DNA of 64,000 nt from Candidatus Gastranaerophilales bacterium (lineage in GTDB: Bacteria; Cyanobacteriota; Vampirovibrionia; Gastranaerophilales; Gastranaerophilaceae): the NCBI GenBank assembly GCA_944325145.1, contig CALYDL010000010.1, forward strand, positions 1 to 64,000, in the 5' to 3' direction. The notes below the pieces were generated by a model. That model did not search any database. It saw only the letters and a list, made by a program, of their open reading frames with translations, and was not told the DNA's origin. Below are positions 1 to 64,000 of the stretch, piece after piece (within the stretch, counting starts at the first letter, position 1; each line of letters begins with the position of its first letter). Made by a program: the position numbers and the translations under genes.

Positions 1-82
1 GTTTATTACTGTTTGTAACAAAGATTAAATCTTTTTATCTTTTTTGCCGTTATGTTTATTAGAAAACAGGAAGGGTGAAATT

Positions 83-1111
83 GTGTCTGAAAATTTGAAC
101 ATAAACGGCTATATTTGCGCTAACGGTAAAATTTACGATATTTTGAAATCGGAAAATGTATCTAAGGCAGATTTAGCCAAGCTTGATAAAAATTCCGATA
201 ATAAAATTTCAGAAGATGATTTTGCCGAATTTACAGGCGAAGAAGAAGAAATAACATATAGTAAAAACCCAAAAATTGCTTCTCTTCAATATCAACAAGA
301 AAGAGAAGAAGAAAAAATTGAAAAATATCAAAAAAGAATATCCGATTTAATGGTTTTAAGGAATAAAACCAAAGTTAATATAGCAGGCGTTTCAAATGAA
401 GAAACAGTTAATTCTCTAACTTCCAAATTAGATAGCATTCAAAGTGAAATTGATGGCTATAATTCAAAAATAATTGAATGCATTAGCAATTTAGGCTCAA
501 TAAATGTATCTATAATTCAAGCCCAAATGCAGGCTGCAAACGCTTTAAGCGGCACAAGTGCTTCAAATGGCGCAAATGCTTCAGCTTTAAATATGGCTCA
601 AGGAACAGCATCTGCAGGCAATACTACTTCTTCTTTAAATGTTCAAACGGGTTCTGGAAGCGACCTTATGGCAGTGACGGGTGATCTTTCCATTTGCTTG
701 GATAGAGTTGCAAGCAGCCTTGGAACTTCAAGACAAGGTGCCGCAGACTACATTACAACACTTTGCAACACTGTTGGGAAAGGCTATTTTGACCCAAAAG
801 TTATTTTATCTCAAATTTTTTCAGAATCATCCGGCATTCAATCTTGCTCAACAACTGCAACTTCAGATTTCGTTGGCTTAGGGCAAATGTCTGCCGTTGC
901 TGTTCAAGAAGTAAATAATCAATTTGGAACAAATTTTACATTTAATGATATGAACGATGCCGCTAAAAACTTAGAAGCAATGGTTTATTTAATGACATAT
1001 CAATATGAAAGATACGGCCACAACTTGGGAGCAGCAATAACTGCATATAACGTGGGGCATTATTCAGGCACCGTAAACGGTTATGCTCAAAAAATTCTAT
1101 CAAGAGTTTAA
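83..1111 (+). CDS. EF-hand and lytic-transglycosylase-like (SLT) protein
   Basis: This is a predicted peptidoglycan-cleaving enzyme or a catalytic relic of one. I chose the GTG start because AGGAAGGG lies just upstream; an in-frame TTG at 44 has no ribosome site. The 342-residue protein has an EF-hand-like loop near residues 35-46 (DKNSDNKISEDD), a charged coiled coil around 65-140, a low-complexity Ser/Ala/Gly linker and a C-terminal SLT-like domain. Its SESSGIQ motif holds the candidate catalytic Glu248, followed by GLGQM and AAITAYNVG, which match the order of lysozyme-like SLT motifs. No signal peptide is visible, so export would need another route. It converges on the next gene with a 4-nt overlap. 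The fold call is fairly sure; activity is inferred. Confidence 0.7.
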   Translation: MSENLNINGYICANGKIYDILKSENVSKADLAKLDKNSDNKISEDDFAEFTGEEEEITYSKNPKIASLQYQQEREEEKIEKYQKRISDLMVLRNKTKVNIAGVSNEETVNSLTSKLDSIQSEIDGYNSKIIECISNLGSINVSIIQAQMQAANALSGTSASNGANASALNMAQGTASAGNTTSSLNVQTGSGSDLMAVTGDLSICLDRVASSLGTSRQGAADYITTLCNTVGKGYFDPKVILSQIFSESSGIQSCSTTATSDFVGLGQMSAVAVQEVNNQFGTNFTFNDMNDAAKNLEAMVYLMTYQYERYGHNLGAAITAYNVGHYSGTVNGYAQKILSRV

Positions 1112-3042
1112 TCTTTATAAAATTCATCTGCTTCATCTGTTGTCATCGGCCCTTTTGAACGAAGAATATCAGAGGCTTCAGATAATAAATTAACGGTGTT
1201 ATCTTCATTTATTCCTTTTGAAATTAGGGCTGTTTGATAAACTTTTGGAAAGTTTATGCCATAGCCATTTGCTAATTGCGAATAATAAAACCTTTCATAA
1301 TCAATTGGCATTTTAACTGTCCAATTGTCTTTGTCGGATTTTCCTGAAATATTTATTCTTTCTTGCATTCCAAATAAATCAGGCAGGGTAAAATATTGTT
1401 TTTTTGTTGTAAAAATTTCTGCCAATTTTGCTGTTCTAAAGTCTTCTTCCTCTTTTTCTTTTTCAGGCTGGTTTTTATAAGAATCAACATTATAGCCCAA
1501 ATGGTTCATACCTTCTTTTAATGTGGCAGCTAAAATTGGCGTGTGCGCTTTTCTTCTTTCTTCGTTTCTTGACATATTAACCAAAGAATCATTATCGTGC
1601 GAAGTTGCGCCAATTATAAATTTACCATCCAAATAGCCTTGGTTTTGAACTAATTCTCTTGGGTTTTCGTTATATTCCGCATAAGCTGTTGAATAAACAT
1701 GGGGGTAAATGTTTTTTGTCAGTTCTTTGCCTCTTTCGGTGTTAAAGCCTATTAATTCCAAAACAAAAGTTTCAGGCTCAACATCTTTTCCTTTGGCATC
1801 TCTTGCTGCAAGGTTCATAATATCTAAAATTTTATTATCAACACCTTTAACATTTATTCCTTCAAGGTTGTCGTTATAAATAAAAGGTGTTACATATTGC
1901 CAAAAAGCATCCAGCCTAACGCCGTCATAATTTTGCATAAAGGTTTTAAACTTTTGATATAAAAGTTTTCCGACAGGGCCTAAGTTTGAAAAATTGCAGT
2001 CTTCATTTTCATTAATTAAAAGTTTTGAATAATCAAGTGCAGGTGAGCCCCAGGGCTGAATATTGTTTGTTTCGGGGCAAAATGGGTCAATTCCCCCTGT
2101 AAAATAATCTTCTAAAAAGCATTCAGGGTTTGCCCAAACTTCTTTTGGCGAAAAACAAACAAGGCAATCGCCAAAAAGTTTAATGTTATCATCATTTAAT
2201 TCTTTTTTGGTTTCTTTGTGTTGTTTATGCGCTAAAAACTGGCAAAAAAGGTAAAAATCGGCCTTTTCTTTTAATTCTTCAAGCCTTTTTTGCCTTTCTG
2301 TTTCAGAAACTTTATCTGAAAATAAGAATTTATCGGTGCAGCCCCAATTTTTCCAATCTGCACCTTTTTTTCCTTTTGAATGATATTCATCTGCAATTGC
2401 ATCAAAATAAGTTTCTTTTACAATTTCAAGAGGAACGGTTCTTTTGAATTCTTGGTATTCCCCTTGCAATTTTTGGGTTTTTTTAGGGTTTGAAATAAAA
2501 TTTTCATAAGCTTTTTTTAGCCCTTGAAAAATTGCACCGTCTTTGTTATTTCCAAGTGCGTATGAATAATTTGCCTTATATTCCCTTTCTTCTTTATTTA
2601 AGGGGTAATTTTCATCAAGGCTTTTTATAAAATCATAATCAAGCAAGCTGCCATATTCTTCCTCGGTTAATTTTTCAAGCGAAATTGTTTGCAGGCCCAA
2701 TGTAAAAGTTGTGCCCGAATAAGGCGAAGTTGTTGGCTTAAAAGTTGCGCCATCAGAATAATAATCTAAGTTGCTTTGCGGCCCTGCTTGAATTTTTGAT
2801 ATGGAAGAATTTTCTTTAACAAAATGAATAAAAGGTATAAAAGCAGCTGAATTCATTGAAGACAGGCCATAGTTTTCATTTTTGTTTGAGGGCGAATTAA
2901 AATCAAAAACAATGGCAGATGTTTCTTCTAGCCCCAATTGGCTTCTTGCATCTTGCATTGCTTTAGAATATTTTTCTTTTTCTTTTGTGGTAAAAGCCCT
3001 TTTAAAAGATATATTATTATAATTAATTGAATTAATTCGCAT
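1108..3042 (-). CDS. Divergent GH77 4-alpha-glucanotransferase-like protein
   Basis: This is probably a MalQ-like enzyme that transfers or releases alpha-1,4-glucan segments in the cytoplasm. The 644 residues carry the GH77 landmarks in order: a helix FYLFCQFLAHKQ near 263-274, GDCLVCFSPKEVWANPE near 291-307, PWGSPALDYSKL near 330-341, VRLDAFWQY with candidate nucleophile Asp378, VLELIGF with candidate acid/base Glu429, and ATSHDNDSL with Asp483. Identity to typical MalQ looks low and the N-terminal third is unusual. It begins with a short ISFK motif (residues 11-14) also seen in other proteins of this window. It is transcribed alone and divergently from dapL. The family call is fair; the substrate is unknown. 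Confidence 0.65.
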   Translation of the reverse strand: MRINSINYNNISFKRAFTTKEKEKYSKAMQDARSQLGLEETSAIVFDFNSPSNKNENYGLSSMNSAAFIPFIHFVKENSSISKIQAGPQSNLDYYSDGATFKPTTSPYSGTTFTLGLQTISLEKLTEEEYGSLLDYDFIKSLDENYPLNKEEREYKANYSYALGNNKDGAIFQGLKKAYENFISNPKKTQKLQGEYQEFKRTVPLEIVKETYFDAIADEYHSKGKKGADWKNWGCTDKFLFSDKVSETERQKRLEELKEKADFYLFCQFLAHKQHKETKKELNDDNIKLFGDCLVCFSPKEVWANPECFLEDYFTGGIDPFCPETNNIQPWGSPALDYSKLLINENEDCNFSNLGPVGKLLYQKFKTFMQNYDGVRLDAFWQYVTPFIYNDNLEGINVKGVDNKILDIMNLAARDAKGKDVEPETFVLELIGFNTERGKELTKNIYPHVYSTAYAEYNENPRELVQNQGYLDGKFIIGATSHDNDSLVNMSRNEERRKAHTPILAATLKEGMNHLGYNVDSYKNQPEKEKEEEDFRTAKLAEIFTTKKQYFTLPDLFGMQERINISGKSDKDNWTVKMPIDYERFYYSQLANGYGINFPKVYQTALISKGINEDNTVNLLSEASDILRSKGPMTTDEADEFYKD

Positions 3043-3164
3043 TCCTTATTCCTTGTTTTTATTTAAAACCAATGAATTAATTTTTTTGCAAATTAAATAC
3101 TTTATAAAAAATTCATCTTAAATTATAATTTTTTTAACAGATTAAAAAATTAAGGAAAACAAAA

Positions 3165-4346
3165 ATGAACATTAACGAAAACTATTTTAATTTGGAAGAA
3201 AGCTACCTTTTTTCAACAGTTGCAAAGAAGGTGAATGAATTTATTCAAAATAACCCTGATAAAAAAGTAATAAGGCTTGGTATTGGCGATGTTACGCTTC
3301 CTTTATGCAAAGCCGTAATTGAAGTTATGCACAAAGCTGTTGATGAAATGGCAAAAAAAGAAACATTTAGAGGCTATGGCCCGGAACAAGGTTATGATTT
3401 TTTAAGAGAAAAAGTTCAAAGTTATTATAAAAAAAGAAATGTTGAACTTGAACTTGATGAAATTTTTATATCTGATGGCGCAAAAAGCGACCTTGGAAAC
3501 ATTTTAGATTTATTTTCAAAAGATAATGTTGTTTTAGTTCCGGACCCCGTTTACCCTGTTTATGTTGATACAAACGTTATGGCAGGCAGAAAAGTTATTT
3601 TTGCAAACGCAAATGAAGAAAACGGCTTTTTGCCATTGCCTGATAACAGCCAAAAAGCAGATGTAATTTATATTTGTTCACCAAACAACCCGACAGGCGC
3701 TGTTTATAACAGGGAACAGTTAAAAAAATGGATTGATTATGCAATTTCAAATAATGCCGTTATATTGTTTGATGCTGCTTATGAATGCTTTATATCAGAT
3801 GAAAACCTTCCAAAAAGCATTTTTGAAATTGAAGGCGCTAAAAATTGCGCAATAGAATTTTGTTCACTATCAAAAACTGCAGGCTTTACAGGCACAAGAT
3901 GCGGTTACACTGTTGTTCCAAAGGCTTTAGGAAAATTAAACAAATTCTGGTTAAGGCGCCAAACAACAAAATTTAATGGCGTTCCATATATAATTCAAAG
4001 GGGCGCTGAAGCTGTGTTTACTGAAAACGGCCAAAAAGAAATTAAAGAAAACATTAATTACTACAAAGAAAATGCAAAAGTTATTTCTGAAACGCTTGAT
4101 AGGTGCAATATCTGGCATGTGGGCGGCAAGCATTCACCCTACATTTGGTTAAAATGCCCGAATAATATGAAATCTTGGGAATTTTTCGACCTTCTTCTTG
4201 AAAAAATTCAAGTGGTGGGCACCCCGGGGTCAGGTTTTGGCAAAAACGGCGAAGGCTTTTTTAGGTTAACTTCATTCGGTTCAAAAGAAAACACAATTGA
4301 AGCTATGAAAAGGTTTGAAGAAGCTTTTAAACCATTAAATGTTTAA
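3165..4346 (+). CDS. dapL: LL-diaminopimelate aminotransferase (DapL)
   Basis: This PLP enzyme converts tetrahydrodipicolinate and glutamate directly to LL-diaminopimelate, bypassing the succinylase/acetylase routes to lysine and peptidoglycan DAP. The 393-residue length is close to the family norm. Visible motifs are IRLGIGDVTLPL near 36-47, SPNNPTG near 172-178, and FCSLSKTAGFTGTRCG with the PLP-binding Lys237. The start follows an AAGGA ribosome site, and a TATAAT lies at 3124-3129. It is monocistronic with a strong terminator after it. DapL is typical of Cyanobacteria, Chlamydiae and some other phyla, which supports the taxonomic guess. The lysA gene of the same pathway is at 30.4 kb. Confidence 0.93.
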   Translation: MNINENYFNLEESYLFSTVAKKVNEFIQNNPDKKVIRLGIGDVTLPLCKAVIEVMHKAVDEMAKKETFRGYGPEQGYDFLREKVQSYYKKRNVELELDEIFISDGAKSDLGNILDLFSKDNVVLVPDPVYPVYVDTNVMAGRKVIFANANEENGFLPLPDNSQKADVIYICSPNNPTGAVYNREQLKKWIDYAISNNAVILFDAAYECFISDENLPKSIFEIEGAKNCAIEFCSLSKTAGFTGTRCGYTVVPKALGKLNKFWLRRQTTKFNGVPYIIQRGAEAVFTENGQKEIKENINYYKENAKVISETLDRCNIWHVGGKHSPYIWLKCPNNMKSWEFFDLLLEKIQVVGTPGSGFGKNGEGFFRLTSFGSKENTIEAMKRFEEAFKPLNV

Positions 4347-4352
4347 GAAAAT

Positions 4353-4388
4353 AAAATCGGCTTATTATAAAAAATAAGCCGATTTTTT
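4353..4388 (+). terminator. Rho-independent terminator after dapL
   Basis: A 14-bp perfect stem (AAAATCGGCTTATT with its complement) closes a 6-nt loop and runs into a T-tract. It separates dapL from the restriction operon. Confidence 0.9.
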
Positions 4389-4432
4389 ATTGCAAAAATA
4401 CAAGTAAATGCTGATAAAACTTTGAACTTCCA

Positions 4433-4441
4433 TGCTAAAAT
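4433..4441 (+). promoter_or_regulatory. Extended -10 promoter of the hsd operon
   Basis: TGCTAAAAT sits 20 nt before the hsdR start. It matches an extended -10 (TGn plus TAAAAT). No good -35 is seen, as is common when the TG extension is present. Confidence 0.5.
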
Positions 4442-4461
4442 AAAGAAAATAGCGAGGAAAA

Positions 4462-6858
4462 ATGAATAAAAAAGATTTATCAGAACGTGATATTTGTACA
4501 AAATTTATAACACCTGCAATAATAAAATCAGGTTGGGATAAAGACACGCAAATTAGAGAAGAAGTTTCTTTTACTGCAGGAAAAGTTATTGTTAGAGGAA
4601 AGCTTGTTTCACGTGGCAAAGGTAAAAGAGCTGATTATATCCTATATTATAAAAACAATATTCCCCTAGCTATTATTGAAGCAAAAGACAATAAGCATGG
4701 TGTAGGAGCAGGAATTCAGCAAGCAATAGAATATGCAGAAACTCTTGACATTCCTTTTGTATTTTCTTCAAATGGTGATGCTTTTTTATTTCATGATAGA
4801 ACGGTTGATTTGGGCAAAAAAGAAATAGAATTACCCTTGGATAAATTCCCAACACCTCAAGAATTATGGAAAAAATTCAAAAAATTCAAACAAATAGAAG
4901 ATACAGAAACAGAAAAAGTTTATACCCAAAACTATCATAAAGATGTTTCAAGCAATAAAGAACCAAGATATTATCAAAGAATTGCAATTAATAGAGCAGT
5001 AGAAGCAATTGCAAAAGGACAAGATAGAGTTCTTTTAGTTATGGCAACAGGTACAGGCAAGACTTATACTGCATTTCAGATTATTTGGCGATTATGGAAA
5101 GCTAAAAAGAAAAAACGAATTTTATTCTTAGCTGATAGAAATATTTTGGTTGATCAGACCAAAAGTCAAGATTTCGCACCATTTGGCGATAAAATGACAA
5201 AGATTACAAAACGCCATATTGATAAATCTTATGAAATATATTTAGCCTTGTATCAAGGAATTACCGGAAACGATGAAGACAAAGACGCCTACAAAGAATT
5301 TTCGAAAGATTTCTTTGATTTAATTGTAATTGATGAGTGCCATAGGGGAAGTGCAAAAGATGATTCAGCTTGGCGAGAGGTGTTAGATTATTTTTCATCT
5401 GCTACTCATTTAGGTTTAACTGCAACGCCTAAAGAAACAAAAGAAGTTTCCAATATCGAATATTTTGGCGAACCTATCTATACATATTCTCTAAAACAAG
5501 GCATTGAAGATGGTTTTCTTGCTCCATACAAAGTTATTAGACCGATAATTAATATTGATATGGATGGCTTAAAACTACCACAAGGCACAATTGATAAATA
5601 TGGAAATGAAGTTCCTGACGAGGAATTTAATGTAAAAGATTTTGATAAGAAAATTGTTGTTGATGAAAGAACAGAACTTGTCGCAAAAAGAATAACTCAA
5701 TACCTAAATAATAATAACAGATATGATAAAACAATTGTTTTCTGTACTGATATTGACCACGCAGCAAGAATGCGCCAAGCTTTGGTTAATGAAAATCCTG
5801 ATATGGTAGCAGAAAACTCAAAGTATATAATGCAAATTACAGGTGATAACGATGAAGGTAAAAAAGAGCTAGATAATTTTATTGACCCTGAAATGACTTA
5901 TCCTGTAATTGCTACAACTTCAAAGCTAATGACAACAGGAGTTGACGCTAAAACCTGCAAACTTATAGCAATAGATAGCAACATCAATTCAATGACAGAA
6001 TTTAAACAAATTATCGGTCGTGGAACACGTTTAAGACCTGATTATGGTAAATGGTATTTTACTATTCTTGATTTTAGAGGTGTTACAAGACTTTTTGAAG
6101 ATAAAGATTTTGACGGCGAACCTGTTCAGATAAAAGACGTAAAAGAATCTGAAGAAATGCCAAAAGATGAGCAGACAAAGGAGGAAGTTGAAACTTTGAT
6201 TGATGAACTTCCTGAAGATGAAACCATTGTTGAAATTCCACCAAATATTGATATTACCGATGTTGAAAACCATACCAAAAAATTCTATGTGAATGGGATT
6301 GAAGTTGTGCAAGTAGGTGAAAGAGTTCAATATTATGGCAAAGATGGCAAATTAATAACAGAAAGCCTTGTAGATTACACTAAAAAGAATCTAAAAGCAC
6401 AGTTTGCGACAATGGATGATTTTATCAAAAAATGGACAGAAGCCGATAAAAAATCAGCAATTATTGATGAACTGATAGAACAAGGTGTAATGCTTGATGA
6501 ATTAAGAGAAGAAGTCAAACAAAAAACAGGCAAAGACTTAAGTGTTTTTGATTTGATTTGCCATGTAACTTTTGATATGCCTCCATTATCAAGAAAAGAA
6601 AGGGCACAAAAAGTTAAGAAAAGAAATTACTTCGCTAAATATTCAGAAAAAGCAAGAAAAGTTCTTAATGCTTTGATAGATAAATTCTCTGATGGCGGTA
6701 TTGAAGAAATTGAGAATAAGGAAATTTTGTATTTCCAGCCTTTTGATGAAATAGGCACACCAATGGAAATAATCAAAGAATTTGGTGGCAAAACCAAGTA
6801 TGAAGAAGCAATAAAAGAACTTGAAAAAGAACTCTTTAATGATAATGAGGTCGCTTGA
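4462..6858 (+). CDS. hsdR: Type I restriction endonuclease subunit R (HsdR, EcoEI-like)
   Basis: This is the motor and nuclease subunit that translocates DNA and cuts it when the HsdM/HsdS complex finds unmodified sites. The 798-residue protein has an N-terminal PD-(D/E)xK nuclease domain (Asp58, Glu73-x-Lys75 in IIEAKD), a helicase Walker A motif ATGTGKT with Lys200, a Walker B-like VIDECHRGS, a motif VI-like IGRGTRLR, and a C-terminal domain resembling the EcoEI R C-terminal family. The start ATG follows GCGAGGAAA. The stop overlaps the next gene by one base (TGATG), so translation is coupled. The length fits the shorter EcoEI type. It is intact as far as I can see. Confidence 0.93.
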   Translation: MNKKDLSERDICTKFITPAIIKSGWDKDTQIREEVSFTAGKVIVRGKLVSRGKGKRADYILYYKNNIPLAIIEAKDNKHGVGAGIQQAIEYAETLDIPFVFSSNGDAFLFHDRTVDLGKKEIELPLDKFPTPQELWKKFKKFKQIEDTETEKVYTQNYHKDVSSNKEPRYYQRIAINRAVEAIAKGQDRVLLVMATGTGKTYTAFQIIWRLWKAKKKKRILFLADRNILVDQTKSQDFAPFGDKMTKITKRHIDKSYEIYLALYQGITGNDEDKDAYKEFSKDFFDLIVIDECHRGSAKDDSAWREVLDYFSSATHLGLTATPKETKEVSNIEYFGEPIYTYSLKQGIEDGFLAPYKVIRPIINIDMDGLKLPQGTIDKYGNEVPDEEFNVKDFDKKIVVDERTELVAKRITQYLNNNNRYDKTIVFCTDIDHAARMRQALVNENPDMVAENSKYIMQITGDNDEGKKELDNFIDPEMTYPVIATTSKLMTTGVDAKTCKLIAIDSNINSMTEFKQIIGRGTRLRPDYGKWYFTILDFRGVTRLFEDKDFDGEPVQIKDVKESEEMPKDEQTKEEVETLIDELPEDETIVEIPPNIDITDVENHTKKFYVNGIEVVQVGERVQYYGKDGKLITESLVDYTKKNLKAQFATMDDFIKKWTEADKKSAIIDELIEQGVMLDELREEVKQKTGKDLSVFDLICHVTFDMPPLSRKERAQKVKKRNYFAKYSEKARKVLNALIDKFSDGGIEEIENKEILYFQPFDEIGTPMEIIKEFGGKTKYEEAIKELEKELFNDNEVA

Positions 6859-7343
6859 TGGAAGTTGCAAATTGGATAACAGCAATATCGACTTTAGTAA
6901 TGGCTATTGCAACCATTGTAATGGCTGTAGCTGCTTGGCAAGCCAAAAATGGCTTCATAAAACAACGCGGGTATGAAGACTATTTGAAGATAACCGAACT
7001 TTTGGATAATTGTCAAAGAAAAATATTATTTTTACCTGCTGAATTAGCAGATAATAGTTACAGAAAAACTTATACTAAACAAATGACAGACTCAATAAAC
7101 AAAATCAATAGAATGATTAAAAGTGTGCAAAATTATCTGTCTAAAAATAAAATGCTGGAATTATCCTTGCTATACAAAGAAATACTTAAATTTCATACTC
7201 AACTTATACAAGAATCCTGCAATTATGAAGGACTTAAATATGCTCATAATTATTATTTAGAGAATATGAGCAAAATAAAGGGAGAAGATTGCATTGAACA
7301 GTTACTATTGAATGCAAAAAAGAATATGGAGAAAATAAGCTAA
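6858..7343 (+). CDS. Unknown membrane-anchored protein inside the hsd operon
   Basis: I do not recognise a family. The 161-residue protein starts at the ATG that overlaps the hsdR stop. Residues about 5-27 form one hydrophobic helix (ITAISTLVMAIATIVMAVAA), followed by a mainly helical, Lys/Glu-rich soluble part with two cysteines in the second half. Its stop is directly followed by the hsdM ATG, so it is co-translated with the restriction genes. A role as an accessory to, or regulator of, the type I system, or a separate defence protein, is possible but unproven. Confidence 0.75.
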   Translation: MEVANWITAISTLVMAIATIVMAVAAWQAKNGFIKQRGYEDYLKITELLDNCQRKILFLPAELADNSYRKTYTKQMTDSINKINRMIKSVQNYLSKNKMLELSLLYKEILKFHTQLIQESCNYEGLKYAHNYYLENMSKIKGEDCIEQLLLNAKKNMEKIS

Positions 7344-8807
7344 ATGCCAAATATATCAAGTGTAATAAAATCAATACAAGACATAATGCGAAAAGACACA
7401 GGTGTTGACGGTGACGCACAAAGACTGTCGCAAATCGTTTGGATGCTGTTTTTAAAAATCTTTGCTGATAAAGAAGATGAAGCAGAGGTTATGAAAGATG
7501 ATTATAAATCTCCGCTTGATGAAAAATATCGTTGGCAAAATTGGGCTCAAGATGATGAAGGCTTAACGGGTGATGATTTAATCGATTTTATTAATAATGA
7601 CCTGTTCCCGTACTTGCAAAACCTTGAAAATGATTCAAATAAACAAGCCTTGATTATAGGAAATATTTTTCAAGATACTTATAACTATATGAAATCAGGC
7701 ACACTATTAAGACAAGTTATCAATAAAATCAATGAAATTGACTTTAATTCAAGCGAAGACAGACACCTTTTTAATGATATTTATGAGCAACTTTTGCAAA
7801 GCCTTCAATCTGCAGGCAATGCTGGAGAATATTACACTCCAAGAGCCGTAACTCAATTTATTGTAGATATGGTTGACCCAAAACTTGGTGAAACAATCCT
7901 GGACCCTGCTTGCGGTACGGGAGGTTTTTTAACTTGTACAATAGAACACTTAAAAAAACAAACAGATACAACAAAAGAAGGTGAAATCCTTAATAACTCT
8001 ATATTTGGAATAGAGAAGAAACCGCTTCCGCACCAATTATGCACAACAAATATGATTTTGCATGGAATCGATACTCCAATAAATATCAAAAGAGATAATA
8101 CCCTATCAAAACCGATTAATAATATTTCCCCTGCTGATAGAGTAAATTGCATTGTTACAAACCCACCTTTTGGCGGAGTTGAAGAAGACGGGATTGAAAC
8201 AAATTTTCCAGCAGCTTATAGAACAAAAGAAACAGCAGATTTATTTTTGCTCTACATTATTGCAAAACTAAAACCTCAAGGCAGAGTTGGAATAGTTCTT
8301 CCTGACGGAGCACTATTTGGCGAAGGTGTAAAAACAAGAATAAAAGAAAAACTTATGCAAGAATGTAATTTGCATACAATCATAAGACTTCCAAAGAGCG
8401 TTTTTGCACCATATACATCAATTAATACAAACCTTTTATTCTTCACAAAAGGCGAACCAACAAACGTTACTTGGTTTTATAGGCTTGATATGCCGGATGG
8501 GTATAAGAATTTCTCTAAAACAAAACCAATGAAAAAAGAACATTTTAATGAAGTTGTTGAATGGTGGAACGATAGAAAAGAAATCAATATTGACGGCTTT
8601 GACAAAGCTAAAAAATATTCAATTCAAGAAATTAAAGAAAGAAATTATAACCTTGATTTGTGCGGTTATCCATACGAAGAAGAAGAAATCCTGCCACCAA
8701 TGGAACTTTTACAAAAATACCAAGAAAAACGAGCTGAGGTTGATAAAAATATTGATGATATCTTGAACCAAATCAAAGCTATGATTGGGGGCGCAAATGC
8801 CAATTAA
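7344..8807 (+). CDS. hsdM: Type I DNA methyltransferase subunit M (HsdM)
   Basis: This is the adenine-N6 methyltransferase of the type I complex; with HsdS it protects host sites and with HsdR it forms the restriction holoenzyme. The 487-residue protein has the N-terminal helical domain (IKSIQDIMRKDTG onward), the SAM-binding motif DPACGTGGF at 187-195 and the catalytic NPPFGG starting at Asn273. Length and motif order are normal. The upstream start is tight (0 nt after the previous stop), and its 3' end overlaps the next ORF by 11 nt. Confidence 0.95.
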   Translation: MPNISSVIKSIQDIMRKDTGVDGDAQRLSQIVWMLFLKIFADKEDEAEVMKDDYKSPLDEKYRWQNWAQDDEGLTGDDLIDFINNDLFPYLQNLENDSNKQALIIGNIFQDTYNYMKSGTLLRQVINKINEIDFNSSEDRHLFNDIYEQLLQSLQSAGNAGEYYTPRAVTQFIVDMVDPKLGETILDPACGTGGFLTCTIEHLKKQTDTTKEGEILNNSIFGIEKKPLPHQLCTTNMILHGIDTPINIKRDNTLSKPINNISPADRVNCIVTNPPFGGVEEDGIETNFPAAYRTKETADLFLLYIIAKLKPQGRVGIVLPDGALFGEGVKTRIKEKLMQECNLHTIIRLPKSVFAPYTSINTNLLFFTKGEPTNVTWFYRLDMPDGYKNFSKTKPMKKEHFNEVVEWWNDRKEINIDGFDKAKKYSIQEIKERNYNLDLCGYPYEEEEILPPMELLQKYQEKRAEVDKNIDDILNQIKAMIGGANAN

Positions 8808-9579
8808 TTTAAATAATATTAATTGGCAAGATATAATCATACCTTTTGCTTCTGCTTTTGCGGGTGCTTTTTTTGCATATAAATTTAATGCTTGTAGCGA
8901 AAACAAAAAGCATGATGAAGAAAATTTTAAACAGTTTAACTTATTATTAAATCAAGTTAATGTTGTATGGATTGCATTAATGAACTATAAAATAGTTTAT
9001 TTATCTGAAATTGAAAAATTGATAGATAAAGACAATCAAAAAGCAGTTAAAAAAACAATACTTCCTCCTGATGTAATATTTAATGCAAATATAGAAGAAA
9101 ATATTTTTTTAGCAAAATATAATTTTCAATTTTTATCTTTATTATCTGAAATAGAAAAACAATCTATATTAACTCAAAAAATGCTGAATGTTTGCCAACA
9201 ACAATTTAGTGAAAATAATAATTGGGTTAAATTGCCTTATGAGCAAGTTAAATCTAGTATAGACACTTTTAAAACAACAAAAAATTTTGTAGATAAAATC
9301 CTTTCATACTTGTTGTTATTAAGAGAAAAGCTATTAGAATGTAAAAATCGGTATTTCAGATTTTTATATACCGATGAAAGAGATATTTATATGAATCATT
9401 GTTTTGATTATTTAATTCCTGATGTTTATCAATTTCAAGAAATAGTAAACTTTTCAAAAATAATGGAACAATCTTGGGTAAAACAACCTTGTTTATTAGA
9501 TTGTCTGAAACTATATAAAGATAAAATATTTTTTAAATTTAGTTCATTTTTAAAATTTATAGGAATAAACAATAAATGA
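8797..9579 (+). CDS. Unknown N-terminally membrane-anchored protein between hsdM and hsdS
   Basis: I do not recognise a family. I chose the ATG at 8797 because GGGGGC lies 5 nt upstream; the TTG at 8785 would sit on top of that site. The 260-residue protein has a hydrophobic segment near residues 13-28 (IIIPFASAFAGAFFAYKF), then a long AT-rich-coded, mostly alpha-helical domain. It overlaps hsdM by 11 nt and hsdS by 4 nt, so it is a translationally coupled operon member. It shares its layout (one N-terminal helix and a helical body), but no clear sequence, with the ORF at 6858. Confidence 0.75.
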   Translation: MPINLNNINWQDIIIPFASAFAGAFFAYKFNACSENKKHDEENFKQFNLLLNQVNVVWIALMNYKIVYLSEIEKLIDKDNQKAVKKTILPPDVIFNANIEENIFLAKYNFQFLSLLSEIEKQSILTQKMLNVCQQQFSENNNWVKLPYEQVKSSIDTFKTTKNFVDKILSYLLLLREKLLECKNRYFRFLYTDERDIYMNHCFDYLIPDVYQFQEIVNFSKIMEQSWVKQPCLLDCLKLYKDKIFFKFSSFLKFIGINNK

Positions 9580-10979
9580 AAGCACAAGATTTAAAAAAAT
9601 CAATATTACAATATGCAGTGCAAGGAAAACTTGTCGAACAAAACCCTCAAGATGAACCTGCAAGTGAACTTCTAAAACGCATAAAAACTGAAAAAGAACA
9701 ACTAATAAAAGAAGGCAAAATCAAAAAAGAAAAACCACTTCCGCCAATCACTCAAGACGAAATCCCATACGACCTTCCACAAGGTTGGCAATGGATAAGA
9801 CTAGGAGAGTTAGGTATCACAACGACAGGCACAACACCTTCAACAAACAAACCAGAATTTTTTGGAGGAAAATATTCTTTTGTAAAACCCGCAGATATAA
9901 CAAATTCTGGCGAAATTATATACAATAAACAAACATTATCAGATTTAGGAATAAAAAATGGCAGATTTATTCCAAAAAATTCAATTTTAATGGTGTGCAT
10001 TGGCGGTTCTATTGGTAAAGTTGGCTTTACAAAAAAAGATTGTTCGTGTAATCAACAAATTAATGCTATTACTCCATTTATTGAAGAATTAGCAGATTAC
10101 ATATTTATTGCTTTAATTTCTCCATTTTTTTACAATAAGGTGTTATCAGTTGCACCACAAACTACTTTACCCATTATTAGCAAAGGCAAATGGGAATCTT
10201 TAATACTTCCTCTCCCCCCACTAGCAGAACAAAAGAGGATTGTAGAGAGGTTGGAAGAAATTTTACCTTTGGTTGATGAATATGGTAAGAATGAAGAAAT
10301 TTTATCAGAAATGAATCAAAAATTGCCAAAACAAATCCGCCAATCAATTTTGCAATACGCAGTGCAAGGGAAATTGGTGCCTCAAAACCCAAATGATGAG
10401 CCTGCAAGTGAGCTTTTAAAACGCATAAAAGCGCAAAAAGAACAACTTATAAAAGACGGCAAAATCAAAAAAGAAAAACCCCTTCTGCCAATCACTCAAG
10501 ACGAAATCCCATACGAACTTCCACGAGGTTGGGAGTGGGTAAGATTAGGTGGAATATGCAAATTAGAGCAAGGGGCAAAAGTCAATAATGTCAGATTGCC
10601 ATTACTTAATGCAAGGTATCTAAGATATAGAACAGATAAACAAATTTTATCGGATGGACAATTAGTCCAAAAAGATAGCTACATTATATTGGTTGATGGA
10701 GAAAATTCCGGAGAAGTATTTAAGGTTTTTGAAGATGGTATTATGGGCAGTACATTTAAATTATTGTCAATTAATAGTAATACAAATATTGATTTTATTC
10801 TTTATATTCTAAAGTATTATCAGGATGTATTCAGGTATTCAAAAAAAGGTGCTGCAATACCACATCTGGATAAAGAATTATTTAAAAATATTGTGATAGG
10901 TTTACCACCCCTAGCAGAACAAAAGCGAATTGTCGCCAAAGTCGAAGAACTTATGAAGCTTGTAGATATGTTGTCATGA
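9576..10979 (+). CDS. hsdS: Type I specificity subunit (HsdS) with duplicated conserved regions
   Basis: HsdS chooses the DNA target of the type I complex through two target-recognition domains. The 467-residue protein reads as conserved region (about 6-77), TRD1 (about 69-215), a helical spacer with PLPPLAEQKRI at 212-222, a second conserved region (about 251-325), TRD2, and a C-terminal LPPLAEQKRI helix. The two conserved regions share QYAVQGKLV, DEPASELLKRIK and ITQDEIPY. It overlaps the preceding ORF by 4 nt (ATGA). Both TRDs look intact; the recognised sequence cannot be read from the protein. Confidence 0.92.
   Translation: MKAQDLKKSILQYAVQGKLVEQNPQDEPASELLKRIKTEKEQLIKEGKIKKEKPLPPITQDEIPYDLPQGWQWIRLGELGITTTGTTPSTNKPEFFGGKYSFVKPADITNSGEIIYNKQTLSDLGIKNGRFIPKNSILMVCIGGSIGKVGFTKKDCSCNQQINAITPFIEELADYIFIALISPFFYNKVLSVAPQTTLPIISKGKWESLILPLPPLAEQKRIVERLEEILPLVDEYGKNEEILSEMNQKLPKQIRQSILQYAVQGKLVPQNPNDEPASELLKRIKAQKEQLIKDGKIKKEKPLLPITQDEIPYELPRGWEWVRLGGICKLEQGAKVNNVRLPLLNARYLRYRTDKQILSDGQLVQKDSYIILVDGENSGEVFKVFEDGIMGSTFKLLSINSNTNIDFILYILKYYQDVFRYSKKGAAIPHLDKELFKNIVIGLPPLAEQKRIVAKVEELMKLVDMLS
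9600..9806 (+). repeat. Intragenic direct repeat, copy 1 (hsdS)
   Basis: The copy is 207 nt long and codes for SILQYAVQGKL through WIRLG. It matches 10344-10550 at high identity with mostly synonymous changes. Such repeats allow recombination that swaps TRDs. Confidence 0.8.
10344..10550 (+). repeat. Intragenic direct repeat, copy 2 (hsdS)
   Basis: This is the second copy of the 207-nt repeat at 9600-9806, placed between TRD1 and TRD2. Confidence 0.8.
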
Positions 10980-11008
10980 AATCTTTTCAATAAAAATTTA
11001 ATTTAACA

Positions 11009-11017
11009 TGATAAAAT
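11009..11017 (+). promoter_or_regulatory. Extended -10 promoter of the YDKYG-repeat gene
   Basis: TGATAAAAT lies 69 nt before the start codon, giving a leader of about 60 nt. No convincing -35 is seen. Confidence 0.45.
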
Positions 11018-11086
11018 TAATTAGAAGCCGATTTTTGAACAATTTATTTTGTTTGTCGTTTTAGCTTGCAGGAGGGGGAATTTCCA

Positions 11087-11509
11087 ATGAAAAAATCATT
11101 TTATTTATTTTTACTTATAAGTTTTTTATTTTTTGGCGCAATGCAAGCAATTGCGATTAATTCCTATGACAAATACGGCTCAAAAACAGGAAGCTATCAA
11201 AAAACAAACTATGGCTACACTCAATATGATAAATACGGTTCAAAAACAGGAAGTTACAGGAAAACAAATTCAGGATATAACAAATACGATAAATACGGTT
11301 CAAAAACCGGGAGTTTCAGAAAAACATCATCAGGCTATGATGAATATGATAAATATGGCTCAAAGGTTGGAAGCTACAAAGAAACAAGCAATGGAACCGT
11401 TATAAAATATGATAAATATGGCCAAAGAACAGGCTCATTCAAAAAAGATTCAATGGGAAATATAACAGAATATGATAAATATGGCGTAAAAAGGGGAAGT
11501 TATAGGTAA
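11087..11509 (+). CDS. Exported YDKYG-repeat protein
   Basis: The function is unknown. The ATG at 11087 follows a perfect AGGAGG at 11070-11075. The 140-residue product starts with a signal peptide (KK, then a hydrophobic stretch ending near AMQAIA), so it should leave the cytoplasm. The mature part is six tandem units built on YDKYGSKTGSYxK, about 20-21 residues each, with basic and aromatic residues and no cysteines. The period is 60 nt, then 63 nt. Later units drift (YDKYGQRTGSF, YDKYGVKRGSY), so the array is not a fresh duplication. Surface or cell-wall binding is a guess. Confidence 0.8.
   Translation: MKKSFYLFLLISFLFFGAMQAIAINSYDKYGSKTGSYQKTNYGYTQYDKYGSKTGSYRKTNSGYNKYDKYGSKTGSFRKTSSGYDEYDKYGSKVGSYKETSNGTVIKYDKYGQRTGSFKKDSMGNITEYDKYGVKRGSYR
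11165..11506 (+). repeat. Tandem coding repeat, six units
   Basis: Units begin at 11165, 11225, 11285, 11345, 11408 and 11471. The core encodes YDKYG followed by SKTGSY or a variant. Confidence 0.9.
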
Positions 11510-11536
11510 TTTGGGCAATTAAAAACTTTTATTTTA

Positions 11537-11545
11537 TGCTATTTT
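11537..11545 (+). promoter_or_regulatory. Possible extended -10 before the peroxiredoxin gene
   Basis: TGCTATTTT is 20 nt before the start. It is weaker than other sites of this type in the window. Confidence 0.35.
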
Positions 11546-11565
11546 AAATAAAAAAAGGGGGCAAA

Positions 11566-12006
11566 ATGGTTTTTGAAGGTTTAGATGAAAACGGCAATGA
11601 AAAACAATATAATTTAGATGAATTTTTAGGAAAAAAAGTTGTTTTATATTTTTACCCAAAAGATAACACAAAAGGTTGCACCCAAGAAGCCTGTGATTTT
11701 AGAGATAATTTTAACCGCTTAACCCCTTTTGCAAAAGTTGTTGGTGTTAGCCCGGACAGCATTAAAAGCCACAAAAATTTTAGAGAAAAACAAAGCTTAA
11801 ATTTTATTTTATTATCTGACCCGGAGCACACTTTAGCTGAAAAGTTTGAAGTATGGAAAGAAAAATCAATGTATGGCAGAAAATATATGGGAATTGAACG
11901 CTCAACTTTTATTTTAGATGAAAAAGGCAATATTCAAAAAGAATGGCGCAAAGTTAAAGTAAAAAATCATGTTGATGAAGTTATTAATTATTTAAAAAAT
12001 AATTAA
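11566..12006 (+). CDS. bcp: Thioredoxin-dependent peroxiredoxin, Bcp/PrxQ type
   Basis: It reduces hydrogen peroxide and organic peroxides with thioredoxin as donor. The 146-residue protein has the PrxQ active site KGCTQEACDFRD, with the peroxidatic Cys in GCT and a resolving Cys five residues on, the usual spacing for this subfamily. FYPKDNTKGC and GIERSTFILD are further family marks. The start follows AGGGGGC. It is a single gene and belongs with the superoxide reductase and ferritin near 62 kb as oxygen defence. Confidence 0.92.
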   Translation: MVFEGLDENGNEKQYNLDEFLGKKVVLYFYPKDNTKGCTQEACDFRDNFNRLTPFAKVVGVSPDSIKSHKNFREKQSLNFILLSDPEHTLAEKFEVWKEKSMYGRKYMGIERSTFILDEKGNIQKEWRKVKVKNHVDEVINYLKNN

Positions 12007-12134
12007 TAATAATCATTATTTTCTTTTTTTATACATTCCATGTTAATAATTGTTACGTTAAAAAACAAAAAAACAACAATTATAAATAAAACCAGTACTT
12101 TATATAGTTAACATTATAAGTTAGGAAAGAAAAT

Positions 12135-13385
12135 ATGGGTATAGAATCTGTTTCAGGCCGAGTTTATGTTAATGAATATAATAATAATGCAACATCAGGG
12201 CAAATTAAAAAAGCTGAACAAAATGAAAGTATATTTACGCAATTTACCGATTGGTATAATGACAAAGAATGCACCGATACAAATGATGACGGCGAATTAA
12301 AAGCGGGCGAATTTGTTGAAGAATATGCAAAAGGTTTGTTTTTGGGAATTGCAGACACGGTTGTTGAACACCCTGTTATGACAGGGCTTGCAGTTGCAGG
12401 CACGGTAGCTGCTACGGTTCTTACAGGGGGTGCAATTGCGCCGTTTTTAATTGGTGCAGGCATTGTAAGTTCAGGGTTTGCAATAGGCAAAGGCGCTTAT
12501 GATTATGCAACGGCAGAAACAGACGGCGATGCCAAAACTGCCGCACGCCAAATGGGAACTGGCACAACGGGCGCTGTTCTTTCGGTGTTTGGTGCAAAAA
12601 CAGCGCTAAATTCAGCAAGTGCAGCAGGTGTTAAAAGTGCTCAAGGTGCAGAAAATATGAATGCGCTTCAAGCAACAGTGCAATGTTTTAAATCAGTGCC
12701 CGAAGCCTTAAAAGTAAGCGCTTCTAATGCTAAAGGTAACATCTTAACGCTTGCAACAGGCACGGTTCATAAAGGCTCAAACAAACTTCAAGGCGGCAAG
12801 GAAGGCGTGAGCAAAGCAACTTCTGCCGATGTTAAAAAGCTTGATTTAAGCGGCACACAGGAAGAAGTGCTTGCAAGATACAGTGATTCAGGCATGTTCG
12901 TAGGCGATGACGGCAACTATTATATTCCAAATAAATGGAGCGCAAATGAACCTTATCTTGCAAAAGACGGAAATGTTCTTATGAAATATGATACCGATGA
13001 CTTTGCGGTTTGTGCAAAAAATATATTTGAAAAATCATACGGAACAACGGAAAGTTATAATTCAGGCAACTTCCAATATTCAACGGTAGATTCTCTTAAA
13101 TCGGACGCTTATATAAACGCTACAAAACAGGCTCAAACCAAAGGAATTACACTTCCTGAAGGAACAAAGGTGCAAACGCTTGAAGGGCCAAGAACGGTGC
13201 AAAAAGGTGAAATTGTAGCAATAGATGTTGAGGGTAACCCATACGTTCAGCCTGTTTCTAAATTTGAATCTAAAAATATTTTATCGGATATTACATTAAA
13301 ACCGAATAATTTAGCTGTTGACAGCGCAAAAAATACGGTTAATACCGCCGTCATCGAAACAGAACTTGATAATATCGCAGAATAG
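12135..13385 (+). CDS. EF-hand protein with hydrophobic Ala/Gly-rich segment
   Basis: I do not recognise a family. The 416-residue protein has a well-formed EF-hand loop at 48-59 (DTNDDGELKAGE), then a long Ala/Gly/Val-rich hydrophobic region (about 75-120 and again near 140-165) that could form two or more membrane helices or a glycine-zipper hairpin. The C-terminal half looks soluble. There is no classical signal peptide. The start follows TTAGGAAAG. Similar hydrophobic Ala/Gly-rich proteins occur elsewhere in the window (60421-61212). Calcium binding is inferred from the loop only. Confidence 0.75.
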   Translation: MGIESVSGRVYVNEYNNNATSGQIKKAEQNESIFTQFTDWYNDKECTDTNDDGELKAGEFVEEYAKGLFLGIADTVVEHPVMTGLAVAGTVAATVLTGGAIAPFLIGAGIVSSGFAIGKGAYDYATAETDGDAKTAARQMGTGTTGAVLSVFGAKTALNSASAAGVKSAQGAENMNALQATVQCFKSVPEALKVSASNAKGNILTLATGTVHKGSNKLQGGKEGVSKATSADVKKLDLSGTQEEVLARYSDSGMFVGDDGNYYIPNKWSANEPYLAKDGNVLMKYDTDDFAVCAKNIFEKSYGTTESYNSGNFQYSTVDSLKSDAYINATKQAQTKGITLPEGTKVQTLEGPRTVQKGEIVAIDVEGNPYVQPVSKFESKNILSDITLKPNNLAVDSAKNTVNTAVIETELDNIAE

Positions 13386-13501
13386 AAATTGTTAAAGTTA
13401 AAATTCGTTAACCTCAAAAAACAATTTTTGTTTATCTTTCTGCTGCTGTTTTTTAATAAAACATAAAGACGGAAAAATAAAAGAAAAAAGGGTAGAATAG
13501 T

Positions 13502-14742
13502 TTGAAAATATTTTCAAATAATTTAAATTTTAAAACAGTTGAACCTATAAATTGCAAGCCTTTTTTAAACTTACATTTTATGGGGCAGTTAAATGAAGAT
13601 AAATTTCAAAAAGATGAAACTTTTGCAGATGACCCGATGAGCTACATAAAAGCCAGGTTTCAAGATACAGAAAAAATGGCAAAATATTTGCCTAATATTT
13701 GCATTGCGCTTTCAAAAAATGATGAAAATTCAAGAAATATAGCGGCATTAATTGATTATGCATCTAAAAACAATATGACATCAGATTTTATGATGGATTT
13801 ATTAACCAGCCCAAAATTAAACCCTTCCATAACGGAAGAATTAAAGGCGAAAGATGTTGAAATAAAAACCTTTAAAAATAAAAAAGATGCAATTCAAAAT
13901 TCTAAAACCGGGGAAGTTTTTTGTTTAGCTGATGAAGATTTCATTTCAATTAAAACATCGGATAGTGAAATTTCCCCCTTAAAAATTACCCCTGAAAGTT
14001 ATAAAAAGCTTTTCCCGCCGGTTAAAGGCAAAGTTACAACACAAAATTTTCATCTGATTGTTATTTATTAGGGGTTTTAAACGCCATGATGAATAACCCC
14101 AAAGGAAAAGCTAAAATTCTTTCAATGTTTGAAGAAAAAAATGGCAATATCTATCTTAAATTTGAAAATGGCAACATAGAGCACGAATTTAAAGGCGGCA
14201 ATTTGCCCGATGATGTTGATTTTCTAAGGCTTGCAAACGGTTCATCGGGAATAAAAATGTTTGAATGCGCTTATGGAGTTGAACTTGAAGAAAAAAACCT
14301 AAGGTATGGCGAAAAAGAAACTTTAAGCCATGCTAATTCAATGCTGCCCCCATATTACCCTAAATATTTAAATACTGCAGATTACCTGAGGGATAAAAAC
14401 GGTTCCATAGGAAAATTCATGCAAACTATGGGTTTAGAAGATATTGAAAAATGCAATTTAAAAACCCCAAACGGGCAAAATAAAATTATGGATTCTTTAT
14501 ATAACCTTAACGGTTTTGAAGATAAAATTTTTGTTGCAGCATCAAATCAATCGCCGACAAAATTACAAAACGGAATAACAACAAAACCAAACCATGCTTA
14601 TGTCATTGAACCTTATATGGAAGATGGAAGAATAAAATTCAGGCTGTATAATTCTTCAAATTCGGCATTTTATTCTGATATAAATTTAAGCGATATTTTA
14701 AATTCATTTTCAAGAATTTATATAGGAAAAATTACAAATTAA
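13502..14742 (+). pseudogene. Calpain-like (C2-type) cysteine protease interrupted by a -1 frameshift
   Basis: Two ORFs (13502-14071 and 14086-14742) read as one 413-residue protein if the frame moves back by one base at A_AAT_TTT (14044-14050). The joined reading gives QNFSSDCYLLGVLNAM, a calpain-type active-site box with Cys187. Downstream, KPNHAYVIEPY (His365) and FRLYNSSNS (Asn384) supply the other two triad members. Read separately, the first ORF lacks the Cys and the second starts nine codons after it, so neither alone could be active. The start is TTG with AAAGGG nine bases upstream. The N-terminus holds an NNLNFK motif like the ISFK motif elsewhere. It may be a broken gene, a base-call error or a programmed frameshift. 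Confidence 0.7.
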
Positions 14743-15559
14743 AATTCAGTTGTTCAAAATCAACGGGGGAGTTTTCGGTGTTTAAATTTGCAATTTTTAC
14801 CGTTTTGTTTGAACCGTGGTAATCGCTTCCGCCTGTTGTTTTTAGGTTATATTTTTTAGCGCAATTAAGAAGAAAATTAATTTCATCTTGATTATATCTT
14901 GAATAATAACATTCAAGCCCCATAATGCCGTTTTGAACCATTGTATCAAGTTTTAAAAGAAATTCTTCTTTGCTTAAATGGCTTTCGCCTTCGCCGCCCA
15001 AAGGGTGCGCCCAAATTGGAATGCCGCCTGCGTTTTTAATTGTTTGAATGGCTTTGGTGCCATCAAACCTTGTGTTTCCTGTTTTGCAGCCATCTAAATA
15101 TTTTTTCATAGCAGAAATGTTATCAGTCGCTAAACCCCTTTTAACCAAAATATTTGCAAGGTGGGTTTTAACAACGCTATGTCTTGAATAGAGCCAATTT
15201 AGCTCATCAATTGTAAATTCAAAGTTATGAACATCTTTTAGATATTTAATTCTTGTTTCAAGCTTTTTTCTTCTTAAAATTTTTCCTTCTTCAATTAATT
15301 TTTTTAAACCTTCGTTATTTATATCTACAAAATAGCCTAAAATGTGGCATTTTATGACATCTAAAAGGCAAGTGAGCTCAACCCCACAAATAAAGCCTTT
15401 ATCAAAATATTTTTGCATTTCAAAGCAGCCTTCCACTGTGTCATGGTCAGTTAATGCGAAAATTTCAATTTTTTCTTTTTTAATTATTTCAGAAAGTTCA
15501 AAAACGGTGTCACTGCCGTCAGAATTATTGCTATGCAAGTGAAGATCAAATTTTGTCAT
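14732..15559 (-). CDS. PHP-domain phosphoesterase (RNase AM / nucleotide phosphatase-like)
   Basis: This is a metal-dependent phosphoesterase. The 275-residue protein has the PHP motifs DLHLHSNNSDG at the start, ALTDHDTVEG, GVELTC, WAHPLGG and GSDYHG, which together carry the His/Asp ligands for a trinuclear site. Family members remove 5'-phosphates from nucleoside 3',5'-bisphosphates or trim RNA ends. It begins 2 nt after the stop of the last ketosynthase of the minus arm, so it is probably cotranscribed with the polyene genes, though a direct role there is not obvious. Its 3' end overlaps the protease reading frame by 11 nt. Confidence 0.85.
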   Translation of the reverse strand: MTKFDLHLHSNNSDGSDTVFELSEIIKKEKIEIFALTDHDTVEGCFEMQKYFDKGFICGVELTCLLDVIKCHILGYFVDINNEGLKKLIEEGKILRRKKLETRIKYLKDVHNFEFTIDELNWLYSRHSVVKTHLANILVKRGLATDNISAMKKYLDGCKTGNTRFDGTKAIQTIKNAGGIPIWAHPLGGEGESHLSKEEFLLKLDTMVQNGIMGLECYYSRYNQDEINFLLNCAKKYNLKTTGGSDYHGSNKTVKIANLNTENSPVDFEQLNFNL

Positions 15560-15561
15560 TT

Positions 15562-16785
15562 TTATATTCTTTTTAAAATTAAAGATGTATTTATTCCGCC
15601 AAAGGCAAAATTGTTTGTCATAATGCAGTTAACATCAAGGCTTCTGCCTTCATTCATTATATAATCAAGCTCGCCGCAGTTTTCATCAACATTTTCTAAA
15701 TTCAAATTTGGTGAAAACCATTTGTTGTTCATCATCATAATGCTTAAAATTGCTTCAATAGCGCCGCATGCGCCCAAAGTATGCCCTGTATAGCTTTTAA
15801 TTGTGCTTATTGGAGTATTGTTTTTGCCAAAAACATCTTCCACGGCTTTTGATTCAGCTATATCGCCATTAATTGTGCCTGTTCCATGGGCATTAATATA
15901 ACCTATATCAGATGGGTTTAAGTTAGCGGAATTTAGGGCAAGTCTCATAACATCTGCCATTTTGTCTTTATTTGGGTTTGTTATGTGGTTGCCATCCGTA
16001 TTTGTTGCAAAGCCCACAATTTCAGCGTAAATTTTAGCACCCCTTTTAATTGCGTTTTCATATTCTTCTAAAATTAAAGTTCCTGCGCCTTCACCAATTA
16101 CAAGCCCGTCTCTTTCTTTATCAAAAGGCCTTGGGGTAAGATTTGGGGTTGAATTTTTAGAGCTTGTTGCATATAAAGTATCAAAAACGCCAACTTGTGT
16201 GGGGTGAATTTCTTCCGCTCCCCCTGCAATCATAATGTTTTGATAGCCGTCTTTAATTGCTTCGTAAGCGTACCCAATTCCCATAGAGCCTGATGTGCAG
16301 GCGGTGGAAGTTGGAATAAGCCTGCCATTTGTTTTAAAATAAAGGGAAATATTAACGGCTGCTGTTTGGGGCATCATTTTAATGTATGAGCCTGAATTTA
16401 GGAGCTTCACTTTTTTATCAATGCACATTGAATAAAAATCTAATAGGGCATCCATTGAACCCATTGATGAACCATAGCTGACACCTGCAGTTTTTACAAT
16501 TTCATCTCCTAATAAATTAGCATCCGTTAGGGCATCTTCTGCGGTTTTAACAGCCATAACAGAAATTCTGCCCATTGTTCTTGTAACTTTTCTTGTAAAA
16601 TGGCATGGTATTTCAAAACCAACCACAGGGGCGCCTAATGAGGTGTTTAACCTATCATATTCAGTTAATTTTTCCCAAACCTGAACGCAATTTTTATAGG
16701 TTTTAAGCCTATTAAATGCGCTATCTAAGGTTGACCCTAAGGGGGATGCTATTCCTAAGCCTGTTATTACAACTCTTTTTTTCAA
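15562..16785 (-). CDS. Beta-ketoacyl-ACP synthase, ApeR-like
   Basis: This KS performs decarboxylative condensation of acyl and malonyl-ACP. The 407 residues keep the full FabF-type active site: Cys163 in TSTACTSGS, His300 in INAHGTGT, Lys330 and His335 in SYTGHTLGACG, and the C-terminal NNFAFGGINTSL loop. It is the fourth gene of the minus arm in the order KS-DH-KR-KS, which is the order of ApeO-P-Q-R in aryl-polyene clusters. The stop of the preceding KR gene overlaps its start by 4 nt. A general fatty-acid role (FabF) is the alternative, but the setting favours polyene synthesis. Confidence 0.88.
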   Translation of the reverse strand: MKKRVVITGLGIASPLGSTLDSAFNRLKTYKNCVQVWEKLTEYDRLNTSLGAPVVGFEIPCHFTRKVTRTMGRISVMAVKTAEDALTDANLLGDEIVKTAGVSYGSSMGSMDALLDFYSMCIDKKVKLLNSGSYIKMMPQTAAVNISLYFKTNGRLIPTSTACTSGSMGIGYAYEAIKDGYQNIMIAGGAEEIHPTQVGVFDTLYATSSKNSTPNLTPRPFDKERDGLVIGEGAGTLILEEYENAIKRGAKIYAEIVGFATNTDGNHITNPNKDKMADVMRLALNSANLNPSDIGYINAHGTGTINGDIAESKAVEDVFGKNNTPISTIKSYTGHTLGACGAIEAILSIMMMNNKWFSPNLNLENVDENCGELDYIMNEGRSLDVNCIMTNNFAFGGINTSLILKRI

Positions 16786-17501
16786 ATGTAAAGCCCCCCA
16801 TTTACCCCTATTACTTGGCCTGTAATATAGCTTGCTTCTTTGGATAAAAGGTAATTTGCAAGGCTTGCAACCTCATCTGTTTTACCCATTCTTTTCATTG
16901 GAATTGATTTCACAATTTCAGGGGGCAGTTCTTCTGTCATATCGCTTTCAATAACCCCGGGCGCAATGCAATTAACGGTTATATTTCTTTTTGCAACTTC
17001 ACGGCTTAGAGCCTTAGTGGCGCCAATTAACCCTGCTTTAGATGCGCTGTAATTAACCTGCCCTCTATTTCCCGTTTGGCCTGAAATTGATGACATTACA
17101 ACAATTCTTCCTTCTCTTTTTTGAATTAAAGGCATAATTAATGGTTTTAGCACATTATAAAAACCGTTTAAGTTTACATTAATAACATCATCCCATTCAC
17201 AATTTTCCATACTTGGGAACGGGTTATCTTTTGCAATTCCCGCATTTAAAATAATTCCATAGTAAACCCCGTTTTTTTCAATGTCATCAAGCAAAATTTT
17301 TTCACATTCTTCTCTATTTGAAACATCAAATGAAAGGGTTCTTGCATTTACCCCTAATTTTAAAATTTCTTCTTTTATGGGGTTTAACCTTTCTATATTT
17401 TTTGAACAATGCAAAACTATATCAAACCCGTTTTTTGCAAGACAAATTGCACAAGCTTTTCCAATTCCTCTTGAACTTCCTGTTATTAAAACTTCACTCA
17501 C
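16782..17501 (-). CDS. 3-oxoacyl-ACP reductase, ApeQ-like
   Basis: This NAD(P)H-dependent SDR reduces the beta-keto group after each extension. The 239-residue protein has TGSSRGIGKA (cofactor loop), NAGI, a Ser in VMSSISG, and YSASKAG (Tyr-x3-Lys), and ends with GQVIGVNGG as FabG proteins do. It overlaps the next KS gene by 4 nt and the preceding dehydratase by 8 nt. Polyenes need ketoreduction without enoyl reduction, and indeed no enoyl reductase is present in the cluster. Confidence 0.9.
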   Translation of the reverse strand: MSEVLITGSSRGIGKACAICLAKNGFDIVLHCSKNIERLNPIKEEILKLGVNARTLSFDVSNREECEKILLDDIEKNGVYYGIILNAGIAKDNPFPSMENCEWDDVINVNLNGFYNVLKPLIMPLIQKREGRIVVMSSISGQTGNRGQVNYSASKAGLIGATKALSREVAKRNITVNCIAPGVIESDMTEELPPEIVKSIPMKRMGKTDEVASLANYLLSKEASYITGQVIGVNGGLYI

Positions 17502-17949
17502 TTTTCAATAATTCCTCAATGCTTTCGCCCTGATAAACATTAACGGTGGCGCTTAAAACCTCGTTATCATTATTATCATATATTAAACAATCAAAAACAA
17601 CAATTTCATTGTCACTAAAAACTTCATGGGCTTTAACTTTATAATCAATTCCTTCAATAAAATAATCAATGTTATTGTTATAAAGCCTTGAACCCAAAAG
17701 CAGCCCCGGTTTTGGGCTTTTGCAGCCATTTTTAAAATAAGAATAGCAGCCAATGGTTTGTGCCATAAATTCAATTCCTGCTAAAGAATTTATCCCTTTA
17801 TCTTTTTCAAAAAAAACTTTTTCAGGGTAAACACTAAAGGTTGATGTCAGTGAATTATTTTCAATATCAATATCTAAAATATCATCCAATAAAATCATGG
17901 GCTTTTTATGAGGAAGAATTTTTTCTAAGTTATATTTTTTATTCATCAT
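17494..17949 (-). CDS. Hotdog-fold 3-hydroxyacyl-ACP dehydratase, ApeP-like
   Basis: It dehydrates the 3-hydroxyacyl-ACP to the trans double bond. The 151-residue hotdog protein has the catalytic His14 in ILPHKKPMILLDD and the partner Glu in GIEFMAQTIG. PHxxPMxLLD is the usual opening of ApeP proteins rather than FabZ. Two ATG codons in a row begin the frame. It overlaps the upstream KS by 11 nt and the KR by 8 nt. Confidence 0.87.
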   Translation of the reverse strand: MMNKKYNLEKILPHKKPMILLDDILDIDIENNSLTSTFSVYPEKVFFEKDKGINSLAGIEFMAQTIGCYSYFKNGCKSPKPGLLLGSRLYNNNIDYFIEGIDYKVKAHEVFSDNEIVVFDCLIYDNNDNEVLSATVNVYQGESIEELLKSE

Positions 17950-19018
17950 CTACCCCCAATAAAATTGCCGTGTTTGTGCCGCCAAAACCAAAAGATGTGC
18001 AAAGGCAGGTTTTTAATTTTTCTGTTACCGTGTTTTTATCTGCTAAAAATATTTTCGGTATTGTTTCATCATAAAACCCGTCATAAATATGCGGAAAAAC
18101 TTTATTTCCCCCGTTTTCTAAAAGTTTAGCACAAAGCGCAATTTCAATTCCTGCAGCTGCCCCCAAACAATGCCCCGTTAGAGGTTTAGTTGAGCTTGCA
18201 GGAACTTTATTTCCAAAAATTGAACTTATTGCAACAGCTTCCATTAAATCATTTGCAATTGTTCCTGTGCCATGCAAATTAATGTAATCAACATCAAAAT
18301 TTCCGTTCATTGCTTCTTTAATTGCCCTTATTGCTTCAATTCCATTTGGGTCAGGCGTTGTTGAATGGTAGCAATCAGTTGTTTCGCCCATTCCTTTTAC
18401 TTTAATTTTGCCCCCTTGTTTTTGAAGAATAAAAGCAGCGGCTGCTTCACCAATGTTTATTCCGCATCTGTTTTTACTAAAAGGGTTTGTTTGGTTTTTG
18501 TCTAAAATTTCAAGGGAATGAAACCCATATAAAGGAAGCTTTGAGATTGCATCTGTATTAATCACAAGAACGGTTTTTGCAAGGTTAGAATTTAAAATTT
18601 CATCTGCAATTAAAAAAGCTTTTATTCCAGATGAACAAGCCGTTGAAACTGAAGTATAAAAATTTTTAAGCTTGAAAAATTTATGAATAAATTCTGCAGG
18701 GTTTCCGATTTCAAAATGTTTGGGGTTTTTTGTTATTTCATATTCATTTACGCCTGTATTTGTTGTAGCGCAAACAACCGCAAGGTCGTTTTTGTCATAT
18801 TCTTCAATATTCAATGGTTCAATACATTTTAATAAAATTTGATTGCATCTTATATTGTAATCTTCATCTTCAATTGTTGGCAATTGAACATTAATTTTTG
18901 CAATTCTTCTTTTATTTTCAATACAAAATAAATCCGCTCTTCCTAAAAGCGCATTTTGAAAAACTTCATCAATATTACTTCCTAAATTGCAAATTGCATT
19001 ATATTTAATAATATCCAT
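17939..19018 (-). CDS. Beta-ketoacyl-ACP synthase, ApeO-like
   Basis: This is the first gene of the minus arm. I place the start at 19018 (MDIIKYN); an upstream in-frame start would run through the divergent gene. The 359-residue protein is short for a KS but keeps Cys128 (STACSSG), His249 (INLHGTGT), Lys278 and His283 (KPLTGHCLGAAAG) and the SFGFGGTN loop. In described APE systems the ApeO KS works as a heterodimer with the chain-length-factor-like ApeC, whose homologue here is the divergent neighbour starting 18 bp away. No ribosome site is visible; a TAAAAT lies 10 nt upstream. Confidence 0.85.
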   Translation of the reverse strand: MDIIKYNAICNLGSNIDEVFQNALLGRADLFCIENKRRIAKINVQLPTIEDEDYNIRCNQILLKCIEPLNIEEYDKNDLAVVCATTNTGVNEYEITKNPKHFEIGNPAEFIHKFFKLKNFYTSVSTACSSGIKAFLIADEILNSNLAKTVLVINTDAISKLPLYGFHSLEILDKNQTNPFSKNRCGINIGEAAAAFILQKQGGKIKVKGMGETTDCYHSTTPDPNGIEAIRAIKEAMNGNFDVDYINLHGTGTIANDLMEAVAISSIFGNKVPASSTKPLTGHCLGAAAGIEIALCAKLLENGGNKVFPHIYDGFYDETIPKIFLADKNTVTEKLKTCLCTSFGFGGTNTAILLGVDDE

Positions 19019-19024
19019 TTGTTG

Positions 19025-19034
19025 TATAATTTTA
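19025..19034. promoter_or_regulatory. Overlapping divergent -10 elements between the two APE arms
   Basis: On the plus strand TATAAT (19025-19030) is 6 nt before the ATG at 19037. On the minus strand TAAAAT (19034-19029) is 10 nt before the ATG at 19018. The two start codons are separated by 18 bp only, so neither transcript can carry a normal leader. Confidence 0.55.
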
Positions 19035-19036
19035 CC

Positions 19037-19561
19037 ATGGAAAATAGCTGTTTTTTTGTAAAAGATTTTTATTTTATAAAGCAAAATGATGAAATTGACC
19101 TTTCTTTCATTCCGCCTCTTATAAGGCGAAAATTAAGCAATATTGATAAATTAACGGTTTGCGCCATAAATAAAATTTATAATGATGAAGTGGATGAAAT
19201 TATTTTTTCATCGAAAGTTGGGGAATTTGACAGGCTGAATTCCATTATTTCTCAATACCAAGAATTTGATGAAGTTTCGCCTTCAACATTTTCAGGCTCT
19301 GTTCATAATTACCCTGTCAGCTTTTTTACCCTTTTTAAAAAAATAACAATTCCATACCATGCGCTATCATCGGGTGACGATTCTTTTTATATGGGGCTTA
19401 TAAAGGCAATTATTTCAAAAAAAGAAAACGTTTTATATGTTTATTCTGATGATGTTACAATTTCAATTTTAATTACAAAAAAAGAAGGAAAGAAATTTAA
19501 CTTAAATGAAATTCCAAAATCTCCAAATGATTTTATAAATTTAATTGAAGGGCAAAGTTAA
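19037..19561 (+). CDS. Chain-length-factor-like beta-ketoacyl synthase N-terminal domain, ApeC-like
   Basis: The 174-residue protein matches the short KS-like partner of aryl-polyene clusters (beta-ketoacyl synthase N-terminal domain type). Marks are RRKLSNIDKLTVCAINKIY near 35, IIFSSKVGEFDR, the signature SPSTFSGSVHNYPVSFF and ALSSGDDSFYMGL. It has no catalytic Cys/His/His set and is half the length of a KS, so it should act as a non-catalytic subunit that pairs with the ApeO-like KS. The ATG at 19037 is preferred over the TTG at 19019. It overlaps the next gene by one base (TAATG). Confidence 0.82.
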   Translation: MENSCFFVKDFYFIKQNDEIDLSFIPPLIRRKLSNIDKLTVCAINKIYNDEVDEIIFSSKVGEFDRLNSIISQYQEFDEVSPSTFSGSVHNYPVSFFTLFKKITIPYHALSSGDDSFYMGLIKAIISKKENVLYVYSDDVTISILITKKEGKKFNLNEIPKSPNDFINLIEGQS

Positions 19562-20268
19562 TGAAATTTATAAGGTCAGCTATAATTACATTTTGCTTTA
19601 TTGTTTTTGGAGTTGGGGCAATATTTTTAAATTTTTTAATTTTTCCATTTATAAAACAAGATAAAATTTTGTGCTCTAAAATAATTCATAATTCTTGGAA
19701 ATTTTTCACCCGTTTTTTATCAATTGTGGGGCTTATTGGGGTTGACATCAAGCATTTAGAAAAAATTGAAAATAAGGTTATTGTTGCAACTCACCCGAGT
19801 TTTATTGATATTGTAGTTTTAATCGGGCTAATTCCAAAAACCACCTGTTTTGTAAAAAAAGAATTAACCAAAAATTTTGTTATGAAAAATATAGTAAACA
19901 GCATTTTTATATCTAACGACCTTGAAATAGACGATATGAAAAAAGAAACTAAAAAAATGCTTGATATGGGCTTCAATTTAATAGTTTTCCCCACAGGTTC
20001 AAGGCACAGAAAAAATGAACACCCGAAAATTAAAAAGGGTGCAGCAACAATAGCTTTAAATGCAAATAAAGATATAATCCCAATTGAAATAACGACAAGT
20101 GAAGATTTTCTTTTTATTCACCAGCCCTTTTATGCGGCAGGCAAAAAACGGGTTATATTTGAAATTGAACAATTAGAGATGATTAAAATTGAAAATTTTC
20201 AACAAAAAACAGAAATTGAAAATAAAAAAGAACTTACAAAAGAAATTGTAAATAAACTTTATAGCTGA
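19561..20268 (+). CDS. PlsC-family lysophospholipid acyltransferase, ApeD-like
   Basis: This membrane acyltransferase probably moves an acyl or polyenoyl chain to a lipid acceptor. The 235-residue protein has an N-terminal hydrophobic helix, then ATHPSFIDIVVLIG with the HPSFID (H-x4-D) catalytic box, and FPTGSRHRK in place of the usual FPEGTR. The E-to-T change at this glycerophosphate-binding motif is worth noting and also occurs in acyltransferases with non-glycerolipid acceptors. It is coupled to the ApeC-like gene by a one-base overlap and is followed 12 nt later by the first ACP. Confidence 0.82.
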   Translation: MKFIRSAIITFCFIVFGVGAIFLNFLIFPFIKQDKILCSKIIHNSWKFFTRFLSIVGLIGVDIKHLEKIENKVIVATHPSFIDIVVLIGLIPKTTCFVKKELTKNFVMKNIVNSIFISNDLEIDDMKKETKKMLDMGFNLIVFPTGSRHRKNEHPKIKKGAATIALNANKDIIPIEITTSEDFLFIHQPFYAAGKKRVIFEIEQLEMIKIENFQQKTEIENKKELTKEIVNKLYS

Positions 20269-20274
20269 TATAAT
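20246..20274 (+). promoter_or_regulatory. Internal promoter giving a leaderless ACP transcript
   Basis: TTGTAA (20246-20251), 17 nt, then TATAAT (20269-20274) with a TGA extension. The ACP ATG follows after 6 nt, so transcription should start at or next to the start codon. There is no ribosome site. Confidence 0.6.
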
Positions 20275-20280
20275 TTTCTT

Positions 20281-20538
20281 ATGGAATTAAATGCTGAAAT
20301 TAAAAATTTAATTATAGAGGCGCTTCAATTAGAAGATATTACGCCTGATGACATCATTGATGATGAACCTTTATTTGGCGATGGCTTAGGGTTAGATTCA
20401 ATTGATGCCTTAGAACTTGGCATGGCAATTAAAAGAAAATATAAAATTACATTATCTTCAAACAAAGAAGAAAACAAAAAATATTTTTATTCGATAAATA
20501 CATTAAGTGATTTTGTGAGATCTAAAATTAATGGCTAA
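20281..20538 (+). CDS. Acyl carrier protein 1, ApeE-like
   Basis: This small carrier holds starter or growing chains on a phosphopantetheine arm. The 85-residue protein has the attachment site GLGLDSIDALELG with Ser40 and the usual four-helix acidic pattern. It overlaps the second ACP by 8 nt. Aryl-polyene clusters normally carry two ACPs in tandem. Confidence 0.92.
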   Translation: MELNAEIKNLIIEALQLEDITPDDIIDDEPLFGDGLGLDSIDALELGMAIKRKYKITLSSNKEENKKYFYSINTLSDFVRSKING

Positions 20539-20785
20539 TTATACAAAAGAAGACATTTTTAAAGAATTAAAAGATATATTAATTGAAGAATTGGAAATAA
20601 ACGAGGCTGATATTAATATGGATGCTAATTTATTTTCGGATTTAGACCTTGATTCAATTGATGCGGTTGATATTGCAGTTAGAATGCAAAAATTCACCGA
20701 TAAAAAATTAAGCCCTGAAGAATTTAAAAAAATTAAAACAGTTGGCGATGTTGTGGAAGCTACCTATGGGCTCATTCATAAATAA
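20531..20785 (+). CDS. Acyl carrier protein 2, ApeF-like
   Basis: The 84-residue acidic ACP has DLDLDSIDAVDIAV with Ser42 as the phosphopantetheine site. It differs clearly from the first ACP and so should have its own task (in APE systems one ACP holds the starter, the other the extender chain). Its 3' end overlaps the start of the ApeG-like gene by 20 nt. Confidence 0.92.
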   Translation: MANYTKEDIFKELKDILIEELEINEADINMDANLFSDLDLDSIDAVDIAVRMQKFTDKKLSPEEFKKIKTVGDVVEATYGLIHK

Positions 20786-21190
20786 AATTAAAAAATTGAA
20801 TGGTTTTTTGCCTTTTTTAGGGCTTATATTTGTTATTGTTGCGCATCATTTTACGGATATAATTTATTTTAAATTTTACCCACCCATTATGAATTTTTGC
20901 ATTTTTTCTATCTTTTTTTTTCTTTATTTCAAAAATATACAGTTATTCAAAAGCTTGCGCTTAAAATGGAACCTGACATAACAGATGTTACCCTTAAATA
21001 TACAAGAAATTTAACTTATATTTGGGCAATTTTTACATTTTTAAATTTTTTGGTTTCCATTTATACGATTTTTTTACCGAAAGAAATTTGGGCGCTTTAT
21101 AACGGGTTTATTTCATATTTTCTTGTCGGGCTTATTTTTATTATAGAATATATTGTAAGAATTAATTTTAAGAGGAAGTATGGCAAATAA
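20766..21190 (+). pseudogene. ApeG-like (COG4648-type) membrane protein with frameshift at a T9 run
   Basis: Two overlapping frames (20766-20981 and 20897-21190) join into one membrane protein of about 141 residues if the frame slips back one base in the nine T at 20913-20921. The joined C-terminal half reads IQKLALKMEPDITD, YTRNLTYIW and WALYNGFISYFLVGLIF, a good match to the COG4648 membrane protein found in APE clusters. Three to four hydrophobic helices are expected. The function of this family is not established. The break may be phase variation, transcriptional slippage, a sequencing error or true decay; every other cluster gene is intact. Confidence 0.7.
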
Positions 21191-22646
21191 TTTCTTTGAA
21201 TATTTTGAATCTAATAAATACGATAAGAAAATTATTTTAAAAAGTTCAGATAAAAATTATTCCGTTTTAGACGTTAAAAACCTTTTAAAAAACGGCTATT
21301 TTGGATGTAATGAAAATTTTCAAATTATTCTTAATACAATAAAAAATGTTTTAGATGATAAAGAATATATTTTTCATTTTTCAACAAGCGGTTCAACTTC
21401 AAATAAAGGAAAGATTATTGAAAAAAAACTATTAAATTTTGAACTGGAATGTAATGATTTAACAAAACAATTAAACCTTAATAAATATGAAAATTTGGAA
21501 TTTTATACAACAACCACGCTAAACCATATTTATGGCTTTTGCTATCAGTTCATAATTCCTTTTTTAAACGGGAATGTTATTAATATAGATAGAATAAATT
21601 ACCCTGAAGATGTTAACTTTGAAAATGCCGTTTTAATAACAACGCCTTCATTTTTGGATATGATGAAAAGGTATGATGTTAAACCAAAAAATAAGCTAAA
21701 AACCATAATAACGGCAGGTTCAAAAATTAAAGATGACCTTTATAAATTCGCAGAATCCATTGCAGATAGAGTTATTGACATATATGGAAGCACGGAAACA
21801 AGCACAATAGGCTTTAGAGAAAGTTCAAATACAAATAAATTAACCCTTTTAGATGGGGTTGAAATTATTTCTACGGGTATTGACGGCACAACAATAAAAA
21901 CAAATTATTCAATTCAAAATCTTCAAAATATTGGAGATAGAATTAAACTTGATGGCAAAAATATTGAAATTTTAGGCAGAATGGATAGAACCCTTAAAAT
22001 TCAAGAAAAAAGAATTGACCTGAACATTTTGGAAAACAAAATTAAAGAAAATGAAATGGCTGCTGATTGTTTTTGTTTTGAACATAAAAATAAAGCTGCC
22101 TGTCTCTTAATTCCAACAGAAATTGGCAAAAGGGCGCTTTTAAATGAAGGAAAAATTGAAGTTATTAAAAAATTAAAGAAATTTTTAAAAGATGATTTTG
22201 AAATTATTCCTCAAAGGTGGAAATTTTATGATGAAATTCCAATTAATGAAAGAGGGAAAATAAATAAAGAAAAAATAAAAGAAATTTTTAATTTGAATTT
22301 ATCTTTACCATTAATTTTAAATTCCAAAATTGAAAAAGAAAAAGCAAGGTTTGAACTTTGCTTTTTATCTGATAGCAACTTTTTTAAGGGGCATTTTGAA
22401 AATTTCCCGATTTTAGCAGGTGTTGTGCAATTGTTTTATGCAGATTTTTTCATTAAAAGGGCATTTAAAATTGATTGCCACGAAGGGCAAATAAGGAAAA
22501 TTAAATTTTCAAATATAATTCGCCCGAATAAAAAAGTTCAATTAAATTTAATTAAAAATGAAAAAAATGTATCTTTTGAATATATTGATAATAACAAAGC
22601 TTATTCAGGTGGAGTATTTCCAATTAAAAATTATTTTGTAGGATAA
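21180..22646 (+). CDS. AMP-ligase / dehydratase fusion, ApeH-ApeI-like
   Basis: One 488-residue protein joins two activities. Residues about 1-370 are an acyl-adenylate-forming ligase: STSGSTSNKGK at 68-78 (ATP loop), DIYGSTETSTIG at 200-211, GRMDRTLKIQEKR at 266-278 and GKINKEK with Lys360. This part should activate the aryl starter acid and load it on an ACP. Residues about 380-488 are a hotdog dehydratase with His405 in FKGHFENFPILAGV. The fusion replaces the two separate genes usual in APE clusters. Start and stop are tight to neighbours (11-nt overlap upstream, 4 nt downstream). Confidence 0.85.
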   Translation: MANNFFEYFESNKYDKKIILKSSDKNYSVLDVKNLLKNGYFGCNENFQIILNTIKNVLDDKEYIFHFSTSGSTSNKGKIIEKKLLNFELECNDLTKQLNLNKYENLEFYTTTTLNHIYGFCYQFIIPFLNGNVINIDRINYPEDVNFENAVLITTPSFLDMMKRYDVKPKNKLKTIITAGSKIKDDLYKFAESIADRVIDIYGSTETSTIGFRESSNTNKLTLLDGVEIISTGIDGTTIKTNYSIQNLQNIGDRIKLDGKNIEILGRMDRTLKIQEKRIDLNILENKIKENEMAADCFCFEHKNKAACLLIPTEIGKRALLNEGKIEVIKKLKKFLKDDFEIIPQRWKFYDEIPINERGKINKEKIKEIFNLNLSLPLILNSKIEKEKARFELCFLSDSNFFKGHFENFPILAGVVQLFYADFFIKRAFKIDCHEGQIRKIKFSNIIRPNKKVQLNLIKNEKNVSFEYIDNNKAYSGGVFPIKNYFVG

Positions 22647-22650
22647 TTTT

Positions 22651-23061
22651 ATGAGAGAAATTAAAACAAGAGCAAAAATTAAAATTCCTTTTTTCGACCT
22701 TGACCCGATGAATATCGTTTGGCATGGCAACTATGTTAAATACATTGAAATTGCAAGGTGTGATTTTTTCAAAAAAATTAACTATACCTACGATGAAATG
22801 AAAAAAGACGGGGTTATGTATCCAATTGCAAAAATGGACTTTAAATTTGTAAAATCTGCCAAATTTGAAGATGAAATTGAAATTGAAACAACTTTAAAAG
22901 AATTAGAACCTGCAATTATGTTTAAATACATTATTTATCATAATAATGAAAAAATTTTGTGCGCAAATACAATGCAAATAGGCGTTTCAATTGAAACGGG
23001 GGAAAGCTTGTTTAGTGCCCCCGAAAAATTAAAGAAAGCGATTGATGAATTTGTTGAATAG
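22651..23061 (+). CDS. Acyl-CoA/ACP thioesterase (4HBT hotdog), ApeK-like
   Basis: This hydrolase probably releases or edits acyl chains. The 136-residue hotdog protein has the 4HBT/YbgC pattern FFDLDPMNIVWHGNYVKYIEIAR, with the catalytic Asp at 16 or 18 and HG at 25-26. Length is normal. It overlaps the LolA-like gene by 17 nt. Gene position between ligase and LolA fits ApeK. Confidence 0.85.
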   Translation: MREIKTRAKIKIPFFDLDPMNIVWHGNYVKYIEIARCDFFKKINYTYDEMKKDGVMYPIAKMDFKFVKSAKFEDEIEIETTLKELEPAIMFKYIIYHNNEKILCANTMQIGVSIETGESLFSAPEKLKKAIDEFVE

Positions 23062-23551
23062 AATTTTAATTATTTTATTTTGTTTTTTTATTTGCCTGAA
23101 AGCTGAGGCAAATGTTTTTGAGCACCCAAAACAATTGAACTATATTTTTCAAAAACTGCCTAATTTAGAAAATGTAAATTGTAAATTCTACCAAGAAAAA
23201 ATTTCAAACGGGGTTAGTTTAAAATCAAGCGGCGATTTTTATTTTGATAAAAATAAAGGGGTTACATTTTATACAACATACCCCATTAAAACAACAACAA
23301 CCTATAATTCAAGCAGTTCTAAAAAAATTAATGATATAATAAGTGCAATAATAAACAAAAACTATAAAAAACTGGAAAAAGATTTCACCTTTTATTATGA
23401 AGAAGGCTGGGCTTTAGGGCTAAAACCAAAGAAAAATTCCCCCGCTTTTAACTACATTAAACAAATTGAAATAAAAGGAAATCAAAAAATGATAACAAAT
23501 ATTGAAATAATAACAATTGATTCAATAACAACAAAGATCAGGTTTCAATGA
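23045..23551 (+). CDS. LolA-like periplasmic lipid carrier, ApeL-like
   Basis: It should ferry the lipidic product or a lipoprotein across the periplasm. The 168-residue protein opens with a signal peptide (LLNRILIILFCFFICLKAEA) and then shows the LolA-like pattern of short strands with SGDFYFDKNKGVTF and a YPIKTTTTY loop. The ATG at 23045 lies inside the thioesterase gene; the TTG at 23042 is less likely. It overlaps the MMPL gene by 4 nt. Similarity is weak at sequence level, so the call leans on context. Confidence 0.75.
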   Translation: MNLLNRILIILFCFFICLKAEANVFEHPKQLNYIFQKLPNLENVNCKFYQEKISNGVSLKSSGDFYFDKNKGVTFYTTYPIKTTTTYNSSSSKKINDIISAIINKNYKKLEKDFTFYYEEGWALGLKPKKNSPAFNYIKQIEIKGNQKMITNIEIITIDSITTKIRFQ

Positions 23552-25524
23552 TAAAAAAAGTTCTTTTTATAATAATTTCAATCTTAATTTTTATAGCCGC
23601 TTTTTTTGCGGCAAAAACCCCTGAAGTTAATCTTACCGGTGCTTTTTTAGATAAAAATTCAAACCTTGTGAAACTCACAAACCTTTCATCAAATTATTTA
23701 ACCGTTATTTTTGAAGCAGAAAATAAAGAAGATTTAGATGAAATTCAAACAGGGTTTAAAAAAGAAAACTTAAATTATAGAGAAATAACAGATATTTATA
23801 AAAATTACCCTGAAAATTTTTTATCTGATGAAATTAGAAATTTAATTATAGAAAAAAACTATAAAAAACTGGATGAAATTGGTTTAAACCAGCTATACAG
23901 CCCTTTTTCATTAATTTTAGCGCCAATAAATTTTGACCCATATTTATTATCAACAAATTATTTATTGTCTAAAAATTTAGATGAAACAATAAAAGAAAAA
24001 GACGGCAAATTTTATTCAAAAGAAAATTTTAAAATAAAAGATAAAAAACAAATTGAAAACTTTTTAAAGCTTCAAAAAGAAAATGAAAAAGGGAAAATTT
24101 ACCTTGCAGGGGCTCCCATTCATTCTTATTTAACAAGCGAAAAGTCTTCTTTAGAAATTAATTTAATTTGCATTATTTCAACAATAGCTTTGATTTTGCT
24201 TTTTAAATTTTATTTTAAAAATATAAAAATTTTAATTCCTGTTATTTTGAGCATTTTATTTGGGTTTTTATTTGGGTTTTCAATTTCAACATTAATTTTT
24301 AAAAAATTGCACATTTTAACATTTGTTTTTTCAACCACATTAATTGGTATAAGCCTTGATTATTCTCTGCATTCTTTTTTAGTTGGCGATGAAAAAAAAT
24401 TTATTAAAAATTTAACCGTTTCAATGCTAACAACAGTTTTTGCGTTTTTAATTCTTCTTTTTTCAGATATGGAAATTTTAAAACAAATTGCAGTTTTCAC
24501 ATCTTTCGGGCTTATTGGAGTTTACCTTTTTGTTGTTGTTTTTTTATATGGCAAAATAAATCTGCCCCCTAAAAAAACATTTGAAATTGAAAATAAAAAA
24601 GTAAAAGTTGTTTTAAGCGTTTTTGTTTTATTGGTTTTAATTTTGGGCGGAATTAAAATTAAATTTAATGATGATATAAAAAATTTATATAAACCAACAA
24701 AAAAATTAGAGCTGGCTGAAAAAATTAATTCTGAAATTTTTAATTCAAAACAGCCGAATTTTATTTTGGTTGAAGGAAAAAATTTAGATGAAATCCTTCA
24801 AAAAGAAGAAAAATTAAACATCAAAAATTCAATTTCAATTTCAAATTTTATTCAATCAACAAAAAAACAAAAAGAAAACCAAAAGCTTGTTCAAAATTTA
24901 TATAAAAATAATTTAGATAATTATGCAACATTTTTATCTAAAAGCGAAATTCAAAAATTAAAAAATAAAGAATTTAAAATTTATGATGTTGAAAATTTCC
25001 CTTTAAAAAAAGATTTTATGCTTGATAATTCAACAAGTTTTATTATGACAAATGAAAAAATAAATGGTTCAATTAACCCGACAGCTGAAATTACAAAGAA
25101 AATGACAGAACTTAGAAAAGAAATTTTATTTTTAACTCCCGTTTTATATTTAGCTTTATTTTTATTTTTAACAGTTTCATTTGGAATTAAAAAAGGGGTT
25201 AAAATAATTGCCCCGTCTTTAGTTGGCGTTTTATTTTCAATTTGTTTTATGGGGCTTTTTAATATAGAAATAAATTTATTCCACATTTTATCTTTAATTT
25301 TAATAACAGGTTTTAGCCTTGATTATTCAATTTTTAGGGCAAATTCAGGCAGTGGTTCAAAGTGTGCCGTTTTTGTTTCATTTTTATCAACCGCTTTTTC
25401 ATTCCTTTTATTATCAACTACAAGCTTTAAATTAATAAGTTCAATCGGGCTTACTTTATTTTTGGGTGTTACCGTTTCATATTTATTAAGCTTATTTATG
25501 GTAAAATCGAATAATGAAAAGTGA
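23548..25524 (+). CDS. MMPL/RND-family exporter, ApeM-like
   Basis: This is an inner-membrane transporter, probably for the finished polyene lipid. The 658-residue protein has one N-terminal helix, a periplasmic domain, a block of about five helices (residues about 205-335) with TLIGISLDYSLHSFL, a central helix, a second periplasmic domain and a second helix block with ITGFSLDYSIFRA. The paired xxLDYSxxx segments mark the two RND half-repeats. It is somewhat shorter than typical ApeM. It overlaps the methyltransferase gene by 11 nt. Confidence 0.87.
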   Translation: MIKKVLFIIISILIFIAAFFAAKTPEVNLTGAFLDKNSNLVKLTNLSSNYLTVIFEAENKEDLDEIQTGFKKENLNYREITDIYKNYPENFLSDEIRNLIIEKNYKKLDEIGLNQLYSPFSLILAPINFDPYLLSTNYLLSKNLDETIKEKDGKFYSKENFKIKDKKQIENFLKLQKENEKGKIYLAGAPIHSYLTSEKSSLEINLICIISTIALILLFKFYFKNIKILIPVILSILFGFLFGFSISTLIFKKLHILTFVFSTTLIGISLDYSLHSFLVGDEKKFIKNLTVSMLTTVFAFLILLFSDMEILKQIAVFTSFGLIGVYLFVVVFLYGKINLPPKKTFEIENKKVKVVLSVFVLLVLILGGIKIKFNDDIKNLYKPTKKLELAEKINSEIFNSKQPNFILVEGKNLDEILQKEEKLNIKNSISISNFIQSTKKQKENQKLVQNLYKNNLDNYATFLSKSEIQKLKNKEFKIYDVENFPLKKDFMLDNSTSFIMTNEKINGSINPTAEITKKMTELRKEILFLTPVLYLALFLFLTVSFGIKKGVKIIAPSLVGVLFSICFMGLFNIEINLFHILSLILITGFSLDYSIFRANSGSGSKCAVFVSFLSTAFSFLLLSTTSFKLISSIGLTLFLGVTVSYLLSLFMVKSNNEK

Positions 25525-26557
25525 AAAGAAACATAAACTTATAGAGGCTTTATCCGAAGCGCAAAAAATTGCTTTTTCACCCCTAATGTTTCAGGCGGTT
25601 AATTGTTTAATTGAATTGAACATTTTAAATGAAATTGATTGCCGCCCGCAAACAAAAAAAGAATTACAAGATAAATTAAATTTATCTGATTACATTTTAA
25701 CAACCCTTTTAGAAGTTGCCCTTATAAATAAAATTGCAGAAAAAAAGGAAGATAAATTTTACATAACACTTATTGGTGAAGCCCTTTTATACGATGAGAT
25801 GACAAGGGTTAATTTTAATTTTACAAAAGATGTTTGCTATATTGGCGCAAATAAATTAAAAGAATCTTTTTTATCTGAAACGCCATTTGGTATAAAAGAA
25901 ATTTTTAAAGAAGCAAAAACAATTTACCCTTATATTTCAAAATTGCCCGATAAAATGAAAAAAAGCTGGTATGAATTTGACCATTATTATTCAGACAATT
26001 GCTTTGATATTATTTATAAAATGATAACTCCAATATCAAAAATAACAGATATTGGGGGCAATACGGGTAAATTTGAAAAAGTGGTTTTGAAAAATAACCC
26101 AAACCAAGACATTTTAATGGTTGATTTACCTGAAAACATTGAAATAATTAAAAATGACCCTGAGCTTTCAAATTGCAGCTTTTTTGCAACGGATATTTTA
26201 GATGAAAAACAAGAGCTGCCAAAGCTTTCGGGCGCTGTTTTTATGAGCCAATTTTTAGATTGTTTTTCAAAAGAACAAATTAAATTAATTTTAAATAAAA
26301 TTTATAAAGCAAGCTCAAGCGATATTAAGGTTTATATTTTAGAACCCCTAATTGACAGGCAAAAATTTGAAGGCGCAAAATATTCAATAATCCACACTTC
26401 GCTTTATTTTACCTGCATGGCAAACGGCAAAAGCAAAATGTATAATTATTCAGATTTTGAAGAATTAATTAATGAAACAGGCTTTGAAATTAAAAATTCT
26501 TATGACGGGCTTGGGGCGCACGATTATACATTAATAGAATGCGTGATAAAAAAATGA
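25514..26557 (+). CDS. SAM-dependent O-methyltransferase
   Basis: It probably methylates the aryl head group hydroxyl, as in many APE and flexirubin pathways. The 347-residue protein has an N-terminal winged-helix dimerisation domain (residues about 15-95, with helices around TKKELQDKLNLSDYILTTL) and a C-terminal Rossmann methyltransferase domain with motif I ITDIGGNTGKF and the acidic loop ILMVDLPENIE. This layout is that of the small-molecule O-methyltransferase family 2. It overlaps both neighbours, so it is part of the operon. The exact substrate is inferred. Confidence 0.8.
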   Translation: MKSEKKHKLIEALSEAQKIAFSPLMFQAVNCLIELNILNEIDCRPQTKKELQDKLNLSDYILTTLLEVALINKIAEKKEDKFYITLIGEALLYDEMTRVNFNFTKDVCYIGANKLKESFLSETPFGIKEIFKEAKTIYPYISKLPDKMKKSWYEFDHYYSDNCFDIIYKMITPISKITDIGGNTGKFEKVVLKNNPNQDILMVDLPENIEIIKNDPELSNCSFFATDILDEKQELPKLSGAVFMSQFLDCFSKEQIKLILNKIYKASSSDIKVYILEPLIDRQKFEGAKYSIIHTSLYFTCMANGKSKMYNYSDFEELINETGFEIKNSYDGLGAHDYTLIECVIKK

Positions 26558-27414
26558 AAAAATGGTTTCAATTGCCTGAATGCGCCGCAGGCAAAAAACG
26601 CCTTCTTTTAAGCTATTTTTTATATAAAATTTTTGGTTCTTCAATTTTAAGAATCATAGCCTTTTTTGTTTCGTTGTCTGTTTTTTTGTTTAACAAAGAA
26701 AGAAGAAATTCATCAATTAAATTTTATAAATTAATTAAAAAACCGCCAATTCTAAGCACATACAGGCAATTTTTTAATTATGCAAATTCTTTGGTTGATA
26801 AAATAATTTCTTTTTCAGGAAATTTTGATACAAATAAATTTATTTTAAAAAACGACCCAAACATTTATAAAGGCGCATTTTTTATAACAACCCACATTGG
26901 AAACATTGAAATTTTAAGGTGTTTAATTGAAAAATTTGACAATTTAAGAACAAATATTTTTCTTCAAGGAAATTTCTGTGAAACCTTCAACAGCTTTTTA
27001 AAAACGCTTGAAATAAAAGTGAATGCAGATATTTTCCCTGTTGAAGAAATAGACATTGAAACATCCATAATAATTTCAGACAGGCTAAAAAACGGCGAAA
27101 TTGTTTTTATGGCAGGAGATAGAATTTCAGCCCAAAATGAAAATAAAATTTATGAAGGGGATTTTTTGGGCAAAAAAATTCAACTGCCACTAGGCACACT
27201 TAAATTTGCACTTATGATGAATGTTCCCATTTATTTTATAGTTTGTGCTAAAGAAGGAAAAAATTATATAGTTGAGGCTGAAGAATTTATTTCAGAGAAA
27301 AACAAAAAACAAGAAAAATTGGATGAATTAAAACAGGCCTACCTAAAATTTCTTGAAAAATATACCCTTAAATACCCATATCAATTCTACAATTTTTACC
27401 AAATGTGGGATTAA
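26554..27414 (+). CDS. LpxL/HtrB-family acyltransferase (ApeJ acyltransferase part)
   Basis: This inner-membrane acyltransferase adds an acyl group to a lipid anchor. I prefer the ATG at 26554, which overlaps the previous stop as ATGA, over the one at 26539. The 286-residue protein has an N-terminal hydrophobic helix (IIAFFVSLSVFLF), THIGNIEILRCL with the H-x4-E catalytic box, and FMAGDRISA. In many APE clusters this domain is fused to a glycosyltransferase; here only the acyltransferase is present and it sits at the end of the operon. It could instead be a lipid A acyltransferase, but its coupling to the cluster argues otherwise. Confidence 0.8.
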   Translation: MKKWFQLPECAAGKKRLLLSYFLYKIFGSSILRIIAFFVSLSVFLFNKERRNSSIKFYKLIKKPPILSTYRQFFNYANSLVDKIISFSGNFDTNKFILKNDPNIYKGAFFITTHIGNIEILRCLIEKFDNLRTNIFLQGNFCETFNSFLKTLEIKVNADIFPVEEIDIETSIIISDRLKNGEIVFMAGDRISAQNENKIYEGDFLGKKIQLPLGTLKFALMMNVPIYFIVCAKEGKNYIVEAEEFISEKNKKQEKLDELKQAYLKFLEKYTLKYPYQFYNFYQMWD

Positions 27415-27448
27415 ACATCAAGGGAATTAAAATTTTATTTAACCAAAT

Positions 27449-27454
27449 TAAAAT
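27449..27454 (+). promoter_or_regulatory. Possible -10 of a leaderless tspO transcript
   Basis: TAAAAT lies 6 nt before the tspO ATG. No -35 or ribosome site is seen and the region is very AT-rich, so this could be chance. Confidence 0.3.
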
Positions 27455-27460
27455 TTATTT

Positions 27461-27847
27461 ATGTTTAATTCTATTTGGTATGAAAATTTAACAAGGCCTT
27501 TTTTATCACCGCCAAAGTGGCTTTTTGCCCCTGTTTGGGGAATTTTATATTTAACAATTTTTATTTCTTTTATTTTATATTTTCTAAAAAAAGATAAAAA
27601 TAAACGAAAAGGCTACATTTATTTTTCAATTCAAATTATTCTTAATTTCTTGTGGACACCTGCATTTTTTGGAATGAAAAACATTTTACTTGCTCTTATT
27701 ATTATAATTTTATTAGATATATTTTTAATTTTAACAATTAAAAATTTCTACCCAACATCAAAAATTGCAAGTTTACTTTTAATTCCATATTTAATATGGA
27801 CACTTTTTGCAACATACCTAAATTTTAGCTATTTTATTTTAAATTAA
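27461..27847 (+). CDS. tspO: TspO/MBR-family membrane protein
   Basis: TspO proteins bind tetrapyrroles and related ligands in the membrane. The 128-residue protein has the family pattern: WYENLTRPFLSPPKWLFAPV at the start, then WGILYLTIFISF, a helix with NFLWTPAFFG, and a last pair of helices with YLIWTLFATYLN. Five helices are expected. It is short by about 20-30 residues compared with many homologues but no domain is missing. It lies 46 nt after the polyene operon on the same strand, perhaps from its own promoter. Confidence 0.88.
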   Translation: MFNSIWYENLTRPFLSPPKWLFAPVWGILYLTIFISFILYFLKKDKNKRKGYIYFSIQIILNFLWTPAFFGMKNILLALIIIILLDIFLILTIKNFYPTSKIASLLLIPYLIWTLFATYLNFSYFILN

Positions 27848-27856
27848 AATAAAAAA

Positions 27857-28125
27857 TTAATTCATAATATTTTCATTTAAGCTGCCTTGCCTGTAACCTT
27901 TTAAGTCAAGCAAAATGTCTTTAAAACCAATATCAAAAAAGCTTTTTAAAATTTCATCTTTTTTATTAATTAAATTTTGAAAATCATTTGGTAAAATTTC
28001 AATTTTTGCCGTTTTTCCGATAATTCTAACTCTATATTGAAAAAAACCATTTCATATAAAATGTTTTCAGCTCTATCTACCATTAAAATTTTTTCTTTAT
28101 CTATTAACTCATTATATGGAATTCG
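27857..28125 (-). pseudogene. larE remnant (C-terminal part, frameshifted)
   Basis: In two frames this reads as the end of the LarE sulfur transferase. The first frame gives RIPYNELIDKEKI and VDRAENILYEM; after a shift near 28046 the other gives FFQYRVRIIGKTAKIEI and DILLDLKGYRQGSLNE. These follow the order of LarE (RIPYG box, AE helix, RVR/ARIE strands, LDLxGYRxGS end). The N-terminal PP-loop half is gone. LarE matures the lactate racemase nickel cofactor. Confidence 0.7.
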
Positions 28126-28151
28126 TTTCAATTCCTAATTTAATTACACCT

Positions 28152-28341
28152 AAAAAACGGCACTTGCTGCAGTAAAGATAATTAATTTTCTTCTATTTAA
28201 ACTAAATGGAATTTTTTCTTTCGGCTTAATTCCATAATGAATTCCATTTAACTTGCATTTTCCTAAACATTTCATGCAGTTTATACAAATTTCATTATCA
28301 ACAAATTTTTCTTTTGAATTAATAGCGCCTGTGGGGCAAGC
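28152..28341 (-). pseudogene. Ferredoxin-type fragment
   Basis: The frame gives ACPTGAINSKEKFVDNEIC followed by CMKCLGKC, half of a 2x[4Fe-4S] ferredoxin fold, and then NRRKLIIFTAASAVF before a stop. The first cluster-binding half is absent. It lies between the aldo/keto-reductase and larE remnants. Confidence 0.6.
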
Positions 28342-28648
28342 TTTTTTAAAACCTTGCCCATTGCAATTTCAGATTGTGAATTTACATACATATAGGCTGT
28401 ATCAAAATAATTTGCGCCCTTTTGCATGCAATATTCAACCATTTTGTCTAATTCTTCCATATCAATATTGTTTCCCCTCATAGGAAGCCTCATGCACCCT
28501 AAAGCCAAAAGGGGAACTGTTATATCTTTATATTTTCTTCTTGTTATTTGGTTTTCGGATTTTATTAATTCTTTTTTGTTGCAGCCCCCAAAAGTGTGGC
28601 GCCGCCTGCTAAAATCGCAGAATTTATAATAAATTCTCTTCTTTTCAT
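28342..28648 (-). pseudogene. Aldo/keto reductase remnant with Tat-type leader
   Basis: From the ATG at 28648 the frame reads MKRREFIINSAILAGGATLL, a twin-arginine-like leader, and then stops. One base shifted, in the A6 run near 28580, it continues as TVPLLALGCMRLPMRG, MQKGANYFDTAYMYVNSQSE and AMGKVLKK, the N-terminal barrel strands of an aldo/keto reductase with the Asp and Tyr of the active site. The rest of the barrel is missing. Confidence 0.7.
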
Positions 28649-28682
28649 GGTACACCCTTATTTTTATTTTTTAAAAGCAAAG

Positions 28683-29336
28683 CTATTTTGCATTTTCTTC
28701 AATCATATTGTTGAATGAATCTATGATATCAACCGCGCTTTCTTCTTTGTTTATTGTTTCATCCGCTTTTTTGTTCACCCCGTTTTGCAGTTTAATTATT
28801 CTTTCCATATCAGAATCCACTCTGTTTATAATTTCAGGGTTAGAAAATTCTTTCAAAGTAACTGAAACCATAACAGGGTCAATTGCTTGTACAAAATCGT
28901 TAATAATAACCGCAACATCAACCAAATCTTTTACCATGCCGGCTAAATCATTAATTCTCATGGATTCAACCGCAACTATGCCTTTAATTTCAGGGTCATT
29001 TGTTGTTGGGGGAAGAAGCTCAATTGATTTTGAACCCCCAAGCCCGTTAAATGCAACTTTTGCTCTTGTCATATCGGGAAGTTTAACATTTTCTTTTGTT
29101 ATTCTTATTTTGCAGATAATATATTTATCTTTTCTTTTTAATTTAACCACATGGCCCACGTTCATTCCCATAAAACGAACGGGTGACCCTTTTACAATGG
29201 AATCAATATCTTTAAATAAAATGTTATAGCTGTTTGGTTTTTCAAATTTGTAATGGTTAAACATTGAAAGCCCAAATACAATTGCGCCAATTATGCAAAT
29301 TAAGATTAAAATTTCAACTATAACTTCTTTTTTCAT
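28683..29336 (-). CDS. MlaD-like MCE-domain lipid transport protein
   Basis: It is the membrane-anchored, periplasmic lipid-binding part of an Mla-type ABC system. The 217-residue protein has an N-terminal helix (IVEILILICIIGAIVFG) and one MCE domain with LFKDIDSIVKGSPVRFMGMNVGHVV and the GLGGSKSIELLPP end. The C-terminal part is helical. Its start is directly behind the stop of the AI-2E-type transporter gene. The permease MlaE is at 41.4 kb; no MlaF ATPase is in the window. Confidence 0.88.
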   Translation of the reverse strand: MKKEVIVEILILICIIGAIVFGLSMFNHYKFEKPNSYNILFKDIDSIVKGSPVRFMGMNVGHVVKLKRKDKYIICKIRITKENVKLPDMTRAKVAFNGLGGSKSIELLPPTTNDPEIKGIVAVESMRINDLAGMVKDLVDVAVIINDFVQAIDPVMVSVTLKEFSNPEIINRVDSDMERIIKLQNGVNKKADETINKEESAVDIIDSFNNMIEENAK

Positions 29337-30371
29337 TCACTTTCCATTGTTAATTTGTTTAATGTACAGTTCATTAACTAAAACGCAAACCAAGCTTGCA
29401 AATGCAGGCCCTAAAATAACCCCTATAAAACCAAGGAATTTTGCACCTATTAAAAGTGAAACAATTATTAATAAGGGGTGGATATCCATAAACTTACCAA
29501 ACAATAAAGGCCTTGTAATTTGGTTTTGAAGCCATTGAGCAATAAGCATTATAACCAAAGTTAAAACCATATAGCCAATTCCGCCGTCATAAGCAGTTAT
29601 CAAACCTAAGCCTACTGCTATTGTTGCGCCGACAACGGGGATTAAATCTGTTATAAATGTTATAAAACCAACTAAAAGAGGGTTTGGGTGCCTTATGATT
29701 AATAAGCCAAGAAACGTAAAAACGCCGACAGCTACCATAGATAATAACTGTGCTACAACATACCCCCCAACTTTTAGGGTCAAAATATCTAAAATTTCTT
29801 TTGCTTTTCTCTTAAATTTTGGCGGGAAAAATGCTAAATAAGCTTTTTTCATATGGTCTGTATCTGTGCACAAGTAAAACACCATAATTGTTACCATTAA
29901 AATAGATGTTATTGAATTTGCAATAACTTTTCCTGCAGATAACCCTTGGCTTAAAATGTTTCCTGCAAAAGATGTGAGCATTGCGCCAAAGTTTTCAAAG
30001 CCGTTTGAATTAATAAAATCAAGCAGGGAATAATTAAAAACTTTAAAGTTTAAAATGTGGTTAACTTTATCCATCTGCATTGGGGCGCTATCAATTAATA
30101 ATGCCACTTGATTAACAGTTATTATTGTTAATGGAATAAAAACAAGCAAAATGCCAACTAAAACCATTAATAAAACTAAGCTTACAGCTAAGGTTCTCGG
30201 CATAAATTTTTGAAGTTTATCAATTATAGGCAACAATGAAGCAGAAATTATAAACGCTCCAAAAAACATTATTGCAATATCAACAATGCTTCCTATAAAA
30301 ACAAGCGCCAGAATTAACATAATAACAAATATTATTGTTTTATACATATTTGAAAAATTGCTTGTGAACAT
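29337..30371 (-). CDS. AI-2E/PerM-family membrane transporter
   Basis: The 344-residue protein has about eight hydrophobic helices and the family marks TDLIPVVGATIAVG and a long hydrophilic stretch in the middle (near FFPPKFKRKAKEILD). Members move small molecules or ions and are often poorly characterised; AI-2 export applies to only some. The start has TGGAG upstream and a TATAAT further up. It is followed with no gap by mlaD, so the two share a transcript. Confidence 0.85.
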   Translation of the reverse strand: MFTSNFSNMYKTIIFVIMLILALVFIGSIVDIAIMFFGAFIISASLLPIIDKLQKFMPRTLAVSLVLLMVLVGILLVFIPLTIITVNQVALLIDSAPMQMDKVNHILNFKVFNYSLLDFINSNGFENFGAMLTSFAGNILSQGLSAGKVIANSITSILMVTIMVFYLCTDTDHMKKAYLAFFPPKFKRKAKEILDILTLKVGGYVVAQLLSMVAVGVFTFLGLLIIRHPNPLLVGFITFITDLIPVVGATIAVGLGLITAYDGGIGYMVLTLVIMLIAQWLQNQITRPLLFGKFMDIHPLLIIVSLLIGAKFLGFIGVILGPAFASLVCVLVNELYIKQINNGK

Positions 30372-30402
30372 AAATTTTTAAACTCCATTATTATATAGTT
30401 TA

Positions 30403-30411
30403 TGTTACAAT
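30403..30411 (+). promoter_or_regulatory. Extended -10 promoter of lysA
   Basis: TGTTACAAT is 33 nt before the lysA start. The same nine bases occur at 60342-60350. Confidence 0.5.
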
Positions 30412-30444
30412 CATTAATGAATTTTAGCAAGGAGAAAGAAGGAT

Positions 30445-31761
30445 ATGCCCAATACCATAAATCAAAATATTAAACCGTTTAATACAAAAAGAAACCAACA
30501 AGGCAATCTTGAAATTTCAGGATGTGATACGGTTAGTCTTGCAAAAAAATACGGAACTCCCCTTTATGTAATGGATGAAGTAACTTTAAGAAAAATAGCA
30601 AGAGAATATAAAGATGCTTTTTCAAGCTATAAAAAAGTTAATATGATGTTTGCAAGCAAGGCTTTAATGACATCTCAAATTGCAAAAATTCTGCACGAAG
30701 AAGGTTTTGGCTTTGACGTTGTTTCAGGCGGCGAAATTTTTACGGTTCATAATGCAAATGTTGATATGAACTATGCAACCTTTAATGGCAACAACAAAAC
30801 CTCTGATGAAATTGAACTTGCGCTAAATCTTAATGTAGGAAGAATTAGTGTGGATAATTTCTATGAAATTAAACTTTTAGATGAAATTGCAAAAAAGAAA
30901 AATAAAATTCAAAAAATATTATTAAGAATTACCCCCGGCATTGAATGCCACACCCATGAATATATTCAAACAGGGCACTTGGATTCAAAATTCGGGTTTG
31001 ATTTAACCCAAATTGATGAAGCTGTTAATTTAATTAAAAACGAATGCAAAAACCTTGAAATTAAAGGTTTGCACGCTCATATAGGTTCTCAAATTTTTGA
31101 AACACAAGTTTATTATGATGAAATCGGCGTTTTAATTAAAGAATTAAAAAGAATTAATGAAGTTCATAACTTAAATTTAGATGAAATGAACATAGGCGGC
31201 GGCCTTGGAATTACTTATACAAGCGAAGATTGCCCGCCTTCTGTTTATGAACTTGCAGATGTTATTTTAAAATCTATTAAAGAAAATTGCGCAAAATATA
31301 ATTTTGATGAACCCGTTTTATATATTGAACCCGGCCGCTCAATTGTGGGAACTTCGGGGGTAACTTTATATACAATTGGTTCCTATAAACAAGTTCCAAA
31401 GGGAAGAAAATATATTGCGGTTGATGGCGGTATGGCAGATAACCCAAGGCCTTCAATGTATGGTGCAAAATATTTGGCTGAAATTGCAAATAAAAAAGAA
31501 AATGAAACTTTTGAAAAAGTAACCGTTGCAGGCAGGTTTTGTGAATCAGGCGACATTTTAATTAAAGATATTGAACTAAATTCACCTGAAACAGGCGATA
31601 TTCTATGCGTTTATAATACAGGCGCTTACGGCTATTCAATGTCATCTAATTATAATAGAGTATTAAAACCCGCTATGGTACTTGTAAATTGTGGGCAATC
31701 TGATATTATTATAAAAAGAGAAACCTATGAACAACTTGTTCAAAATGATGTTCTGCACTAA
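30445..31761 (+). CDS. lysA: Diaminopimelate decarboxylase
   Basis: This PLP enzyme converts meso-diaminopimelate to lysine, the last step of the pathway. The 438-residue protein has the alanine-racemase-type barrel with PLP-binding Lys72 in MMFASKALMT, the HAHIGSQIF and GGGLGI phosphate loops, EPGRSIVG, and the C-terminal GRFCESGDIL with the active-site Cys. The start follows AAGGAG. It is followed by cdaA after an 18-nt gap, so the two are probably cotranscribed. Confidence 0.94.
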   Translation: MPNTINQNIKPFNTKRNQQGNLEISGCDTVSLAKKYGTPLYVMDEVTLRKIAREYKDAFSSYKKVNMMFASKALMTSQIAKILHEEGFGFDVVSGGEIFTVHNANVDMNYATFNGNNKTSDEIELALNLNVGRISVDNFYEIKLLDEIAKKKNKIQKILLRITPGIECHTHEYIQTGHLDSKFGFDLTQIDEAVNLIKNECKNLEIKGLHAHIGSQIFETQVYYDEIGVLIKELKRINEVHNLNLDEMNIGGGLGITYTSEDCPPSVYELADVILKSIKENCAKYNFDEPVLYIEPGRSIVGTSGVTLYTIGSYKQVPKGRKYIAVDGGMADNPRPSMYGAKYLAEIANKKENETFEKVTVAGRFCESGDILIKDIELNSPETGDILCVYNTGAYGYSMSSNYNRVLKPAMVLVNCGQSDIIIKRETYEQLVQNDVLH

Positions 31762-31779
31762 AAAAATACAAGGGAAGAA

Positions 31780-32703
31780 GTGGAATTTACAGCGTTTATA
31801 CACCAATATATTTTAAGGCCCTTCCATGAGTTTATGACACAAACTGTTGGCGTAAATTATGGTGCCGCCACTATTGTAAATTTCTTTGAAATTCTCTTTT
31901 TAGCAGGCGTTTTAATATTCTGCTACAAAAAATATATAAGAGGAACGCATTCTGAAAGCTTGGTTAGAGGCTTATTTGTTCTTTTAATTTTATGGGGAAT
32001 ATCTGAACTTTTAATTAAATTCAACATTCAAATTATCGGTATGTTTTTAAAAATGCTTGTAACATTTATTACCGTTAGTTTGATTGTTATTTTTCAGCCT
32101 GAAATGCGCCGCTTTTTAGGGTATATCGGCCAGAACGATTTTATTGTTAATATGTTGTTCAACAAAAACACAGAACCTGTGGCGAGCAATGAAATTAACG
32201 TTGTTAAAGAATTAATTGAAGCTATTAAATATTTATCAAAAACAAAAACAGGTGCTTTAATTGTTTTAAAAAGCAAAGGTGAAACCTTAAATCATAATGA
32301 TGTCGGAGTTAAATTGGATGCAAATTTATCTCAAGAGCTTTTACTTACAATTTTTCACCCTAATACTCCGCTTCATGATGGTGCCGTTATTTTGGATAAA
32401 GATAAAATTATATACGCAGGCGCTTTGTTGCCTTTAACAGAAGACCCAAAATTAAGCTGGAGATACGGAACCCGCCACAGAGCAGCAATTGGCATAACTG
32501 AAATTTCAGATTGCGCTTGTATTGTTGTTTCTGAAGAAACAGGCGATGTTTCAATTGCAACTTCAGGCAGCCTTAAAAAATATGAAGATTTGGGTGCTCT
32601 TAAAGCAGATTTAGAAAGAATTTTAGGCTATGCCAAAAATGAAGACGAAAAGAAACAGTATATTTTTAAATTCGAAAATATACTTCCTTCAAAATATCAA
32701 TAA
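31780..32703 (+). CDS. cdaA: Diadenylate cyclase CdaA (c-di-AMP synthase)
   Basis: It makes cyclic di-AMP, a second messenger for osmolyte and cell-wall control. The 307-residue protein has three N-terminal membrane helices, then a DisA_N-type cyclase domain with the DGA motif in PLHDGAVIL and the RHR motif in GTRHRAAIG. The GTG start follows AGGGAAGAA. Pairing with lysA fits a link between c-di-AMP and cell-wall precursor supply, but no c-di-AMP phosphodiesterase or CdaR is adjacent. It ends 2 nt from the convergent murT. Confidence 0.93.
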   Translation: MEFTAFIHQYILRPFHEFMTQTVGVNYGAATIVNFFEILFLAGVLIFCYKKYIRGTHSESLVRGLFVLLILWGISELLIKFNIQIIGMFLKMLVTFITVSLIVIFQPEMRRFLGYIGQNDFIVNMLFNKNTEPVASNEINVVKELIEAIKYLSKTKTGALIVLKSKGETLNHNDVGVKLDANLSQELLLTIFHPNTPLHDGAVILDKDKIIYAGALLPLTEDPKLSWRYGTRHRAAIGITEISDCACIVVSEETGDVSIATSGSLKKYEDLGALKADLERILGYAKNEDEKKQYIFKFENILPSKYQ

Positions 32704-32705
32704 GT

Positions 32706-34103
32706 TTAATTTGCGCCATATTTTTTAATTAATTTATTTATATTTTTATTAACTTCTAAAAGCCCTGTATAGGTTGTTAAAACAACAAGGTCTTCGTTTT
32801 CATTTAATTCTTCTATGGCAGCTTCAATTCCTATTGTAACTTTATCTGTTGAATCGAATGTTTCAATTAAAACAGGGTTAACATTTGCATATTTTAGCCT
32901 TAAGGACATATCATAAGACCTTATTCCTGTTGTATAAATAACATTTGAAAAATCGGATAAACTTTCAAAGTCTGCATCCCAAAGCCAGCTAACGTCTCTG
33001 CCATCTGCGTAGTTATCGTTAATTGCAATAACCATTCTTGAATTTTTTAAATTTTTCAAACCTCTTAAAACTTCGCTTGCGCCAACGGGGTTTTTAATTA
33101 AATGAATTGTCATCACCCCGCCGTTATTTAATTTTACTTTTTGGTGACGGCCAAAAACAGGCGAATATGAATTTAAGGCTTCTTCAATAAAATTGGGTTC
33201 AACGCCTGATACAAGGGCCGCTGCTATTGCACCAAGTGCATTATAGGCGTTATACAGCCCGCTTAAATTAACCTTAAATTCAAATTTTTCATTTTTATAA
33301 GTAACATTTAAAATTGTTTTATCGGGATATACAATTGCATTTGCCCTAACATCGGGGGTTTTTCTTTGGTTATGGCAGCTGCAATACCAAGCGCCCAATT
33401 GTGCATAAAACCTTTTTGTATATAAAATGTTTTCACCGCATTTGGGGCAAGAGATTGTTTCTTTTGGGCTGTTTGAATTTTTTTCATAATCAATATATTC
33501 AATATTTTCAAACCCGAAATAAATGAATTTATCATCGTTATAGTTCAATTTTTCAGTTATTTCAGATAGCGAAGGGTCATCTGCATTTAAAATAATTTTG
33601 ATATCAGGGTTTAGTTCAATGCCTTTGATTATTTTTTTTCTTGCAATGTCCATTTCGCCGTATCTGTCCAATTGGTCACGGAAAAGGTTTGTAATTAAAA
33701 TGTAATCAAAAACAAATTTGTTTGAAATTGTAGAAAAATATGCTTCATCGCATTCTAAAACAACGCCATCCATTTTTTTAACATTGTTGCCGTCTCCCCC
33801 ATATAAACCTTTTGCAAGTGCTGTTACAATGCCGTTTGGCATATTAGCGCCAAGCTTATTGCTTATAATTTTTAAGCCTTTTTTGTCTAAAATTTCAGAC
33901 AAAATGCCCGATGTTGTTGTTTTGCCGTTTGTGCCTGTTACTGCAAACCTTGGGTGGCTTATATATTCAGCGCATTCAGCTAAAAAATTGGGGTAAAACT
34001 TTTGAACAATTTTTCCGGGGAAACTTGTTGCTTCAAAATTGAACAATTTTAGCGCTTTTGAAACTTTATTTGAAAGTTTGATGGCCTCTATAAACTTTGG
34101 CAT
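32706..34103 (-). CDS. murT: Lipid II isoglutaminyl synthase subunit MurT-like
   Basis: MurT with the glutaminase GatD amidates the second-position D-glutamate of lipid II. The protein has the Mur-ligase ATP loop TGTNGKTTT, a Cys4 zinc ribbon (CPKCGENI and, later, WYCSC) that is specific to MurT, and the C-terminal Mur ligase domain. I prefer the start at 34103 (MPKFIEAIKL, 465 residues); an ATG at 34136 is an alternative placed close to a -10. The partner gatD is not adjacent, which is unusual because murT-gatD normally form an operon. Confidence 0.87.
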   Translation of the reverse strand: MPKFIEAIKLSNKVSKALKLFNFEATSFPGKIVQKFYPNFLAECAEYISHPRFAVTGTNGKTTTSGILSEILDKKGLKIISNKLGANMPNGIVTALAKGLYGGDGNNVKKMDGVVLECDEAYFSTISNKFVFDYILITNLFRDQLDRYGEMDIARKKIIKGIELNPDIKIILNADDPSLSEITEKLNYNDDKFIYFGFENIEYIDYEKNSNSPKETISCPKCGENILYTKRFYAQLGAWYCSCHNQRKTPDVRANAIVYPDKTILNVTYKNEKFEFKVNLSGLYNAYNALGAIAAALVSGVEPNFIEEALNSYSPVFGRHQKVKLNNGGVMTIHLIKNPVGASEVLRGLKNLKNSRMVIAINDNYADGRDVSWLWDADFESLSDFSNVIYTTGIRSYDMSLRLKYANVNPVLIETFDSTDKVTIGIEAAIEELNENEDLVVLTTYTGLLEVNKNINKLIKKYGAN

Positions 34104-34146
34104 ATAAAATACTTCTACCTTACGATATTTTTTCATTAATAAAACA

Positions 34147-34154
34147 ATTATAAT
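34147..34154. promoter_or_regulatory. Palindromic shared -10 between murT and the 117-residue gene
   Basis: ATTATAAT reads as TATAAT on both strands (34149-34154 plus, 34152-34147 minus). The plus-strand ATG at 34163 follows after 8 nt, predicting a leaderless or nearly leaderless transcript. Confidence 0.5.
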
Positions 34155-34162
34155 ACAGTTAT

Positions 34163-34516
34163 ATGCAAGTTGTTTATTTTTTAATATCATTTGTTGAAGT
34201 TATTTTAACAATTGCCTTGGTTTTTTATTTAATAAAGGCAACAAAAACGCTTGATGCAATTAATTTCAAAATGAATTATAAAATTAAAAAATTTGATGAT
34301 TTTTATGATTTAATAACTAAAATTTTAAATTTTTCAGCGCTTAGCTTTCAAGTTTATAAAAAATACAAAGGTTCAATCAAAGAATTTAAAAATATTGCAA
34401 ATGCTTTTTTAACAATTAAAAAAATCATTGATACTTATGCGCTTCTATCAAGCTTGGCAACGGTTAAAAAGTTAAGTTTTCTTTTGGTTTTGAAAAAACT
34501 TTTATTTAAAAAATAG
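34163..34516 (+). CDS. Small membrane-anchored protein, unknown
   Basis: I recognise no family. The 117-residue protein starts with one hydrophobic helix (VVYFLISFVEVILTIALVFYL) and continues as a Lys-rich helical domain with a second mildly hydrophobic stretch near the end (LLSSLATVKKLSFLLVLKK). It is divergent from murT with overlapping promoter elements. No ribosome site precedes it. Confidence 0.65.
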   Translation: MQVVYFLISFVEVILTIALVFYLIKATKTLDAINFKMNYKIKKFDDFYDLITKILNFSALSFQVYKKYKGSIKEFKNIANAFLTIKKIIDTYALLSSLATVKKLSFLLVLKKLLFKK

Positions 34517-34560
34517 CAATTCTACTTTCAGCTAGTCACAATTATTGCCGTTTTGTGTAT

Positions 34561-34592
34561 TTTTAGTTTGAAATAAATTATTTAAACTAAAA
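34561..34592. repeat. 32-bp near-perfect dyad before the 103-residue gene
   Basis: TTTTAGTTT at 34561-34569 is matched by AAACTAAAA at 34584-34592 with AAATAA/TTATTT nested inside. It may be an operator; it lacks the T-tract expected of a terminator. Confidence 0.4.
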
Positions 34593-34619
34593 ACAAATAG
34601 CCCTATTTAAGGAGTGATT

Positions 34620-34928
34620 ATGCTAGTTGAAAAAAGATATAGAGAGAATGAAAACTACGCTTGCCAAGAATTCAAGGGGGTTTTAAAAGAAACAATACCT
34701 TGGCTTGAATATTTGGCAGATGAATATCATTGCGCAGTAGTTAAAAAAGAATGGAGAAGCAAATATAATAATTATGTTGTATATGATTATGAGCCTTTTT
34801 GTTCTGAAGGTTTTGAAATTAATATGACATTAAGCTCTTCTTCGCCTGAGTTCTTAAATTTTGTTAAATATTTGTATGACAAAAAAATGTCTGTCATAAA
34901 TTATTTAAATAATTGCATTGATATTTAA
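34620..34928 (+). CDS. Small soluble protein, unknown
   Basis: I recognise no family. The ATG at 34620 is preferred because AAGGAG lies 5 nt upstream. The 102-residue product is acidic, rich in aromatic residues (YRENENYACQEF, EYLADEYHCAVV, YVVYDYEPF) and has three cysteines. No signal or membrane segment is present. It stands alone between a dyad and a strong terminator. Confidence 0.7.
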   Translation: MLVEKRYRENENYACQEFKGVLKETIPWLEYLADEYHCAVVKKEWRSKYNNYVVYDYEPFCSEGFEINMTLSSSSPEFLNFVKYLYDKKMSVINYLNNCIDI

Positions 34929-34953
34929 ACCCCTTAAATTAAGGGGGTTTTTT
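34927..34953 (+). terminator. Rho-independent terminator
   Basis: The arms AACCCCTTAA and TTAAGGGGG(TT) pair around a single A and are followed by a T-run. It closes the 102-residue gene. Confidence 0.85.
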
Positions 34954-35202
34954 AATAATAAAAATTGCACCAAAATGTATTATTTAGGTGCATTTTTGTT
35001 CTTTTTATTATCATAACATTGTTTTAGAGTTTATTCAACGGGTGTTATTTTACCCTGTTTTTAATTTTTTATTTTCCTTTATTCGCTTATTATCTTTCTT
35101 TTCACCCCTTGCAACAAATTAATACAAAAAGGTGCAATGAATGAAAAGATTGTACTTTTAAAATCAATTTTAATTGAAAGGTATTTTTTATTTTTTTCTT
35201 TT

Positions 35203-35255
35203 GTTCATTTTTCTTTTCTTTTTTCATACGCCTATCAAAGAAAAGAAAAACGAAC
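35203..35255. repeat. 19-bp inverted repeat hairpin
   Basis: The left arm GTTCATTTTTCTTTTCTTT (35203-35221) pairs with 35237-35255 with a single G-T type mismatch. The 15-nt loop contains CATACGCCTATC. Confidence 0.75.
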
Positions 35256-35300
35256 CAAAAAGAAAAGAAAACAAGGCTTAATGAATAAGTTTAGTCTTTT

Positions 35301-35450
35301 CTTTTAAAATCATCTGTCCCCTCAGTTGTTCAGAGTCGGGGCTGCGTTATTAATTAAGAAGATTAATTTTAAAAGTGATATGTTAAACCTAAAAAAGGTC
35401 ACTCCCGCCCCGACGCCTCACCTTTCGGTAAAGACAGATGATTTTAAAAG
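35301..35450. repeat. 150-bp nested inverted repeat (structured RNA or MITE candidate)
   Basis: The perfect 18-bp ends CTTTTAAAATCATCTGTC (35301-35318) and their complement (35433-35450) enclose a second perfect 8-bp pair, GTCGGGGC (35335-35342) and GCCCCGAC (35407-35414). The inner part is more GC-rich than the surroundings at those arms. It could be a small mobile repeat with terminal inverted repeats or a folded RNA. Confidence 0.7.
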
Positions 35451-35528
35451 TATCATTGGCGGAAAAAAGTTAAAAGTTAAAAACAAAAAAAACAAAGCAA
35501 AAACAATAAATTAATGAAAGGATTAAAA

Positions 35529-36293
35529 ATGAAAAGATTAAGAGGTTTTACGCTGGCAGAAGTTTTAATAACTTTAGCTATTATTGGTGTTGTTGCTGCA
35601 ATTTCAATTCCAAGTGTTATTTCAAATAGCCAACAACAAGAATTTAAAACAGGGCTTAGAAAAGCTGTTAGCGTCCTTAATTCAGCAATAACAATGAATA
35701 TGGCAATAGATGGCGAAAGCCCTTATGATAATGCAGATATTTATAATTATTTGCAAAGACATATGAGTATTTTAAGTTCAACAAAATTTCTACCATGGCG
35801 CAATAATATAAATGGTAAAAATAGTGGCAACTTGAACTCGGCTTTTTATACAACAGATGGTATGCGTTTTGAATTTATTTGGAGAACAAATGATGGCAGG
35901 GAAACAGGCGTCAGGCTTCATGAATCAGATACTTTGGCTTGTATAGCAAAATATGATACATACACTTTGGTCAATGACCCAAATCAAGGAACATCTATTG
36001 CTTGTGGCGGTTGTGGCAGTTATGGTTTAAAGAATAATCCCAATGGCACAACAAAGCCCCCTTGCGCTGTTTTAGTTGATGTAAATGGCGACAGAAAGCC
36101 CACTCCAAACCGTGTGTTTTCAAATTATTCTGAAGCTTGGGAAGAGTCAATGAAAGGAAACAGCGTAAAATATTGGATTCCTGACATAAAAACCAAAAGA
36201 ATATATGATATTTTTACAATTTTAATAACTGAAAGCGGAGCCATTCCCTACGGTATAGTTGCCCAAAAAGCAATGTACGATGCGCAGAAGTAA
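35529..36293 (+). CDS. Type IV prepilin/pseudopilin-like protein
   Basis: This is a secreted pilin-like subunit. I start at 35529 because AAAGGA sits just upstream. The 254-residue protein has the class III prepilin signal MKRLRG|FTLAEVLITLAIIG, cleaved after Gly6, with Glu at +5 of the mature form, and one long N-terminal helix. The globular part has two cysteines in a CGGCG loop near the middle and one in PPCAVLVD. A DVNGDRKPTPN stretch resembles the calcium loop of pseudopilins. It is one gene alone; no pilus machinery is in the window, as is common for this lineage. Confidence 0.87.
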   Translation: MKRLRGFTLAEVLITLAIIGVVAAISIPSVISNSQQQEFKTGLRKAVSVLNSAITMNMAIDGESPYDNADIYNYLQRHMSILSSTKFLPWRNNINGKNSGNLNSAFYTTDGMRFEFIWRTNDGRETGVRLHESDTLACIAKYDTYTLVNDPNQGTSIACGGCGSYGLKNNPNGTTKPPCAVLVDVNGDRKPTPNRVFSNYSEAWEESMKGNSVKYWIPDIKTKRIYDIFTILITESGAIPYGIVAQKAMYDAQK

Positions 36294-36336
36294 ATTTTTA
36301 AAAAATTACAAAATGGGTAAAATTAAAAGACGGAGG

Positions 36337-37242
36337 TTAATTTATCTGTATATTGTATTGAACCTCAGATTTTTCTTGGAGCTTTTTAAAAAGATTAAAA
36401 TTATTCACATGTGATGTGCAAAGCGATGTTCTTAAGGGTCTGCCTGTAACTATAACGTCAAAGAGCTTATTACTGTTCTGTTTGTACTTAACAAATAAGG
36501 CAAGCAGTCTGAGAAAATCGTGCCCGTTAATATAATTTCTTTTATCGGTTTTAATTTGAAGTTTTAGCATATTTAAACAATTTTCAAATTCATTAATTTG
36601 GCTACATTTTGCATTTTTATTTAAATAAGATTTAATGAATCTGACACAGTCAAATGCGGGGGACTCATTTTTAAATTTTATAAATTTGTCTATATCAAGC
36701 CATTTCATCTTCCAATTTAGAAATTTATTTGCTGCCCTTATTAGAAATAATTCATTCAGTATTGTTTCAAAATCGGCAAGAAGTGAAGAAATTTTTTTTT
36801 CAACTTTTAATGAACAAAATAATTTAAAAAATTTCTTTAAAATTTTTTCTTCAAAATAATACATTTCCATGCAGGAAAAATCTGTTTTTATAATTGTATC
36901 AGCCTGATTGTTTATATTAAATAGAACATCTGTATCGGCATCAATAATGCAAGATAGGTTATTTTTGCATTTATATTTATTCTGTGCATATTTTGCGATT
37001 GCAATTACACGGCCTCTACTGCCGTCATCAGCATTTCCGCTATATATACTGACTATTTCTGAAGGCACATTAATTTCATCTGCAAGAAAAATTTTTGCGC
37101 CAATAAAACCGCATTCTTGACACAAATACCAATCCAGCACATCACGGTCATTAGGTCCTTCTACAACTATGTCATGGATAGAAGGCTCAAGCTCTAATGT
37201 CATCAAAAATTCGTCAAGATTTTTTCTATCATATGGTATCAT
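36337..37242 (-). CDS. DUF4435/TOPRIM-like nuclease, AriB-like
   Basis: This is the likely effector of a PARIS-type anti-phage pair. The 301-residue protein shows a TOPRIM-like layout: VVEGPNDRDVLDWYL with Glu28 and Asp32, CIIDADTDVLF with Asp101, Asp103 and Asp105, then TDFSCMEMYYF with Glu126, which is the DUF4435 pattern. The C-terminal half is helical and Lys-rich. Its ATG overlaps the ATPase stop by one base (TAATG), so the two are co-translated. In known PARIS systems AriB is released on infection and cuts host tRNA; that activity is not shown here. Confidence 0.78.
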   Translation of the reverse strand: MIPYDRKNLDEFLMTLELEPSIHDIVVEGPNDRDVLDWYLCQECGFIGAKIFLADEINVPSEIVSIYSGNADDGSRGRVIAIAKYAQNKYKCKNNLSCIIDADTDVLFNINNQADTIIKTDFSCMEMYYFEEKILKKFFKLFCSLKVEKKISSLLADFETILNELFLIRAANKFLNWKMKWLDIDKFIKFKNESPAFDCVRFIKSYLNKNAKCSQINEFENCLNMLKLQIKTDKRNYINGHDFLRLLALFVKYKQNSNKLFDVIVTGRPLRTSLCTSHVNNFNLFKKLQEKSEVQYNIQIN

Positions 37243-38546
37243 TATTTAATGCCACCAATTTTAGAATCAAGCTTATTGACACACTCTCTATATTCTGTTA
37301 AAAGTTCTATAGAATGTGTTGCAATTATGAAAGAAGAATTGCTTCCTTCTGTGCAATCAAGCAAAGTTTTTAGCAGGTTTCTTTTCCATTTAATATTTAA
37401 TGATAATTCGGGTTCGTCTATTATTAATAAGTTTGATTTATCTCTTGAAGCAATAGCATCACATAACAAAAGCAGCAGCTGTTTTTCGCCTGAAGATAAC
37501 TGCTTAATGTTCAATTTTTCATTATTTTTATTTTTGATTTCTATTCCTTCGGATATATTAAACGAAGCGGTTTTATCTGTAAAAAACCTTGTGTTTAAAT
37601 TTGTTATAAATTTATCTATGACATTTTCAAGTTTACTTAAGGCTTTAAATTTTGCTTTCATACTATCGATGTAAGGGTCTATTATTTGTTTTGCAAGGCG
37701 TAGATTGTCTGTTGCTGCATCCAATGCGGCAGATAAATCAGCTACTTCTACTTCGGGCATAAGGCCGTATTTTGCATATTTTTTACTTTCGTCATTTAAT
37801 TTTTCTAGATTTGATTTTATTGTCTCTATATTAACAGATGCCTCATTTGTGGTTTTAACAGCAAGGCTTTTTAAAATATTGGTATAAACCTTGTTCATAG
37901 ACTGTGAACCCTTATCGGATGCAGCTAGATTTTGTTTTCCAAACCAATCAACAGCAGCTTTGATTGCTTTTTTCAGTTTTTCATTTAACGAATCGCCTTC
38001 ATTATCATCAATATAGTATTGTGGAGAAAACCTTCCTGAATTAATATAATTATCATTATTTACCACAGAATTCAATTTTCTGTCATCTGAAAGAAAATCA
38101 GCAGAAATACCGTTTAATTTAAGCAAATTTAAAAATTTTAAATACGAAGTGCCATCCTGCGCCTTTACAGGTGCAGAAAAACTGCCGTTATCATTCAATT
38201 CTGCAAGAAAATTGTGTTCTAAAATTTTTTTACCTGATTTAAAAAATTCTGCTTTATAAGTTCCGATAAGTTCATTCTTTTCTCTTGAAAGGGCAATTTT
38301 TACATCATTTGTAAATTCAATTTCAAAAAAAGAAAACTTTTTGTTGCATATGCAAGATTTATGCCCCTTGTTTACCTTTGTTGAGAGAAGGTAGTATACA
38401 ATTTCAAGAATAGTTGTTTTGCCACACCCGTTATCTCCATACAAAATTATTAAATTTGGATTGATATCATTGCTTAAAATCGTATAATTGTATGTACCAA
38501 ATAGATTTTCAACCTTTATTCTTTTTATATAGCTTGTTTTTGGCAT
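37242..38546 (-). CDS. ABC/SMC-like ATPase, AriA-like
   Basis: This is the sensor ATPase of the same pair. I start at 38546 (MPKTSYIKRI) because AAAGGA lies upstream. The 434-residue protein has Walker A YGDNGCGKTT with Lys43, a long coiled-coil-like middle (about 200-300), the signature LSSGEKQ, Walker B LLIIDEPELSL and the H-loop IATHSIELL. The layout is that of AAA_15/OLD-like ATPases. Directly coupled to a DUF4435 gene, it fits AriA of PARIS. OLD or Gabija ATPases carry their own TOPRIM domain or a helicase partner, which are absent here. It starts 17 nt after the CoA transferase stop. Confidence 0.8.
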   Translation of the reverse strand: MPKTSYIKRIKVENLFGTYNYTILSNDINPNLIILYGDNGCGKTTILEIVYYLLSTKVNKGHKSCICNKKFSFFEIEFTNDVKIALSREKNELIGTYKAEFFKSGKKILEHNFLAELNDNGSFSAPVKAQDGTSYLKFLNLLKLNGISADFLSDDRKLNSVVNNDNYINSGRFSPQYYIDDNEGDSLNEKLKKAIKAAVDWFGKQNLAASDKGSQSMNKVYTNILKSLAVKTTNEASVNIETIKSNLEKLNDESKKYAKYGLMPEVEVADLSAALDAATDNLRLAKQIIDPYIDSMKAKFKALSKLENVIDKFITNLNTRFFTDKTASFNISEGIEIKNKNNEKLNIKQLSSGEKQLLLLLCDAIASRDKSNLLIIDEPELSLNIKWKRNLLKTLLDCTEGSNSSFIIATHSIELLTEYRECVNKLDSKIGGIK

Positions 38547-38562
38547 TCGGTATCCTTTTTTA

Positions 38563-39246
38563 TTAAACTTCCATAATTTTAAGGTCGGGGCTGATTTTAA
38601 AATCTGCAAAAACAGAAGCTTTTATATCATCAATTGAATACATCGGGTTAATTTCAATTAATGTCATAATTCCGTTTTGAAATTCAAAAACGCACCTTTC
38701 GGTTACAATCATATCAACTTCCTTATGTGCGGTTAAAGGAAGTGTGCATTTTTTAACAATTTTAACCGTGCCTTTAGATAAATGTTCCATTGCAATAATA
38801 ACTTTTTTGGCTCCAACAACTAAATCCATAGAACCGCCAATGCCCGGGACAAATTTATTTGGAATTAACCAGCTTGCAAGGCTGCCTTCTTCATCAACTT
38901 GTAGTGCGCCCAAAACAGTAACGTCAATGTGGCCGCCGCGCATCATCATAAACGCCATTTCAGAATCAAAAAAGCTTGCGCCTTTTTTAATACCAAAAGG
39001 AACGCCGCCTGAATTTATTATTTTTTTATCAACATATTCGCCTTCTGCTTTTTTGCCAAGGCCCAAAACGCCGTTTTCAGAATGAATGATAATGTTAATA
39101 TCGTTTGGAATATAATTTGCAACTTCATTTGGAAGCCCAATGCCCAATGTTACAACATTTCCGTCTTTCAATTCTTTTGCAACACGTTTTGCAATAATTT
39201 CTCTTATTTTTTCTTTTGATAATACAGCGTCAACAACCGGTGCCAT
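38563..39246 (-). CDS. CoA transferase subunit B (AtoA/ScoB-like)
   Basis: This is the catalytic subunit of a 3-oxoacid or acetate-type CoA transferase. The 227-residue protein has GIGLPNEVANYIP and the catalytic Glu57 in IHSENGVLGLG, with the usual GGSMDLVVGAKK in the middle. Its start directly follows subunit A. Substrates are not shown by sequence; acetoacetate, succinate or butyrate are all possible in an anaerobe. Confidence 0.9.
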   Translation of the reverse strand: MAPVVDAVLSKEKIREIIAKRVAKELKDGNVVTLGIGLPNEVANYIPNDINIIIHSENGVLGLGKKAEGEYVDKKIINSGGVPFGIKKGASFFDSEMAFMMMRGGHIDVTVLGALQVDEEGSLASWLIPNKFVPGIGGSMDLVVGAKKVIIAMEHLSKGTVKIVKKCTLPLTAHKEVDMIVTERCVFEFQNGIMTLIEINPMYSIDDIKASVFADFKISPDLKIMEV

Positions 39247-39900
39247 CTAGTTTTCTTCCTTATTTTCAACAATGTAATCTATAAAAACGCCGGGGATGAT
39301 AATTTCATTCGGGTTTAGGCAATCAACAATTTCATCTGCTTGAACAACAACCGTATCTGCTGCAGTTGCCATTGTTTGGTTAAAGTTTCTTGTTGTTCCT
39401 TCAAAAGCCACATTGCCATATTTATCAACGGTTGTGCCGTAAATAAACGCAATGTCTGCGCCCAAGGGTTCTTCAAAAATATATTTTTTGCCTTTTACGG
39501 TCATAGTTTCTTTGCCGTCTTCCAAAATTGTGCCAACACCTGTCGGGGTTAAAATGCCGCCAAGGCCTGCTCCGTAAGCTCTGATTTTTTCAACCAAAGT
39601 TCCCATAGGCAAAATTTCCACTTCAATTTTGCCTTCCATCATCTTTTGGCCTGTTATAGGGTTTGTTCCAATATGAGATGTAATTATTTTTTTAACCTTG
39701 TCTGTTGCAATTAATTTGCCCTTATCAACGTTTGGATACGAAGTATCGTTTAAGACCAAAGTTAAGTTATTGGCATCTGTTTTTGTTAATTCGTCTATAA
39801 TTTTATCCGGCGCCCCGCAATCCAAAAAACCGCCAATCATAACGGTGGAATTGCTTTTAACAAGTGAAGCAGCTTCTTTTGTTGAAATAATCTTTTTCAA
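39247..39900 (-). CDS. CoA transferase subunit A (AtoD/ScoA-like)
   Basis: This subunit binds CoA and pairs with the next gene. The 217-residue protein has the CoA-binding GGFLDCGAPDKIIDEL and later GAGLGGILTPTGVGT, normal for the family. The start is TTG with AAGGA eight bases upstream, and no ATG is near. It is the first gene of the transcript and lies 63 nt from the convergently placed unknown gene upstream. Confidence 0.9.
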   Translation of the reverse strand: MKKIISTKEAASLVKSNSTVMIGGFLDCGAPDKIIDELTKTDANNLTLVLNDTSYPNVDKGKLIATDKVKKIITSHIGTNPITGQKMMEGKIEVEILPMGTLVEKIRAYGAGLGGILTPTGVGTILEDGKETMTVKGKKYIFEEPLGADIAFIYGTTVDKYGNVAFEGTTRNFNQTMATAADTVVVQADEIVDCLNPNEIIIPGVFIDYIVENKEEN

Positions 39901-39963
39901 AATAACATCCTTAAAAATTGATTATAACAATATTATCATACAAAATATTTTTTTAACAGTATA

Positions 39964-41286
39964 TTAATTTTCGCCTTCATTGTTTTCTTGAAGCTGTTTA
40001 TTTGAATTAATTATTCTTCCTTCTTCATCATAATAAAGAGTTGTAATAGAGCCATCAGGGAAAAATCTTCTTGTAATGCTTCTTTGTTCTGTTGCGGGGT
40101 CAAAAATATCAACTTGTTTTATTGCAAAATTGTTTCCTTTTCTTTGGAAAAGCATTGATGAAATTTTTGTTTCAAAATCTTTATAGATATCCATAAAAAT
40201 TGTATTTGTTGCAAATTCTCTTATTTCTGCAGCGCACATTTTATCAAAATTTACAATAACATCGGGGAACATTTTGCCGTCTTTATGGTGCTCAATTGCA
40301 AATCTTTTTCTTGTAACACCGTCATAAAATGTTTTTGTGTCGCCTTCTGTTTTTCTTATTGTATATGGGTGTTCTTCATACATAAATTTTCTGATTGGCC
40401 CTGCGCCTTGGTTATAGTCTGTTGTTTCAAAGCCAAAATCTCTAATTATATTCACACCGTTTTTATTTTTGTTAACCGTTCTTTTTTCTGCTTTTGCATA
40501 GGGCATTTGGGTTGCGGAATCAAAATAGGTTACGTTATCTTCAATTGACCTGTAAGGTTTTGCGTCTTTATTATAGAAAATAACTCTTCTTTCTGCTTGT
40601 CTTGTTTTGTCTTTTGAAGTTGTATCAAAATGAGTTTCTTTTGTGCCGTTACTTGTTCTTTCGCTTATTCTTGTTGTATATCCGAATAAATTACTGAAAG
40701 TTTCGCCAACATCTGTTTGTTCTCTATAAGGTGTTATGCCGTCATCTTCATATTCTCTTTGAACATGCATTACAGTTGTGCTGTCATTTGGGCCTTTATA
40801 CCCAATTAATGAAGAATGAACAAGGTTGCCATCGGGGTTGAATTCTTCCATATATTCAATATCGCTTGTTTCGTTTGCCCAAGCAAAGGTTTTGCCGCCA
40901 TAAACATTGTTAATTTCAGAATCTTTTTTCAGATGAATAAAAATATCATCCATATCGTCTCTTTGGCTCCAAGATATGTTAACGGAAGTTTTTTCGCCGT
41001 TATAATATGTTGAAACAACTTGCATGTTTTTGGAATTATTAACCATTCTGCCTGAATATGGGCTATTTGAATCTGTTCTTGCAAAGCCGAATTTCAGGCT
41101 GCCGCCTTTTTGAACAAAGGTTTGCTCATCCATTGGGGCAAAGTTAAACGTTGAGCCGAAAAAAGACGGGCTGTTGTTTAAATTAATGCTTTTTGTCGTA
41201 TTATTATATTCTTTAATTTGGGGTTTAGTGTTGTTAATTTGCCTTGGTTGATTAAAGGCAGCAAACGAAATTTTTGATATATTCAT
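39964..41286 (-). CDS. Unknown protein with N-terminal ISF motif
   Basis: I recognise no family. The 440-residue protein begins MNISKISFAAFNQP, sharing the ISF motif with three others here, and has a second SFFGSTFNF stretch near residue 42. The rest is rich in Thr, Asp, Tyr and Arg with many short segments of the type EEFNPDGNLV, REYEDDGITPYRE and TRRFFPDGSITTLYYDEEGR, which recall YD/beta-strand repeats of RHS-like or MORN-like proteins. There is no signal peptide or membrane helix. It is a single gene, divergent from mlaE. Confidence 0.7.
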   Translation of the reverse strand: MNISKISFAAFNQPRQINNTKPQIKEYNNTTKSINLNNSPSFFGSTFNFAPMDEQTFVQKGGSLKFGFARTDSNSPYSGRMVNNSKNMQVVSTYYNGEKTSVNISWSQRDDMDDIFIHLKKDSEINNVYGGKTFAWANETSDIEYMEEFNPDGNLVHSSLIGYKGPNDSTTVMHVQREYEDDGITPYREQTDVGETFSNLFGYTTRISERTSNGTKETHFDTTSKDKTRQAERRVIFYNKDAKPYRSIEDNVTYFDSATQMPYAKAEKRTVNKNKNGVNIIRDFGFETTDYNQGAGPIRKFMYEEHPYTIRKTEGDTKTFYDGVTRKRFAIEHHKDGKMFPDVIVNFDKMCAAEIREFATNTIFMDIYKDFETKISSMLFQRKGNNFAIKQVDIFDPATEQRSITRRFFPDGSITTLYYDEEGRIINSNKQLQENNEGEN

Positions 41287-41364
41287 TTTTTATTTTCTCT
41301 TTACTTCGGACTTTTGTTTTAAAACATGTGAAAAAAAATTTTTTCTATATATATGGTAATAAAT

Positions 41365-41393
41365 TTGAATTAAAGTTTATTTAATTGTAAAAT
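41365..41393 (+). promoter_or_regulatory. mlaE promoter, leaderless geometry
   Basis: TTGAAT (41365-41370), 17 nt, TAAAAT (41388-41393), then 7 nt to the ATG at 41401. No ribosome site exists. Confidence 0.65.
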
Positions 41394-41400
41394 TAATTCC

Positions 41401-42141
41401 ATGATTTCTTTTTTAGGCAAATGCGTTCAAAACTTCATAGATGCTGTTAAATATACTCTTAAAGGAAACGTAACTTTTAAAAGTGTTATTTCTCAAGCTG
41501 CAATTATAGGGTTTGATTCTTTGGGCATTTGCTTAATGATTGTTATTATAGCATCATCTGTTATTGCGCTTCAGGTTTCAAAACAGTTTTTATTATCCGG
41601 CGCAGATGATTACATTGGCGGCTTTTTAGGAATCGCCCTAATCAGAGAAATTGCCCCGGGGTTTGCGGCGCTTGCAATGGCTGCAAGAGCAGGAACCGCA
41701 ATAACAGCGCAAATTGCAAACATGAAAGTTACATCTCAAGTTAATGCCATGAAAGTTTTAGGGGTTGACCCTGTCGGGTATTATTTTGCGCCAAGAATAA
41801 TAGCGGCTGCTTTCAGCTGCCTTTTTGTTGTTATTTTGGCAGAATTTTTAGGGGTTTTAGGCGGCATGGTTGTTTCTTATTATTCAATAGACCTTCACCC
41901 GAATCGCTACTTAAATTCTGTTTGGTTAATGTTTAATACAAAAGATATTTATATAAGTTTATTAAAAGGGTTTTTATTCGGTGGAATTATTGCAACCGTT
42001 TGTGCAACGGTTGGTTATGAAACAGAAGGCGGTGCCAAAAATGTTGGTGATTCAACAACAAGGTCTGCCATTTTGTGCACCGTTTATTTGCTTTTGGCAG
42101 ACCTTTTAGTTGGTTTTCTTTTTTATACAAGCAACCCTTAA
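41401..42141 (+). CDS. mlaE: MlaE-like lipid ABC transporter permease
   Basis: This is the inner-membrane permease of an Mla-type phospholipid transporter. The 246-residue protein has about five helices and the MlaE-family segment ALIREIAPGFAALAMAARAG, then GTAITAQIANMKVTSQVNAMKVLGVDP, which is the most conserved part of the family. MlaD is at 28.7 kb; the ATPase gene is outside the window. It converges on the thioredoxin-like gene with a one-base gap. Confidence 0.92.
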   Translation: MISFLGKCVQNFIDAVKYTLKGNVTFKSVISQAAIIGFDSLGICLMIVIIASSVIALQVSKQFLLSGADDYIGGFLGIALIREIAPGFAALAMAARAGTAITAQIANMKVTSQVNAMKVLGVDPVGYYFAPRIIAAAFSCLFVVILAEFLGVLGGMVVSYYSIDLHPNRYLNSVWLMFNTKDIYISLLKGFLFGGIIATVCATVGYETEGGAKNVGDSTTRSAILCTVYLLLADLLVGFLFYTSNP

Positions 42142-42142
42142 T

Positions 42143-42610
42143 TTATTTCACAAATTCAAGAAATTTTGCTTTTAAAACATCAAATGCAAAGGGTGAAAGT
42201 AAATCTATGGGCGAAATAAATTCTTTTTTGCCTTCTTTAACTAAATAAACGGTAGGATACCCTTCCACTTTATATTCTTTAACGTATTCTTTGTTTCTTG
42301 GGTCTTCTGCGTTTACATAGGCAACAGCGTATTCTTTTTTAATTTGTCTGTCTTTGGTTAATTTTTTAAATGTTGGAGCTAATTTTTGGCAATAACGGCA
42401 CCAATCTGTGTAAAACCAAACAATAACAGGTTTTTTTGTTTGAAGCGCCTTTTCCATTGATTGGCCTTTGTCGTAATCTCTTGAAATAACAATGGGCCTA
42501 TTTTGAATTGCTGTAATTACATTGTCTGAAACCAAATATAAAAGCATGCCTGTATTAACAAGCGAAATAATCAATGTGGTTATAATTAAAGTTGAAAATT
42601 TTTTCTTCAT
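42143..42610 (-). CDS. Membrane-anchored thioredoxin-fold protein
   Basis: This is a thiol-disulfide oxidoreductase facing outside the membrane. I start at 42610 (MKKKFSTLII) because GAAGGAA lies upstream. The 155-residue protein has an N-terminal signal anchor (FSTLIITTLIISLVNTGMLLYLV) and a thioredoxin fold with the active site WCRYC in VIVWFYTDWCRYCQ, and the cis-Pro in VEGYPTVYLV. Partner electron carriers are not in the window. Confidence 0.85.
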   Translation of the reverse strand: MKKKFSTLIITTLIISLVNTGMLLYLVSDNVITAIQNRPIVISRDYDKGQSMEKALQTKKPVIVWFYTDWCRYCQKLAPTFKKLTKDRQIKKEYAVAYVNAEDPRNKEYVKEYKVEGYPTVYLVKEGKKEFISPIDLLSPFAFDVLKAKFLEFVK

Positions 42611-42612
42611 TT

Positions 42613-43872
42613 TTATATTCCTTCTTTTAACATACAACACTTTTTAAACTTTTTGCCGCTTCCACAGGGGCAGGGGTCGTTTCTGCCTATATTTTTAAAT
42701 TTATCTTCATTTTCTTCTTTTTTGTTTAAAACTTTAGAAAAAGCTTTTGAATTATATAAAACAGAAACGGAAGAAAACCTTAAATTATCTTTGTATTCTT
42801 CTTTATAGGTTTCAATAATTTCGTTAATATTTTGGAAATTTTCACCCGTTGTTTCGTTTACTATTGAAACAAAATTTTTAAATTCTTCTTCTTTTTTAAT
42901 TAATAATGAAGGGGGAATTTTGTCATCAACTAAAAAATATTTAATGCATTCGCTTTTGTTTTTAACATTTTCATTTTTTAAAATGCTGTTTAAGGTTCCT
43001 AAAAAAGGAACTACAAAAAGCCCTGTGTCTGAATTTGAAAAAAGCCCTATATCATAATTTTTTTCGCTGTTTGAAAAGCCGTAAAGTGCATTTTGCATAA
43101 AGTTTTCGTTTTCAAATTCTTCAACTTCAAAAAATTCAAAATCGCCATCAAACCTTCTAAATTCAACTTTTTCATTTTTTGCGCCTGTATGATAAAGGTA
43201 AAAATCATTTAAAATGCTATCTATATCTTTATTTGAAACAATAATTTCATCACAATTAAAACATTCAACAAAAGAAGAATGAAAACTTAAATTAGATTTC
43301 TTAATTTCTAAAAGTTTTTCTTTATTGTTTAAAACTGCAATCTTTGGGTTTTTAATAATGCACTTAACAGCTTCCAAGTTTGCAAAATATTCTCTGAATT
43401 GGCCAAAAACATCAAAAATTTCAAGCAAATAAAAGTTATTATCAAGTTCAAAAACCCTTGCTTTCATAAAATCATAAAGCCCGATTCCTCTTAAATTGGT
43501 GGTTTTAACCAAGGGAATTAAAGTATAATTTGTTTCTTTTGTAAGGTCATAAACATCGAATGAATTTTTTGAAATTTTTTCTGTTCTAAAAACTGAAACA
43601 TAGCTTTCTTTAAGTGCTTCAACGGTTTTTTTATCGGCATCCGGCGTTTTTTCAATAAAATAATCCAAAACTCTTTTGCCTGTTTCCATTTTGCCTTCTA
43701 AAATGTAATCAATTAAAATATCATTTAATTCAGATTCTTTTTTGATTTCAATTTTATTTTTAATTAAGTAATTTTCAAATTCTCTGCTTAAGGGTTCATC
43801 TTTTACAATAAAATCTATTAATGAATCCATGGTTTTGCTTATAAGCTCTGTTGTTTCAATAATTGCAGGCAT
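42613..43872 (-). CDS. SEC-C motif protein
   Basis: The 419-residue protein ends in a SEC-C zinc motif, GRNDPCPCGSGKKFKKCC, like the tail of SecA and of many small adaptor proteins. The long N-terminal part is acidic and helical and I do not recognise it. It lies just upstream of the thioredoxin-fold gene and 5 nt downstream of tlyA, so it belongs to a minus-strand operon. A role in protein handling is only suggested by the zinc motif. Confidence 0.8.
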   Translation of the reverse strand: MPAIIETTELISKTMDSLIDFIVKDEPLSREFENYLIKNKIEIKKESELNDILIDYILEGKMETGKRVLDYFIEKTPDADKKTVEALKESYVSVFRTEKISKNSFDVYDLTKETNYTLIPLVKTTNLRGIGLYDFMKARVFELDNNFYLLEIFDVFGQFREYFANLEAVKCIIKNPKIAVLNNKEKLLEIKKSNLSFHSSFVECFNCDEIIVSNKDIDSILNDFYLYHTGAKNEKVEFRRFDGDFEFFEVEEFENENFMQNALYGFSNSEKNYDIGLFSNSDTGLFVVPFLGTLNSILKNENVKNKSECIKYFLVDDKIPPSLLIKKEEEFKNFVSIVNETTGENFQNINEIIETYKEEYKDNLRFSSVSVLYNSKAFSKVLNKKEENEDKFKNIGRNDPCPCGSGKKFKKCCMLKEGI

Positions 43873-43877
43873 AAAGT

Positions 43878-44660
43878 TTAAATTTCTCCCCTTTTAAAAT
43901 AAATTAAATATTCAACATTTCCTTGTTTTGCGCCTTGAATGGGTGATTTTATAACCCCTTGAAAATCAAGCCCTAAATTTTTGGCGTATTCTTTAATATC
44001 TTCTATTATTTTATTATGAATTTTTTCATCTCTAACAACACCGCCTTTTTGAATTTCTTCTCTTTTTGCTTCAAATTGGGGTTTTATTAAAAATACGAAT
44101 TCTGAATTTTTTTGTACAAAATTAATAATGTTATCTAAAACTTTTTTAATTGAAATAAAAGATAAATCCATGCTCATAAAATTTGGCATTTCGTCTTTTG
44201 GCATTGTTTCTGCGCCAAAAATATCAGAAAATGTGCAATTTTTAACGTTTGTTTTTTCTTTTGATACAACTCTTTTATCTTCTCTTAATTTCCAAGCAAG
44301 CTGGTTGTAGCCGACATCAATTGCATAAACCTTTTTTGCCCCGAATTGGAGCATGCAATCAGTGAAACCACCGGTGGAAGCGCCCATATCAATACAAATT
44401 CTATCTTTTAAATTTATATTAAAGGCTTTTATGGCGCCTTCCAATTTTAAGCCGCCACGAGAAACATAGGGCATAACTTTTATTTCAATTTTTTCTTTTT
44501 GCTCAGGGTCAAAAAGCTTACCGGGGTCAAATTGTTCTCCTGCTTTATCAACAATTTTTTCCCCGATTTTAACATTTCCTGCTAAAATGGCAGCAGCAGC
44601 CGCATTTTTTGTTTCAAAATAACCCTTTTCAAAAAGTATTAAGTCTAAGCGCTTCTTCAT
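43878..44660 (-). CDS. tlyA: TlyA family rRNA 2'-O-methyltransferase
   Basis: It methylates ribose of rRNA (16S and/or 23S cytidines). The 260-residue protein has an N-terminal S4 RNA-binding domain (KKRLDLILFEKGYFETKNAA) and an FtsJ-type methyltransferase domain with CIDMGASTGGFTDC and the acidic YAIDVG. The later motifs MSMDLSFISI and LIKPQFEA complete the FtsJ set. The hemolysin name is historical. It overlaps the 86-residue gene by 4 nt. Confidence 0.93.
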   Translation of the reverse strand: MKKRLDLILFEKGYFETKNAAAAAILAGNVKIGEKIVDKAGEQFDPGKLFDPEQKEKIEIKVMPYVSRGGLKLEGAIKAFNINLKDRICIDMGASTGGFTDCMLQFGAKKVYAIDVGYNQLAWKLREDKRVVSKEKTNVKNCTFSDIFGAETMPKDEMPNFMSMDLSFISIKKVLDNIINFVQKNSEFVFLIKPQFEAKREEIQKGGVVRDEKIHNKIIEDIKEYAKNLGLDFQGVIKSPIQGAKQGNVEYLIYFKRGEI

Positions 44661-44917
44661 TTTTGAATATACATTTCTTCTTGCAGGGCACAGCCTGTAA
44701 TTTCACTTGTTACAAAAGTTACTTTCTTAACGGGGCCGTTTGCTTCAATTTCAAAAACTTTTGGTGCTTGCGGGCTTCTAATTAAATTTTGAACATTTTC
44801 ATAAACTTTGTTTGGGTCATCCAAATATAAAATAACAGGTGCAATAGAACCTTTAACAAACACTACAAACGCTGTTTTTTGTGTTACTTGTTGGTTATTA
44901 AATTGTTGTTGTGCCAT
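44657..44917 (-). CDS. Small conserved-looking protein, unknown
   Basis: I recognise no family. The 86-residue protein starts MAQQQFNNQQVTQK and continues as an alternating strand/helix pattern (TAFVVFVKGSIAPVILYLDD, VFEIEANGPVKKVTFVTSEI). It has one Cys and no membrane segment. It is coupled by a 4-nt overlap to tlyA and lies 18 nt behind tatD, so it is in the same operon. Confidence 0.7.
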   Translation of the reverse strand: MAQQQFNNQQVTQKTAFVVFVKGSIAPVILYLDDPNKVYENVQNLIRSPQAPKVFEIEANGPVKKVTFVTSEITGCALQEEMYIQK

Positions 44918-44935
44918 TTTAAAATTCCTTATTTT

Positions 44936-45685
44936 TTATATACCAAAAAAATCTTTTGCCGTTTTTGTTGTAACTTTATCAACATGTTCCGCTGTTATAT
45001 CTTTTAAAAGTGCAATTTCTCTTGCAATAAAAGGAAGATATTCAGGGGTATTTTCTTCTCCTCTCATTGGGTGCGGCGCCATATAAGGGGCATCTGTTTC
45101 TAAAACTATATTTTCAAGAGGAATATTTTTTACAACTTCTTTTAATTTTCTTGAATTTTTAAAAGTTACAACCCCGCCAATTCCAAGAAGCCAGCCTTCT
45201 TTAATGCAAGAATTTGCAAACTCAAGAGAGCCTGAAAAACAATGCATTATAACTTTTTTAATTCCCGTTTCTTTTAAAATTTCAAAAGTATCCAAGTGAG
45301 CTTCTCTTGAATGAACAATAACGGGTAAATTAAGGCTGAGCGCAATTTCAATTTGTGTTTTAAAAATTTTCTTTTGTTCTTCTTTTTGGGTTTTATCCCA
45401 ATAATAATCAAGCCCAATTTCGCCTATTGCAACAATTTTTTTATTTTCTTTTGCAAGATTATAAATTTCTTTAGATGTATTTTCCTTATATTCCAAAACA
45501 TCTTCAGGATGCACGCCAAGAGCGCCATATATTTCATCATATTTGGCGCAAAGGTTAATTACATCATCAAAATTTTTGGGTGATGACGTTGGCACAACAA
45601 TTTTTTCAACGCCTGCTAAAACCGATTTTTTAACGGCTTCATCAGGGTTTTTTAGCATGTCAATGTGAGAATGTGTATCTATCAT
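44936..45685 (-). CDS. tatD: TatD-family metal-dependent DNase
   Basis: This is a 3'-5' exonuclease and DNA-repair hydrolase. The 249-residue barrel protein has DTHSHID at the start, the metal Glu in AIGEIGLDYY, HSREAH, HCFSGS and ETDAPYMAP, a complete TatD set. Length is normal. It follows a 54-codon gene and precedes the unknown 86-residue gene on the same strand. Confidence 0.93.
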   Translation of the reverse strand: MIDTHSHIDMLKNPDEAVKKSVLAGVEKIVVPTSSPKNFDDVINLCAKYDEIYGALGVHPEDVLEYKENTSKEIYNLAKENKKIVAIGEIGLDYYWDKTQKEEQKKIFKTQIEIALSLNLPVIVHSREAHLDTFEILKETGIKKVIMHCFSGSLEFANSCIKEGWLLGIGGVVTFKNSRKLKEVVKNIPLENIVLETDAPYMAPHPMRGEENTPEYLPFIAREIALLKDITAEHVDKVTTKTAKDFFGI

Positions 45686-45733
45686 AAGTAAATTTTAACA
45701 GATAAACATTCTTTTTGCTAAATTTATTAACTT

Positions 45734-45898
45734 TTAGTCAATTTGAACGATAATCGGCCTTGTTAATTTTTCAATTAAACTTGAAATAAAACTTACATCT
45801 TCTTTTTTGCAAGCTTTTTGTTTCAGCCCCGCAATTTCTGCAAATAAAGGGTTGTATTCCGATAATTCAGGGTCAAAATCAAAATTTTGGTTTTCCAT
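45734..45898 (-). CDS. Small 54-residue acidic protein
   Basis: This gene is below the usual size cut-off. It begins MENQNFDFDPELSEYNPLFA and ends LTRPIIVQID. GAAGG lies 7 nt upstream of the ATG, and codon use matches its neighbours. It is 48 nt upstream of tatD and probably cotranscribed. Its function is unknown; no membrane helix or cysteine pattern is seen, apart from a single Cys. Confidence 0.6.
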   Translation of the reverse strand: MENQNFDFDPELSEYNPLFAEIAGLKQKACKKEDVSFISSLIEKLTRPIIVQID

Positions 45899-45975
45899 TT
45901 TTTAACCTTCCATAAATTGTCATCCAATTTATTTTTCGGTTTAAAATCTTTATTTCTTTAGCATTTGTATATTTA

Positions 45976-45984
45976 TGTTAAAAT
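45976..45984 (+). promoter_or_regulatory. Extended -10 of tsaE, leaderless geometry
   Basis: TGTTAAAAT ends 7 nt before the tsaE ATG at 45992. No ribosome site is present. Confidence 0.55.
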
Positions 45985-45991
45985 TAATTTT

Positions 45992-46489
45992 ATGGAAGTA
46001 AAAATTAAAAATTTAGATGAAACAAAACTTTTAGCCGAATGCTTTGCAGAAAATATTAAAGAAAAAGGGGCATTTGTTTCTTTGTTTGGTGATATAGGCG
46101 CAGGAAAAACAGCTTTTACAAGGTTTTTATTGAAAAATTTGGGCGTTGTTGAAGATGTTACAAGCCCAAGTTTTGTAATTTTAAATGAATATAAAACCAA
46201 ATTTTTCCCGATTTACCATTTTGATCTTTACCGTTTGGAAAATGAAGGGGTTCAAAGCGTTAAAGATGAACTTTTAGCATACAGTGAAGATAAAGTTTTA
46301 ACCCTTGTTGAATGGGCAAATTTCGGCGAAGGAGAACTTCCTGTTGATAAAATTGAAATTAATATAAAATATGACCTTGAAAATTATTCATCTGAAAGAA
46401 TTTTTGAATTAAAAGGAACAGGCGAATATTTTGAAAATGTTGTTTTAAAAACTGTTGAAGAATTTAACAAAAAAAGGAATGAAAATTGA
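45992..46489 (+). CDS. tsaE: tRNA threonylcarbamoyladenosine synthesis ATPase TsaE
   Basis: TsaE is the ATPase that works with TsaB and TsaD to make t6A37 on ANN-decoding tRNAs. I start at 45992 (MEVKIKNLDE). The 165-residue protein has FGDIGAGKTAFTR (Walker A), DVTSPSFVILNEY and the HFDLYRLE and LVEWANFGE motifs of the family. It overlaps tsaB by 4 nt. Confidence 0.93.
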   Translation: MEVKIKNLDETKLLAECFAENIKEKGAFVSLFGDIGAGKTAFTRFLLKNLGVVEDVTSPSFVILNEYKTKFFPIYHFDLYRLENEGVQSVKDELLAYSEDKVLTLVEWANFGEGELPVDKIEINIKYDLENYSSERIFELKGTGEYFENVVLKTVEEFNKKRNEN

Positions 46490-47121
46490 AATTTTTAACA
46501 ATTGATACCGCTTTAAATAAAAGTTATATAGGCCTTTTTTTAGATGGCAAAAAAATTATAAAAGAAATTGAAAGCGATGAAAAAAACTACCATAGCGCCT
46601 ATTTAATAAAAGTTTTGAAAGATTTATTAAATGAAAACAGCATTAATATTAATGAAATTGAATTTATTGGTGTGAACGTTGGTGTTGGCAGCTTTACTGG
46701 AATTAGGGTTGGTTTGGCGGTTGTTAAAGTTATAGCTGACCAATTAAAAATTAAAACAGCTTCATATACAACATGTGAAGTTTTATCAAAGGCATTAAAC
46801 AATAAAAATGTAATGCTTGATGCAAGAAGGGGTTCTGTTTTTTATTCAAAAGACGGCATTAATATGGATTTAATTCCATATAATAAGGCATTTGAAATTT
46901 TAGAAAATGGCGAAGAATTTATTTCAGATAATCAGCTTTTTAATAATGAAAAATTTGAAAACTATAAAAATAAATTAATTAAATATGAAGAAAAAAACCT
47001 GAATATTGCTGATATTGAAATAGAAATAACAAAAGAAAAAATTGAAAATAATTTGCTGTTTGAACCATATGAAATAAAACCAAACTACATTCAAACAGCC
47101 CCTGTTTTTTTAAAAAAGTAA
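46486..47121 (+). CDS. tsaB: tRNA threonylcarbamoyladenosine synthesis protein TsaB
   Basis: TsaB is the TsaD partner in t6A37 synthesis and an ASKHA-fold protein without its own catalysis. The 211-residue protein has TIDTALNKSYIG, then VNVGVGSFTGIRVGLAVVK, the strongest family segment. The start is TTG overlapping the tsaE stop, which fixes translational coupling. tsaD is not in the window. Confidence 0.92.
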   Translation: MKFLTIDTALNKSYIGLFLDGKKIIKEIESDEKNYHSAYLIKVLKDLLNENSININEIEFIGVNVGVGSFTGIRVGLAVVKVIADQLKIKTASYTTCEVLSKALNNKNVMLDARRGSVFYSKDGINMDLIPYNKAFEILENGEEFISDNQLFNNEKFENYKNKLIKYEEKNLNIADIEIEITKEKIENNLLFEPYEIKPNYIQTAPVFLKK

Positions 47122-47138
47122 AGATTTTTCTTACTTTT
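47114..47138 (+). terminator. Weak terminator-like stem after tsaB
   Basis: AAAAGTAA and TTACTTTT form an 8-bp AT-rich stem that includes the tsaB stop codon and runs into a short pyrimidine tract. It is weak. Confidence 0.35.
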
Positions 47139-47139
47139 C

Positions 47140-47168
47140 TTGACATGGTTTTTATGAACGGTTACATT
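47140..47168 (+). promoter_or_regulatory. Sigma70-type promoter of the glutamate synthase operon
   Basis: Perfect TTGACA (47140-47145), 17 nt, TACATT (47163-47168). Transcription should start near 47175, about 37 nt before the start codon. Confidence 0.6.
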
Positions 47169-47211
47169 AAAACTATATCACCAACTATTGGATAAGAGGC
47201 AAGAACAACAT

Positions 47212-48321
47212 ATGTGCCGTATTGGGGCAATTAAATCGAGTGAATATTTTCATCCTTCAAAAACCCTGGAATTAATGCGTTCGCAGCAAAAAGGCCATGA
47301 TAACTCAGGCTTTGCGTTTGTTATGCAAGATTTAGGGGGAATTTTTGAACCATATAAAGATTTACCTTTATTATCTATGGCATGCACCGATAAAGGGGTT
47401 AGAATTGCAGAAGATATTCTTCATTCAATCGGGTTTACAAGAATTTTGCAATGGACGCCGGATATAAATAAAACTGCGCAGAATTTGCAAATAACACCAA
47501 TGCCAAACTATATTTTCGGCGTTTTTAATTATCCGAAATTATATAAATATGCAACAAAAGAAGAAAAAGAAGAATTATTGCTTGATACAAGGCTTAAATT
47601 AAGAAAAGCTCTTGAAGAAGAAGATGAAGGCTACATTTATTCTTTTTGGCCCGATATTTTAATGTTAAAAGAAATCGGCAACCCTAAAGATATCGGAACT
47701 TATTTTAATCTTCACACACCAAATAATGATTTTGTTTCAAAAATTATTACCGTTCAATGCCGTCAAAACACAAATTATGACATTGTAAGATACGCTGCAC
47801 ACCCGTTTTTCCTTCAAGGCTATACGGTTTTAGCAAACGGTGAAAATACTTTTTATGAAAAAAATAAAAATTTCCAAAAAAGCTTACATAAAGGCTACAT
47901 TGGTTTTGAATCCGATTCACAATGCTTTTTATACACGCTTCACTATGTGAATAAAATTTTAAAATGGCCGCTTAAATATTATAAGCACGTTATAACCCCT
48001 CTTGAATTTGAAGAAATGCAAAAAAGGGAAGACAGCGAAGTTTTATTGAGAATAAAAGCTTCTCTTGCGCATTTGGAAATTAACGGTCCAAACACAATAA
48101 TTGGCGTTTTACCTGATGGAACTTTATTTGTAACTTGCGATTCCAAAAAACTTCGCCCTGTTGTAATAGGTTCTGATGATAAAACAATTGCAATAACAAG
48201 CGAAGTTACAGGCGTAAACGAAGTTTTACCAAAGAGAAATTTTGAAACCGATATATACCCGAATGAACGTGAAATGGTTGTTATCGGAAATGATTTGAAG
48301 GTGCAAAGATGGCAACAGTAG
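47212..48321 (+). CDS. Glutamate synthase amidotransferase-domain protein (class II GATase)
   Basis: This is the split-off glutaminase part of glutamate synthase. I start at 47212 because class II amidotransferases need Cys directly after Met: MCRIGAIKSSEYFHP gives Cys2 as nucleophile. The 369-residue protein continues with QQKGHDNSGFAFV, the family glutamine pocket. It overlaps the next gene by 13 nt. This separate arrangement (amidotransferase, FMN domain, GXGXG domain) is the archaeal-type layout seen in anaerobes. Confidence 0.85.
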   Translation: MCRIGAIKSSEYFHPSKTLELMRSQQKGHDNSGFAFVMQDLGGIFEPYKDLPLLSMACTDKGVRIAEDILHSIGFTRILQWTPDINKTAQNLQITPMPNYIFGVFNYPKLYKYATKEEKEELLLDTRLKLRKALEEEDEGYIYSFWPDILMLKEIGNPKDIGTYFNLHTPNNDFVSKIITVQCRQNTNYDIVRYAAHPFFLQGYTVLANGENTFYEKNKNFQKSLHKGYIGFESDSQCFLYTLHYVNKILKWPLKYYKHVITPLEFEEMQKREDSEVLLRIKASLAHLEINGPNTIIGVLPDGTLFVTCDSKKLRPVVIGSDDKTIAITSEVTGVNEVLPKRNFETDIYPNEREMVVIGNDLKVQRWQQ

Positions 48322-49952
48322 ATATTTCAGGAATAAACAAAGAAGATTTAATTTGGCAAATCGAATATGATTCCAATAAATGTGCACTTTGCGGTAAATG
48401 CGTTGCAGCTTGCACTTTTGACGCAATAAAATTTGATGTTCAAAAAAGAAGAAATATTAAATCAACAGAATGTATTCCGACACCTGAAAAATCTGAAACG
48501 GCGCTTCCTGTAATAAAACAAGTTGTAACAAAATCAAAAAATTGTGTGGGTTGCGGAATGTGCGCTAAGGTTTGCAATAATGGCGCAATTAAACCTGTTT
48601 ATAATGAAAGAAACAGGATGAATGTTAAATATAGAGCACTAAACGCCGAATCCCCCAAAAGAGGCGGCAGAACCAATTTGCACACAGAAGGAAGAACCTT
48701 AGACAAAATTAAAGTGGGCAGAATTTCTCAAATGACAGACCCTTCATTGGATGCTATGCGCCACACATTTGAACTTTTAGCGCCTTTTGGAAGGGTAATG
48801 CCTCCTGAAAATCTTCCTTTTGAAATTGACCCGATGGGAAATCTTTCATTAACCAAAAAAATTCCTACAACAAGATGGATATACCCCATTATAATCGGCG
48901 ATATGTCAATAGGCGCACTATCTCCAAGGTTATGGGAAGCAATTGCAATTGCGGTTGCATACCTTAATGAAGTTCATAATATTCCAATCAGAATGTGCTC
49001 GGGCGAAGGCGGCGTGCCTGAAAAATTATTAAGGTCTAAATATCTTAAATATATGATATTGCAAATCGCATCAGGCCATTTTGGGTGGAACAGAATTATA
49101 AATTCAATGCCTTATATGACAGAAGACCCCGCAGGCATTTTAATTAAAATAGGCCAAGGCGCAAAACCTGGGGATGGCGGCTTATTGTTGGCTAAAAAAG
49201 TTGCAAAACACATTCAAGAAATAAGGGGTGTTCCAAAATCAGATTTATTATCACCCCCAAACCACCAAGGGCTTTATTCAATTGAAGAAAGCGTTCAGAA
49301 AATGTTTCTTTCAATGAATGCAGCATTCAAATTTAGAGTGCCTGTTGCAATTAAAGTAGCAGCTTCGGTTACATCTGTTTCTGTTTATAACAATTTGCTT
49401 CGCGACCCATACGACATTGTTGGCGGCTTTTTCTTAGATGGTATTGCAGGCGGAACGGGCGCTGCGCATGAAACATCATTAGACCATACTGGCCACCCGA
49501 TTGTTTCAAGGCTTAGAGATTGCTACAATGCTGCAGTTCACCAAGGAAAACAGGGGCAAATTCCACTTTGGGCTGCAGGCGGCTTAGGAATGAAGGGAAC
49601 TTTGGCGGCAGATGCCTTCAAGATGATTTGCTTAGGTGCAAACGGTGTATTTACAGGAAGATTAATGCTTCAAATTGCAGGCTGTTTGGGCGATGATTAT
49701 AACAGATGTAATGCCTGCAACACAGGCCTTTGCCCCGCAGGGCTTACAACACAAAACCCGATTTTAATGAAAAGGCTTGATATAGATAAAGTTGCACAAA
49801 ATATTGTTAATTATTTTCTTGCAACTGATATAGAACTTAAAAAATTAATGGCGCCAATTGGTAATTCAACATTACCTGTCGGTCGATCTGACGCCCTTGT
49901 CACAGTTGATAAAAGCGTTGCAGAACGCTTAGGCATACAGCATGTCTGCTAA
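48309..49952 (+). CDS. FMN-dependent glutamate synthase central protein with ferredoxin domain
   Basis: This is the synthase part that joins ammonia to 2-oxoglutarate. The 547-residue protein starts with two [4Fe-4S] motifs (CALCGKCVAAC and CVGCGMCAKVC) and continues with the Glu_synthase barrel: GDMSIGALSPRLWEA, SGEGGVPE, KIGQGAKPGDGGLL, GGFFLDGIAGGTGAA and a last Cys group CNACNTGLCPAG. The built-in ferredoxin suggests electrons from reduced ferredoxin or from the partner flavoprotein. Confidence 0.92.
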   Translation: MATVDISGINKEDLIWQIEYDSNKCALCGKCVAACTFDAIKFDVQKRRNIKSTECIPTPEKSETALPVIKQVVTKSKNCVGCGMCAKVCNNGAIKPVYNERNRMNVKYRALNAESPKRGGRTNLHTEGRTLDKIKVGRISQMTDPSLDAMRHTFELLAPFGRVMPPENLPFEIDPMGNLSLTKKIPTTRWIYPIIIGDMSIGALSPRLWEAIAIAVAYLNEVHNIPIRMCSGEGGVPEKLLRSKYLKYMILQIASGHFGWNRIINSMPYMTEDPAGILIKIGQGAKPGDGGLLLAKKVAKHIQEIRGVPKSDLLSPPNHQGLYSIEESVQKMFLSMNAAFKFRVPVAIKVAASVTSVSVYNNLLRDPYDIVGGFFLDGIAGGTGAAHETSLDHTGHPIVSRLRDCYNAAVHQGKQGQIPLWAAGGLGMKGTLAADAFKMICLGANGVFTGRLMLQIAGCLGDDYNRCNACNTGLCPAGLTTQNPILMKRLDIDKVAQNIVNYFLATDIELKKLMAPIGNSTLPVGRSDALVTVDKSVAERLGIQHVC

Positions 49953-49966
49953 AAATAAAGGATAAT

Positions 49967-52282
49967 ATGAACACTACTATAATTGACACTCTGCAAGATA
50001 ATAAAAGGCTTTCAACAAAAGAACTTCTCGATATAATTTATGAAAAAATTGAGATGGGCTTTAATGAATTTAAAATTTTAGCTTCAGGCCAGCATGATAT
50101 AGGCGGCCCCCTTTGGTCAAAAGACGGCAAGCCATTGGTATTTCACATTACAAACCCCGGTCAAAGAGTGGGTTCAATGGGTATGGCAGGCACAAAAATT
50201 ATAGTAAAAGGTTCTGCCCCTGCTGATATTGGCTGGTTAAATTCGGGCGCTGAAATTACAGTTTTAGGAGATGCAGGCGATACTGCAGCACATTGCCAAG
50301 CTTCAGGCAAAATTTATGTTGCAGGAAGGGTTGGAACTCGCTCAGGCGCTTTAATGAAGCATGACCCCAAATTTGAAGAACCTGAATTTTGGGTGTTAAA
50401 AAATACAGGCTCATTTTCTTTTGAATTTATGGGCGGCGGCCGTGCTGTTGTTTGCGGTTATGAATGCGAGCACTTAGAATCTGTTTTATCTGATAGAAGC
50501 TGCTGCGGTATGGTTGGCGGCGTTGTTTACGTTAGAGGAAACGTTAAAGGTCTAACCAACGATGTTGATATTTATGATTTGGATGAAAGCGATAAAAACT
50601 TCTTAAAATCAGGCTTGATGAGGTTTTTAGGCGAAATTGACAGGCAAAATTTATATGAAGAATTAACTGAATTTTCTAAATGGAAAAAAATTCTTGCAAA
50701 ACCTTATGACAAAAAAGTTAAAACCGTTCCATATTCAATTAAAGAGTTCAGAGAACAAAAATGGGTTAAAGACGGTATTTTTTCAGAATTTTTCGGTTCA
50801 TACAGCGATGTTATAGATGTTGTAAATACAGGCGATAACAGGCTAAGAACCCCTTCTTGGGAAAACAATCTTAAAACTCCGCCATGTGAGTTTAATTGCC
50901 CTGTTTCAATTCCAACCCAAAAAAGAATTGAATTAATTAGAGAAGGTAAACTTTCAGAAGCCCTTAATTTAATTTATGAATATTCGCCTTTTCCTGCAAG
51001 TGTTTGCGGCCAAGTTTGCCCGAACCTTTGTATGAACGATTGTTCAAGAAAATATATAGATGAGCACATTAAAATTGCACCACTTGGTATAAAATCATTT
51101 GAAAATGTTGATATAAAAATGGTTGAACCATATAAAAATAAAAAAGTTGCAGTTATTGGTGCAGGTGTTGCAGGGCTTTCTTGTGCTTGGACTTTGCAAA
51201 AAGAAGGCTATAATGTTGAAGTTTTTGAAAAAGATGATGAAATTGGCGGCAAATTAAGGCAAGTAATTCCATCTGACCGCTTAAACCAAGATACATTAAA
51301 TGCAGAATTAGAAATAATTAAATCATCAGGCATTAAATTTAATTTGGGAATAACAATCGATAGTGATGAATTTGAAAGAATTCAAAAAGAATTTGACGTC
51401 GTTGTTGTTGCAATTGGTGCGCATAATCCTGCCGTTATTCCAATTGAAGGCAAGGAAAGGCTGATTAAGGGCTTAGATTTCTTAAAAGAAATAAACAAAG
51501 GAAACAAAGTTAAAGTAGGCAACAATGTTGTAATTATTGGTGCAGGCAACGCCGCAATGGATGTTGTAATAGGCGCTTATAAAACGGGCGCTAAAAATGT
51601 TACTGCAATAGATATTCAAAAACCTTTGGCTTTTGATAAAGAAATTGAACATGCAAAATCATTGGGCGCTAAAATTTTATACCCATGTTTTACAGAAAGC
51701 GTTGATGAAAAAGGTGTTCACTTGAAAGACGGAACCACCTTAAAAGCAGATACAGTAATAATTTCAATTGGCGATAGACCAATATTTGATTTTATCGATG
51801 AAAAATACTTAAATGAAAGAAAATTCCCTCTTGTAAATAAATTCCACCAGTCGGAAGTTTCTAAAAAACTTTTCTTTATTGGCGATTGCACAGGCCAAGG
51901 CCTATTTTGCGATGCAATTGGAAAAGGTAGAGAAGTTGCAATAAATATTGATAATTTATTCGATAAAAAAGAATTAAAAGAATTTAAAACAAAAGAAAAA
52001 ATTTCATTGGATGAAGTGAAATGTGCATATTATCACACCCTAAAAGGTTCAGACCTTTATGCGATGGATGTTTTGGATGAAAAAGAAAGATGCTTGAGCT
52101 GCGGCGTTTGCCGTGATTGCAAAATGTGCATGAATTCTTGCCCCAAAGGTGCAATTGAAAGGGTTGAAATGGGTGATGATTTTGCTTATATTTCAGACCC
52201 TAATAAATGCATAGGCTGCGGAATGTGCGCAGGTGTTTGCCCTTGCGGCATTTGGAAGATGACAAACAATATTGAAAATTAA
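49967..52282 (+). CDS. Fused GXGXG / NAD(P)H-dependent FAD oxidoreductase / ferredoxin subunit
   Basis: This 771-residue fusion completes the glutamate synthase. Residues about 1-250 are the GXGXG beta-helix (SGAEITVLGDAGDTAAH). Then come the Cys-rich GltD-type linker (PPCEFNCPVSIPTQKRIEL, SVCGQVCPNLC), the FAD domain (AVIGAGVAGLSCAWTLQ), the NAD(P) domain (VVIIGAGNAAMDV), and a C-terminal ferredoxin (CLSCGVCRDCKMCMNSCP and CIGCGMCAGVCPCG). The fusion of the GXGXG part with GltD in one protein is uncommon. It is the third gene of the operon, 14 nt after the previous stop. Confidence 0.9.
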   Translation: MNTTIIDTLQDNKRLSTKELLDIIYEKIEMGFNEFKILASGQHDIGGPLWSKDGKPLVFHITNPGQRVGSMGMAGTKIIVKGSAPADIGWLNSGAEITVLGDAGDTAAHCQASGKIYVAGRVGTRSGALMKHDPKFEEPEFWVLKNTGSFSFEFMGGGRAVVCGYECEHLESVLSDRSCCGMVGGVVYVRGNVKGLTNDVDIYDLDESDKNFLKSGLMRFLGEIDRQNLYEELTEFSKWKKILAKPYDKKVKTVPYSIKEFREQKWVKDGIFSEFFGSYSDVIDVVNTGDNRLRTPSWENNLKTPPCEFNCPVSIPTQKRIELIREGKLSEALNLIYEYSPFPASVCGQVCPNLCMNDCSRKYIDEHIKIAPLGIKSFENVDIKMVEPYKNKKVAVIGAGVAGLSCAWTLQKEGYNVEVFEKDDEIGGKLRQVIPSDRLNQDTLNAELEIIKSSGIKFNLGITIDSDEFERIQKEFDVVVVAIGAHNPAVIPIEGKERLIKGLDFLKEINKGNKVKVGNNVVIIGAGNAAMDVVIGAYKTGAKNVTAIDIQKPLAFDKEIEHAKSLGAKILYPCFTESVDEKGVHLKDGTTLKADTVIISIGDRPIFDFIDEKYLNERKFPLVNKFHQSEVSKKLFFIGDCTGQGLFCDAIGKGREVAINIDNLFDKKELKEFKTKEKISLDEVKCAYYHTLKGSDLYAMDVLDEKERCLSCGVCRDCKMCMNSCPKGAIERVEMGDDFAYISDPNKCIGCGMCAGVCPCGIWKMTNNIEN

Positions 52283-53181
52283 GCCCTCGGGTGGCTTGCT
52301 TCATAAACTGTTTTTAATCTTTCCATTGAAACATGGGTATAAATTTGAGTGTTTGCAATGCTTTGGTGCCCTAAGAGTTCTTGCACAACCCTTAAATCTG
52401 CCCCTTTTTCAATTAATCTTGTTGCAAAAGAGTGTCTAAAAATGTGCGGGGTAACGTGTTTGTTTAGTTCAATTGAATCAACAACCGTTTTTAGTGCTTT
52501 TCTTATGGTTTGGTTTTGAAGCCTGTAACCGTTATTATTTATAAATAAAGGGCTTTTGCCGTTGTGTTCTGTTTTATGAATTAAATTTGAAACATTTTCA
52601 ATATAATTTAAAAGAAGCTCTTTTGTTTTATTTGGAATTAAAACAATTCTTTCTTTTGCACCTTTACCAAAAACTCTTATTTCATTTTGTTCTAAATTCA
52701 AATCTTCATAATTTAAGCCCGAAAGTTCTGAAATTCTCATTCCCGTTACCCATAAAAGCTCAAATATCACTCTGTTTCTAAAGCCTGCGGGGCTTGAAAT
52801 TTTGATGTTTGTTAAAATGTTTTCAATTTCATCTTCAGTTAAAAAATCGGGCAAACTTTTTGGAAGTTTTGGGCCTTTTGTTGTGTCTGTGGGGTTGTAA
52901 TCCACAATTTCCATATTGTATAAAAACCTGTAAAAAGCCCTAATGGAAGCAATTTTTCTTGCAATTGTGGTTTTTGTGTAATTCATCTGTGAAATAAAAT
53001 AAAGGTATTCAGAAAACTTTTTAGCATCAATTTCATTAACTTCAATTTCATTAACCCAAATCAAAAAGCATAAAACATCAGCCGAATATGCCCTTATTGT
53101 GTGAGATGAAAAGTTTTTTTCCAATTTAAGGTAGTTTTCAAAATTTTTTAAGTAATTTTTTGATTTATTATTAACAGCCAT
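52279..53181 (-). CDS. xerC: Tyrosine recombinase XerC/XerD-like
   Basis: It is a site-specific recombinase that resolves chromosome dimers at dif. The 300-residue protein has an N-terminal SAM-like DNA-binding domain and the catalytic set Arg149 (TGMRISEL), Lys173, His246 and Arg249 (HIFRHSFATRL), His272 (LLGHQSI) and Tyr281 (YTHVS). Nothing phage-like is near, so a housekeeping Xer role is more likely than an integrase. Whether it is XerC, XerD or a sole XerH-type enzyme is open. Confidence 0.87.
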   Translation of the reverse strand: MAVNNKSKNYLKNFENYLKLEKNFSSHTIRAYSADVLCFLIWVNEIEVNEIDAKKFSEYLYFISQMNYTKTTIARKIASIRAFYRFLYNMEIVDYNPTDTTKGPKLPKSLPDFLTEDEIENILTNIKISSPAGFRNRVIFELLWVTGMRISELSGLNYEDLNLEQNEIRVFGKGAKERIVLIPNKTKELLLNYIENVSNLIHKTEHNGKSPLFINNNGYRLQNQTIRKALKTVVDSIELNKHVTPHIFRHSFATRLIEKGADLRVVQELLGHQSIANTQIYTHVSMERLKTVYEASHPRA

Positions 53182-53318
53182 ATTTCAATTATACATATAT
53201 TTTTTAAAATTAATATAAATTAAGTATTTGTTTATTGTAAAAAAAATTATAATATAATGTGGTAATTCCCTATTTTTAAGTTAACATAGATTTATAAATT
53301 ATAAGAAACGGAATTGAA

Positions 53319-53963
53319 TTGGCTAACAACTTTGAAAGTTTAAATAACCTTGAAGGAAGCATTAGAAAATCTTCTGTTGTGCAAGAAAGAACAGGCCTTG
53401 TTGCGGTTCATATGTACAAACAATTTTTAGATTTTCAAAAATCTAACCAAAACACTGCTGAAATTTTTATAAGAATGGCAGATGTTATGGATCAGGTTGT
53501 TGAATCTTTAAAACAATCTTTTAGCGTTAGAAACATTCCATCCGGCAACATTTACTATGAAATTGATTCCACAAAAACAATTGCAACAATAAACATTTTA
53601 TGGCACACAATAAGTTTTACATCCCGCTTTAATATTGCACCAAAAGCACTTCCAAGAGAAGGCGGCAACCCGCTTTTTTGCGGCAGAATTTTTGCTATAA
53701 ACGGCAACTTTGCAAATTTAATGCAAGGAACAAACGATTATGACGGGCAGATGAAAATTTTATTAGATAATGAAATAGCTTCCCTTTATGTGCCTGCAGA
53801 AAAAAACCAAAGCGTTATTATGACAATTAAACACAAAGATAACCAAGAATATTTCTTATCCCACGTGGATGCGCCAAGAGATTTTCTTTTAAAAGTTATT
53901 GAAATTGTTTGCGCAGGCGGCCAATTCCACGAACAAAGCCCAAAAACAAATTTCTTTTTCTAA
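53319..53963 (+). CDS. Unknown soluble protein
   Basis: I recognise no family. The 214-residue protein starts from TTG (MANNFESLNN) with a weak ACGGA upstream; the next Met is at residue 27, past sensible coding sequence. It has an N-terminal helical part and a mixed alpha/beta body with FNIAPKALPREGGNPLFCGRIF in the centre. There is no membrane segment. It converges on the glycosyltransferase-like gene with a 4-nt overlap. Confidence 0.7.
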   Translation: MANNFESLNNLEGSIRKSSVVQERTGLVAVHMYKQFLDFQKSNQNTAEIFIRMADVMDQVVESLKQSFSVRNIPSGNIYYEIDSTKTIATINILWHTISFTSRFNIAPKALPREGGNPLFCGRIFAINGNFANLMQGTNDYDGQMKILLDNEIASLYVPAEKNQSVIMTIKHKDNQEYFLSHVDAPRDFLLKVIEIVCAGGQFHEQSPKTNFFF

Positions 53964-55411
53964 ATTTTTTCTAATTCATAAATTATAAAATTCGGGTTTT
54001 CGTTTTTGTAATATGGTTTTAAAATTAGCCTGTATTTTTTGCCGAAATAAACAGGAAACATTTTTCTATCGGATATTCCTAAATTTATTTTGTTCTCATT
54101 TAATGAAGCTGCAAATTCATCTATTAAAAAAGTTCTTTTTTCTTTTTTCATATAGTGCTTATATTCTTCTTTTGAATATTTTTCATCGCCAAAAACATTA
54201 TAAATTTTGGTTTCTTTTAAATAAGGCATAATGCCTGTTGATGTTTGAGAAAAATTATCAAGTGCATATATTTTTTTGTTACCCTCAAATAACCCTTCTT
54301 TTTTTATGATTTCATAAATTTCTTTTGTTCTTGAATGGTAAACTTCTGATAAAAAGAGAGTATCAAAAAACATTGTTGTTATTGTAAATAATGAAATAAG
54401 GGCTAAAAATAAAACTTGAAATGGTTTTTGAAAAATGTTTTCAGAGTTTTTATCCATTTTATATAGCCAAACAGCTGAAATTAAATAAACGTAAAAGAAA
54501 AGGTAGTGCCACCAAGCGCCTGAATATTTAAAAGTGAATAACAAAAACATTAAAAGGTATGTTGTTGTTAAAAAGAAAAAGCTTCTTTTGTTTTTAAACA
54601 AAAATAAAAATGAAAAAAGAATGGTTAAAAGCGCAATTAATGCAGTAATTTTATTAAAAATATAGGAAAAAGTTAAATGTTTAAAATCAATATAATAAAA
54701 ATATGTTATTAAATTATAGAAAAATATTTTTTCTTTAAATAATGCTTCAACATCGGGGTGGTATGCGCCAAATAATTGAACAAAAACTAAAATTGCACCA
54801 AAAAATAAAATTAAAAATGAACAAATTAAATTCTTTTTATCAATTTTTTCTTTTAAAATATCAAAAATAAAAATTAAACCTAAAGCAAATGCTCCAATTA
54901 AAGCCATTGCAGATGTATTTGCAAGCAAAATTAAAAGAAATGAAATTAAAATTGGTTTTTTTATTCTTTCTTTCCATAAACTTAAAATTAAAAATAAAAA
55001 TAATAAACCAATTGAATAGCACCTTGCAACTTGCGCAAAATACCAAAAGATAGGAAATGAAAATGTTATTAAAACTTTTTCCAACCTCTTAAATGGTGAA
55101 AACTTCCAAAAAACAAACAAAGAAAGAATGCAAAATGCCCAATTTAAAATATACATTGAATATGGGTAAAACAAATTGTTCTTTGAAAAAGGCATTAACA
55201 AAACGTGCCAAATAAAAAGGTGCCCTTCAAATTTTTCTATCTTAAAAAGTTCAATTAAATTAAAACTTTTAGAAACCATCCAAGCGTGGGCTTCATCAAA
55301 AAATGGGGTTCTATTTAACATTAAAATAAATGTCAAAATGGCAAAAACGGCAAAAATTGCCCAAGATAGGGTTTTTGCCGTTTTATCGTTATTTTTTAAA
55401 TTAAGGTTCAA
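53960..55411 (-). CDS. Polytopic membrane protein, GT-C glycosyltransferase-like
   Basis: The 483-residue protein has about ten hydrophobic helices. The first loop carries NRTPFFDEAHAWMVSKS, where an Asp-Glu pair follows helix 1, as in GT39/ArnT/PMT-type (GT-C) transferases. The C-terminal third is soluble. It would transfer a sugar from a polyprenyl phosphate to a lipid or protein on the outer face of the membrane. It ends beside the alanyl-tRNA synthetase gene, from which it is separated by no gap. The transfer substrate is unknown. Confidence 0.75.
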   Translation of the reverse strand: MNLNLKNNDKTAKTLSWAIFAVFAILTFILMLNRTPFFDEAHAWMVSKSFNLIELFKIEKFEGHLFIWHVLLMPFSKNNLFYPYSMYILNWAFCILSLFVFWKFSPFKRLEKVLITFSFPIFWYFAQVARCYSIGLLFLFLILSLWKERIKKPILISFLLILLANTSAMALIGAFALGLIFIFDILKEKIDKKNLICSFLILFFGAILVFVQLFGAYHPDVEALFKEKIFFYNLITYFYYIDFKHLTFSYIFNKITALIALLTILFSFLFLFKNKRSFFFLTTTYLLMFLLFTFKYSGAWWHYLFFYVYLISAVWLYKMDKNSENIFQKPFQVLFLALISLFTITTMFFDTLFLSEVYHSRTKEIYEIIKKEGLFEGNKKIYALDNFSQTSTGIMPYLKETKIYNVFGDEKYSKEEYKHYMKKEKRTFLIDEFAASLNENKINLGISDRKMFPVYFGKKYRLILKPYYKNENPNFIIYELEKI

Positions 55412-58066
55412 TTAATTTTCCTTTATTTCACGTTCAAGGTCGGCTAAAATATTCACTGCATTTGTAATATCTTTAGCAGAACCTTGCGCCATATTCGGTT
55501 TGCCGCCGCCGTTGCCGTTCATCAGCTTTGTAATTTTAGAAACAATATTTCCTGCAGAAATTCCTGCTTTAACAAAACCATCAGTTACTTTTGAAATTAC
55601 AACAGCGCCGCCTTCAGCTTTTTTGCAGCAAAGAACAATAATTGTTTCACCGCCCAAGCGTTTTGCAAGCATTTCAACGCTTATTCTGATAGCACCTAAT
55701 GGCATATCTTCTGCCATAGAAATAAAGAGTTTGCCTTTTTGGCCTTTAATTTCAACATCTTCTGCTTTTGAAATTAAAGAATCAAATTTAGCTTGAGTAA
55801 TTTTATTTTCAAGTTCCGTTATTTTAGAATTTTGCTCCTTAATTTCATCTGTTAATTTTTGAATTTTAACTTCAATGTCTTCAGGCTTAATTTTGTTATT
55901 TTGTGCAATTTCAAGCAATAAATCAGCTTTTTCGTTTAAGAAATTAAGCGCTGCATCAGAACAAAGCGCTTCAATTCTTCGAACACCTTGAGAAATGGCA
56001 CTTTCTGAAACAATTTTTGCAAGCCTTAGAGTTGATGTATTTGAAACGTGTGTGCCGCCGCAAAGTTCTTTAGACACTGTTTCTTTATCATTTGAAAATG
56101 AAACAACACGAACCTTTTCGCCGTATTTTTCGCCAAATAACGCCATAGCGCCCGATTTTTTGGCGGTTTCAATATCCATAATTTCGGTTTTACCGAATAA
56201 ACCTTCTTTAATCCATTCATTTATATATTTTTCAGTTTTTTTAATTTCATCTTTTGTTAAAGCTCTTGAAAATGAAAAATCGAACCTTGTTTTATTTTCT
56301 TCAACCCAAGACCCTGCCTGATGAACTTCATTTCCTAAAACTTTAATTAAAGCAGCTTGAAGAAGGTGTGCTAATGAATGGTGTTTTTTAATTTCTTCTC
56401 TTTTTTGAACGTCAATTTTGGCTTTAACGGTTTCGCCTTTTTTAATTGAGCCAAAACCTCTATGAACAAAAACTTTACCTGCCTTAAAGGTTTTATTTAC
56501 TTCAAAATATGAATTTCCGGATGTAATAAGCCCAAAGTCGCCGATTTGGCCGCCTGATTCAGCATAAAAAGGTGTTACATCCAAAATAACATCTGCTTCA
56601 TCATTTTCAATAGAATCAACATCGTTGCCGTCTTTTACAATGGCTAAAACTTTTGCATTTTCTTCATTTGATTCATACCCTGTAAATTTTGTATCAGGGT
56701 TATTTGTATAGTTAAGGTCATCTGTTAAAACAACCTTTTGCATTGAAGCCCTTGCCATTTGTTTTTGGTTTTCCATTTCTTTTTTATAGCCGGCTTCATC
56801 TACTTTAAGGCCGTTTTCTTCAGCTATTTCTTTTGTTAATTCAAAAGGAAAGCCAAATGTGTCATACAATTTAAAAGCATCTGCCCCATCAATTGTATCT
56901 TTATTTTCTTTTTTCAAATTGGACATAATTTCTTCAATGTTATGATAGCCTCTATCCAGAGTTAATTTAAACCTTTCTTCTTCAAGTTTTATGGTTTTTA
57001 AGATTTTTTCTTTGTTTTCAATTAATTCAGGGTATGCATCACCATAATTATCAATAACTTTATTTATAACAGGTTCCATAAAAGGAAGCTCTAAACCGAG
57101 TAAATACCCATGGCGAAGCGCACGTCTTAAAATCATTCTTAAAACGTAACCTCTGCCTTCATTTGTGGGCAAAATGCCATCTGCTATCATAAAGGAAACA
57201 CACCTTGCATGGTCCGTTACTATCCTTAATGAAATATCTGTTTTTTCGTTTTCTTTATATTTTTTGCCCGAAATCTCAGAAACTTTATCTATGATAGATT
57301 TTAAAAGGTCTGTTTCAAAAGTAGATTCAACCCCTTGGCATACCATAGAAATTCTTTCTAACCCCATGCCTGTATCAACGTTCTTTTTATCCAACGGGCT
57401 TTGGTTTCCTTGTTCGTCTTGGAATAATTCCGTAAATACAAGGTTCCAAATTTCAACCCAGCGGTTGCATTCACAAGTTGCAATTGAACAATCATCGCTG
57501 CATTTTAAGTGTTCGCCAAGGTCATAATGAATTTCGCTGCAAGGCCCGCAAGAACCTGATGCCCCGGGGGGCCCCCAGAAGTTGTCTTTTTTGCCTTTTC
57601 TTATAATTCTATCTTCAGGAACTCCAACTGATTTCCATATTTCAAAGGCTTCATCATCATTAAGGTAAATTGTTACCCAAAGCTTTGATTTATCAAGCCC
57701 TAAATATTCTTTGCTTGTAACAAATTCCCAAGCCCAAGGAATAACTTCTTTTTTATAGTAATCTCCAAAGCTGAAATTGCCGAGCATTTCAAAAAATGTG
57801 TGGTGTCTTGGTGTTCTGCCTACATTTTCAATGTCTGAATCTTTGCCGCCGGCTCTGGCGCATTTTTGGCAGCTTGTTGCTCTTGGCGGGTTATATGGGG
57901 GTTTTTCAAGCCCCAAATAATATGGCATAAATTGAACCATGCCTGCTGTTGTGAGTAAAATTGTCGGGTTATCAGGAATTAATGATGAACTTTTAACCCT
58001 TGTTGAATTATGTTTCTTTTCAAAGAAACTTAAAAACATTTCTCTTATTTCAGCTGAAGTTTTCAT
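55412..58066 (-). CDS. alaS: Alanyl-tRNA synthetase
   Basis: It charges tRNA-Ala. I start at 58066 (MKTSAEIREMFL), which has AAAGG upstream; the in-frame extension to 58150 covers the promoter. The 884-residue protein has the class II catalytic core (NSTRVKSSSLIPDN, GRTPRHHTFFEMLGNFSFGDYY), the editing-site motifs HHSLAHLL (two His) and CGGTHVSNT (Cys and His), and a C-terminal DHHA1 domain ending GGGKPNMAQGSAK. Length is normal. Confidence 0.96.
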   Translation of the reverse strand: MKTSAEIREMFLSFFEKKHNSTRVKSSSLIPDNPTILLTTAGMVQFMPYYLGLEKPPYNPPRATSCQKCARAGGKDSDIENVGRTPRHHTFFEMLGNFSFGDYYKKEVIPWAWEFVTSKEYLGLDKSKLWVTIYLNDDEAFEIWKSVGVPEDRIIRKGKKDNFWGPPGASGSCGPCSEIHYDLGEHLKCSDDCSIATCECNRWVEIWNLVFTELFQDEQGNQSPLDKKNVDTGMGLERISMVCQGVESTFETDLLKSIIDKVSEISGKKYKENEKTDISLRIVTDHARCVSFMIADGILPTNEGRGYVLRMILRRALRHGYLLGLELPFMEPVINKVIDNYGDAYPELIENKEKILKTIKLEEERFKLTLDRGYHNIEEIMSNLKKENKDTIDGADAFKLYDTFGFPFELTKEIAEENGLKVDEAGYKKEMENQKQMARASMQKVVLTDDLNYTNNPDTKFTGYESNEENAKVLAIVKDGNDVDSIENDEADVILDVTPFYAESGGQIGDFGLITSGNSYFEVNKTFKAGKVFVHRGFGSIKKGETVKAKIDVQKREEIKKHHSLAHLLQAALIKVLGNEVHQAGSWVEENKTRFDFSFSRALTKDEIKKTEKYINEWIKEGLFGKTEIMDIETAKKSGAMALFGEKYGEKVRVVSFSNDKETVSKELCGGTHVSNTSTLRLAKIVSESAISQGVRRIEALCSDAALNFLNEKADLLLEIAQNNKIKPEDIEVKIQKLTDEIKEQNSKITELENKITQAKFDSLISKAEDVEIKGQKGKLFISMAEDMPLGAIRISVEMLAKRLGGETIIVLCCKKAEGGAVVISKVTDGFVKAGISAGNIVSKITKLMNGNGGGKPNMAQGSAKDITNAVNILADLEREIKEN

Positions 58067-58100
58067 TATTTCTACCTTTTTATTAAATATTTTTAGCTCA

Positions 58101-58129
58101 ATATTAGCATAAACAATAATATTGTTCAA
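58101..58129 (-). promoter_or_regulatory. alaS promoter
   Basis: On the minus strand TTGAAC (58129-58124), 17 nt, TAATAT (58106-58101) with a TGC extension. The leader is about 28 nt. Confidence 0.6.
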
Positions 58130-58143
58130 AAAACCGATTTTAT

Positions 58144-58172
58144 TTGACACAATTAATTAAAAACGCTATTCT
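58144..58172 (+). promoter_or_regulatory. Promoter of the zinc-ribbon gene
   Basis: Perfect TTGACA (58144-58149), 17 nt, TATTCT (58167-58172). It is back to back with the alaS promoter. Confidence 0.55.
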
Positions 58173-58204
58173 TGTCTTTGTTAGCCAAAAATAAGGAAAA
58201 AACA

Positions 58205-58711
58205 ATGTCAGATACTTTAGATGAAATTATTTGCCCCGCTTGCCATAAACCAATGAAAAAAATTTATTTGGAAACCCAAAAATTTAATGTTGATATATGC
58301 TTAGATGGCTGCGGCGGAATATATTTGGATAATAGAGAAACAAATAAAATTGATGAAAAACAAGAAGATATAACCCCAATTTTAGAAGCCGTTATAAATA
58401 AACAATTTGAAAAAGTGGATGTAACGGCTAAAAGAATTTGTCCTGTTTGCGGCCATTTAATGGTTAAAAATAATTCAAGCCATTTAGGCGGCGTTCAAAT
58501 TGATGAATGCTACAATTGCGGTGGTAAATTTTTTGATAAAGATGAGCTTATAAAATTCAGAAATGAATTTGAATCGGAAGAAGATAGAATAAAAGCTTTT
58601 AACGAATATTCAAAATCTATTGTTGCATCTGCAAATGCTGAATTTTTGGGCAAAAAAACTTATGGCTCCATGATAAATGACATAATAAAAAGCTATAAAG
58701 AATTTAACTAA
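58205..58711 (+). CDS. Double zinc-ribbon (TFIIB-type) protein
   Basis: The function is unknown; the fold suggests nucleic-acid or protein binding. The 168-residue protein has two similar zinc ribbons, ICPACHKPM with CLDGCGGIYLD, and ICPVCGHLM with CYNCGGKFFD. This tandem layout is that of the zf-TFIIB family found across bacteria. The ATG at 58205 has AAGGAAA upstream. The C-terminal part is helical and charged. Confidence 0.8.
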   Translation: MSDTLDEIICPACHKPMKKIYLETQKFNVDICLDGCGGIYLDNRETNKIDEKQEDITPILEAVINKQFEKVDVTAKRICPVCGHLMVKNNSSHLGGVQIDECYNCGGKFFDKDELIKFRNEFESEEDRIKAFNEYSKSIVASANAEFLGKKTYGSMINDIIKSYKEFN

Positions 58712-58755
58712 AAAAGAAGGCGGTCGCCAAACCTAAAAGCTCGGGTGTCCGCCTG
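58712..58755 (-). terminator. Rho-independent terminator on the minus strand
   Basis: On the minus strand AGGCGG and CCGCCT form the base of a stem followed by TCTTTTTT. It lies 110 nt after the phosphodiester glycosidase gene, which it should terminate. Confidence 0.65.
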
Positions 58756-58864
58756 AAATTTCGTATATAATGGAGGAAGGAGTGGAAAAGAGAAGAACTA
58801 ACCACTTATAATATTCCACACATTTGGTATATATAACATATATAAAAAATATATTTAATTTTCT

Positions 58865-60172
58865 TTACATTTTAGAAACATTATCGTTAGATGTAATTGT
58901 TGTGTTTAAATTAACGGTTAAAATTCCGGATAACGGTATGCCGCCTGTTATGGGCGGTTTGTTTGTTATTCTGCCTTTTAAATACATAACGCTTGATGAA
59001 CCGCCATCTAAATTAATTGCGTTTGTGCAGCCTAATTTTTGCATAAATTTTGCTGCTTCATACAAACTCATTCCCACAGATTGCGATTCTCTGCCGTCAA
59101 CTGTTGCTAAAATAAGTTCATTATCTTTTGTATAGCCAATTAGTGTTCTTGGGTTTCTTCCCATAATATTTGTCAGTTTTTCTTCTTTTGCATCAATAAA
59201 AATCTCTCCGTCTTTAATTAAAAATGGGCCGCCTGATATTATATGCTTGCTGTTTTTAAAATGTTCAGGGTAAATGGTTTCTAATTTCAGGTTTCTTTCT
59301 TTTTTAATTTTTTCAATAATTTTTATAGGGGCTGATAATACAAAGCCGTTATTTGGAATTTGAATCGGGTCTATATAAACTCCTGAAATTTTTCCGTTTA
59401 AAACAATTGCGTTTGCCCCGTATTTGGGTGGTTTTGGTGCTGTTTTTCCCCATTTGTCGGTATATATTATTGAATGAGTTGAAAGGGTTCTTGGTTGGTT
59501 TAAGTTGTCTATTTCAAAGCTTGTTTTTCTGTTTTTTAAATAAAATTTTATATCGGTTTTACCTGTTGAATAGCTGTTATCTTCATTTATGCCAATTGCC
59601 GCTCTATTATAAATGGGCCCTGTTAAAACTTCTTTATTTATAACAAGCGCCCCTAAAGGAACCCCTGTTTGCGGTTTAAAATAGCCCCCGTTTATCGCCG
59701 CAATTGCGTTTGTTCCTGAAATTATATTTTGAATTTTTACTCTTGAATTTAGCTTTGAATTAGACGCTGTTTGCGGCCTAATTTCAAGGTCGGGGTTTAA
59801 TTTTGTGTTTATTTCCAATACATTTACTCTAACTGTTGAACTGCCGAGCGGCACAAGCCCTTTAGCGTGAACCATTCCGTTTTCAGGGAATGTTATTGTA
59901 AATTTTGAATATTTTGCTCTTTTTGCTTGCGACCAATTGTTAATTTCGTTTTGTAAAATAACCGCAGGGTCAATTTTTGCGGCAGCTCCAATATTTATAA
60001 CTTTATCTTGTGAAAAAGTTTCGCTGCCGTTAAAAAAGCCGATTGAAAGCAGGCAAAGAAGAATTAAATTAAGGTTAATCCAATAGGCCAAAATAGAAAT
60101 AAACCATCTCCTGCAGGATAACATTTTGCCATCTTGCCAAAATGAAACCAAAGATGATTTAGCCGTTGTCAT
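58865..60172 (-). CDS. Phosphodiester glycosidase (NAGPA/DUF2233) family protein
   Basis: This is a secreted or membrane-anchored hydrolase of the family that removes GlcNAc from phosphodiesters in glycans. The 435-residue protein has one N-terminal hydrophobic helix (about 28-48) and a C-terminal NAGPA domain with AAINGGYFKP, GALVINKEVL, SGGPFLIKDGEIFIDA and INLDGGSSSVMYLKG, the family signature. A role in trimming exopolysaccharide or cell-wall glycan is inferred. The start at 60172 is uncertain; a Met at residue 17 is an alternative. Confidence 0.85.
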   Translation of the reverse strand: MTTAKSSLVSFWQDGKMLSCRRWFISILAYWINLNLILLCLLSIGFFNGSETFSQDKVINIGAAAKIDPAVILQNEINNWSQAKRAKYSKFTITFPENGMVHAKGLVPLGSSTVRVNVLEINTKLNPDLEIRPQTASNSKLNSRVKIQNIISGTNAIAAINGGYFKPQTGVPLGALVINKEVLTGPIYNRAAIGINEDNSYSTGKTDIKFYLKNRKTSFEIDNLNQPRTLSTHSIIYTDKWGKTAPKPPKYGANAIVLNGKISGVYIDPIQIPNNGFVLSAPIKIIEKIKKERNLKLETIYPEHFKNSKHIISGGPFLIKDGEIFIDAKEEKLTNIMGRNPRTLIGYTKDNELILATVDGRESQSVGMSLYEAAKFMQKLGCTNAINLDGGSSSVMYLKGRITNKPPITGGIPLSGILTVNLNTTITSNDNVSKM

Positions 60173-60258
60173 TTTTTTACCAGTCAGTAACTTCTTTTTT
60201 GTAATTTTTTAAGGGATAGTATATGAAATTCTCAGATTAATTACGGCTTTATACTACT

Positions 60259-60287
60259 ATTATAGCATAAATAAAAAAATAGCGCAA
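60259..60287 (-). promoter_or_regulatory. Promoter of the phosphodiester glycosidase gene
   Basis: On the minus strand TTGCGC (60287-60282), 17 nt, TATAAT (60264-60259) with a TGC extension. The leader is about 80 nt. Confidence 0.6.
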
Positions 60288-60341
60288 CCCCTTTATTTAT
60301 CGTATTTCTGACACTTATTGTTTTTATAAAAAAATAATTTA

Positions 60342-60350
60342 TGTTACAAT
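60342..60350 (+). promoter_or_regulatory. Extended -10 promoter of the 263-residue gene
   Basis: TGTTACAAT lies 70 nt before the start and is identical to the lysA element. Confidence 0.45.
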
Positions 60351-60420
60351 TTGTTTCAATTTAGGCAATTATTTTAATTCAGATGTATTAAAAACTTGTA
60401 GTTAAAATTGTGGTGTTTTT

Positions 60421-61212
60421 ATGATTAATAATTCAATATCTTTCGGCAATTCTGAATCAAAAGGTTTAAGTGTTCTTGGTGCTGTTAAAGATTCCGCTTT
60501 AAATGTTGGCTTAACTGCAGTTGCAGGCGGCGCAATTGGCGGTGTGGCAGGTAAAATTGCTTCCCTAACGCCTTATACACCTTCAAAAGAAGCCATAAAT
60601 ATGCAATATGGCGATATGTTTTTAAAAGCAACAATGAAAGAAGAACTTCCCGATTACATCGCAAGAAAAGGCGATGATATAGTTGATTCGGTTAAATTGG
60701 GAGCAAAGCTTTTTAGGAAAGATATTGAACTTGGAATACAGGCAAAAAACGCAGAACAACTATATGAACATGTTAAAACACTTCCCGAAGCCGAACTAAG
60801 GGGCGAAAAAGTTCAAGGCGTGCTTAAAGAATTTTTTGAAGGTACAGCTGAAATGATGCCGGTTGATAAGGCTTCCAGAGAACAGTTAATGGATGGCATT
60901 AAGGCAAGATATCAAAAAATGTTAAGAGGCTCGGATTCTATTAACAAAAAGTTTCAAGGCCTTCAAGAAGTATTCACCGATGCCGTTTCAAAAGATTTTA
61001 AAATTCAAGATATGGTTGAAAGAAGCGCAAGAGATTTAAGAAAAAATGCAATTATAGGCGCAGGCATTGCAGTTGGTGTTGTTGGCGCATTAGTTTTAAA
61101 TATATTAAAAACATACGGCGTTATCGGAAAAAGGCAAAATAGTGCCCCTGCAAATAATTTAGCAGGAGCACAGAATAATATTTCTCAGCCTCTAAAAACA
61201 ACTCAAGGCTAA
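60421..61212 (+). CDS. Unknown protein with N-terminal ISF motif and hydrophobic segments
   Basis: I recognise no family. The 263-residue protein begins MINNSISFGNSES, with the ISF motif shared by other genes here. A Gly/Ala-rich hydrophobic segment (GLTAVAGGAIGGVAGKIA) near 30-48 and a C-terminal helix (AIIGAGIAVGVVGALVLNIL) near 211-230 enclose a charged helical middle. It could sit in the membrane as a hairpin anchor. It overlaps the convergent bioD by 21 nt. Confidence 0.7.
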   Translation: MINNSISFGNSESKGLSVLGAVKDSALNVGLTAVAGGAIGGVAGKIASLTPYTPSKEAINMQYGDMFLKATMKEELPDYIARKGDDIVDSVKLGAKLFRKDIELGIQAKNAEQLYEHVKTLPEAELRGEKVQGVLKEFFEGTAEMMPVDKASREQLMDGIKARYQKMLRGSDSINKKFQGLQEVFTDAVSKDFKIQDMVERSARDLRKNAIIGAGIAVGVVGALVLNILKTYGVIGKRQNSAPANNLAGAQNNISQPLKTTQG

Positions 61213-61857
61213 ATTTTCCATAATTTTTGATGTTAGGGTTGAAAAATCTTTCTGATTTTGTTTTATAACTCCTAAAACCTTAACATCGCCTGAAAACATT
61301 TCAATCATTTCTTTAACCCTTGTAATAACAGGGTCTGTTGTTTTTTCAGGATATTTTGAAATTACAATTCCTAAAACTTTGATGTCGTTATTTATAAGAC
61401 AATCTATTGTCATTAACGTGTGGTTGATTGTGCCTAAATCCGGCCTTGCAACAACAATTGTGGGGAGTTTTAATTTTTTAATAACATCTATCATCAAAAC
61501 CCCTTTTTTAACGGGAACATAAATGCCGCCTGAGCCTTCAACAACAACATTTTGGCATTCTTTTTTCATTAATTCGTAATCTGAAACAATTTTATTTAAA
61601 TCAAATTCAATATTGTCTATTTCTGCTGAAATTAAAGGGGTGGAAGGTGTTCTTGTTACGTAAGAACTTTTGGTAACAATGTTATCGCCTGCAAGCTGCA
61701 CCGAATCGGCATCATTTAAAATTCCTTCAATAACGCCGGATTGAAAAGGTTTTAAATACCCAACAGTTTCATTATGGTTTGCAAGTTCCTTGCAAATTCC
61801 TCGGCAAACATAGCTTTTGCCGACATCTGTGTCAGACCCTGTTACAAAAATGTACAT
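61192..61857 (-). CDS. bioD: Dethiobiotin synthetase
   Basis: It closes the ureido ring of biotin from diaminopelargonate, CO2 and ATP. I start at 61857 (MYIFVTGSDTDVG) because GGAGGTG lies 7 nt upstream. The 221-residue protein has the P-loop GSDTDVGKSYVCR, KPFQSG and VVEGSGGIYVPV. No other bio gene is adjacent. Confidence 0.93.
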   Translation of the reverse strand: MYIFVTGSDTDVGKSYVCRGICKELANHNETVGYLKPFQSGVIEGILNDADSVQLAGDNIVTKSSYVTRTPSTPLISAEIDNIEFDLNKIVSDYELMKKECQNVVVEGSGGIYVPVKKGVLMIDVIKKLKLPTIVVARPDLGTINHTLMTIDCLINNDIKVLGIVISKYPEKTTDPVITRVKEMIEMFSGDVKVLGVIKQNQKDFSTLTSKIMENLALSCF

Positions 61858-61920
61858 AATCAACACCTCCTTCAACGCTTTTTAACTATTATATCAGATT
61901 TTTTGCTTAATTAAAACAAA

Positions 61921-61948
61921 AAAATACCGCTAAATTTAGCGGTATTTT
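61921..61948. terminator. Palindromic bidirectional-looking terminator
   Basis: A perfect 28-nt palindrome (core ATACCGCTAAA and its complement, flanked by AAA/TTT) lies 5 nt after the ferritin gene and before bioD. Confidence 0.85.
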
Positions 61949-61952
61949 AAAT

Positions 61953-62450
61953 TTATTCAATATATTCTTCATCTATTTTTAAGTTTCTGTCTATATGCAT
62001 TATTTCGCAATCACAGTTATCAATATTTTCCATTTTTTCTAATAAAGTTCTGAATTTGTCTTCTTCTTCAACTTGTTCTTTTATAAACCATTGAAGAAAA
62101 ACTTCCGTTGCATAATCTTTTAGGTTTCTTGATAATTCAAAAAGTTCGTTGAATTGGCTTGTTATAAACTGTTCATGGGCTAATGCATTTTTTATTGTAT
62201 CAATTGGGTTTATCCAGTTCGTATCAGGCGCTTCAATTGCGTATAAAACAACTTGTTCGTTTCTTGCAACAAGGTAGTTATAAATTTTTCTTGCATGGTT
62301 TAATTCTTCTTTTGCCTGTTCTTTTACAACTTTTGCAAAACCTTCCATGTTTATGTTTATAAAATAGTTGCTCATTGCAAAATACAAATATGCCGAATAC
62401 ATTTCTTTATTAATCTGTTTATTTAAATGTTCAAGAAGTTTTTCATCCAT
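61953..62450 (-). CDS. ftnA: Bacterial ferritin
   Basis: It stores iron as a ferric core. I start at 62450 (MDEKLLEHLNKQ) because AAGGGGG lies upstream. The 165-residue protein has the FtnA helices EHLNKQINKEMYSAYLYFAM, the ferroxidase residues in KEELNHARKIYNYL, and the QWFIKEQVEEEDKF helix. It follows the superoxide reductase gene after 2 nt, so both come from one transcript. The pair handles iron and superoxide under oxygen stress. Confidence 0.93.
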   Translation of the reverse strand: MDEKLLEHLNKQINKEMYSAYLYFAMSNYFININMEGFAKVVKEQAKEELNHARKIYNYLVARNEQVVLYAIEAPDTNWINPIDTIKNALAHEQFITSQFNELFELSRNLKDYATEVFLQWFIKEQVEEEDKFRTLLEKMENIDNCDCEIMHIDRNLKIDEEYIE

Positions 62451-62452
62451 TT

Positions 62453-62845
62453 TTATTCCCCCTTGCATTCAAAAAGCCCGTGGATATTGCAATATTCTTC
62501 TGCCGTAAAATCATCATCGGCTAAGCATTTAATAATCATCTCGGGTTCTTCATTGGGGTTTAGATATTTTCTTTTAATATATCTTTTATCTTTTGAAATA
62601 GCTTCTATAAATTGAATGTAGTGTTCTTTTTCCATAGGATGAGGCACTGCACCCACCTTTATAACGTGGCTTGAACCTAAATGTTCAATAACAGGAATGT
62701 GTTTTTCCCCTGCTCCGTCTTGTTCGCCTGCTTTTAAAAGCTTCATATCTTTGCCGCAGCAAACTAAAGTTCCTTCTCCCTCAATAACAACTTCAACAAT
62801 GTTGCCGCAAGCTTCGCATTTGTATAAGCTTAATTTTTCTGTCAT
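62453..62845 (-). CDS. dfx: Desulfoferrodoxin (superoxide reductase)
   Basis: It reduces superoxide to peroxide without releasing oxygen, as anaerobes prefer. I start at 62845 (MTEKLSLYKC) with AGGAGGGA-type purines upstream. The 130-residue 2Fe-type protein has the desulforedoxin ligands Cys10, Cys13, Cys29 and Cys30, and the catalytic centre His49, His69, His75, Cys119 and His122. It is the first gene of the operon with ferritin. Confidence 0.94.
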   Translation of the reverse strand: MTEKLSLYKCEACGNIVEVVIEGEGTLVCCGKDMKLLKAGEQDGAGEKHIPVIEHLGSSHVIKVGAVPHPMEKEHYIQFIEAISKDKRYIKRKYLNPNEEPEMIIKCLADDDFTAEEYCNIHGLFECKGE

Positions 62846-62977
62846 AATTCCCTCCTTTTTAATTAATTTTTCTCTAAAGATGAACAAACAAAATCAGACA
62901 ACTGTATTTAGCTTAGAATATATTTTTTAAGCAATTAATTTTGTGTTTGGGTTTTATATCAAAAAAGGAGAAATGTT

Positions 62978-63328
62978 ATGATTTCAAAATTAGGTGCAAT
63001 TAGAGCAGATATTAAAAAACCGATAAAATTTGTTACCAAAAAAGGAAAAGATGTGATTGCTGATTCTATGCAAAAAAATGGCATTCAGTGGGAAAATGTA
63101 GGTCAAATTTCCGGAAAAACAGTTAACACCTTTTTTGATGATATAAAAGGCGTTGCAGGCAAGGGTTTTAAAAAAGTAAACCCCGATGATACTTTTGAAT
63201 ATTTATCTGCCCATGGCGCAAGCGAAATTAAAGATGCAAGCGGCAAACCCATTTTTCAATATGTTGAAAATGTTAAAAACCCGATTAAAGAAGTAATAAA
63301 ATCTATTGCAAATATGATAAGAAAATAG
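62978..63328 (+). CDS. Small soluble protein, unknown
   Basis: I recognise no family. The 116-residue, Lys-rich protein starts MISKLGAIRADIKKPIKF after AAGGAG. It lacks cysteines, membrane helices and a signal peptide. It lies alone between the divergent superoxide reductase operon and the convergent permease gene, 1 nt from the stop of the latter. Confidence 0.7.
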   Translation: MISKLGAIRADIKKPIKFVTKKGKDVIADSMQKNGIQWENVGQISGKTVNTFFDDIKGVAGKGFKKVNPDDTFEYLSAHGASEIKDASGKPIFQYVENVKNPIKEVIKSIANMIRK

Positions 63329-63329
63329 G

Positions 63330-64000
63330 CTATTTTTCTTTTTCTATTTTTCTTATGTTTTTATAGCAATAGCCAAAATAAATTATAATGCCGATTAAAA
63401 CCCACAACGGGAATAAAATGGCGCTTGTTCCAAGTGTAAACAAGGAATAAACCATTAAACCGCCGCAAAAAAGTATTCCTAAAATTGGAAATAATGGAAC
63501 AAAAGGAACTTTAAAGGGTCTTTTTCTTTCTGGGTCTGTTTTTCTTAAAATTAAAACTGCAATGCAAACAACAGTGAAAGATGCAAATGTTCCAAAGTCG
63601 CAAAGTTCGGCTGAAACGTTTAAATCCATAAACAATGCACCAATAACAACAATTAACCCTGAAACCCAAGTTATAATGTGCGGTGTTTGATATTTTTTAT
63701 GAATATCCTGTAAAATTTTAGGTAAAAAACCATCTCTGCTCATTGCATATAAAATTCTTGTTGTGCCTAATTGATAAACAAGTAAAACCGAAGTTAAACC
63801 GGCAAGTGCTCCAACAGATATAAAACCTGCAATCCAATTGTTTCCTGTTGCGCTCATGGCAGCTGAAATTGGCGCTAAAACATTAATTTTATCAATAGGA
63901 ACCATGCCGCATAAAACAAGAGCAGTTAAAACATAAACAATTGTGCATATAATAAGTGTGCCAATTAAGCCTATGGGCAAGTTTCTTTGAGGGTTTTTGG
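63330..64000 (-). CDS. Amino acid permease (APC family), partial
   Basis: This is a cationic-amino-acid-type permease cut by the window edge; the 5' part lies outside. The reading frame continues from 63980 to the edge as KNPQRNLPIG, the typical junction before a transmembrane helix in this family, so the TTG at 63980 is not the start. The visible part of about 223 residues has six to seven helices and YQLGTTRILYAMSRDGFLP, then PERKRPFKVP, both well-known family marks. The substrate is not certain. Confidence 0.9.
   Translation of the reverse strand, partial: KNPQRNLPIGLIGTLIICTIVYVLTALVLCGMVPIDKINVLAPISAAMSATGNNWIAGFISVGALAGLTSVLLVYQLGTTRILYAMSRDGFLPKILQDIHKKYQTPHIITWVSGLIVVIGALFMDLNVSAELCDFGTFASFTVVCIAVLILRKTDPERKRPFKVPFVPLFPILGILFCGGLMVYSLFTLGTSAILFPLWVLIGIIIYFGYCYKNIRKIEKEK

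Follow-up and report, generated by a model that had tools for sequence, protein, structure and literature searches.

A palindromic repeat, probably an insertion-derived leader module, associated with dispersed prepilin genes in a Gastranaerophilales genome

What occupies the gap in front of a prepilin gene in a Candidatus Gastranaerophilales genome, where the DNA folds back on itself at several scales? The gap belongs to the window analysed here, a stretch of 64,000 nt from contig CALYDL010000010.1 that supplies the coordinates below, and it runs from the end of a 104-aa open reading frame at 34928 to the ATG of the prepilin gene at 35529 on the + strand. An initial annotation had described nested inverted repeats in this gap and offered three explanations, namely a small mobile element (MITE), a structured regulatory RNA, or an RNA whose target would be the prepilin gene that follows. 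Here, G000 denotes the genome of the window, G004 a sister species that also carries the 150-bp element, and G006 a third species of the genus with a single copy; positions on other contigs are given as contig and coordinate (C24:12856). On the + strand the gap contains, in order, a T block, a junction, a hairpin (H), a link, the element itself (E), an A-rich stretch and the ribosome-binding motif AATGAAAGG:

34960-35127, + strand: T block, the upstream block common to prepilin cassettes, with a terminator-like hairpin (TTGCACC...GGTGCA), then the leader start; putative promoter
35128-35183, + strand: class A left junction, with a 14-nt copy of the E end, TACTTTTAAAATCA, at 35153-35166 and the RBS-like ATTGAAAGG
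35184-35275, + strand: H, hairpin module of type H1, with 38-nt arms that are 82% complementary
35276-35300, + strand: link that joins H to E, GGCTTAATGAATAAGTTTAG-TCTTT, with unchanged relative orientation in each copy that was read
35301-35450, + strand: E, the 150-bp element, its 18-bp inverted ends perfect; this copy, of interior type 1, is one of about 27
35335-35342, + strand: left arm of the inner GC pair, GTCGGGGC, of a helix that is not conserved (79.9% of cells paired)
35407-35414, + strand: right arm of the inner GC pair, GCCCCGAC, which is CCCCTCC in most copies
35451-35521, + strand: class A right junction, A-rich leader and ribosome-binding motif AATGAAAGG (35513-35521), with the same sequence in C22:29105 and C2:60373
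35529-36293, + strand: prepilin gene (N_methyl, PF07963), a member of a dispersed family of about 40

The nested repeats are present as described. E is bounded by perfect 18-bp inverted repeats, CTTTTAAAATCATCTGTC (35301-35318) and GACAGATGATTTTAAAAG (35433-35450), separated by 114 nt, and encloses an 8-bp inner pair, GTCGGGGC with GCCCCGAC, that is likewise perfect in the window copy. The 19-bp hairpin reported at 35203-35255 also exists, but 18 of its 19 positions pair, with a single A/C mismatch on the + strand, and its arms reach 38 nt over 35184-35274. Predicted folding energies of E are -46.3 and -54.0 kcal/mol on the two strands, corresponding to z scores of -5.9 and -6.3 against dinucleotide shuffles, and none of 200 shuffles folded as well. 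The gap holds no gene of at least 80 aa between 34928 and the pilin start according to the open-reading-frame check, in agreement with the annotation.

A whole-genome search found about 27 copies of E in G000, 24 of them full length; the assembly is a 1.88-Mb draft of 63 contigs, many of whose ends fall inside the repeat. Searching the genome and its relatives for further copies had been proposed from the outset, with a single copy that neither covaries nor is transcribed counting against the proposals, and the element has proved multicopy, which also disposes of a single-copy regulatory RNA. Wherever a copy is complete, E is accompanied by H and the link in the same relative orientation, forming a repeat of roughly 280 bases. 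H (35184-35275) and E (35301-35450) thus make up one unit, H-link-E, abbreviated H-E. The interiors of E fall into three types (1-3) that have ~45 bp in common at each end, and four copies carry an extra GC-rich insert of ~131 bp. At other loci H is of a second type, H2, which differs from H1 in sequence and is equally self-complementary. Among the 24 copies uncut by contig ends, E lies beside a prepilin gene or pilin fragment in 23, while the remaining one adjoins a pilin-type ribosome-binding site followed by other repeats in place of the gene (a pilin-less cassette); no uncut copy in G000 lies away from pilin cassettes.

Beyond this genome, the distribution of E is narrow. An exact-arm scan, covering one genome for each of 84,980 GTDB species with the window's own genome left out and the spacer restricted to 103-133 nt, matched only Ca. 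Galligastranaerophilus intestinigallinarum. A covariance-model search of 38 genomes detected E only in G000, in G004 and once in G006, all members of the same genus, Galligastranaerophilus. Judged by these covariance and pattern searches, E is restricted to the genus of the window. The G006 copy is a single H-E with no pilin beside it; G000 and G004 both have a pilin at the corresponding locus. BLAST searches of plasmids and phages returned no match to the element, on which ground a plasmid- or phage-borne origin was rejected, and five IMG/VR contigs had only the 18-mer arm in common with it, with no convincing model hit.

The gene downstream belongs to a large and scattered family. In G000 it has about 40 prepilin members, in addition to fragments (45 matches at an E-value of at most 1e-10); most copies look like full open reading frames, and they are dispersed among unrelated housekeeping genes. 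Family size spans 2 to 45 matches between species of this one genus: 45 in G000, 24 in G004, 19 in G008, 18 in G001, 15 in G005, 10 in G006, 9 in G007, 3 in G002 and 2 in G003. The ribosome-binding motif AATGAAAGGATA occurs 46 times in G000 versus 0 times in the control. By position, 44 of the 46 lie at pilins (direct before the gene, inverted after it), and the other two are in the C23 cassette that has no pilin. An inverted pair flanks the pilin genes, AATGAAAGGATA before and TATCCTTTCATT after, just ahead of the terminator, as at C9:4812 with C9:5555 and C8:49846 with C8:50681 of G000; the pair could serve a 5'-3' mRNA pairing that hides the RBS, or it could mark the cassette boundary.

The T block is common to many pilin loci and exists in three sequence types, and its first ~60 nt are also found upstream of pilins in G001, a genome without H-E. 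A sigma-70 scan found promoter-like sites no commoner than in shuffles, and for this reason we infer, rather than observe, that H-E forms part of a leader. In T types 2 and 3 there is a sequence that complements the RBS AATGAAAGG, either CCTTTCATT itself or a close variant of it (for example upstream of C14:9297 and C24:12856).

Loci with H-E fall into two classes, in both of which T leads and always faces the same way with respect to the pilin. Class A comprises 11 loci, including that of the window, with the order T-H-link-E-pilin, and class B comprises 16 loci with the order T-E'-link'-H'-pilin. The junction sequences are class-specific. The left junction type of the window locus, in which TACTTTTAAAATCA (35153-35166) is an inverted match to the right end of E, was seen across all class A loci read, and class B loci lack an E-end core on their pilin side. 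Because each class has its own junctions, A is not convertible to B by a simple reversible flip, and no locus with mixed junctions was found in G000. At three loci (C24:12856, C14:9297 and C47:5565) T is joined directly to the pilin start with no H-E, and at C8:49865 another insert stands in its place; when empty and filled T-pilin junctions were compared by eye, no clear target duplication emerged. Since T is joined to pilins without H-E at these empty loci and also occurs without it in G001, H-E is regarded as a lineage-specific insertion between T and the gene, and we infer no fewer than two separate entries into the pilin leader, one for each orientation.

Predicted folds of these leaders give no support at present to an effect of the hairpins on translation. 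An earlier fold, with class A open and class B closed, had used leaders all trimmed to one length; once every leader began from an equivalent position within T, the class difference in RBS exposure was not significant (p = 0.07) and was set aside. In the empty T-pilin leaders the RBS is predicted to be almost fully paired (open probability 0.00-0.01).

How, then, did one module come to precede so many different pilins? When the classes (A, B or none) are mapped on a tree built from the variable domains of 34 pilins, 15 changes are required, against a shuffled mean of 15.8, and by this measure H-E class is random with respect to the variable domain. Exact matches of 509 and 464 nt connect C2:19790 (class A) with C33:11753 (class B) and C3:113146 (class B) with C8:23000 (no H-E), respectively, the median over all pilin pairs being 26 nt. 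Both pairs diverge in their N-terminal codons, last ~50 nt, leaders and downstream repeats, so that identical variable-core tracts are embedded in divergent flanks, as would be expected of a Neisseria-like system. The window locus and C22:29339 are 100% identical over about 35200-35520, with T 57-72% alike and the start of the pilin about 80%. Identity tracts cover either H-E or the pilin core, each separately, a pattern typical of gene conversion acting separately on leader and core.

Comparison with the sister species G004, whose flanking genes are 90-96% identical to those of G000, shows that orthologous loci can carry opposite classes. At the SecF locus, G004 is 96% identical up to the end of T, beyond which G000 is class B and G004 is class A; the T blocks align as orthologues, and the difference is confined to the part downstream of T. 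The MIETEFYKQ locus is class A in G000 and class B in G004, and at the GroES locus the whole cassette is inverted between the two. In G004, contigs C222 and C50 have reciprocal-looking junctions, T-H-E-T' and pilin'-H-E-pilin, which suggest either a crossover (a large inversion) through H-E between two loci or a short-read mis-assembly; a mis-join is conceivable because a ~280-bp repeat could mislead short-read assembly.

Pairing within E is preserved to different degrees in its two helices. Across 24 distinct E sequences the outer helix is paired in 99.5% of cells, its arms are kept in all 24, and double changes occur at six pairs. These double changes derive from just two variant copies, C3:78453 and that of G006, and could reflect either selection for pairing or arm-to-arm conversion of the DNA. 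The inner GC helix is paired in 79.9% of cells and is not a defining part of E, because two of its eight pairs are broken in 16 of the 24 copies. An Rfam cmscan found no family at gathering score, and weak miRNA-like hits were dismissed as low-complexity matches to H. A small open reading frame that extends out of E into certain class A pilins, among them C11:46150, is confined to class A loci with type 1 E and was judged accidental.

The reading that we favor, at a probability of roughly 0.6, is that the feature is a palindromic leader module that arose from an insertion, has been carried from one dispersed prepilin locus to another by homologous recombination and is probably transcribed as a structured 5' leader. 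After the entry of an inverted-repeat insertion in each of the two orientations, H-E would have spread and been reshuffled by gene conversion that uses T and the conserved ends of the pilins, and the same recombination process would also swap pilin cores. If T carries the promoter, H-E would be transcribed as a hairpin-rich 5' leader; its hairpins would form whichever way H-E faces and would govern how far apart T and the ribosome-binding site lie and how the RNA between them folds. A bolder extension, which we put forward tentatively and consider less likely, is that this gut relative of cyanobacteria has a surface-variation system spanning its genome, in which the ~40 dispersed prepilin genes swap their variable cores while H-E, in two orientations or absent, reshuffles separately, so that the expression state of a locus and the pilin it encodes would be set independently, with the palindromes setting expression or starting recombination. 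The connection to the prepilin gene suggested by the initial annotation is real and general, and the dispersed family of about 40 genes, the two orientations and the gene conversion are context that lies beyond it.

Several other explanations account for part of these data. H-E could be a MITE moved in trans by a transposase that prefers pilin leaders, which would suit the perfect 18-bp inverted ends and ~150-bp size, the interior variants (types 1-3) with both ends in common, the empty sites, the occurrence of both orientations and the lone G006 copy at a locus bearing a pilin in G000 and G004. We consider it unlikely, because the dispersed insertions that such an element would produce are absent: no G000 copy lies away from pilin cassettes, and autonomous MITE behavior finds no support. 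Moreover, H and E travel together in one relative orientation, so that the moving unit does not stop at the 18-bp ends of E, and the repeated unit H-link-E is not itself bounded by inverted repeats. No clear target duplication was recognized by eye between empty and filled sites, no autonomous element with these ends was found in the genomes of the genus (DNA and covariance search), in plasmids or in phages, and the resident REP transposase carries a different repeat. Inversion in place at each pilin gene by a site-specific recombinase, as in a phase-variation switch, has in its favor the two orientations with T fixed (11 A and 16 B), the third copy of the E-end core at the class A left junction (35153-35166), the orthologous loci that are opposite in orientation between species, and four short tyrosine recombinases in G000 (open frames of 184-205 aa). 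It is nevertheless improbable, given that orientation is fully tied to junction sequences, that an E-end core is missing next to the pilin in class B and that no locus in G000 has mixed junctions.

The palindromes might instead promote gene conversion, much as the G-quartet ahead of Neisseria pilE does: DNA cruciforms or hairpins would provoke breaks from which recombination starts. Both strands fold back strongly, hairpins are retained across two H sequence types and E arm variants, and adjacent genes have clear conversion tracts, all of which would fit this analogy; independence of orientation would suit a DNA palindrome. Against it, C8:23000, one of the conversion partners, has neither T nor H-E, and relatives with 9-19 pilins lack H-E altogether, which makes this role improbable. 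Least credible is an independent regulatory RNA encoded by H-E and acting in trans on pilin messages: the covarying outer stem and the multicopy association with pilins are compatible with it, but there is no Rfam family at gathering score, the interiors differ widely between types without keeping the inner helix, and the occurrence of both orientations means that the transcribed strand differs between classes. A trans-acting RNA is accordingly poorly supported and very improbable.

Among known systems, the closest working analogy is pilin gene conversion in Neisseria, where antigenic variation at pilE/pilS operates by this means (PMC3547852, PMC4023411). In both, the pilin genes keep their ends and vary in the core, core tracts that are almost identical have moved from locus to locus, and a special DNA element lies immediately upstream of the pilin gene. 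They differ in that Neisseria has silent partial pilS copies, whereas here the genes mostly look like full open reading frames, with their own upstream blocks among housekeeping genes; in that the Neisseria element is a G-quartet and this one a palindromic repeat; and in that Neisseria has an expressed locus with silent donors, while the present system is known from sequence alone. The closest structural analogies are Correia repeat enclosed elements and other bacterial MITEs, together with BOX repeats. The former are similarly ~150 bp long, with inverted ends and an RNA-foldable core, beside genes they possibly affect (PMC2649163, PMC10969869, PMC2229807); unlike them, H-E is confined to one gene family, E is always joined to H, and neither a recognizable target duplication nor a parent transposon was found. 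BOX repeats of Streptococcus pneumoniae are also modular interspersed repeats with foldable parts (PMC3049150), but H-E is tied to prepilin leaders, takes two orientations at one position and has a fixed number of modules. REP/BIME sequences with a RAYT offer paired palindromes, and a RAYT gene is present in G000; its surrounding repeats are GTAGGTTGGGGTTTCTACCCCAAC, absent from H and E, and an origin from the resident RAYT was rejected. A fimS-type invertible promoter is likewise a short segment upstream of a pilus gene found in both orientations, although here the junctions differ by orientation, with no sign of a segment that flips back and forth at a common inverted repeat. Because insertion at unrelated sites was looked for and not found, H-E is not filed as a MITE, nor is it filed as a REP element or an invertible promoter. 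In the open-access literature searched, papers on Gastranaerophilales and pili refer to pilus genes but describe neither a family nor a repeat of this kind.

Other features of these genomes deserve mention. Directly downstream of the window's pilin, on the - strand, lie an AriB-like gene (36337-37242; PADLOC AriB, 6e-10) and an AriA-like ATPase gene (37242-38609; AAA_21/AAA_15, best PADLOC hit AriA, 2.1e-30), a pair (36337-38609) that is a candidate PARIS defence system. A second family of interspersed repeats, rich in GC, has copies within H and within E, others between RBS motifs that are duplicated and others downstream of pilins (C7:1170, C52, C53, C8:49865 and C3:113146 in G000; L126 and L135 in G004), and on C7 of G000 an insert lies in frame within a pilin N-terminus. 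G000 has a single REP-associated tyrosine transposase (RAYT) at C17:1302-1829 (L117; NF047646, 132.7 bits), and the GTAGGTTGGGGTTTCTACCCCAAC repeats that surround it are also found downstream of several pilins. The tyrosine recombinases of G000 lie at C3:67434, C8:6110, C8:6941 and C13:31520, those on C8 adjacent to each other and that on C13 beside a prepilin-like gene.

For work on these genomes, near-identical modules of ~280 bp break short-read assemblies and may mis-join them. If the proposed exchange is true, it would add a combinatorial pilin-variation system in Vampirovibrionia, a group for which the open-access papers searched describe no antigenic variation. It would also mean that a regulatory leader and a coding core are shuffled separately across tens of loci, next to housekeeping genes. 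The class A and B junctions, the T ends and the identical core tracts are precise markers with which the frequency of such exchange could be measured.
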